A stretch of 33,670 nucleotides of DNA from Bacteroidales bacterium (lineage in GTDB: Bacteria; Bacteroidota; Bacteroidia; Bacteroidales; UBA932), in assembly GCA_017443465.1 (NCBI GenBank), contig JAFRXO010000013.1, positions 1-33,670 on the forward strand, given 5' to 3'. Numbering within the stretch: the stretch's first letter is position 1; each line of letters starts with the position of its first letter. The position numbers were made by a program, and so were the translations under genes. The notes beneath the pieces were generated by a model. The model was not told the origin of the DNA. It was given only the letters and a program-made list of their open reading frames with translations, and searched no databases. This document shows positions 1-33,670 of the stretch, piece after piece.

Positions 1-673
<673 letters not shown>

Positions 674-695
674 TTCAGGGGATTGATCATTTTAG

Positions 696-723
696 GGCCG
701 TGCAGCGATGCGCGGCCTTTTTT
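696..723 (+). terminator. Rho-independent terminator after GAPDH
   Basis: An 8-bp stem (696-703 with 710-717, one G-T wobble), a six-base loop, and six T residues at 718-723. It sits 22 bases after the GAPDH stop. The T-run reaches the first base of the convergent lysozyme stop codon. The opposite strand has no T-run after the hairpin, so it looks directional for the + strand only. Confidence 0.85.
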
Positions 724-1529
724 CATTTCCTCACCTTCCTGACGGAGAGATCGACGTGGCCTGGGACTCCGTAGACGACTGCCTTGTCGGTGAACTGCCA
801 GTAGGTCCAGCCGTCGAAGGCCGGGGAGGACGTGCCGTAATGGGCTATCCAGATTTCATAGTTGTCCGTAATCTCGCGGGAAAGGTTGTCACGAGCGAAG
901 GAAGCGCCGGAATATACTATGGGCTTGCGACCGTACCTTTTTTCCACCGCCCTGAGCCACTGAAGGGCCCTTTCGTTGAGCAGTTCACGGCTGCAGCCCA
1001 GGTGGATGGACTCGATGTCGAGGACAGGGGGCAGGTCCCTTGCGCTGAGGTCTCCGACGGTTGCTATGAAATGGGCCGCCTGGTCGTTCCCGTCCTTTGA
1101 AGAACGGAAGAAATGGTAGGCCCCACGTCGGAGTCCCGCCTTCCCCGATTCCTTCCAGTTCTTCCGGAAATCAGAGTCTTTCATCGAAACCCCTTCGGTG
1201 GCCTTTATGAAGACGAAACTTACAGGCTTTATGTCATATGCTTCGGAGATCGAACGGACCGTCCTCCCGCGGTTGTCCGTCATCACCCTGAGGGAATCCC
1301 AGACAAAACGTCCGCCGTTATGGTGGCTTACGTCGATGCCGTATAGATAATCGCCTTTCGGGACCTTGTCACCTGATTCTACGCCGGGCCTGTTCCAGAA
1401 GAGAGAGGGAACGTAAATGGTGAGGAGAAGGATGGCGGTCAGGACTGCAATCTGCTTCAGCCGGCGGACTATCTCGCCGGACTGTCCTCTCTTTCTCTTA
1501 TTCCTTTTCCTCGTCTTGGCCATGGCCAT
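723..1529 (-). CDS. GH25 family lysozyme (N-acetylmuramidase), membrane anchored
   Basis: A 268-residue protein. Residues 1-25 are very basic (KTRKRNKRKRG) and followed by one hydrophobic segment (about 27-45), giving an N-in membrane anchor or uncleaved signal. The GH25 domain starts at YGIDVSHHNG (Asp66), continues with FIKATEG (about 108-113), AYHFF (about 137-141), the catalytic-type DIE motif (Asp171, Glu173) and IWIAHYG/WQFTDK near the C-terminus. GH25 enzymes cleave the beta-1,4 bond between N-acetylmuramic acid and N-acetylglucosamine in peptidoglycan. With this anchor it would act in the periplasm on the cell's own wall. This suggests a housekeeping or remodelling enzyme rather than a phage lysin, and no phage genes are nearby. 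It runs divergently from rubrerythrin. Its own promoter is unclear: only a TAATTTTA match at 1546-1553 on the minus strand. Family assignment is firm; the role is inferred. Confidence 0.9.
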   Translation of the reverse strand: MAMAKTRKRNKRKRGQSGEIVRRLKQIAVLTAILLLTIYVPSLFWNRPGVESGDKVPKGDYLYGIDVSHHNGGRFVWDSLRVMTDNRGRTVRSISEAYDIKPVSFVFIKATEGVSMKDSDFRKNWKESGKAGLRRGAYHFFRSSKDGNDQAAHFIATVGDLSARDLPPVLDIESIHLGCSRELLNERALQWLRAVEKRYGRKPIVYSGASFARDNLSREITDNYEIWIAHYGTSSPAFDGWTYWQFTDKAVVYGVPGHVDLSVRKVRK

Positions 1530-1540
1530 AATTAATAATC

Positions 1541-1573
1541 TATTGTAAAATTAATGGATTTTTCTTAAATTTG
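1541..1573 (+). promoter_or_regulatory. Bacteroidota-type promoter of rubrerythrin
   Basis: The -7 element TAAATTTG (1566-1573) matches the consensus TAnnTTTG. A TTG at 1543-1545 lies 20 bases upstream as the -33 element. Transcription should start near 1577-1580. This rules out the in-frame TTG at 1578 as start codon and supports the ATG at 1602. Confidence 0.75.
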
Positions 1574-1601
1574 TGTATTGACCGAACAAATCGAAATCAT
1601 T

Positions 1602-2144
1602 ATGGCTGAACTAAAAGATTCAAAGACCTGGCAGAACCTCCAGACCGCGTTCGCAGGGGAATCCCAGGCACACACTAAGTACCTCTATTATGCTTCCAAG
1701 GCCCGTAAGGAAGGCTATGTCCAGATAGGCGACCTGTTCGAGGCGACCGCCAAGAACGAGAAGGAACACGCCAAGATATGGTTCAAGTTCCTGCACGGCG
1801 GAGCAATTCCCGAGACCACCGAGAACCTCCTCGACGCCGCGACCGGAGAGAACTTCGAGTGGACCGACATGTACGACGGCTTCGCAAAGACTGCCGAGGA
1901 AGAGGGCTTCAAGGAGATCGCCTTCCTGTTCGCGAAGGTGGGCGCCATCGAGAAGGAGCACGAGGCCAGGTACCGTAAGCTCCTGTCCAACATCAAGGAA
2001 GGCATCGTGTTCTCAAGGGACGGAGACGCCATCTGGGAGTGCTCCAACTGCGGGCATATCGTCATCGGCCCCAAGGCACCGGAACTCTGCCCCGTGTGCA
2101 AGCACCCGAGGAGTTATTTCAAACTTCGCGCTGAGAACTATTAG
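1602..2144 (+). CDS. rbr: Rubrerythrin
   Basis: A non-heme di-iron peroxidase that reduces hydrogen peroxide in the cytosol of anaerobes, with electrons passed from the rubredoxin-like domain. The 180-residue protein has an N-terminal ferritin-like four-helix domain with the expected carboxylate motifs: [25 protein letters not shown], and [12 protein letters not shown] followed by [13 protein letters not shown]-terminal rubredoxin domain carries two CxxC knuckles (CSNCGH and CPVCKHP). The length is normal for the family. The ATG at 1602 is chosen over the TTG at 1578 because of the promoter position. It points to an obligate anaerobe facing oxygen stress. Its stop codon overlaps that of the convergent pssA by four bases. 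Confidence 0.97.
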
Positions 2145-2872
2145 GATTCCTGACGCCTGGTGGACGGAATGACCGCGAAAGCCAGGTTCATCAGAATATA
2201 GACGATGAAGGTGGTGAGGACTGCCAACGACCAGTTGAGCCTCATCACCGTTATCGTTATTGCAATGCACGCAGTGATGCACAGGAAGGCGGTGCGTCGG
2301 ATTCCCGTGGAATAATCCTCCTTTCCGTGGGAATGGAATTTCATCGAGAACATAGGGATCTCGGAAACCAGGAGGATGGAAAGGATGACAGCCAGGGCGG
2401 GTATGAGGACCGGACCGGAACACCACTGTGCCAGCAGGGAAGACGGATGAACGGCCGCGAAATAGGCCAGGGAACCGCAGATCATCGCGGAGGCCGGCGT
2501 GGGAAGGCCGAGGAAACTCTCTCCCTGACGGGTGTCAAGATTGAATTTTGCCAGACGGAAGGCCGACATTATCGCAATCAGGAGTGGGATGAAGATGAAC
2601 CAGGAACGGGTGCTCTTGAACATCGTCTCAAACAGCATCACGGAAGGAAGGACTCCGAAACTGACCAGGTCGGCCAGGGAGTCGAGTTCCTTGCCAAGGC
2701 CTGAACAGGCGTTGAGAAGCCGTGCCGCCAGTCCGTCCAGGAAATCGAAGACGGCGGCCAGGATCATCAGTATGAAAGCCGGGGCGACAGCCCCTTTCAA
2801 TGCGAGAATCACTCCCAGAATCCCGCAGAGGAGATTCATGGAAGTGATCGCATCGGGAATGTATTTTCGCAT
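2141..2872 (-). CDS. pssA: CDP-diacylglycerol-serine O-phosphatidyltransferase (phosphatidylserine synthase)
   Basis: An integral membrane enzyme of 243 residues that joins CDP-diacylglycerol and L-serine to make phosphatidylserine, the precursor of phosphatidylethanolamine. The CDP-alcohol phosphatidyltransferase signature DG-x2-AR-x8-G-x3-D-x3-D is complete (DGLAAR, then GKELDSLAD, about residues 43-65). Around it are some six to eight hydrophobic segments. Both length and motif fit type II PssA of Bacteroidota. It lies six bases after the secreted C1 peptidase on the same strand and is probably transcribed from the peptidase promoter, since there is no room for its own. The three C-terminal tail bases overlap the end of rubrerythrin. 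Confidence is high for the family and good for serine as the substrate. Confidence 0.92.
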
Positions 2873-2878
2873 CTGCGG

Positions 2879-4075
2879 CTACTTTATGCCGAGCTTCTTG
2901 CGGAGATCCTTGGGAAGGGCGTCCTTATGGACCATTATGTCCAGGGACTTTCCCTTGACGAAGTTCTCGGAGCAGTACCAGATGCCCTTGTATTTGCCGG
3001 TCTCGCCCCAGGAATTCTTCACCATATAGAATTTGGTGCCGTTCTGGTCCTTGGCGATGCCGTAGATGTGCATTCCGTGGTCGTCGGTCGTAGTCTTGTT
3101 GTCGAAGCCTTTCTGACGGTATTCCTGGTCGGGAACCACCTCTTCCGGAGCCTTGGGCTCAGCCTCTCCTTCCTCGGGTTTGCGGCCTACCCAGCGCTCC
3201 TGGTCTGAGCCGGTGGATGCGGTCACGTCGGGAAGCAGGACGCCTATTCCGTTGCGGTTGAAACCCCTTTCGCTGCAGTCGGTGCCCCACGCGAGGGTAT
3301 ATCCTTTCTCGATTGCATTGTCAATCACGGCCATGAACTCGTCGATGGGGACATTCCAGGCGGTGTCCCAGCGCCAGTTGTCGCTTACCTCGACCGCGAA
3401 TTCGGTGTAGAAGGGATGATGGGTGAAGGAGGTGAGGGTTACATAATTGGAAGGATCTATGCCCATCGCGTCGCGGTAGGAGGCGGGGGTGTAGGTGACT
3501 CCGTCCACCGTGAAGGTCTCGGGGCATTCGCCGAGGAATGTGTCCACGATGGCATTGAAACCCTTCTTCCAGTTGGGGGAGAGGGTGCGGTTGGGATTCT
3601 TCGCGATGGCTTCCACATAGGACTTGGTCGTTGCGTCAAGTTCTCCGTGGACGGGAAGGGGCTGGAGTCCGGGCATGGCCTCCTGCGGTACCAGGCCGTA
3701 GTCCTTCGCAACGTGGAGGACGTCGTCAGCCTCGCTGCCGGCGCTGAAGCCTAGGTTGCCGTCTACGCGGACATATTTCTCGGCCCTGTCCTGATAGGAT
3801 TTGCTGACAACGTACATCTCGGAAAAATCGGGATACTTCGCAGGGTCGGTGATATTCTTGATCCTGATCGCCTCGGACTCAAGGAAGGAGAGCGTAGAGA
3901 AGCACCAGCAGGTGCCTGAACGGTTCTGATTCTTGATCGAGGTGATGGGGAGTTCCTTGACGGTGGTGAATTGATAGTCGTAAGGTTTGGGTGCCGGAAC
4001 GGGCCCGGGCTGGGCGAATGCGGCGGAAGTCAGGGCGACTGCGGCCGCTGCCAGGATGAATCTTATGCTTTTCAT
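2879..4075 (-). CDS. Secreted C1 (papain-like, PepC/bleomycin hydrolase family) cysteine peptidase
   Basis: A protein of 398 residues from the ATG at 4075 (an in-frame ATG three codons earlier, at 4084, is also possible; starting at MKSIRF gives a more typical signal peptide). A signal peptide with a hydrophobic core and AFA-Q cleavage site covers residues 1-22, so unlike cytosolic PepC this protein is exported. The catalytic Cys is in SGTCWCFS (about residue 56), the His in DHGMHIYG (about 333) and the Asn in VKNSWG (about 353). The PepC-like insertions lie between them. Members trim peptides as aminopeptidases or hydrolyse bleomycin. Exported Bacteroidota versions are probably involved in periplasmic peptide processing, but the substrate is unknown. 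It heads an apparent operon with pssA and has a TAnnTTTG promoter at 4106-4113. Confidence 0.88.
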   Translation of the reverse strand: MKSIRFILAAAAVALTSAAFAQPGPVPAPKPYDYQFTTVKELPITSIKNQNRSGTCWCFSTLSFLESEAIRIKNITDPAKYPDFSEMYVVSKSYQDRAEKYVRVDGNLGFSAGSEADDVLHVAKDYGLVPQEAMPGLQPLPVHGELDATTKSYVEAIAKNPNRTLSPNWKKGFNAIVDTFLGECPETFTVDGVTYTPASYRDAMGIDPSNYVTLTSFTHHPFYTEFAVEVSDNWRWDTAWNVPIDEFMAVIDNAIEKGYTLAWGTDCSERGFNRNGIGVLLPDVTASTGSDQERWVGRKPEEGEAEPKAPEEVVPDQEYRQKGFDNKTTTDDHGMHIYGIAKDQNGTKFYMVKNSWGETGKYKGIWYCSENFVKGKSLDIMVHKDALPKDLRKKLGIK

Positions 4076-4105
4076 ATCTTGCATTGTATTGGTTTCCTAT
4101 TCTCA

Positions 4106-4113
4106 CAAATATA
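4106..4113 (-). promoter_or_regulatory. -7 promoter element of the C1 peptidase-pssA operon
   Basis: Read on the minus strand this is TATATTTG, a perfect TAnnTTTG match, about 21 bases before the upstream ATG at 4084. The -33 region would fall over the divergent promoter at 4125-4132 and has no clear TTTG. Confidence 0.6.
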
Positions 4114-4124
4114 ATCAAATTTTC

Positions 4125-4132
4125 TATTTTTG
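4125..4132 (+). promoter_or_regulatory. -7 promoter element of the 4139 hydrolase, predicting a leaderless mRNA
   Basis: TATTTTTG matches TAnnTTTG. Its last base lies only six bases before the ATG at 4139, so the transcript should begin at or within a few bases of the start codon. This supports the ATG at 4139 over the TTG at 4130, which lies inside the element. Confidence 0.55.
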
Positions 4133-4138
4133 CACTGT

Positions 4139-4789
4139 ATGGAAAAAACAATTCTGTATATCCACGGTATGGGCGGGGGAGGCGACAGCAGGATTCCCTC
4201 CATCCTGAAGGAACGCCTCGGTGACTTCCTTCCGGAGAGTGTGTCGATGAATGTCATTATCAGGACTTATCCCTTCGCTCCGGAAGATGGAAGAAGGCTC
4301 ATTTCCCAGTGGGTGGATGAGTATCGTCCCGACATCGTGATAGGGGAGTCGATGGGAGCGATCCACGCCCTTGCTGTCAAGGGGTTGCCCCATATCCTCG
4401 TTTCTCCGTCCCTGGGAGCCCCGAGAGCCCTTACAATACTTTCGGCACTTTCGGTTATTCCCGGGATGAGCCGGCTTTTCTCGAAGATCTGGCATCCGAA
4501 AGAAGGTGACCGCCAGGAACTTGTCTTCGACAGGAAACACCTCTCCGGATGGATGGGTTCCCGGAAAAGGGCCTTGCTTAATTCTCCCAGATGCGGTGGA
4601 AGGGACGGATTCTTCGCATTTTTCGGAAAACACGACCACTACCGCCGGTCAGGTGTAGTGAGCGTCAGGAAATGGATAAAGTATTACGGCAGGGACAGTT
4701 ACCGCCTCTACGACGGCACCCATTTCATGGAGGAGGAATACATCATCTCGATGCTCATCCCCAAGATAATCGAGACTGCGGGGATCTAG
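4139..4789 (+). CDS. Small alpha/beta hydrolase (YqiA/UPF0227-like esterase)
   Basis: A 216-residue cytosolic protein without a signal peptide. It opens with TILYIHGMGGGGDS, the oxyanion-hole HG motif typical of this fold. The nucleophile elbow GESMGA places Ser71, the acid is likely in FFGKHDHY and the catalytic His in DGTHFMEEE near the C-terminus. Length and order fit the short YqiA-type esterases, whose physiological substrates are mostly unknown. The start is set by the promoter immediately upstream. The gene is alone on its strand: the divergent neighbour is a C1 peptidase, and the convergent neighbour an aminotransferase with which it shares a CTAG at the stop codons. Fold and triad are clear; the substrate cannot be inferred. 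Confidence 0.82.
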   Translation: MEKTILYIHGMGGGGDSRIPSILKERLGDFLPESVSMNVIIRTYPFAPEDGRRLISQWVDEYRPDIVIGESMGAIHALAVKGLPHILVSPSLGAPRALTILSALSVIPGMSRLFSKIWHPKEGDRQELVFDRKHLSGWMGSRKRALLNSPRCGGRDGFFAFFGKHDHYRRSGVVSVRKWIKYYGRDSYRLYDGTHFMEEEYIISMLIPKIIETAGI

Positions 4790-5988
4790 GCGGTCCTTCC
4801 AGGATAGGCCAGGAGTCCCTTGGCCAGGATGTCGAGGGCCTTCCTCAACTCTTCAACCTCAAGCACATAGGCTAGCCTCACGTGGTTGATGCCCTTTCCC
4901 GGCGTCTTGTAGAACGACGCCGCGGGAGTTACCATCGTGGTCTCTCCTCCGACGCGGAATTCTGAAAGCATCCACCTGCAGAAGGATTCGGCGTCGTCCA
5001 CGGGGATTTCGACTATCGTGTAGAAAGCGCCCATCGGAAGGGGAGAGAACACTCCAGGCATCGCATTGAGGGCGTTGACGGCGAAATCCCTTCTCCTGAT
5101 GTATTCCTCGCGGACTTCGGCGAAATACTCCTGCGGGGTGTCGAGGGCGCCGAGGGCGGCCAGCTGACCGAAAACGGGAGGGCAGAGGCGTGCCTGTGCG
5201 TATTTCATCGCAGCGGTCATCACCGCCTGGTTGCGTGAGGCGATGGTGCCGAGACGGCAGCCACAGAGGTTGTATCTCTTCGACACAGAATCGACCAGGA
5301 TGACGTTCTGGTCCGCTCCGGGAATGTTCATAGCGGAGAAATGGGGCTGGTCTGTGTAGCAGAACTCCCTGTAGACCTCGTCGGAAATGAGGAAGATGTC
5401 GTGTTTCAGGCAGAGCTCTCCGAGGGCAAGGACTTCTTCCTTTGAATAGAGGGTGCCCGTGGGATTGCCGGGATTACTGATGAGTATGGCCTTCGTCTTC
5501 GGGGTGATGAGTTTCTCGAATTCGCTCATCGGAGGCACCTTGAATCCCTCACGCAAGTCTGTGGGAACGGCCTTCAGGGTGATTCCGTTCATGAAGCAGA
5601 AGGTGTTGTAGTTGGTGTAATAAGGCTCCATCACGACCAGTTCGTCTCCCTGGTCGCAGGTGATCTTCAGAGCCATGTCCACGGCTTCGCTACCGGCCAC
5701 CGTCATCAGGAGGTCCTTCGGCTCGAGGTCGATGCCTATCTTGCGGTAGTACTTCTCGCACATCCCCTTCCTGAGTTCCATCAGGCCGGCCGAGTTGGTG
5801 TAGGACACGTGATCCAGGGTGTTGTCCTTCACCGCGTCAAGCGCGCACGCGGGAGACTTGATGTCTGGGGCGCCGACGTTGAGATGATAGACTTTGATAC
5901 CCTGTGCCTTGGCGGCGTCGGAAAGGGGGACGAGTTTCCTGATAGCAGATGCGGGCATCAGCTCCGCTTTGTGGGAAATGTTTGCCAT
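4786..5988 (-). CDS. Class I/II pyridoxal-phosphate aminotransferase (aspartate aminotransferase-like)
   Basis: A fold-type I PLP enzyme of 400 residues, the usual length. Visible motifs: the N-terminal substrate region LNVGAPD (about 36-42), YTNSAGLMELR (about 63-73), the PLP-contacting SNPGNPTG (171-178), SDEVYREF (202-209), the Schiff-base Lys237 in DSVSKRYNLCGCR and the substrate-carboxylate Arg near HVRLAY at the C-terminus. It moves amino groups between an amino acid and a 2-oxo acid, most likely aspartate or an aromatic or branched substrate with 2-oxoglutarate. Substrate specificity cannot be read from the sequence with confidence. It would connect to the glutamate pool made by the nearby gltBD. 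It is a single gene with a promoter at 6027-6034 that is back to back with that of the next operon. Confidence 0.9.
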   Translation of the reverse strand: MANISHKAELMPASAIRKLVPLSDAAKAQGIKVYHLNVGAPDIKSPACALDAVKDNTLDHVSYTNSAGLMELRKGMCEKYYRKIGIDLEPKDLLMTVAGSEAVDMALKITCDQGDELVVMEPYYTNYNTFCFMNGITLKAVPTDLREGFKVPPMSEFEKLITPKTKAILISNPGNPTGTLYSKEEVLALGELCLKHDIFLISDEVYREFCYTDQPHFSAMNIPGADQNVILVDSVSKRYNLCGCRLGTIASRNQAVMTAAMKYAQARLCPPVFGQLAALGALDTPQEYFAEVREEYIRRRDFAVNALNAMPGVFSPLPMGAFYTIVEIPVDDAESFCRWMLSEFRVGGETTMVTPAASFYKTPGKGINHVRLAYVLEVEELRKALDILAKGLLAYPGRTA

Positions 5989-6026
5989 TGAATGCCTTGT
6001 TTTAATAAAAAACTACGAACTAGGTT

Positions 6027-6034
6027 CAAAGATA
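6027..6034 (-). promoter_or_regulatory. -7 promoter element of the aminotransferase gene
   Basis: TATCTTTG on the minus strand, 38 bases before the ATG. It forms a perfect inverted repeat with the + strand element at 6048-6055. Confidence 0.65.
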
Positions 6035-6047
6035 GTGATTATTATTT

Positions 6048-6055
6048 TATCTTTG
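6048..6055 (+). promoter_or_regulatory. -7 promoter element of the lipoprotein-exonuclease-rlmI operon
   Basis: TATCTTTG on the + strand, 33 bases before the ATG at 6089, giving a 5' leader of about 28 bases. It is the mirror copy of the element at 6027-6034, with 13 bases between them. Confidence 0.65.
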
Positions 6056-6088
6056 CACAGGACTTGACAAATAAAATCGATACAGGCT

Positions 6089-7003
6089 ATGGCAACATTC
6101 AGGCAAATCGCATTTTTATCACTTCTTGTCATAATTCTGTCCCTTGCCTCCTGCATCGAGGTCAAGGTCCCTTCCGGTGACGCCATTCCTTATGTGGCCC
6201 GAGTGTTGGGCAATCCGTCGTCGACGGAACACCAGGCTCTTTTCTCCGCTGACGGGTCGGACGTTTCCGGCGCCATTGCCATCATCGGCGCCCCCGAGGC
6301 CTGCGTCCGTCTCACCGAGAAATTCCTCGGCGGAGATGATTTCGACAACATAGACGGAAGGAAGGTCCCCGACGGGCTTCCCGATTTCGCCGGGGAGACC
6401 TTCATCTCCTATATGGATGCCGCAAACGCACCGTATGAGGGTTATGCCGAAAAGGGGAACCAGATGATGCTCAGGGAGATTGCCGTAAGGAACTTCCTAA
6501 AGGCGCTCGACACCCTCGCCCTTGAGACCCCTTTCGGCGACTCTTCATCCGTCACCAAACCCAGGGCCAAGATGGTCGTTATGGCATCCCCGCTGCTGGC
6601 CGATGCCAAAGCGGACATCGACACTCTCCTGCACATTTCCGGCAGGGACATTCCCATTGTCTGGGCAGCTTCCGAGATATCCTCCGAGGACTCACTGGGC
6701 GTCGCAGCCAATGCGGTCGCCTGTGAATGCTACAGGATAATGAGGGACAGGAATTCCTTCACCCACAACATCGCCTGGCCCCAGGCGAAAGCCTACCTGT
6801 CGTTCCCTGCATATGGCTTTGATCCCCAGGATTATACTGAGGGTGGATTCTTCGAGGAGAACTACAGGTACTCCCGTCCAAACAATAGTGAAACAGATAC
6901 TTACACATTCATAAAGTATAGTGACGAATATATGCCTGAAGACCTTCTGGACTATCTGAGGACAGAGGCGATACGGACATATCGGTATTATGTACAAGAT
7001 TAG
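6089..7003 (+). CDS. Lipoprotein of unknown function
   Basis: A protein of 304 residues. Residues 1-21 form a lipoprotein signal peptide ending in the lipobox LASC (Cys22), so the protein should be exported and lipid-anchored. I do not recognise a family. The mature part contains alternating hydrophobic strands and helices, such as GAIAIIGAPEACVRLTEKFLG and KMVVMASPLLADAKADIDTLL then IPIVWAASE. These suggest an alpha/beta (Rossmann or periplasmic-binding-like) fold, but this is only an impression. The C-terminus is rich in Tyr and acidic residues. It is the first gene of an operon whose next two genes act on nucleic acids in the cytosol, so location offers little clue. Its end overlaps the exonuclease start by 14 bases. 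Confidence 0.75.
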   Translation: MATFRQIAFLSLLVIILSLASCIEVKVPSGDAIPYVARVLGNPSSTEHQALFSADGSDVSGAIAIIGAPEACVRLTEKFLGGDDFDNIDGRKVPDGLPDFAGETFISYMDAANAPYEGYAEKGNQMMLREIAVRNFLKALDTLALETPFGDSSSVTKPRAKMVVMASPLLADAKADIDTLLHISGRDIPIVWAASEISSEDSLGVAANAVACECYRIMRDRNSFTHNIAWPQAKAYLSFPAYGFDPQDYTEGGFFEENYRYSRPNNSETDTYTFIKYSDEYMPEDLLDYLRTEAIRTYRYYVQD

Positions 7004-7601
7004 TATCGGCGCGGAGGAAATCGAAAACCTGGAACCCGGTGGTTTCACCGGAGACATTGTCGTCGTCGACTCCGAGGGTTCGGAATTCGAAGCGGCGATC
7101 TGTTATCTAAAGAAGCAGAAGGTGCTTGGATTCGACACCGAGAGCAGGCCCTGTTTCTCACCCGACCAGCCTCACTACGGAACGTCTCTTCTCCAGTTGT
7201 CCGGTCCGAGGAGGGCTTATCTGTTCAGGGTGAAGAAAATGGGCATACCACGTAAGCTCAGGGCGATTCTCGCGACTCCCAAGATTGTCAAGGTAGGAGC
7301 GGCCGTCGCAGATGACATCCGCGGCTTGCAAAGGATAGAACACTTCGACGCCAGGTCTTTCGCGGACCTTCAGAAGATTGTCTGGGAATACGGCATAAAG
7401 GACAAGAGCGTCAAGAAGATGACTGCCATCATCCTGGGAATCAGGATTTCCAAGACCCAGCAGCTTTCCAATTGGGAGGCGGTGAACCTGAGCGAGGCCC
7501 AGCAGAAATACGCAGCTACCGACGCCTGGGTGTGCAGGGAGATGTATCTGCGGCTTATGGCGTCCGAAAAGAATCCTCTGACAGAGGAACAGATGAAATG
7601 A
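6990..7601 (+). CDS. DEDDy 3'-5' exonuclease domain protein (RNase D/WRN-exonuclease-like)
   Basis: A 203-residue protein that is essentially one 3'-5' exonuclease domain. ExoI motif is LGFDTES (about residues 46-52, with the Asp and Glu metal ligands). ExoII is KVGAAVADDIRGL (about 92-104). ExoIII is YAATDAW (Y-x3-D, about 171-177), which places it in the DEDDy class. No HRDC domain is present, so it is much shorter than RNase D and resembles the small Bacteroidota proteins annotated as 3'-5' exonuclease. It probably trims RNA or DNA 3' ends with two metal ions in the cytosol. It overlaps the genes on both sides (14 bases upstream, 4 downstream as ATGA), indicating translational coupling with the rRNA methyltransferase. 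A role in RNA maturation is a reasonable inference from this pairing. Confidence 0.88.
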   Translation: MYKISIGAEEIENLEPGGFTGDIVVVDSEGSEFEAAICYLKKQKVLGFDTESRPCFSPDQPHYGTSLLQLSGPRRAYLFRVKKMGIPRKLRAILATPKIVKVGAAVADDIRGLQRIEHFDARSFADLQKIVWEYGIKDKSVKKMTAIILGIRISKTQQLSNWEAVNLSEAQQKYAATDAWVCREMYLRLMASEKNPLTEEQMK

Positions 7602-8791
7602 CAAAGGTTATTCTTAAGAAAGGCAGGGAGGATTCCCTCCTGAGGTTCCATCCGTGGGTGTTCTCCGGTTCCGTAGCCCAGGTGGTCGGCAATCCTGCGG
7701 AAGGTGACGTCGTGGGCGTATATGCCAGCGACGGCAGTTTCCTGGCTTCCGGCCACTGGCAGATAGGTTCCATTGCCGTCAGGGTGCTCAGTTTCTCATC
7801 CAATGCACTCGCTCCCGATTTCTGGGAGGATATGCTTTCAAAAGCCCTCGAGGAGAGGAAAGCGGCCGGACTGGCAGGTTCTTCCAGCACGAACTGCTAC
7901 AGGCTCGTACACGGAGAAGGCGACGGCCTGCCGGGCCTGATAATCGACTGGTATGACGGAGTCTGCGTGATGCAGGCCCATTCCGTCGGAATGTTCAGGG
8001 CCAGGAAGCAGATATGCGAGGCTCTCCAAAATGTATATGGTGATTCCATCAAAGCCGTCTATGACAAGAGTTCAGGGACGGCTCCATACAAGGCCGGACT
8101 CGACCTCGTGGACGGGTATCTGTTCCGCAGGAACGGTTTCTCCGACGACCAGCAGGAAGTCTTTGAGAACGGCCATCGTTTCCTGGTGAACTGGACTGAG
8201 GGGCAGAAGACCGGTTTTTTCCTTGACCAAAGGGAGAACAGGGCGCTGGTGGAGAGGTATGCTTCAGGGAAGAATGTCCTCAACTTGTTCTGCTACACCG
8301 GCGGTTTCTCAATCTATGCCCTTGGCGGAGGAGCGGTCCACGTCGATTCCGTGGATTCCTCGGCCAAGGCTATGGCGATGGTGGACAGGAACGTCGCCCT
8401 CAACGGCTTCGATAGTTCAAGGCACGGCTCTTTCTGCGGTGATGCGATGGAGTTCCTGAAAAATGTCCCGGAAGGGAAGTATGACCTTATGATCGTCGAT
8501 CCTCCTGCATTCGCAAAGCACAGGGGAGCCGTTTCCAACGCCCTGCGGGCCTACCAGAGACTCAATGCCTCCGCCATTTCAAAAGTGGATTCAGGCGGTT
8601 TGATTTTCACATTCAGCTGTTCACAGGTGGTTGATAAGGAGCAGTTCGCCCTTGCCGTATTCTCGGCCGCCGTCCAGACCAGAAGGGGAGTACGGATCCT
8701 GGACCGTCTCAACCAGCCTGCAGACCATGCGGTGAACATATACCATCCGGAAGGGGAGTACCTCAAGGGTCTGCTTCTCTATGTGGAATAA
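7598..8791 (+). CDS. rlmI: 23S rRNA (cytosine-C5) methyltransferase, RlmI family
   Basis: A class I SAM-dependent methyltransferase of 397 residues with an N-terminal PUA domain (about 1-75, including HPWVFSGSV and GDVVGVY). A linking domain follows, with GDGLPGLIIDWY. The catalytic domain has the SAM motif VLNLFCYTGGFSIYA (about 227-241), the VDPPAF motif (about 300-305) and FTFSCSQ with the likely catalytic Cys (about 341). E. coli RlmI methylates C1962 of 23S rRNA, and the order and length match it. The start used is the ATG at 7598, which forms an ATGA overlap with the exonuclease stop. The open frame extends further upstream through the exonuclease gene but gives a non-homologous tail. 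tRNA-Cys follows 53 bases later, from its own promoter. Confidence 0.92.
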   Translation: MTKVILKKGREDSLLRFHPWVFSGSVAQVVGNPAEGDVVGVYASDGSFLASGHWQIGSIAVRVLSFSSNALAPDFWEDMLSKALEERKAAGLAGSSSTNCYRLVHGEGDGLPGLIIDWYDGVCVMQAHSVGMFRARKQICEALQNVYGDSIKAVYDKSSGTAPYKAGLDLVDGYLFRRNGFSDDQQEVFENGHRFLVNWTEGQKTGFFLDQRENRALVERYASGKNVLNLFCYTGGFSIYALGGGAVHVDSVDSSAKAMAMVDRNVALNGFDSSRHGSFCGDAMEFLKNVPEGKYDLMIVDPPAFAKHRGAVSNALRAYQRLNASAISKVDSGGLIFTFSCSQVVDKEQFALAVFSAAVQTRRGVRILDRLNQPADHAVNIYHPEGEYLKGLLLYVE

Positions 8792-8802
8792 AGGAACAGA
8801 TA

Positions 8803-8833
8803 TTTGCAGTTAGGATAAAAAAGTCTATATTTG
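8803..8833 (+). promoter_or_regulatory. Promoter of tRNA-Cys
   Basis: TTTG at 8803-8806, a 19-base spacer and TATATTTG at 8826-8833. This is the best match to the Bacteroidota primary sigma-factor consensus in the window and sits 11 bases before the mature tRNA. Confidence 0.85.
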
Positions 8834-8844
8834 CAATCCCAATC

Positions 8845-8915
8845 GGTGCGATGGCCGAGCGGTCAGGCACAGGTCTGCAAAACCTGGTACAGCGGTTCGA
8901 TTCCGCTTCGCACCT
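8845..8915 (+). tRNA. tRNA-Cys (anticodon GCA)
   Basis: A 71-base cloverleaf. The acceptor stem is GGTGCGA (8845-8851) with TCGCACC (8908-8914). The anticodon arm is CAGGT-CTGCAAA-ACCTG, with anticodon GCA. The T arm is GCGG-TTCGATT-CCGC. The discriminator is T at 8915, the base required for cysteine identity. The 3' CCA is not encoded. The length is normal for tRNA-Cys with a short variable loop. It has its own promoter and terminator. Confidence 0.97.
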
Positions 8916-8916
8916 C

Positions 8917-8958
8917 AAAAATGCTTCTACAGCTATCTGCAGAAGCATTTTTGTTTTT
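8917..8958 (+). terminator. Rho-independent terminator of tRNA-Cys
   Basis: A perfect 12-bp stem (8917-8928 with 8941-8952) with a 12-base loop, ending in five T residues, G, and five more T residues. It begins two bases after the tRNA and should also stop read-through from rlmI. Confidence 0.92.
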
Positions 8959-9042
8959 ATCTCTACCAACCGTTGTTACATTTTATTAAAATTTTTAGTC
9001 AAAAACTTGTTTTCTAAATTTTTTCTTTCTAAATTGCAGTCG

Positions 9043-9050
9043 AATATTTG
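9043..9050 (+). promoter_or_regulatory. Possible -7 promoter element of the glnN leader
   Basis: AATATTTG differs from TAnnTTTG at the first base only. An all-T stretch (9019-9024) lies about 18 bases upstream in place of TTTG. It would start transcription about 7-10 bases before the small leader ORF. No better candidate is visible between the tRNA terminator and glnN, nor between the 9188-9216 hairpin and glnN. Confidence 0.4.
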
Positions 9051-9062
9051 GTTTAATTTTTA

Positions 9063-9137
9063 ATGGCACGCACCCGTAATAATCAGCAGAAGCAGTCCCA
9101 GAACCAGCAGGTTCAGGGTGCTTCTCCGTGCGTATAA
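9063..9137 (+). CDS. Putative 24-residue Gln-rich leader peptide upstream of glnN
   Basis: A short ORF from ATG at 9063 to TAA at 9135-9137. It encodes MARTR, then NNQQKQSQNQQVQ, then GASPCV. Seven of 24 residues are Gln, all CAG, at codons 8, 9, 11, 13, 15, 16 and 18; three more are Asn. It is 130 bases upstream of glutamine synthetase and is followed by a terminator-like hairpin at 9188-9216. A cluster of codons for the amino acid made by the downstream gene is the hallmark of ribosome-mediated attenuators. No signal peptide or known small-protein family is recognised. Alternatively it may be a chance ORF over a structured RNA, because the CAG-rich part also forms the hairpin at 9088-9125. 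Translation is not demonstrated. Confidence 0.5.
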   Translation: MARTRNNQQKQSQNQQVQGASPCV

Positions 9138-9216
9138 TTCCAGCCGTATGCGGCACATAATTGAAAGAAGCAGATAAAAGATAGTTCAGAGGCTGGTCCC
9201 GAGGGGATCAGCCTCT
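9088..9216 (+). promoter_or_regulatory. Structured glnN 5' leader: candidate attenuator or cis-regulatory RNA
   Basis: Three hairpins in 129 bases. Hairpin A (9088-9125) has AGAAGCA/TGCTTCT, a GT bulge, CCC/GGG, an A-A mismatch, GAACC/GGTTC and an AGCA loop. Hairpin B (9128-9156) pairs 9128-9136 with 9147-9156 around one bulged G and covers the leader stop codon; a smaller alternative is GCCG/CGGC at 9143-9154. Hairpin C is the terminator-like stem at 9188-9216. Alternative pairings exist. AGAAGCA recurs at 9166-9172 and could take TGCTTCT (9119-9125) from hairpin A. CCAGCC (9140-9145) is complementary to GGCTGG (9191-9196) in the left arm of hairpin C and could act as an antiterminator. The pairings are seen by eye; no folding energy was computed. 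Confidence 0.5.
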
Positions 9217-9219
9217 CTT
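9188..9219 (+). terminator. Terminator-like hairpin between leader ORF and glnN
   Basis: A 13-bp stem (9188-9200 with 9204-9216, one G-T wobble) with a GAG loop, then CTTCTTAT instead of a clean T-run. The shape is common for Bacteroidota terminators. Here it lies 51 bases before the glnN start codon. It could either end a tiny independent transcript or attenuate glnN. Confidence 0.65.
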
Positions 9220-9267
9220 CTTATATAAAAGAAAAAAGGTAGTTAGTTTAATTAATAGTGTATTCTT

Positions 9268-11442
9268 ATGGATAGATTTGATTTGGTTAAGGAATCCTTT
9301 GAACGGAAAGAGGTTCCGGCTGAAGTCCCGGAAGGCAAGACTTCAGAGTATTTCGGCGAACTTGTGTTCGACCGGAAGAAAATGTGCAAATACCTCGATG
9401 CCGACTGTCTCCAGGCCCTGCTGGCTTGCATCGAGGGCGGCAAGGCACTCGACCGCGACACTGCTGACGGTGTGGCCCGCGGCATGAAGGAATGGGCGAT
9501 GGAACACGGCGTGACGCACGTTACCCACTGGTTCCAGCCACTCACCGAAGGTACTGCAGAAAAACACGATTCCCTGATCGACTATGACGGAAAGGGTGGA
9601 GTGATCGAGACTTTCGACGGAAAGATGCTCGCACAGCAGGAGCCGGACGCTTCCTCTTTCCCGAGCGGTGGCATCCGCGCCACCTTCGAGGCCAGGGGCT
9701 ATACCGCCTGGGATCCGACTTCTCCTGTCTTCATCCTGGACGATACGCTATGCATTCCGACGGTATTCATATCCTATACCGGAGAGGCACTGGATTACAA
9801 AACTCCTCTCAAGAAAGCCCTCAAGGCGGTCAGCGACGCAGCCGTACCTATTTGTAAACTCTTTGACCCGGCCGTCAGCAAGGTCTATTCCTACCTTGGC
9901 TGGGAGCAGGAATACTTCCTTGTGGATGAGGCCCTCTATTCCGCACGGACCGACCTGATGATAACAGGACGCACCCTGTTCGGTCACAATTCCTCCAAGA
10001 ACCAGCAGCTGGAGGACCACTATTTCGGCGCCATCCCCACAAGGGTAGCCGCTTTCATGCGTGACCTGGAGGTGGCCGGCCATCGCCTGGGCATCCCTCT
10101 GAAGACCCGTCACAACGAGGTAGCGCCCAACCAGTTCGAACTCGCTCCTATATATGGTGAAACAAATCTCTCGAACGACCAGAACCAGATAATAATGAAC
10201 TTGATGGGCCGTATCGCCAGAAAGCACGGTTTCGTCGTACTGCTGCACGAGAAACCATTCGACGGGGTGAACGGCTCGGGCAAGCACAACAACTGGTCTC
10301 TCGGGACCGACCGCGGTACGCCCCTTCTTGCTCCAGGCAAGGATGCAAAGGGCAACTTGCAGTTCATCACCTTCTTCGTCAACGTCCTTGCGGCCGTTCA
10401 GAAGCACAATGCGCTGCTGAAGGCCTCCATAGCCAGCGCTACCAATGCCCACCGTCTTGGAGCCAACGAGGCTCCTCCCGCAATCGTGTCCGCCTTCCTC
10501 GGCCGCACGATGACCGAAGTGCTGCACAAACTCCTTGAACTTCCTTCCGATACGCCGATCGAGATTGCCGGAAAGAAGGGCAAGAGCGTGGGACTGGTCG
10601 AGATTCCCGAGATATTCGTGGACAACACCGACCGCAACCGCACCTCTCCGTTCGCCTTCACGGGTAACCGTTTCGAGTTCCGCGCCGTCGGTTCCTGCGC
10701 CAACTGTGCGGGAGCAATGACCACCCTCAACGCCGCCGTTGCGGAACAGTTGCTTGACTTCAAGGCCGCTCTGGACAAGGAGCTCGCTTCCGGCAAGAAC
10801 ACCCAGGTTGCAATAATGGATGTCCTGAAGCCTATGATAAAGTCGGTGCTGGATGTCGTCTGCTTCGACGGGAACGGTTATACTGAGGAATGGAAAAAAG
10901 AGGCTGAGCGCCGTGGACTCGATGTGGAGACTAACGTTCCCAAGATGTTCTGCGAGTTCACCAAGCCTTACGCCGTGGAGATGTTCACCAAGACAGGAGT
11001 CTATACCGAGAAGGAACTGAAGGCCCGCAACGAGGTGAAATGGGAAACCTACATCAAGAAAGTCCAGATCGAATCCCGTGTGATGGTGCGTATGGCGCTG
11101 AATCACATCGTTCCCGCCGCTCTTGAATACAAGTCCACGCTGCTTAAGGAGGTGACGCTCGCAAAGGGTATCTACGGCGACCTGGACAACTGCAAGACTG
11201 AAATGCTCATCCTCGATGACATCAACAGGTTCGTGGAGGACGTGCGTGTCAAGGCCACTGCGATGAAGGAAGCGCGCAAGGCTGCCAACCAGATCGAAGA
11301 CGGCTACGAGAGGGCGCTTGCCTATCACGAGATTGCCGAAAGCTTCCCTGCCCTGCGCCGTCCCATAGACAAGCTCGAGGAAGTGGTAGATAACAAGATC
11401 TGGCCGTTGCCCAAGTATCGCGAGCTGCTATTTATCAATTAA
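9268..11442 (+). CDS. glnN: Glutamine synthetase type III
   Basis: A 724-residue enzyme, close to the roughly 730 typical of GSIII and far from the 450 or so of GSI. It makes glutamine from glutamate, ammonia and ATP in the cytosol. Conserved catalytic stretches are visible: GWEQEYFLVDE (about 211-221, metal-binding Glu), KTRHNEVAPNQFELAPIYGE (about 278-297), NGSGKHNNWSLG (about 333-344, glutamate and ATP site) and NRTSPFAFTGNRFEFR (about 456-471). The N-terminal GSIII-specific extension and the long alpha-helical C-terminal region are present. GSIII has no adenylylation site of the GSI type, so control is expected at expression level or by effectors, which makes the leader upstream relevant. 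It is the first gene of the nitrogen cluster; gltB starts 20 bases after its stop. Confidence 0.98.
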   Translation: MDRFDLVKESFERKEVPAEVPEGKTSEYFGELVFDRKKMCKYLDADCLQALLACIEGGKALDRDTADGVARGMKEWAMEHGVTHVTHWFQPLTEGTAEKHDSLIDYDGKGGVIETFDGKMLAQQEPDASSFPSGGIRATFEARGYTAWDPTSPVFILDDTLCIPTVFISYTGEALDYKTPLKKALKAVSDAAVPICKLFDPAVSKVYSYLGWEQEYFLVDEALYSARTDLMITGRTLFGHNSSKNQQLEDHYFGAIPTRVAAFMRDLEVAGHRLGIPLKTRHNEVAPNQFELAPIYGETNLSNDQNQIIMNLMGRIARKHGFVVLLHEKPFDGVNGSGKHNNWSLGTDRGTPLLAPGKDAKGNLQFITFFVNVLAAVQKHNALLKASIASATNAHRLGANEAPPAIVSAFLGRTMTEVLHKLLELPSDTPIEIAGKKGKSVGLVEIPEIFVDNTDRNRTSPFAFTGNRFEFRAVGSCANCAGAMTTLNAAVAEQLLDFKAALDKELASGKNTQVAIMDVLKPMIKSVLDVVCFDGNGYTEEWKKEAERRGLDVETNVPKMFCEFTKPYAVEMFTKTGVYTEKELKARNEVKWETYIKKVQIESRVMVRMALNHIVPAALEYKSTLLKEVTLAKGIYGDLDNCKTEMLILDDINRFVEDVRVKATAMKEARKAANQIEDGYERALAYHEIAESFPALRRPIDKLEEVVDNKIWPLPKYRELLFIN

Positions 11443-11462
11443 TTACATAGGTTACCTAAATT

Positions 11463-14400
11463 ATGGGTAAAGGTCTGTACAACTCGGCATCAGAACATGA
11501 TGCCTGTGGGGTCGGTATGGTTGTGAACATCCGTGGCGACAAGACCCACGAGCTCGTGAACAACGCCCTTTCAGTGCTGGAGAACATGAGTCATCGCGGA
11601 GCCGAGGGCGCGGACGGGAAGTCTGGGGACGGAGCCGGAATCATGGTCCAGATACCCCACGAATACATCCTGCTCCAGGGAGTTCCCGTCCCTGAGAAGG
11701 GACACTATGGCACCGGCCTGGCATTTCTGCCGAAAGATGCCGCGGAACGGTCCGAAATCCTGGATGCGATCCGCACGGAGGCTGAACGTGAGGGATGCCG
11801 GCTCGCATTTGTCAGGGATGTTCCGGTACAGTCGGCATGCCTTGGCGAAGAAGCGGCGAAAGGCGAGCCGCATACGGCCCAGATTTTCGTAACCAGTCAG
11901 GAATACCTTGAAGAATCGGTGCTGGAAAGGAAACTCTACCGCATCCGCAAGCATTTGGAGCGTTTGGGCGGGGAATGTTATATATGTTCCCTGTCCACTC
12001 GCAACATCGTGTATAAGGGTATGCTGACCAGCCGTCAGTTGCGCGAGTATTACACAGACCTGACAAGTCCCTGGTTCACGAGCGCGATGGCGATAGTGCA
12101 TTCCCGATTTTCAACCAATACCTTTCCTCAATGGAGTCTTGCCCAGCCTTTCAGGATGTTGTGTCACAATGGGGAGATAAATACGATCAGGGGTAATCGC
12201 AGTTGGATGCAGGCGAGGGAGAGCGTACTGGGATCCGGAGCATTGGGCGACATTACGGATATCACACCAGTCATCCAGCCGGGAATGAGTGATTCCGCGA
12301 GCCTTGACAATGTCCTTGAATTTCTGATTCATAGCGGATTAGGCCTTCCTCAGGCCGTTTCAGTGCTGATGCCTGAAAGTATTGATGAGACCAATCCCAT
12401 GTCCGAGGACCTGCATGCTTTCTATGAATATCATTCCATCCTGATGGAACCCTGGGACGGACCGGCCACGGTACTTTTCAGCGATGGCCGTTTCGCTGGT
12501 GGAATCCAGGACAGGAACGGCCTCAGGCCCGGACGATATACGATTACGAAGGGCGGACTGCTAGTTGTAGCCAGCGAAGTAGGAGTACTTGATTTCGATC
12601 CTGCTGAAATTGCTTGCAAAGGACGCCTGGAGCCAGGGAAGATGCTCCTTGTGGACACCAAGGAGGGACGCATTTATTACGATGCGGAAATAAAGGAGAG
12701 CCTGGCCGCCGAACATCCGTACAGGCAGTGGCTCTCTTCCGGACGCATCCAGCTCGAGGACCTGCACAGCGGCCGGAAAGTTGAACATAATGAGGACGAC
12801 CTGTTACAGAAGGAGCTCCTCTTCGGCTGCACGGCCGAGGATGTAGACAACACGTTGAAACCGATGTGTGAGCGGGGCCTGGAACCTATTTCCTCGATGG
12901 GTAACGACACGCCGCTTGCGGTCCTTACCGAACGGCCCCAGAGTTTCTTCAATTATTTCCGCCAGCAATTCGCACAGGTGACCAACCCGCCCATAGACTC
13001 CATACGCGAACAGATGGTGATGTCTCTGTTTGAATATATAGGACGCGTGGGAACGGGCATCCTGACTCCGGACGGAGACAACTGCAAGATGGTGCGCCTG
13101 CCCCATCCCATACTGACGAACACGCAGCTGGACCTGCTGTGCAACATACGCTACAAGGGGTTCAAGACTGAGAAACTGCCGATCCTGTTCCCTTGCGCCC
13201 CGGATACGGGATCGGCTGCGGCCAACCTTAAACAGTCACTTGCGGAACTGTGCCGAAAGGCGGAAACCTGCGTGGACGAAGGCGTGAACTATATCATTCT
13301 TTCCGACCGGGATGTGGATGAAGGGCATGCCCCGATTCCGTCCCTGCTGGCTGTCAGTGCGGTGCATCACCATCTGATTGCCGCCGGAAAGCGCGTGCAA
13401 ACCGCCCTTATAGTCGAGAGCGGGGAAATACGCGAAACGATGCACGCTGCGCTGCTTCTGGGTTACGGAGCTTCGGCAATAAACCCGTACCTGTCGTTCG
13501 CCATCATCTCCAGTCTTGCTCACGGAGGCAAGATTCAATTGAATTATTCCACCGCCCGAACCAATTATATCGAGGCGATGAAGAAGGGCCTGCTCAAGAT
13601 CATGGCCAAGATGGGCATCTCGACGATACGCTCCTACAGGGGTGCCAAAATCTTTGAGAGCATAGGTCTCGATGCCGGTCTTTTGAAGGAGTATTTCGGA
13701 ACTGAAGAGTCCTCCATAGGCGGTATAGGCCTGAAGACGATTGCGCGTGATGCGATGTATTTCCACGCCAAGGCATTTGCCTTACGGCCTGATACGGATT
13801 ACCTGCCGGTGGCCGGATTGTTCCACTACCGCAAAGGCGGGATCACCCATGCCTGGAATCCGGAGACCATATCCACCCTCCAGCAGGCCACCCGTCTCGG
13901 CAGTTACAAGAAATTCAAGGAATTCACAGCCATTGCGGACAGCCGCGGCGAGGCGTTGTTCCTGCGTGACCTTCTTGATTTCAAACGATCTCCGATAGCT
14001 TTGGATGAGGTAGAGCCTGAGACGGAGATAGTGAAGCATTTCGTTGTCAGCGCGATGAGTTTCGGCGCCCTCAGCATCGAGGCGCACGAAGCCATAGCCC
14101 TGGCGATGAACCGCCTTGGCAGCCGTTCCAACACAGGAGAGGGTGGCGAGGACAATGCCCGTTATCACAGTGACGTGGACGGAATTTCGCTTTCCAGCAA
14201 GACCAAGCAGGTGGCCTCAGGTCGTTTCGGGGTGACGGCTGAATACCTTGTCAATGCGGAGGAGATCCAGATAAAGATCGCCCAGGGCGCCAAGCCAGGC
14301 GAGGGCGGCCAGCTTCCCGGATTCAAGGTAAACGAGATTATCGCCAAGACCCGCAACTCCATTCCAGGGATATCGCTGATATCGCCACCCCCGCATCATG

Positions 14401-15935
14401 ACATATATTCCATCGAGGATCTGTCACAGTTGATTTTCGATCTCAAGAATGTCAATCCCTCTGCTGCTGTAAGCGTGAAACTTGTCGCTGAAAGTGGAGT
14501 GGGCACCATTGCCGCCGGCGTTGCCAAGGCCAAGGCCGACCTCATCGTTGTATCGGGAGCGGAAGGCGGCACAGGTGCGTCTCCGGCTTCATCGATGCGT
14601 TTTGCGGGAATCAGTCCCGAAATAGGGCTCTCGGATGCTCAGCAGACCCTGGTGAGGAATGGCCTTCGGGAAACGGTTCGCCTACAGGTGGACGGCCAGT
14701 TGAAAACCGGCAGGGACGTGGTCCTGATGGCTCTGCTGGGTGCGGACGAATTCGGCTTCGGCACCCTTCCGCTTATAGTGATGGGATGTGTGATGATGCG
14801 CAAATGCAGTCTGAACACCTGTCCGACAGGGGTTGCAACCCAGGATCCCCGTCTCAGGGCGCATTTCATGGGCAAAGCCGATTACCTGGTCAACTACTTC
14901 ACCTTCCTGGCGCGTGAGGTTCGGGAATACCTTGCCGAAATGGGTTTCCGTCATTTTTCCGACATAGTAGGCCATACGGAACTTCTGGTCCGTAAACCAT
15001 CCTTACCAGGCACAAAAGCCTCCTTTGTCGACTTGTCCCGCTTGCTGTTCCGTGAGGAAGGAGCCCTTTGCTGGGCCGGAGGTCCGTTGCATGCTCTTCC
15101 GTCCGTCCTGGACCGTGAAATCATCAAATCGGCCGGGCCGGCTATTGATCGAAAGGAAGGAATAAGCCTTGATTATCCGATAGCGAATACCGACAGGGCC
15201 GTCTGTACAATGCTCAGCGGACGGATCGCCGAAAAATATGGAGCTGAAGGCCTGCCGGATTCTATCATCAATATAAATTTCAAGGGATCAGCCGGGCAGA
15301 GTTTCTGTGCCTTTCTAGCCGCGGGGGTCAATGTCTGTCTGGAAGGGGAGGCCAACGACTATGTAGGGAAAGGCCTCAGCGGCGGACGCATCACTATCCG
15401 TCCTTCATCGCAGGTTACTTATGATGCCGAAGACAACATGATTGCCGGTAACACCTGCCTGTACGGGGCTACAGGAGGCGAAATGTATGTCTCGGGCCGT
15501 GTCGGCCAGCGGTTCGCAGTGCGCAATTCCGGAGCCAACGCCGTCGTGGAAGGCGCCGGAGACCATTGTTGCGAGTACATGACAGGAGGACGCGTCGTGG
15601 TGCTCGGTCCTGTCGGACGCAACTTCGCAGCCGGAATGTCCGGTGGCTTAGCCTACGTACTGGACCCGAATCGTGTTTTCGATTTCTATTGCAACATGGA
15701 CATGGTCGAAATATCGCTTGTGGACGACAAACTGGACCGGGAGGAACTGGAGGAACTGGTCCGGCGGCATTGTCATTATACCGGCTCGGCCATTGCCAGG
15801 AAACTGCTGAACGACTGGAACCGATACGTTGACGATTTCATCAAGGTCATTCCGATTGAATACAAGCACGTTCTCGAGCGGGAAAGGCTCCGTGCCCTGG
15901 AAGAGAAGGTTCAGAACCTGCAATACCAATATTGA
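11463..15935 (+). CDS. gltB: Glutamate synthase (NADPH-type), large subunit
   Basis: A 1490-residue GOGAT alpha subunit, the normal length. It transfers the glutamine amide to 2-oxoglutarate to make glutamate. The class II amidotransferase domain starts at EHDACGVGMV; Cys15 should become the N-terminal nucleophile after removal of a 14-residue propeptide, and RFSTNTFPQW and CHNGEINT follow. The central domain is at about 450-780. The FMN-binding barrel starts near SAMSFGALS (about 860) and contains SRSNTGEGGED. The 3Fe-4S ligands are Cys1109, Cys1115 and Cys1120 (C-x5-C-x4-C), the spacing known for this enzyme. The C-terminal GXGXG helix domain includes NDYVGKGLSGG. It lies six bases before gltD and shares its transcript. 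Confidence 0.98.
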   Translation: MGKGLYNSASEHDACGVGMVVNIRGDKTHELVNNALSVLENMSHRGAEGADGKSGDGAGIMVQIPHEYILLQGVPVPEKGHYGTGLAFLPKDAAERSEILDAIRTEAEREGCRLAFVRDVPVQSACLGEEAAKGEPHTAQIFVTSQEYLEESVLERKLYRIRKHLERLGGECYICSLSTRNIVYKGMLTSRQLREYYTDLTSPWFTSAMAIVHSRFSTNTFPQWSLAQPFRMLCHNGEINTIRGNRSWMQARESVLGSGALGDITDITPVIQPGMSDSASLDNVLEFLIHSGLGLPQAVSVLMPESIDETNPMSEDLHAFYEYHSILMEPWDGPATVLFSDGRFAGGIQDRNGLRPGRYTITKGGLLVVASEVGVLDFDPAEIACKGRLEPGKMLLVDTKEGRIYYDAEIKESLAAEHPYRQWLSSGRIQLEDLHSGRKVEHNEDDLLQKELLFGCTAEDVDNTLKPMCERGLEPISSMGNDTPLAVLTERPQSFFNYFRQQFAQVTNPPIDSIREQMVMSLFEYIGRVGTGILTPDGDNCKMVRLPHPILTNTQLDLLCNIRYKGFKTEKLPILFPCAPDTGSAAANLKQSLAELCRKAETCVDEGVNYIILSDRDVDEGHAPIPSLLAVSAVHHHLIAAGKRVQTALIVESGEIRETMHAALLLGYGASAINPYLSFAIISSLAHGGKIQLNYSTARTNYIEAMKKGLLKIMAKMGISTIRSYRGAKIFESIGLDAGLLKEYFGTEESSIGGIGLKTIARDAMYFHAKAFALRPDTDYLPVAGLFHYRKGGITHAWNPETISTLQQATRLGSYKKFKEFTAIADSRGEALFLRDLLDFKRSPIALDEVEPETEIVKHFVVSAMSFGALSIEAHEAIALAMNRLGSRSNTGEGGEDNARYHSDVDGISLSSKTKQVASGRFGVTAEYLVNAEEIQIKIAQGAKPGEGGQLPGFKVNEIIAKTRNSIPGISLISPPPHHDIYSIEDLSQLIFDLKNVNPSAAVSVKLVAESGVGTIAAGVAKAKADLIVVSGAEGGTGASPASSMRFAGISPEIGLSDAQQTLVRNGLRETVRLQVDGQLKTGRDVVLMALLGADEFGFGTLPLIVMGCVMMRKCSLNTCPTGVATQDPRLRAHFMGKADYLVNYFTFLAREVREYLAEMGFRHFSDIVGHTELLVRKPSLPGTKASFVDLSRLLFREEGALCWAGGPLHALPSVLDREIIKSAGPAIDRKEGISLDYPIANTDRAVCTMLSGRIAEKYGAEGLPDSIININFKGSAGQSFCAFLAAGVNVCLEGEANDYVGKGLSGGRITIRPSSQVTYDAEDNMIAGNTCLYGATGGEMYVSGRVGQRFAVRNSGANAVVEGAGDHCCEYMTGGRVVVLGPVGRNFAAGMSGGLAYVLDPNRVFDFYCNMDMVEISLVDDKLDREELEELVRRHCHYTGSAIARKLLNDWNRYVDDFIKVIPIEYKHVLERERLRALEEKVQNLQYQY

Positions 15936-15941
15936 CGCGTT

Positions 15942-20636
<4,695 letters not shown>

Positions 20637-20763
20637 GCAATAATCTTTATTAAATTGATATATAGATACTTGCGAAAGAATGGATTTCGCTTGTAAGGGG
20701 GATTATTTGCCTTCTGATAGGAAAGCGGAGCAAAAATATAAACTAAAAGTTAGTAGTGCAATG
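20637..20763 (+). other. Intergenic region between the purF-like gene and P-II
   Basis: The longest gap within the nitrogen cluster, about 127 bases and AT-rich at both ends. It contains a 6-bp inverted repeat, GCGAAA (20672-20677) and TTTCGC (20685-20690). An in-frame ATG at 20680 would extend P-II by 28 codons. No full TAnnTTTG element is visible; the nearest is TTATTTG at 20703-20709, one base short. An internal promoter for the P-II-amtB-asnB part is possible but not shown. Confidence 0.4.
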
Positions 20764-21111
20764 ATGAAAAAGATTGAAGCGATAGTGCGGAAAACGCACT
20801 TTGAAGATGTCAAGCAGGCGTTGTTCGACGCTGACATCAACTGGTTCTCCTATTCGGAAGTCAAGGCTATCGGCCAGGACAGGGAGGACCGTATTTACCG
20901 CGGCGTCATGTACAGCACGGACGTTATTTCCCGGATAGAGATCACGATAATATGTCGTGATCAGTTCGTCGAGCCTGCAGTAAAGGCCATCCTGGCTTCC
21001 GCCCATACGGGAGAAGTCGGTGACGGACGCATTTTTGTCAGTGACGTGATCGATACCTGGTCCATCAGGACCGGCGAGCACGGGGACACGGTTTTGCGGG
21101 ACAAAAAGTAA
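20764..21111 (+). CDS. P-II family nitrogen regulatory protein (GlnB/GlnK type)
   Basis: A trimeric signal protein that binds ATP/ADP and 2-oxoglutarate and controls targets such as AmtB. From the ATG at 20764 it is 115 residues and begins MKKIEAIVRK, exactly as the family does (the ATG at 20761 adds one Met). The T-loop (about 37-55) includes IYRGVMY, whose final Tyr50 aligns with the uridylylated Tyr51 of E. coli GlnB; the loop is one residue shorter. The B-loop region HTGEVGDGRIFV (about 81-92) and the C-loop SIRTGE are conserved, though one Arg of the usual IRIRTGE is Ser. It lies 21 bases before amtB, the classic glnK-amtB pair, so GlnK-like control of ammonium uptake is the best inference. 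The in-frame ATG at 20680 is judged unlikely. Confidence 0.93.
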   Translation: MKKIEAIVRKTHFEDVKQALFDADINWFSYSEVKAIGQDREDRIYRGVMYSTDVISRIEITIICRDQFVEPAVKAILASAHTGEVGDGRIFVSDVIDTWSIRTGEHGDTVLRDKK

Positions 21112-21132
21112 ACCTCTGAAAACCATGTAATC

Positions 21133-22350
21133 ATGAACGAGATAGCCTTGTCTTTGGATACAGTCTGGATGCTGCTGGCAGCAATGCTCGTTTTCTGGAT
21201 GCAACCGGGATTCGCACTATGTGAAGCCGGATTCACACGCAGCAAGAATACGGTGAATATCCTGATGAAGAACTTCGTGGACTTCATGTTCGGCTCGCTC
21301 CTGTTCTTCTTCATCGGTTTCGGTTTCATGTTTGGCAGTGAAGGGGCTGGTTTCATCGGGGCTCCCAACTGGGGGAGTCTCTCCTTTTACAAAGGCAATC
21401 TGCCTGTCGAAGGCTTTTTGATTTTCGAGACAGTCTTCTGTGCCACTTCCGCCACAATAGTCAGCGGTGCTATGGCGGAAAGGACCAAATTTTCGATGTA
21501 CTTGATTTACAGTGCATTCATATCCCTGTTCGTTTATCCAATCGAGGGCCATTGGACCTGGGGCGGAGGCTGGCTTAGCCAGATGGGCTTCCACGATTTC
21601 GCTGGAAGCGCTATCGTGCACAGCGTCGGGGGAGTACTTGCCCTCATCGGAGCCATGGCCCTCGGCCCCCGTATCGGGAAATATGGAAAAGACAAGAAGA
21701 GCAGGGCTATTCCGGGCCATAATCTTGCCCTGGCGGCTCTCGGCGTTTTCATCCTGTGGCTCGGATGGTTCGGATTCAATCCTGGCAGTCAGCTTGCGGC
21801 AAGCGGTGAAGTGAACCGAACCGCAATATCGCACGTTTTTTTGACTACGAATCTGGCTGCGGCTGCAGGCGGGGCTGCGACAATGTTCCTGACGTGGATC
21901 AAATACGGGAAGCCGTCACTCTCCCTGATGCTGAACGGCATACTGGCCGGCCTTGTGGGTATAACGGCAGGCTGCGATGTCGTGTCGCCGTGGGGAGCCG
22001 TGGTCATAGGTCTTGTATGTGGTACAATCCTGGTGTTCGCCATTGAATTCATCGACCATAAACTGCACATAGATGACCCTGTCGGCGCCTCTTCCGTGCA
22101 TGGTGTATGTGGTATCCTCGGCACACTGATGACAGGCCTTCTCGCGACGGAAGGAGGCGTGTTTTACGGAGGTGGATGGAATTTTATCGGAGTCCAGGCA
22201 CTGGGTGTTATCGTGATAGACCTGTGGGCTGCAGTTTGCGGATTCATTCTGTTTTTTGGCATAAAAAGAGCCTTCGGCCTGCGTGTCGAACCCCGTGTGG
22301 AAGAGGAAGGCCTCGATGTCTATGAACACGGCGAAAGCTGCTACAATTAA
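21133..22350 (+). CDS. amtB: Ammonium transporter
   Basis: A 405-residue inner-membrane channel of the Amt/Rh family with about eleven hydrophobic segments, the normal size. It conducts ammonium across the cytoplasmic membrane as a trimer. The twin-His pore is visible: His163 in FAGSAIVHSVGG and His323 in SSVHGVCG. The conserved Asp155 lies in HDFAGS and the aromatic-rich EGHWTWGGGW precedes it. The N-terminus (MNEIALSLDTVWML) runs directly into the first helix; a separate signal peptide as in E. coli AmtB is not evident. The short acidic C-terminal tail (about 385-405) is where P-II proteins dock in relatives. It is directly after the P-II gene and 12 bases before asnB. Confidence 0.97.
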   Translation: MNEIALSLDTVWMLLAAMLVFWMQPGFALCEAGFTRSKNTVNILMKNFVDFMFGSLLFFFIGFGFMFGSEGAGFIGAPNWGSLSFYKGNLPVEGFLIFETVFCATSATIVSGAMAERTKFSMYLIYSAFISLFVYPIEGHWTWGGGWLSQMGFHDFAGSAIVHSVGGVLALIGAMALGPRIGKYGKDKKSRAIPGHNLALAALGVFILWLGWFGFNPGSQLAASGEVNRTAISHVFLTTNLAAAAGGAATMFLTWIKYGKPSLSLMLNGILAGLVGITAGCDVVSPWGAVVIGLVCGTILVFAIEFIDHKLHIDDPVGASSVHGVCGILGTLMTGLLATEGGVFYGGGWNFIGVQALGVIVIDLWAAVCGFILFFGIKRAFGLRVEPRVEEEGLDVYEHGESCYN

Positions 22351-22362
22351 ATCAATTGCCAT

Positions 22363-24036
22363 ATGTGTGGAATAATAGGTATTTTCAACCTGCGTGAACA
22401 ATCCGACGAAATGCGCCGGAAAGCGTTGCAGATGAGCCGTAAGATCCGGCATCGCGGACCGGATTGGAGCGGCATATGGTGCGGAGGAAGCGCCATTCTG
22501 TGCCACGAGCGCCTGAGTATCGTGGACCCTGAGTCGGGTGGTCAGCCGCTGTTTTCCCCAGACGGGAAACAGGTGCTGGCGGTGAATGGAGAAATATACA
22601 ACCATCAGGTAATACGCCATCGCTATGCCGGCATGTACGATTTTCGGACAGGCAGCGACTGTGAGGTCATACTTGCGCTATACCGGGATAAGGGACCTGA
22701 TTTCCTGGAGGACTTGAGCGGCATTTTCGCCTTTGCGCTTTATGATGCCGAGCAGGATGCCTTCCTTATCGCACGTGATCCTATCGGGGTTATTCCCTTG
22801 TACATAGGTTTCGACGATTCCGATGGCAAGGTATATGTCGCCAGCGAACTGAAGGCTCTTGAGGGCCAGTGCGAGCGCTATGAGCCGTTCCTGCCCGGTC
22901 ACTGTTATTGGAGCAAGGAGCGCAGAATGAAACGCTGGTATAAAAGAGACTGGATGGAATACGAGGCTGTAAAGGACAACGGTGCCTCGAGCCGGGCTGT
23001 CCGCGAGGCCCTGATGGACGCGGTGAAACGGCAGTTGATGTCGGATGTGCCTTACGGAGTATTGCTCTCCGGCGGACTTGATTCTTCCGTCATATCCGCC
23101 ATTGCGGAGTGCTTCAGCGCAATGCGGATAGAGGATGACTCACAGACACGTGCATGGTGGCCGCGCCTGCATTCCTTTGCCGTCGGTTTGAAAGGGGCTC
23201 CTGACCTGGCCAAGGCCAGACTTGTGGCCGAACATATCGGCACCGTCCACCACGAGATAAACTACACCATACAAGAAGGACTGGACGCAATCCGCGATGT
23301 GATTTATTTCACTGAGACCTATGACGTTACAACTATCAGAGCCTCCACCCCCATGTACCTGCTTGCCCGTGTCATCAAATCTATGGGTATCAAGATGGTC
23401 TTGTCAGGGGAGGGAGCGGATGAGATATTCGGCGGATACCTTTATTTCCACAAAGCCCCTTCCGCCCGGGATTTTCACGAGGAGACGGTGCGCAAACTGT
23501 CCAAGCTGCATCTTTACGACTGTCTCAGGGCAAACAAGAGTCTCGCGGCCTGGGGAGTGGAAGGACGCGTGCCATTCCTGGACAAGGAGTTCCTTGACGT
23601 TGCTATGAGTGTCAACCCTGAAGAGAAGCTTTGCCCGGGAGACGTCATTGAGAAACGTATTGTCCGTGAGGCGTTCTCCGACATGCTTCCCGAAGAGATT
23701 GTCTGGCGGCAGAAGGAGCAGTTCAGCGACGGAGTGGGTTATTCCTGGATAGACACCTTGAAACGCATTGCGTCTGAAGCAGTCTCAGATGAGCAGATGG
23801 CTCATGCGGCAGATCGTTTCCCCGTTCATCCGCCTCTTTGCAAGGAGGAATACTATTACCGTTCCATTTTTGCGGAACTCTTCCCGAGCGAAAGTGCCGC
23901 GCGGAGCGTGCCGAGCGAGGCGAGCGTTGCCTGTTCAACAGCCATCGCCCTGGAATGGGATGCGGCGTTCAAGAACAGGAACGATCCCAGCGGCCGCGCG
24001 GTCGCCGGAGTCCACAGGCAGGCGTATGGACACTGA
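22363..24036 (+). CDS. asnB: Asparagine synthase (glutamine-hydrolysing) B
   Basis: A 557-residue cytosolic enzyme, close to the 554 of E. coli AsnB. It makes asparagine from aspartate, ATP and glutamine. The class II amidotransferase domain starts MCGIIGIF, with Cys2 as nucleophile, then RHRGPDWSG, HERLSIVD and VNGEIYNH. The synthetase domain has the ATP-pyrophosphatase P-loop LLSGGLDSSV (about 234-243), SGEGADEIFGGY and GVEGRVPFLDKEFL. The C-terminus keeps the typical VACST, EWD and DPSGRAV. The region just before VACST is unusually GC-rich and Ser/Ala/Glu-rich (SESAARSVPSEAS). It is the last gene of the nitrogen cluster. No terminator is visible in the 15 bases before the convergent neighbour. 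Confidence 0.97.
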   Translation: MCGIIGIFNLREQSDEMRRKALQMSRKIRHRGPDWSGIWCGGSAILCHERLSIVDPESGGQPLFSPDGKQVLAVNGEIYNHQVIRHRYAGMYDFRTGSDCEVILALYRDKGPDFLEDLSGIFAFALYDAEQDAFLIARDPIGVIPLYIGFDDSDGKVYVASELKALEGQCERYEPFLPGHCYWSKERRMKRWYKRDWMEYEAVKDNGASSRAVREALMDAVKRQLMSDVPYGVLLSGGLDSSVISAIAECFSAMRIEDDSQTRAWWPRLHSFAVGLKGAPDLAKARLVAEHIGTVHHEINYTIQEGLDAIRDVIYFTETYDVTTIRASTPMYLLARVIKSMGIKMVLSGEGADEIFGGYLYFHKAPSARDFHEETVRKLSKLHLYDCLRANKSLAAWGVEGRVPFLDKEFLDVAMSVNPEEKLCPGDVIEKRIVREAFSDMLPEEIVWRQKEQFSDGVGYSWIDTLKRIASEAVSDEQMAHAADRFPVHPPLCKEEYYYRSIFAELFPSESAARSVPSEASVACSTAIALEWDAAFKNRNDPSGRAVAGVHRQAYGH

Positions 24037-24051
24037 AAAAGGAAAGAAATA

Positions 24052-24648
24052 CTATTCTTCGAACAATTTTATGACAGGCCAGCCGTAGTCCTTTATCATC
24101 TTTGCCGGGATGCCCTTGCTCTCAACGAATCGTCTGACGGTTTCCTTACGGACAGCCTCGCGGCTGATGTCGTCCGAATAGGCAGCGCTGAATTCTTCGA
24201 ACTTGTCGCCGAATATCCTCCTGGCTTCAGGTTCGTAGCTCGAGCCGTCGCCGACACGCTCGAAATCAAATACTTCATATCCGCCGTCGCCGGTTTTGCG
24301 CACGTGCATCCTACCCGGATGGTTGCCTCCCGACATCGTCTTGAGGGTGTCTCCCGAGAGGTCGTAGTTCAGGATCCAGAAGTCGCCCAGCACCTTTATG
24401 TCGCTCTCGTCGGCATCGTCTATGGAAATGTAGTCATTGAAAGGAATGCAATAGTCTGCGGGAGGATAAAACACTCCCAAGCTGTCAGCCATATACTTTT
24501 CTACGGCCTCGATGCAGGTGAGCGCCTTTTCTCCCACTTCCGTTTCTGTCTTAACCGTTTTCTTCCGGTTGCATCCGGGCATCAGGAGCAGGGAAACGGC
24601 AACGGCCGTCATAAGCGCCGTCAGGCTGATCTTTTTCATCGTTTTCAT
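24052..24648 (-). CDS. Lipoprotein of unknown function
   Basis: A 198-residue protein with a lipoprotein signal peptide (MKTMKKISLTALMTAVAVS, then lipobox LMPGC, Cys26). An in-frame ATG at 24639 is an alternative start. The mature part begins with a polar Lys/Thr/Glu linker, and the rest is acidic: IPFNDYISIDDADESDIKVLGDFWILNYDLSGDTLKTMSGGN has been seen in many Bacteroidales lipoproteins without known function, as far as I recall. No catalytic motif is visible. Size and beta-rich pattern suggest a small extracytoplasmic domain. It is a single gene with a TAnnTTTG promoter, divergent from the DUF362 gene. Confidence 0.8.
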   Translation of the reverse strand: MKTMKKISLTALMTAVAVSLLLMPGCNRKKTVKTETEVGEKALTCIEAVEKYMADSLGVFYPPADYCIPFNDYISIDDADESDIKVLGDFWILNYDLSGDTLKTMSGGNHPGRMHVRKTGDGGYEVFDFERVGDGSSYEPEARRIFGDKFEEFSAAYSDDISREAVRKETVRRFVESKGIPAKMIKDYGWPVIKLFEE

Positions 24649-24683
24649 ATCGGTTCAGTTTGTCGTCAGTCATTCATTCCCTG

Positions 24684-24691
24684 CAAATTTA
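24684..24691 (-). promoter_or_regulatory. -7 promoter element of the 24052-24648 lipoprotein gene
   Basis: TAAATTTG on the minus strand, 35 bases before the first ATG. A TTTA about 22 bases upstream could serve as a poor -33. Confidence 0.6.
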
Positions 24692-24753
24692 CCAATAATT
24701 GTCGTTTTATCCATAAAGATGTAACGGGGTAATGCTTATGCGGGAATTATGAT

Positions 24754-24761
24754 TATTTTTG
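24754..24761 (+). promoter_or_regulatory. -7 promoter element of the DUF362 gene
   Basis: TATTTTTG, a perfect TAnnTTTG match, 34 bases before the ATG at 24796. No clear TTTG in the -33 region. Confidence 0.6.
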
Positions 24762-24795
24762 TAAGGTAAGTTAAACGTAAAGAACTGAATTGCAT

Positions 24796-25815
24796 ATGTG
24801 TATGGATAATAATAAAATGGCTGCCGCCCCGGTTCCGGGGAAGGATGGTAACAAGTATGTACCTTACGGGCAGAGGTCTGGGAACGAGTCGATAGTCTAT
24901 TTTACGCGTGACCTGTCGGCGGAAGGACTTGCAAAGGCATACGAAAAGGTCTGCGGCAACATCGTCGGCCGCGTGGGCGTGAAACTTCATACCGGCGAGC
25001 AGCACGGTCCCAATATTATTCCCCGTCCCTGGGTGAAGTCACTCTTCGAAAAGGATATTCCCGATGCTACCATCATTGAGACAAACACTTACTATGAGGG
25101 TGACCGCTACACTACGGATAAGCACAGAGAGACCCTTGGAATCAACGGATGGACCTTCTGTCCAGTGGACATAATGGATGAAGAAGGAACGGTGATACTT
25201 CCGGTCAAGGGAGGGAAGTGGTTTGACAAGATGTCTGTCGGCACCCATCTTCTGAATTATGACTCTATGGTAACCCTCACCCATTTCAAGGGCCACACGA
25301 CCGGCGGATTCGGGGGGAGCAACAAAAACATCGGCATAGGCTGCGCCGACGGCCGCCTGGGCAAGGCCTGGATTCACACCTATCCCGGGTCGGACGACCA
25401 GTGGAGCATCGTGGAAGAGGAGTTCATGGAGAGGATGACGGAATCCACAAAGGCCACCATAGACCATTTCGGGAAGCACGTCACCTATGTGAACGTAATG
25501 CGCAACATGTCTGTTTCCTGTGACTGTGAAGGAGTTGCGGCCGCTCCCGTGGTGACGCCCAACGTAGGTATCCTTTCCTCCACAGACATTCTTGCCGTCG
25601 ACCAGGCCTGCGTCGACATCGTGTTCGCGATGACGGATAAGGAGCACCACGACCTTGTGGAAAGGATGGTCACGCGTCACGGACTGCGCCAGCTTTCTTA
25701 TATGAAGGAACTCGGTATGGGCAACGACCGCTACGTGCTCATCGACCTCGACAACGGCGGAATCCGCATCACCGCCGAGGATGCAGCAAAGGATCTCAAG
25801 CCTTTTGTGGCATGA
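24796..25815 (+). CDS. DUF362 domain-containing protein
   Basis: A protein of 339 residues from the ATG at 24796 (ATG at 24802 is equally possible; the TTG at 24790 is unlikely). The DUF362 signature is visible over most of the length: GRVGVKLHTGEQHGPNIIPR near the start, ATIIETNTYYEGDRYTT, a THFKGHTTGGFGGSNKNIGIG core and SSTDILAVDQACVDIV near the end. The function of DUF362 is not established; relatives are often fused to or near ferredoxin domains. This one has few Cys residues (CDCEG, and CGN near the N-terminus) and no CxxCxxC ferredoxin motif. There is no signal peptide, so it is probably cytosolic. It stands alone on its promoter and the next + strand gene follows 46 bases later, possibly co-transcribed. 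Confidence 0.85.
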   Translation: MCMDNNKMAAAPVPGKDGNKYVPYGQRSGNESIVYFTRDLSAEGLAKAYEKVCGNIVGRVGVKLHTGEQHGPNIIPRPWVKSLFEKDIPDATIIETNTYYEGDRYTTDKHRETLGINGWTFCPVDIMDEEGTVILPVKGGKWFDKMSVGTHLLNYDSMVTLTHFKGHTTGGFGGSNKNIGIGCADGRLGKAWIHTYPGSDDQWSIVEEEFMERMTESTKATIDHFGKHVTYVNVMRNMSVSCDCEGVAAAPVVTPNVGILSSTDILAVDQACVDIVFAMTDKEHHDLVERMVTRHGLRQLSYMKELGMGNDRYVLIDLDNGGIRITAEDAAKDLKPFVA

Positions 25816-25861
25816 AATTGGGAGAGAATACATTAAAAGTATTTTAATTATCGTTTAAACA

Positions 25862-26419
25862 ATGAAACATCTTCTTTTTACCATTGCTCTCGTGTTCGCC
25901 GGAGTCATCGCGTTCGCTCAGAACATTCCTGCGGGAATGAGGATGGAACTGACTGAATGTGAGGAGAACAACAGGGAGTACTCCGTTTTCTCCTACAAGG
26001 ATGCGGACGGCACATACGGCTATTACCTCAGCCTCGGAAGGGAGTTCCGTCTCATTGAAAGCAATCGTGAAGACGGAACCGTCAGCGGTCATATAGACCA
26101 CATCGACGAGACGTGCATCCTGCTTGGAAGCACGATGGATGAGGCGATCGCTTCGCTGGATTCCCTTCTCGACCTTTTGAACGAGGATCCCGGAACCGTG
26201 CTTGAGTTCCCCTGCAGACTCGCTACCGGTGCCGAAAGGCTGGGAGAACCCAGTACCGCCACCTGTTTCATAACCAAACGGATCCTTCAGGGCAAGCGCC
26301 TCTGCTTCCAATTCATAAGCGGACGCCACACGGCCCAGACCGACCTTACAAAGTCGTCGATCAAATCCCTCAAATCAGGCGTAAAGCTATATAAGAAACT
26401 TCACCCCAAACAGGTTTAA
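25862..26419 (+). CDS. Small secreted protein of unknown function
   Basis: 185 residues. Residues 1-20 are a Sec signal peptide with likely cleavage after AFA (before QN). The mature part contains three Cys residues in mixed alpha/beta surroundings (TECEENNREY, DETCILL, FPCRLATG, TATCFITK, RLCFQF). LIESNREDGTVSGHIDHIDETCILLGSTMDEAIASLDSLLDLL suggests a strand-strand-helix unit. I recognise no family. The C-terminal 25 residues are basic (KSSIKSLKSGVKLYKKLHPKQ). It probably sits in the periplasm. A strong terminator follows 18 bases after the stop. No TAnnTTTG is seen directly upstream, so it may depend on the DUF362 promoter. Confidence 0.75.
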   Translation: MKHLLFTIALVFAGVIAFAQNIPAGMRMELTECEENNREYSVFSYKDADGTYGYYLSLGREFRLIESNREDGTVSGHIDHIDETCILLGSTMDEAIASLDSLLDLLNEDPGTVLEFPCRLATGAERLGEPSTATCFITKRILQGKRLCFQFISGRHTAQTDLTKSSIKSLKSGVKLYKKLHPKQV

Positions 26420-26437
26420 ACAAGTTCAGTTCAATAT

Positions 26438-26465
26438 AAAGGCCGGCGTTTTCGCCGGCCTTTTT
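26438..26465 (+). terminator. Strong terminator between the 25862 gene and the convergent GH92 gene
   Basis: An 11-bp perfect stem (26438-26448 with 26453-26463), a TTTT loop and TT beyond the stem's terminal T residues (T-run 26461-26465). Read on the minus strand it is followed by TTTATATT, so it may also end the GH92 transcript. Confidence 0.9.
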
Positions 26466-26504
26466 CGTACTATCTGTTTGTAGTGCAGCGAAATGCCTGA
26501 CCCT

Positions 26505-29500
26505 TTATTTCAATCCCCATTCTTTGTTGGGCTCGGGACCCATTTCCAGTTCGAGAGTGCCGCCTCCGAGGAGTTCGGATGCAGGGAACCAGAAGGATTC
26601 TAAAGGTTTGCCGTTCAACTTGGCGGATTGGACATATATGTTCTTCCTGGATGTGCCGTTCGCCTTTATGACGAAGCGGTCGCCCCTTCCATATCTTCCG
26701 CCGAGGTCGATCACGACTTCCTCGAATACGGGACTTCCGATCTCATATCTGGGCTCGACAGAGCAGCCTCCGTCCATCTGGAACAGGCCCAGGGCCACCA
26801 TCACGGCCCAGGCGCTCATCTGTCCCTGGTCCTCGTCTCCGAGGTATGCATTGCCCGTTCCTATGCCATAATAACGGTCCAGTATGCTCCTGCTCCATTT
26901 CTGGGTGTCCCAGGGTTGTCCGGCATAGTTGAACAGCCAGGCGAAATGCATCGACTGCTGGTTACCGTGGCAGACTGGATGATCCCAGTATTGGTCTCCG
27001 GGAGCGTTGTAGCGCCATTTTTCATCTTGGTTGAAGCCCCATTCGAGCCTTTCAGTGAACCGGTCCTTTCCAAGCATTTCAACGAGTTCCGGGACATCCT
27101 GGGGAACGAAGAAGGTGAGCTGCCAGGCATTGCCTTCCACGTAATGCCTGTTGGCGCCGCTGCGGAAGAAATCGAAATCCTCCATCCAGTTGCCGTGGCT
27201 GTCTTTCATATGGCAGTATCCCTCGTCGTCGATAACGTTCTTCCACCAGTATCCACGGTCGTTGAAACGCCTGTAAACGTCTTCGTGCCCGAGGGCCTTG
27301 GCAAGCTGGCCGACCGTCCAGTCGTCGAAGGAATACTCCATGGTGTTGGAGAAACGTCCGAGGTCGTACGGGACATAATGATACTTCATATATGCGGCAA
27401 GGTCCCTGTTGCCCGCGAAGCCCTTGAACACCTTGCGGCCCGGGGTAGTCTGCATCTTGACGGCGGCCTGGAGCACCTTCTCAGGGTCAAAGCCTCCAAT
27501 GCCCATCTGGCAGGCGCCGACAAGCAGGGGGATTTCGTGCTCGGCGACCATCACGGGGATGTAATTGAGGCCTGCGGGACCCTTTGCGAGCCAGCCGTTC
27601 GCATCGTAAAGCGACAGCTGTGAGCGGACCCAGCGGGAAGACCATTCGGGAATGACGAGGTTCCAGTACTGGTTCAGGTTCCAGAAAGTGTTCCAGAACG
27701 CGTCGCAGCCGAGCATGACGTCGTCCGAAGGATCGGCCACCTTGCAGAGCCTGCCGTCGGTGGAGATCCATTCGCCGTTCAGGTCGCTCCAGATGTTGCG
27801 GCCGCAGGTAGCACGGTACATATTGTTGTAGAACTTCACCTTCTCGAGACGGTCTTCCGTCTTGACAGCGACGCGTTCGAAGATGTCGTTCCATACCTTC
27901 TTCTGATTCTCCCTCACTGCGTCGAAATCCCAGCCGAACGGCTCGGTGACCTCTTTCTGGAGGTTCTCCCTTGCTCCCTGTATGCTGACGGGAGAAATTC
28001 CAGTCCTCACACCAACCGTCCCGCCGCCGGGAACTTCCACATAGAAGCCTCCCTTCACGCACTGTTCCCATTTGAACGCAGGGACATCCTCGGTGACATC
28101 GGCTTCCTTCCAGCATCCCATCTTCCCGAGCGGGCGGTCGAACTCGAATACGAAGTGAAGGACATAGTCCTGGTCGGCATCGCGGCTCCAAACACCAGGG
28201 GAGTATAGGTGGCACTCTCCTTCGATGCACGTGTCGGAGATACGCCGGACCGCGGCGTCACGGATGAATGTGCGGTACTCGTGAGGGATGTTGAAATCCA
28301 CCTGGATGCGGTTGCCCTCACGGTCCGCAGGGAAATTGAAGCGCTCCACGCCGCAACGGGTTGTCGCAGTCAGTTCGGCGAGGATACCATAATCCTCAAG
28401 AATGACGCTGTAATAGCCTATAGGGGCCTTTTCGGTCTGTTTGTCGATGCGCGAACGGTAGCCTTCGTCAGGCTTCTGTTCGTGTCCGGGAACAGTCATC
28501 AGCGGGCCGTTCGTCGCCATCAATCCCAGTCCTCCCAATGTCCATTCGTGAATGTGGGAGAAGCAGGCGACGCTTTCGAAAGACGGCTGATATCCGGACT
28601 GCCAGCCGGAGTTCTGGTTGTCCGGCGCCATCTTGACCATGCTGAAGGGCATCCAGGGGCCGGGAGCGATCATCCAGCGGGAATGCCCCGTTCCTATGCG
28701 TGTGTCCACATAGTCTGCAGGTGTCTGGATGCTCTTGGGAGCCCTTTCAACCTTTCCAGAGGCGATCTTGCGCTTGCCGCAGAGAACCTCATAATTGCTC
28801 GTGACAGGGTCCTGTACGGCCGGCATCGGGGCCTCGAGGCAGTACCGTCCTCCATCTATCTCTTTCTCAAGGATGGTTTTTCCGTCCAGCCTGACATCTA
28901 TCTTCTGTACACCGTCAAGATGCTCAAGGTCGACCAGAAGAGCCTGCGAATTCTCATCCAGCTGATACTCTGCTGCTTCCACCTTTCTCGCATACACTCC
29001 GGACGGTTTCTGTACTTTAATCGAGCTCGTGCCGCACAGTTCCACGGCATCGAAGAGTATCCATCCACCTTCAATTATTGTAATGACGGCTTCGTTGCCA
29101 CCCTCGAGAAGGTCTCCTGCCTCCAGGGGGAGGGAAATTGTCATTGGAGTAGCCGTGGAGAAGTCACCGGAAATGGAAAGAGTGTCCGCAACCGGCTCCC
29201 TGCTGGTGGCGTTCTTCTGATTAAGGAACTCTTCCGTACCGTCCCCGATCTGCTCCTTGAAGACCTTGGAGTTGACGCTCACTTTCACAAGCGGCAGGAA
29301 CCTCTTCTCATAGTCCGCAAGCTTCAAGTCCAGCCTGTAGGATCCTTTGGAGGGTTTCTTGTCCAGTCCGAACAGGATGTGGATTTCGTGGGTCCTCCAT
29401 CCGGCCGTGCTCCAGGTGCCAGCCCAGATGTCCACGGGGCCTGGAAGTACGTACGGGAAATCTTTTTCCGGAGAGGAATGTCCTACCAGATAATATTTGT

Positions 29501-29660
29501 CTTCGAAACCGAAGTCATATTCCTGGAAATTCCGGAAACCGTCGGGCGCGAGGGCCAGACCGGTAGGCCTTCCGTCGGTATCTCCGATTCTCCAAATTAC
29601 ATTATCCTTGTTGCAGGAAAGAAGTGCCGCAAGGCAAAGAATGGCGAGTATTTTTTTCAT
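26505..29660 (-). CDS. GH92 alpha-mannosidase lipoprotein with an N-terminal PL4-like carbohydrate-binding module
   Basis: A 1051-residue exported enzyme. The lipobox LLSC (Cys16) marks a lipid-anchored protein, likely on the outer membrane or in the periplasm. Residues about 20-210 resemble the C-terminal beta-sandwich of family 4 rhamnogalacturonan lyases (WRIGDTDGRPTG at the start, then VLPGPVDIWAGTW, WRTHEIHILFGL, YRLDLKLADY). A linker beta domain follows. The GH92 region begins near 308 (VDTRIGTGHSRWMIAPGP) and contains CFSHIHEWTLGG (about 368) and the hallmark GDEDQGQMSAW (about 940). GH92 enzymes are calcium-dependent exo-acting alpha-mannosidases that strip mannose from N-glycans and yeast mannan. 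No SusC/SusD pair or regulator is nearby, so it is not in a typical utilisation locus. Linkage preference cannot be judged from sequence. Promoter at 29678-29685. Confidence 0.9.
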   Translation of the reverse strand: MKKILAILCLAALLSCNKDNVIWRIGDTDGRPTGLALAPDGFRNFQEYDFGFEDKYYLVGHSSPEKDFPYVLPGPVDIWAGTWSTAGWRTHEIHILFGLDKKPSKGSYRLDLKLADYEKRFLPLVKVSVNSKVFKEQIGDGTEEFLNQKNATSREPVADTLSISGDFSTATPMTISLPLEAGDLLEGGNEAVITIIEGGWILFDAVELCGTSSIKVQKPSGVYARKVEAAEYQLDENSQALLVDLEHLDGVQKIDVRLDGKTILEKEIDGGRYCLEAPMPAVQDPVTSNYEVLCGKRKIASGKVERAPKSIQTPADYVDTRIGTGHSRWMIAPGPWMPFSMVKMAPDNQNSGWQSGYQPSFESVACFSHIHEWTLGGLGLMATNGPLMTVPGHEQKPDEGYRSRIDKQTEKAPIGYYSVILEDYGILAELTATTRCGVERFNFPADREGNRIQVDFNIPHEYRTFIRDAAVRRISDTCIEGECHLYSPGVWSRDADQDYVLHFVFEFDRPLGKMGCWKEADVTEDVPAFKWEQCVKGGFYVEVPGGGTVGVRTGISPVSIQGARENLQKEVTEPFGWDFDAVRENQKKVWNDIFERVAVKTEDRLEKVKFYNNMYRATCGRNIWSDLNGEWISTDGRLCKVADPSDDVMLGCDAFWNTFWNLNQYWNLVIPEWSSRWVRSQLSLYDANGWLAKGPAGLNYIPVMVAEHEIPLLVGACQMGIGGFDPEKVLQAAVKMQTTPGRKVFKGFAGNRDLAAYMKYHYVPYDLGRFSNTMEYSFDDWTVGQLAKALGHEDVYRRFNDRGYWWKNVIDDEGYCHMKDSHGNWMEDFDFFRSGANRHYVEGNAWQLTFFVPQDVPELVEMLGKDRFTERLEWGFNQDEKWRYNAPGDQYWDHPVCHGNQQSMHFAWLFNYAGQPWDTQKWSRSILDRYYGIGTGNAYLGDEDQGQMSAWAVMVALGLFQMDGGCSVEPRYEIGSPVFEEVVIDLGGRYGRGDRFVIKANGTSRKNIYVQSAKLNGKPLESFWFPASELLGGGTLELEMGPEPNKEWGLK

Positions 29661-29677
29661 ATAGGAATGGATTTATT

Positions 29678-29685
29678 CAAATATA
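29678..29685 (-). promoter_or_regulatory. -7 promoter element of the GH92 gene
   Basis: TATATTTG on the minus strand, 17 bases before the ATG of the GH92 gene. Confidence 0.6.
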
Positions 29686-29728
29686 GATAAAAAAACTTAA
29701 TAATATAAATGAATCCGCGAATAACGTG

Positions 29729-29752
29729 TCCTTGCGAAAGTCGCCGCAAGGA
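29729..29752. repeat. 8-bp inverted repeat inside the zinc-ribbon promoter
   Basis: TCCTTGCG (29729-29736) and CGCAAGGA (29745-29752) are perfect inverted copies with an eight-base spacer. They start over the -33 TTG and end two bases before the -7 element. This position suits a repressor or activator dimer. A hairpin without T-run is the alternative. Confidence 0.6.
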
Positions 29753-29762
29753 TTTATATTTG
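29732..29762 (+). promoter_or_regulatory. Promoter of the zinc-ribbon/hydrolase pair
   Basis: TTG at 29732-29734, a 20-base spacer and TATATTTG at 29755-29762, 19 bases before the ATG at 29782. Confidence 0.75.
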
Positions 29763-29781
29763 TATAAACATATGCTGAAAA

Positions 29782-30054
29782 ATGGAACAGAAATTTTGTC
29801 AGAGTTGCGGAATGCCGCTCACGGAGGTATTGCTCGGCACCAATGCTGACGGCAGCAAGAACGAAGATTACTGCATCTATTGCTATAAGGACGGGGCGTT
29901 CACGAACGACTGCACGATGGATGAGATGATCGAATTCTGCGCTCAGTTCGTCGATGAGGTGAACAAGAATATGCCGAAACCCGTCACTAAGGAGGAGTAC
30001 AAGCAGATGATGCACCGGTACTTCCCGATGCTCAAGCGCTGGAAACAGAAATAA
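29782..30054 (+). CDS. Putative zinc-ribbon protein
   Basis: A 90-residue soluble protein. The N-terminal half is a zinc ribbon: Cys6-x2-Cys9 (CQSCGMPL) and Cys31-x2-Cys34 (CIYC), plus Cys44. This matches the small 'putative zinc ribbon' family common in gut anaerobes. The C-terminal half (about 45-90) is helical, with MDEMIEFCAQFVDEVNK and YKQMMHRYFPMLKRW. Molecular function is not known; binding of a nucleic acid or protein partner would be a guess. It has a good promoter that overlaps an inverted repeat, and ends nine bases before a secreted alpha/beta hydrolase with which it is probably co-transcribed. Confidence 0.87.
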   Translation: MEQKFCQSCGMPLTEVLLGTNADGSKNEDYCIYCYKDGAFTNDCTMDEMIEFCAQFVDEVNKNMPKPVTKEEYKQMMHRYFPMLKRWKQK

Positions 30055-30063
30055 GACTTATAT

Positions 30064-31362
30064 ATGAAGCATTTATATCTCATAACCCTGCTGTTGTTCT
30101 CCCTGCCGTTCCTTTCTGCCGCCCAGACGGGTACCTGGTCAGGGAAACTCGATGTCCAGGGGACGAAACTGTCGATCGTTTTCCATCTGGACGGAGACAA
30201 GCCCTCGGCGGATTCTCCGGATCAGGGCGTGAAAGGCATACCGATCCAGTTGGAAAAATCCGCCACCGGAAACGTAAAGATCTCGATCCCGTCGATCGGT
30301 GCAAACTATGAAGGTCTATGGATGGGCAACAAGATAGTAGGGTCTTTCACTCAAATGGGCGTCTCCTTCCCTCTGACCCTCACTGAGGGAGAGGAGAAGA
30401 TGAACCGGCCGCAGACTCCCCAGGGACCGTTCCCTTATGCTACTGAAGAAGTGACCTTTACGAACGGAGATGCCGTGCTGAAGGGGACGCTGGTTCTGCC
30501 TGAGGGTTGTTCGCGCAAGACGCCCGTACTTATTATGGTTACTGGCAGCGGCCTTCAGAACCGTGACGAGGAAATATTTGAGCACAAGCCTTTTGCAGTC
30601 GTCGCGGATGCGCTTGCCCGTGCAGGGATCGCCACTTTGCGTTATGACGACAGGGGATTTGGCGAATCGACCGGAGATATCGTCAACTGCACTACCGAGG
30701 ACCTGAAGAACGACGCCCTTGCGGGCATAAAGCTTCTCAGGGAGCGCTTTGACAAGGTAGGTGTCCTCGGTCACAGCGAAGGTGGTACCATCGCATTGAT
30801 GCTGGCTTCGGAAAAGCAGGCCGATTTCATCGTCAGCCTGGCCGGTATGGTCCTTTCCGGAGCGGAGACCCTGGTCTGGCAGAGCAGGACGGCCCTCCTT
30901 GCCGCCGGATTCCCGGAATCGACCGTAGAAGAGTATTGCAAGGTCATATCCGAGGCCTATCACGTGAGGGTCCACGGCGGAAGGATGCCCCAGGCTGACA
31001 ATCTGGACCTTCCCGACGAGCTGAAGCAGAATTATATTTCCGTGCTGACGCAGATACAGAGCCCTTATATGATCAGATTCCTCTCCCTGGACATGCGTCC
31101 CCTGCTTGAAAGCATCACCTGCCCGGTCCTTGCCCTCAATGGCACTAAGGACATCCAGGTAGAGTATGAAGGCAATCTCGGAGCCCTTCGCAGCGGCCTG
31201 CCTGCCAATCCAAGGAACATGATCGAACCTGTCGAGGGGGTGAACCATCTGTTCCAGCACTGCGCTACCGGGGCCGTCAACGAATATCGTGAAATAGAGG
31301 AAACATTTGCGCCTGAGGCGCTTGAGAAGATTGTCCGGTGGCTGTCGCAGGAGACCGACTGA
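30064..31362 (+). CDS. Secreted alpha/beta hydrolase (serine peptidase/esterase-like)
   Basis: A 432-residue exported enzyme. The signal peptide is at 1-20 (cleavage near SAA-QT). An N-terminal beta-rich domain (about 21-125) repeats patterns such as GTWSGKLDVQGTKLSIVFHL, as in other Bacteroidota hydrolases of this type. The alpha/beta hydrolase domain starts near TEEVTFTNGDAVLKGTLVLP. It has an oxyanion-type VTGSGLQNRDE, the DDRGFGES motif, the nucleophile Ser238 in GHSEGG, the acid in LNGTKDIQV and the His in GVNHLFQH. Such proteins are often annotated as S9-like peptidases or acyl esterases; the actual substrate is unknown. It follows the zinc-ribbon gene by nine bases, and a symporter gene starts 35 bases after it. 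Confidence 0.87.
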   Translation: MKHLYLITLLLFSLPFLSAAQTGTWSGKLDVQGTKLSIVFHLDGDKPSADSPDQGVKGIPIQLEKSATGNVKISIPSIGANYEGLWMGNKIVGSFTQMGVSFPLTLTEGEEKMNRPQTPQGPFPYATEEVTFTNGDAVLKGTLVLPEGCSRKTPVLIMVTGSGLQNRDEEIFEHKPFAVVADALARAGIATLRYDDRGFGESTGDIVNCTTEDLKNDALAGIKLLRERFDKVGVLGHSEGGTIALMLASEKQADFIVSLAGMVLSGAETLVWQSRTALLAAGFPESTVEEYCKVISEAYHVRVHGGRMPQADNLDLPDELKQNYISVLTQIQSPYMIRFLSLDMRPLLESITCPVLALNGTKDIQVEYEGNLGALRSGLPANPRNMIEPVEGVNHLFQHCATGAVNEYREIEETFAPEALEKIVRWLSQETD

Positions 31363-31385
31363 TCACCGGTAAAAAATCTTTTTAT

Positions 31386-31393
31386 TACATTTA
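31386..31393 (+). promoter_or_regulatory. Possible -7 promoter element of the symporter gene
   Basis: TACATTTA differs from TAnnTTTG only at the last base and lies four bases before the ATG at 31398. This would make a nearly leaderless transcript. Co-transcription with the upstream hydrolase is equally likely. Confidence 0.3.
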
Positions 31394-31397
31394 CGGC

Positions 31398-32981
31398 ATG
31401 TTACTGAAGATTTTACTCCTGATCCTGTTCTTCGCGGTGATGATCGGCGTCGGCATCTACTGCCGCAGGACCGCATCCGACGTGCAGGGTTTCGTGCTCG
31501 GAGGCCGCAACGTAGGCTCCTGGCTCACCGCTTTCGCATTCGGCACATCTTATTTTTCGGCAGTCATCTTCGTGGGATATGCCGGACAGTTCGGCTGGAA
31601 GTACGGCCTCTCCGCCACCTGGATTGGTATCGGCAACGCCCTTATCGGCTCGCTGCTGGCCTGGAGGATCCTGGGGCGGAGGACACGCCTGATGACTCAA
31701 TATCTCCAGAGCGCCACTATGCCCGATTTCTTCGGGAAGCGCTTCTTCAGCGGGGCGCTCAAGGTAGCCGCGTCAGTTATCGTCTTCGTCTTCCTCATCC
31801 CTTATACGGCATCATTGTATAACGGATTGTCAAGACTTTTCAGCATGGCGTTCAATGTCGATTACCTGTGGTGCGTGCTGGCTATGGCGGTGCTTACGGG
31901 CATATACGTTCTTGTAGGAGGATATATGGCGACCGCAGTGAACGATTTCATTCAGGGTATGATCATGCTGGTTGGTATTTGCGCGGTGATAGTCGCCGTA
32001 CTCAACGGCAACGGTGGATTCAGTTCTGCGGTGGCGAGCCTTTCAAATATCCAGTCAGAAGTCGCCCCTGAACTTAACGGCGCATTCGTGTCATTCCTGG
32101 GACCGCAGCCGATATACCTTCTTGGAGTCGTGCTGCTGACTTCCCTGGGAACCTGGGGACTGCCTCAGATGGTGGGCAAGTTCTACGCAATCCGCAACGA
32201 GGCCGCCATCCGCAAGGGAACGTTCATCTCCACGTTCTTCGCAATCATCGTGGCAGGAGGCTGCTATTTCCTCGGCGGATTCGGCAGGCTCTACGGCCAG
32301 AGCATCGAATATACTGCTGCAGGCACTCCGGTTTATGACAGCATTGTGCCGTCGATGCTGGCTTCACTCCCTGACCTTATGATCGGAGTGGTAATCATCC
32401 TGGTGCTTTCGGCTTCGATGTCAACCCTTTCCTCGCTGGTGCTCACCTCCGGGTCGACCCTCACCCTGGACATAATCGACCCGGCCGTCGCCAAGGTCCG
32501 CAAAGGAGTCCGGATGAATGACCGCAGGCAACTCCTCTGCATCCGTCTGCTGGTGCTCTTCTTCATTCTGGTCTCTTCGGTCCTCGCAATTGTACAGGCA
32601 AAGAGTTCCGTGACCTTCATCGCCCAGCTGATGGGTATTTCGTGGGGAGCGCTTGCAGGAGCCTTCCTGGCCCCGTTCCTTTACGGCCTTTACTGGAAAC
32701 GTACTACGTCCGCATCGGTCTGGGCCTCCTTCATCGCTGGCGTGGCCGTAATGTGCGGATGTATGTACTGCACTTTCACCGGCAAGGTTTTCATCAGCCC
32801 GTACTTCACTTCGCCCATCAATGCAGGCGTTCTGGCGATGCTGCTGGGCCTGGTCATAGTCCCTGTGGTGAGCCTTGTCAGCAGGATGGGCCACAAAGAG
32901 GAAGTCAGGCGGATGTTCGCCTGCTACGACAACACTGTCGTCGTCCACGCATCGACCTCGCTTGTGGACGAAGAAAACTGA
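31398..32981 (+). CDS. Sodium:solute symporter (SSS/SLC5 family)
   Basis: A 527-residue polytopic inner-membrane protein with about thirteen hydrophobic segments. It starts at MLLKILLLILFFAVMIGVGIY; the open frame upstream to 31338 is polar and unsupported. Family features visible are the early GFVLGGRNVGSWLTAFAFGTSYFSAVIFVG region (first helices and the sodium-site segment), YVLVGGYMATAVNDFIQGMIM and the LSASMSTLSSLVLTSGSTLTLDII region of the eighth to ninth helices with Ser/Thr residues typical of the Na2 site. The family couples sodium entry to uptake of sugars, amino acids, nucleosides or sialic acid. Substrate cannot be assigned here; proline is one candidate because of general similarity. 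It lies downstream of a secreted hydrolase, so uptake of a hydrolysis product is conceivable but unproven. Confidence 0.9.
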   Translation: MLLKILLLILFFAVMIGVGIYCRRTASDVQGFVLGGRNVGSWLTAFAFGTSYFSAVIFVGYAGQFGWKYGLSATWIGIGNALIGSLLAWRILGRRTRLMTQYLQSATMPDFFGKRFFSGALKVAASVIVFVFLIPYTASLYNGLSRLFSMAFNVDYLWCVLAMAVLTGIYVLVGGYMATAVNDFIQGMIMLVGICAVIVAVLNGNGGFSSAVASLSNIQSEVAPELNGAFVSFLGPQPIYLLGVVLLTSLGTWGLPQMVGKFYAIRNEAAIRKGTFISTFFAIIVAGGCYFLGGFGRLYGQSIEYTAAGTPVYDSIVPSMLASLPDLMIGVVIILVLSASMSTLSSLVLTSGSTLTLDIIDPAVAKVRKGVRMNDRRQLLCIRLLVLFFILVSSVLAIVQAKSSVTFIAQLMGISWGALAGAFLAPFLYGLYWKRTTSASVWASFIAGVAVMCGCMYCTFTGKVFISPYFTSPINAGVLAMLLGLVIVPVVSLVSRMGHKEEVRRMFACYDNTVVVHASTSLVDEEN

Positions 32982-32986
32982 TACTG

Positions 32987-33631
32987 TCAGAAGACGAAGG
33001 TGTAGCCTACGCCCAGAAGATGACAGGCGGCAGTATGGCCGGCCTGGTCAAAGAGGTGGTACATATAGAACAAGTCCAGCGAGTGTCCGCCTCCAAGGCT
33101 GATGTCGGAGCCTGCGTAGTGGAGTGAACGGATCCATCCCTTGCCGTCCAGGCTGCTGAAATACTCGTACATCAGATAGGGGGTGAAGATGCTGTCCGGA
33201 ATCTTGTATTGTCCGCGCAGCCTTGTCCTGAGGGTATTGCTGAACGATTTGGAGGCAGGGTTGTATGCCAGTTCGTATTTCTCCCTCAGGGCCACTGCGA
33301 GGCCGTCGCGCTTAAGGGTTTCGGTGAAGCAGAGTACTCCTTTGTGCAGTTCCATTTTCCCGGCCGAAGGGATGCTCCAGTATTCATAGCTGAGGTCTCC
33401 CTTGAGCCAGCTGTTGAAATTATATCCTCCGCCGGCCATCGCGAACCAGCATTCCGTGCTGCGCAGGTTGTCGAAGGAACGGTGTTCCAGACGGGCCATC
33501 GCATATGGCGCTCCGAAGGACTTCACAAGTTGGATACTGCTCCAGGTTCCGAAGTCGGATTCGGACTGGGCATTGGCCCGTGCGGCGGATATCGCCAGTA
33601 CGGACAGGATGATAATAAAAGACTTTTTCAT
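32987..33631 (-). CDS. DUF2490 outer-membrane beta-barrel protein
   Basis: A 214-residue exported protein. The signal peptide is at 1-22 (cleavage at ANA-Q). The mature part starts with DFGTWSSIQLVKSF, a typical DUF2490 opening, and continues with alternating aromatic strands (ARLEHRSFDN, GGGYNFNSWLKGDLSYEYW, LREKYELAYN, LRTRLRGQYKI, TPYLMYEYFSS, HSLDLFYMYHLF). It ends in VGYTFVF, with a C-terminal Phe as expected for an outer-membrane beta-barrel. The function of the family is unknown. It is convergent with the symporter, five bases apart, and has its own promoter at 33647-33654. Confidence 0.87.
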   Translation of the reverse strand: MKKSFIIILSVLAISAARANAQSESDFGTWSSIQLVKSFGAPYAMARLEHRSFDNLRSTECWFAMAGGGYNFNSWLKGDLSYEYWSIPSAGKMELHKGVLCFTETLKRDGLAVALREKYELAYNPASKSFSNTLRTRLRGQYKIPDSIFTPYLMYEYFSSLDGKGWIRSLHYAGSDISLGGGHSLDLFYMYHLFDQAGHTAACHLLGVGYTFVF

Positions 33632-33646
33632 ACGCTACTAACTTCA

Positions 33647-33654
33647 CAAAGGTA
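33647..33654 (-). promoter_or_regulatory. -7 promoter element of the DUF2490 gene
   Basis: TACCTTTG on the minus strand, 15 bases before the ATG. The -33 region falls at or beyond the end of the window. Confidence 0.6.
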
Positions 33655-33670
33655 CAAATTAAATTTTCTG

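Follow-up and report, generated by a model that had tools for sequence, protein, structure and literature searches.

The window analysed here, the whole stretch of 33,670 nt of DNA, carries on its plus strand a row of genes that begins with glnN (9268-11442). The glnN product of 724 aa is matched by the NCBIfam glutamine synthetase models, all below their cut-offs, and we take it to be a type III glutamine synthetase. It is followed by gltB (11463-15935), gltD (15942-17294), pyrG (ending at 18901), a purF-like gene (ending at 20636), a glnK-like gene (20680-21111), amtB (21133-22350) and asnB (22363-24036); the purF-like and glnK-like genes have NCBIfam matches below cut-off, the other five are above. 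Judging from the shared strand and the short gaps, which extend over the whole stretch from gltB to asnB (11463-24036), the genes glnN-gltB-gltD-pyrG-purF-glnK-amtB-asnB likely form one operon and would be transcribed together. With the exception of the transporter and the PII protein, the operon encodes enzymes that make or use glutamine. It was originally predicted that glnN and gltBD onward would be read as one unit; the leader described below does head gltBD, but the likely unit runs further, to asnB.

Upstream of glnN, on the same strand, lies a short leader ORF of 24 codons (9063-9137) with the translation MARTRNNQQKQSQNQQVQGASPCV*. Codons 6-18 hold seven Gln codons, all CAG, and three Asn codons, and both the place and the composition of the ORF are kept in relatives. 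When 9021-9190 was shuffled 5000 times with its dinucleotides preserved, not one shuffle produced an ORF with 10 Asn/Gln or 7 Gln per 13 codons (shuffle means 1.9 and 1.3, respectively). The codon-rich stretch of the original prediction is correctly placed and beyond chance. The 29-base piece from the leader start occurs a single time in the genome of the window (G000, Bacteroidales, an incomplete assembly that is 96% complete). Being short, upstream and rich in codons for the product of the pathway, the ORF looks as the leader of an attenuator would be expected to look, the genes behind it being ones that make or use Gln and Asn.

To score promoter-like elements we used TAnnTTTG or TAnnTTG, presumably the -7 consensus of Bacteroidota. 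A likely promoter was found at 9006-9037 on the plus strand, with CTTG at 9006-9009 and the -7 element TAAATTGC at 9030-9037, 25 nt 5' of the leader ATG, and transcription would therefore start just 5' of 9063. Among 21 leaders inspected, such an element is placed at -28 to -42 from the leader start in 16, further off (-65, -85 and -92) in three, and absent in two. In the gap between terminator and glnN (9217-9267) no -7 like sequence of either form was detected, in agreement with the earlier claim of no clear promoter at this place. The stretch 8845-8953, on the strand of the leader and just 5' of its promoter, contains a tRNA-Cys (anticodon gca) and, behind it, a strong hairpin that has a run of T.

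Between the ORF and glnN a terminator scan of 8800-9400 reported two overlapping sites, where 0.6 would be expected, and both are the same 13 bp hairpin at 9188-9216 on the plus strand. This hairpin, 51 bases ahead of the glnN start at 9268 as originally described, is by prediction an intrinsic terminator, and the stretch 9172-9225 folds with z = -3.9. Its 5' arm includes GGCTGG (9191-9196), hereafter region 3. The imperfect T-run, previously named as a weak point, is indeed imperfect in the window, while some relatives have a better one, e.g. eight T in L006.

Folding of the window and comparison of relatives further revealed an RNA domain between leader and terminator, in which an outer stem, P0, encloses a hairpin, P1, all on the plus strand. 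The P0 arms are TGCTTCT (9119-9125) and AGAAGCA (9166-9172), and P1 (9128-9156) has the arms 9128-9136 and 9147-9156, with the stop codon of the leader (9135-9137) at the top of its 5' arm. In an alignment of 24 sequences, 14 of 16 pairs are changed on both sides (6/7 in P0, 8/9 in P1), and 84% of P0 cells and 91% of P1 cells are paired; since P0, P1 and the terminator guided the fitting of this alignment, the pairing counts lean towards them. Counted jointly with seven loop pairs, P0 and P1 have 85% of cells paired, which falls to 36-44% when the alignment is slid by 1-3 columns. The P0/P1 region of the window itself (9103-9185) is no more stable than its shuffles (z = +0.88; 167 of 200 shuffles fold as well). 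In the loop of P1 lies CCAGCC (9140-9145, plus strand), hereafter region 2, which is complementary to the GGCTGG of the terminator 5' arm and is our candidate for an antiterminator strand. The ORF and the hairpin of the original prediction are both real; P0, P1 and the CCAGCC/GGCTGG pairing had been overlooked.

Occurrence of the leader before nitrogen genes

The original prediction had proposed to look for a leader and hairpin upstream of glnN in related Bacteroidales, and the arrangement does recur. Counting as a leader any short ORF with 6 or more Asn/Gln within 13 codons and no more than 400 bases upstream, we found one in 31 of 109 glnN loci, window included, and none in 78. By identity of glnN the counts are 16/20 at 85% or more (window included), 13/66 at 75-84% and 2/23 below. 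The 109 loci remain from 111 after removal of L067, which has no gene start, and L111, which repeats the window, and they hold the near-duplicates L038/L039, L005/L043, L006/L007/L053 and L010/L055. In a control set of glnN at 59-68% identity, which has L022-L030 in common with the 109 loci, 1/34 has such a leader. None was seen at eight other glnN copies (L231, which is the second glnN of the window's own genome, L238 and L242-L247, L243 with only 35 bases).

Where asnB stands directly before glnN (12 loci, 36-315 bases upstream covered) the leader precedes asnB in two, L079 and L108, and L225, outside those 12, is a third case of a leader before an asnB-glnN pair. An order-wide asnB set gave 2/30 loci with a leader, L163 and L165; both leaders are Asn-rich (MFILNNFNLLINNNPFER and MYLLNNNNLFNYNPFQW) and the terminator sequence differs in both.

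When each leader was compared with 300 shuffles, 47 of the 57 leaders tested were equalled by at most two; with 4-5 Asn/Gln per 13 codons, the members L049, L080, L093 and the second leader of L010 are weaker, 5-10% of their shuffles doing as well. After dropping five loci without a leader, the leaders are distributed over glnN (42), asnB (8), gltB (1) and glnK (1), n = 52, and further loci add leaders before glnK, asnB, glnN and purF. L035, L070, L230, L058, L059 and L075 were dropped from the gene tally and from the permutation, spacing and pairing counts given below, and L059, which has no ORF, from the shuffle list as well. The leader sequences diverge between loci while the richness in Asn and Gln is retained. 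The mean Gln share is 0.58 in the 42 glnN leaders and 0.32 in the 8 asnB leaders; this is suggestive of a Gln versus Asn share that differs by the downstream gene, but the loci are related.

Several candidates were rejected as members. At L058, L059, L061 and L075 glnN has a strong hairpin and no Asn/Gln leader; the hairpin, GAGGGCTAGTCC..GGACTAGCCCTC or similar, lies right before glnN and is perhaps another kind of control. L035 shares the terminator but differs in its upstream half; in L070 both the loop and the terminator are present, with no clear Asn/Gln leader. At L077 (5977-6071) the leader MKRMNNIWWWHLQLD and a terminator precede a gene identified by eye as trpB-like. This is likely a Trp attenuator in the same style, and we regard it as a look-alike in which the antiterminator is not established.

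Further, we searched with a covariance model, R2, which starts 3' of the Gln codons and has both the codons and the gene identities outside the model. Over 151 genomes of the genus it gave 31 matches at E <= 1.5e-7, window included. All of these top matches except L230 have an Asn/Gln-rich leader (30/31, in 29 genomes), and the genes behind them are glnN, asnB, gltB or glnK. New matches were found at asnB (L222, L225, L227), gltB (L226) and glnK (L228, L232), while many of the glnN matches resemble or equal training sequences, which makes that part of the result partly circular; the asnB leader L079 was also in the training set. The true top matches come from 29 of the 151 genomes, many of the genomes being incomplete. 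The titles of related loci include Bacteroidales and Candidatus Cryptobacteroides, and the genus is probably Cryptobacteroides-like.

Weaker R2 matches number well over a hundred. Among 11 of them that were examined (E 1.9e-7 to 6.2e-5), leaders were found in seven, before asnB (L234, L240, L248), a glnN of 61% identity (L235), glnK (L239, L241) and purF (L250), and none in L233, L236, L237 and L249. L241 (G000:C33:14500-15156, 201-314) is a second Asn/Gln leader of the window's own genome, MIDIFTITANFKQQLVSENSQNSQNNNAVSCLAGRIR, situated between the end of a pyrG-like gene and a second glnK, with a CCGGTC loop and a GACCGG terminator. L250 (G513:C196:3800-4700) has the leader MFYTFNNNNNNNQNLNNEVLRKSRV and CCAGCC/GGCTGG before purF, an enzyme of purine synthesis that uses glutamine.

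Beyond the genus the covariance search loses its specificity, with a match at E <= 0.01 in 360 of 392 genomes of the order. Of the 29 best matches outside the window's genome, inspected by eye (L120-L148), three (L120, L121, L135) have an Asn-rich leader of the type that L093-L095 and L098 carry ahead of glnN. The remaining 26 resemble plain gene-end terminators and were rejected. Across Bacteroidales the ends of genes repeatedly show terminators with the pattern AGGCTGnTC..GAnCAGCCT (L122-L134, L136-L148), and for this reason the conservation of GGCTGG is uninformative when taken alone. The model is specific only inside the genus, and GGCTG-type terminators swamp it outside.

Complementarity between the P1 loop and the terminator

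The pairing of region 2 with region 3 was left out of the structure model. In the alignment 99.3% of 138 cells pair, as do 98.0% in the shuffle control, most pairs being constant. Double changes from A-U to G-C number only two within the alignment, and the count of pairs changed on both sides (1) was reached by 89/500 shuffles.

Variants outside the alignment show the matching of loop and terminator more plainly than the alignment itself. Variant terminators with matching variant loops occur in L040, L042, L049, L229, L239, L241 and L029, for instance GACCGGTC with GACCGGTC in L049, CCGGCC with GGCCGG in L229, CCGGTC with GACCGG in L239 and L241, and UCCGGUA with UGCCGGG in L029. When 54 distinct leaders were paired with their own terminator arms, the summed pairing was better than in all 20,000 permutations; the mean energy was -13.0 kcal/mol for own pairs and -12.0 kcal/mol for permuted pairs, a gap of about 1 kcal/mol, and for some leaders (e.g. 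L033, L034, L036) the best duplex is formed elsewhere than in the P1 loop. In 51 of 53 leaders there is a pairing of 6 or more, where 20.2 would be expected from shuffles and the maximum in 300 shuffled sets was 30. The two exceptions look like choices of the script, which picked another hairpin in L165 and an earlier codon cluster in L239. Leader and arm pairs that were identical were counted once in both tests.

The sequences thus point to an alternative pairing with the terminator 5' arm, as an attenuator would need. At about -12 kcal/mol the CCAGCC:GGCTGG duplex is weaker than the terminator at -24 kcal/mol, and therefore the antiterminator must win by forming first.

Possible regulation and relation to known systems

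We consider it highly probable that the region 5' of glnN works by ribosome-mediated transcription attenuation and senses the charging of tRNA-Gln and tRNA-Asn together. The sequence evidence consists of the leader, P0, P1, the CCAGCC/GGCTGG complementarity with its variants, the shape of the terminator and the gene contexts, and from these we infer translation, stalling, timing, termination and the direction of the response. The leader peptide would be translated, and with both tRNAs charged the ribosome would reach the stop codon inside P1, open P1 and cover CCAGCC. This would leave GGCTGG free, the terminator would form, and transcription would end near 9220. With either tRNA in short supply the ribosome would stall in the Asn/Gln block with its front edge short of P1; P1 could then form and show CCAGCC in its loop, where it would pair with the emerging GGCTGG. 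The terminator could then not close, and glnN to asnB would be read.

The spacing of the leaders is tight and about what such stalling would call for. From the last Asn/Gln codon of the block to region 2 there are 21-40 nt, median 29, in 44 leaders (identical ORFs counted once; L163, L165 and the second L010 leader left out, and L224 having no listed motif), so that a ribosome held up in the block would be expected not to reach P1. Against the model, the position of the stop codon relative to region 2 varies, from -34 to +11 nt. In the window's genome both GlnRS (704 bits) and AsnRS (611 bits) were found above cut-off and GatB gave no match, while GatB was found in 12 of 14 control genomes; the Gln and Asn pools should therefore bear directly on both tRNAs.

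The reading of the region as an attenuator, which was the core of the original prediction, is supported by the recurrence before glnN, asnB, gltB, glnK and purF and by the matching antiterminator variants. Glutamine as the signal stands in part, since Gln codons are present, but the leaders carry Gln plus Asn and would not read Gln alone. Very likely, the leader and its RNA switch enable this bacterium of the gut to activate its genes for nitrogen assimilation when Gln or Asn is low.

Other explanations have to be weighed against the same data. P0/P1 might, as in the trp leader, protect against antitermination, with a stalled ribosome covering the P0 5' arm and thereby freeing region 2. The P0 5' arm does begin 4 nt after the last CAG (9114 to 9119) and a ribosome there would cover it, but region 2 lies in the loop of P1 and not in a stem, and is not obviously hidden by P0/P1, hence we find this version unlikely. 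Control by the leader peptide could also work by Rho-dependent polarity, or by a stalled ribosome that simply blocks the terminator. Translation-coupled variants are known in other leaders, yet the matching variants of loop and terminator would be left unexplained, and we hold such control to be very improbable.

If the ORF were incidental, P0/P1 could be the aptamer of a metabolite riboswitch for glutamine or another nitrogen signal, since it is a conserved fold near a terminator and a glutamine riboswitch, the glnA RNA, exists in cyanobacteria (treated in parts of PMC2864571 and PMC8632094). However, the stem sequences of P0 and P1 change freely, the invariant columns of an 18-sequence alignment are almost wholly in the terminator, and the Asn/Gln codons lie outside the domain and are still retained in 30/31 top matches. 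Scanned against Rfam, neither the window nor any of 16 related loci gave a match at the leader, the covariance models of the T-box, Bacteroid-trp RNA (RF01692) and glnA RNA (RF01739) included, and we rate a riboswitch a shade lower still. Finally, a promoter-like element 5' of the ORF and a terminator 3' of it could delimit an independent gene for a small protein, with glnN served by its own promoter. This we find scarcely credible, as the peptides have little in common across loci beyond their richness in Asn and Gln, the same layout stands ahead of five kinds of nitrogen gene, the gap at 9217-9267 offers no -7 like element, and the complementarity of the antiterminator is retained.

Returning to the attenuator that reads both tRNAs, we speculate, more as a conjecture than a conclusion, that Gln/Asn attenuators before each nitrogen operon (glnN, asnB, gltB, glnK-amtB and purF) might serve a large group of Bacteroidales as their main nitrogen sensor. 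Nitrogen status would be read as the speed of translation over codons for the amide amino acids, with the antiterminator held in a hairpin loop and readthrough as the default when there is no translation, in place of two-component or GlnR-type control. In Prevotella ruminicola, according to PMC5552732, glnN-2, gltBD, glnK, amtB and asnB move together 27-69 fold with the ammonium supply, and cells given ammonium express glnN-2, GOGAT, glnK, amtB and asnB more strongly than cells given peptides. The latter fits with peptides sparing Gln and Asn. Section 7 and a figure legend of that paper disagree on excess versus limiting ammonium, most of the passages giving higher expression in excess, which a simple starvation switch would not predict.

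To our knowledge, nitrogen sensing is poorly known in Bacteroidota, though the phylum is dominant in gut and rumen. If the proposed mechanism is true, a switch responding to tRNA charging before glnN, gltBD, glnK-amtB, purF and asnB would be a direct answer to how nitrogen is sensed, and would explain how these genes can be controlled in concert with no regulator of their own. Gln and Asn would join the amino acids read by leader peptides, with a mixed reading of two amino acids, and the device would be an example of an antiterminator presented in a hairpin loop.

The original prediction knew of no glutamine attenuator described for type III glutamine synthetase in Bacteroidota, and we likewise found no Gln or Asn leader attenuator described in searches of open-licence PubMed Central papers. 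Passages in PMC9723704, PMC7366714, PMC2965389, PMC2864571 and PMC8632094 indicate that the phylum is suspected to use leader attenuation and that leaders for further amino acids continue to be discovered; those passages describe no Gln or Asn leader. The main text of PMC7366714 has no word in glutamin- or asparagin-, that of PMC9723704 has one such word only, a glutamine cyclotransferase, PMC2965389 has no glutamin-, asparagin- or gln word, and PMC8632094 treats glutamine only as a riboswitch ligand.

Among known systems of the same phylum, leader attenuation has been inferred before amino-acid operons of Flavobacterium psychrophilum (PMC9723704) and leader-like sORFs have been reported in Bacteroides thetaiotaomicron (PMC7366714), and these share the mechanism proposed here. 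Outside the phylum, PMC8632094 describes uORFC-8-2, a Cys leader before cysS in Rhodobacterales. Like the present leaders it is a conserved ORF with amino-acid specific codons and a terminator, found by comparative genomics, whereas it concerns Cys, belongs to alpha-proteobacteria and has one gene on its side. In a table of PMC2864571, Bacteroid-trp RNA (RF01692) is listed as cis-regulatory and not as a switch. It resembles the present device in being a cis-regulatory RNA of Bacteroidetes and differs in that it concerns Trp genes; we take this motif to be an attenuator. The cyanobacterial glnA (RF01739) and Downstream-peptide (RF01704) RNAs also place glutamine synthetase and other nitrogen genes under RNA control, but they bind a ligand, and they match the present region in neither sequence nor structure.

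The leader attenuators of amino-acid biosynthesis in Proteobacteria (trp, his, thr, leu, phe) share with the present region a short leader rich in codons for the product, a terminator and an alternative pairing of the terminator 5' arm. The device described here would differ from them in that Gln and Asn are read together, the antiterminator strand sits in a hairpin loop and copies stand before several operons, and both amino acids would be new to leaders of this kind.
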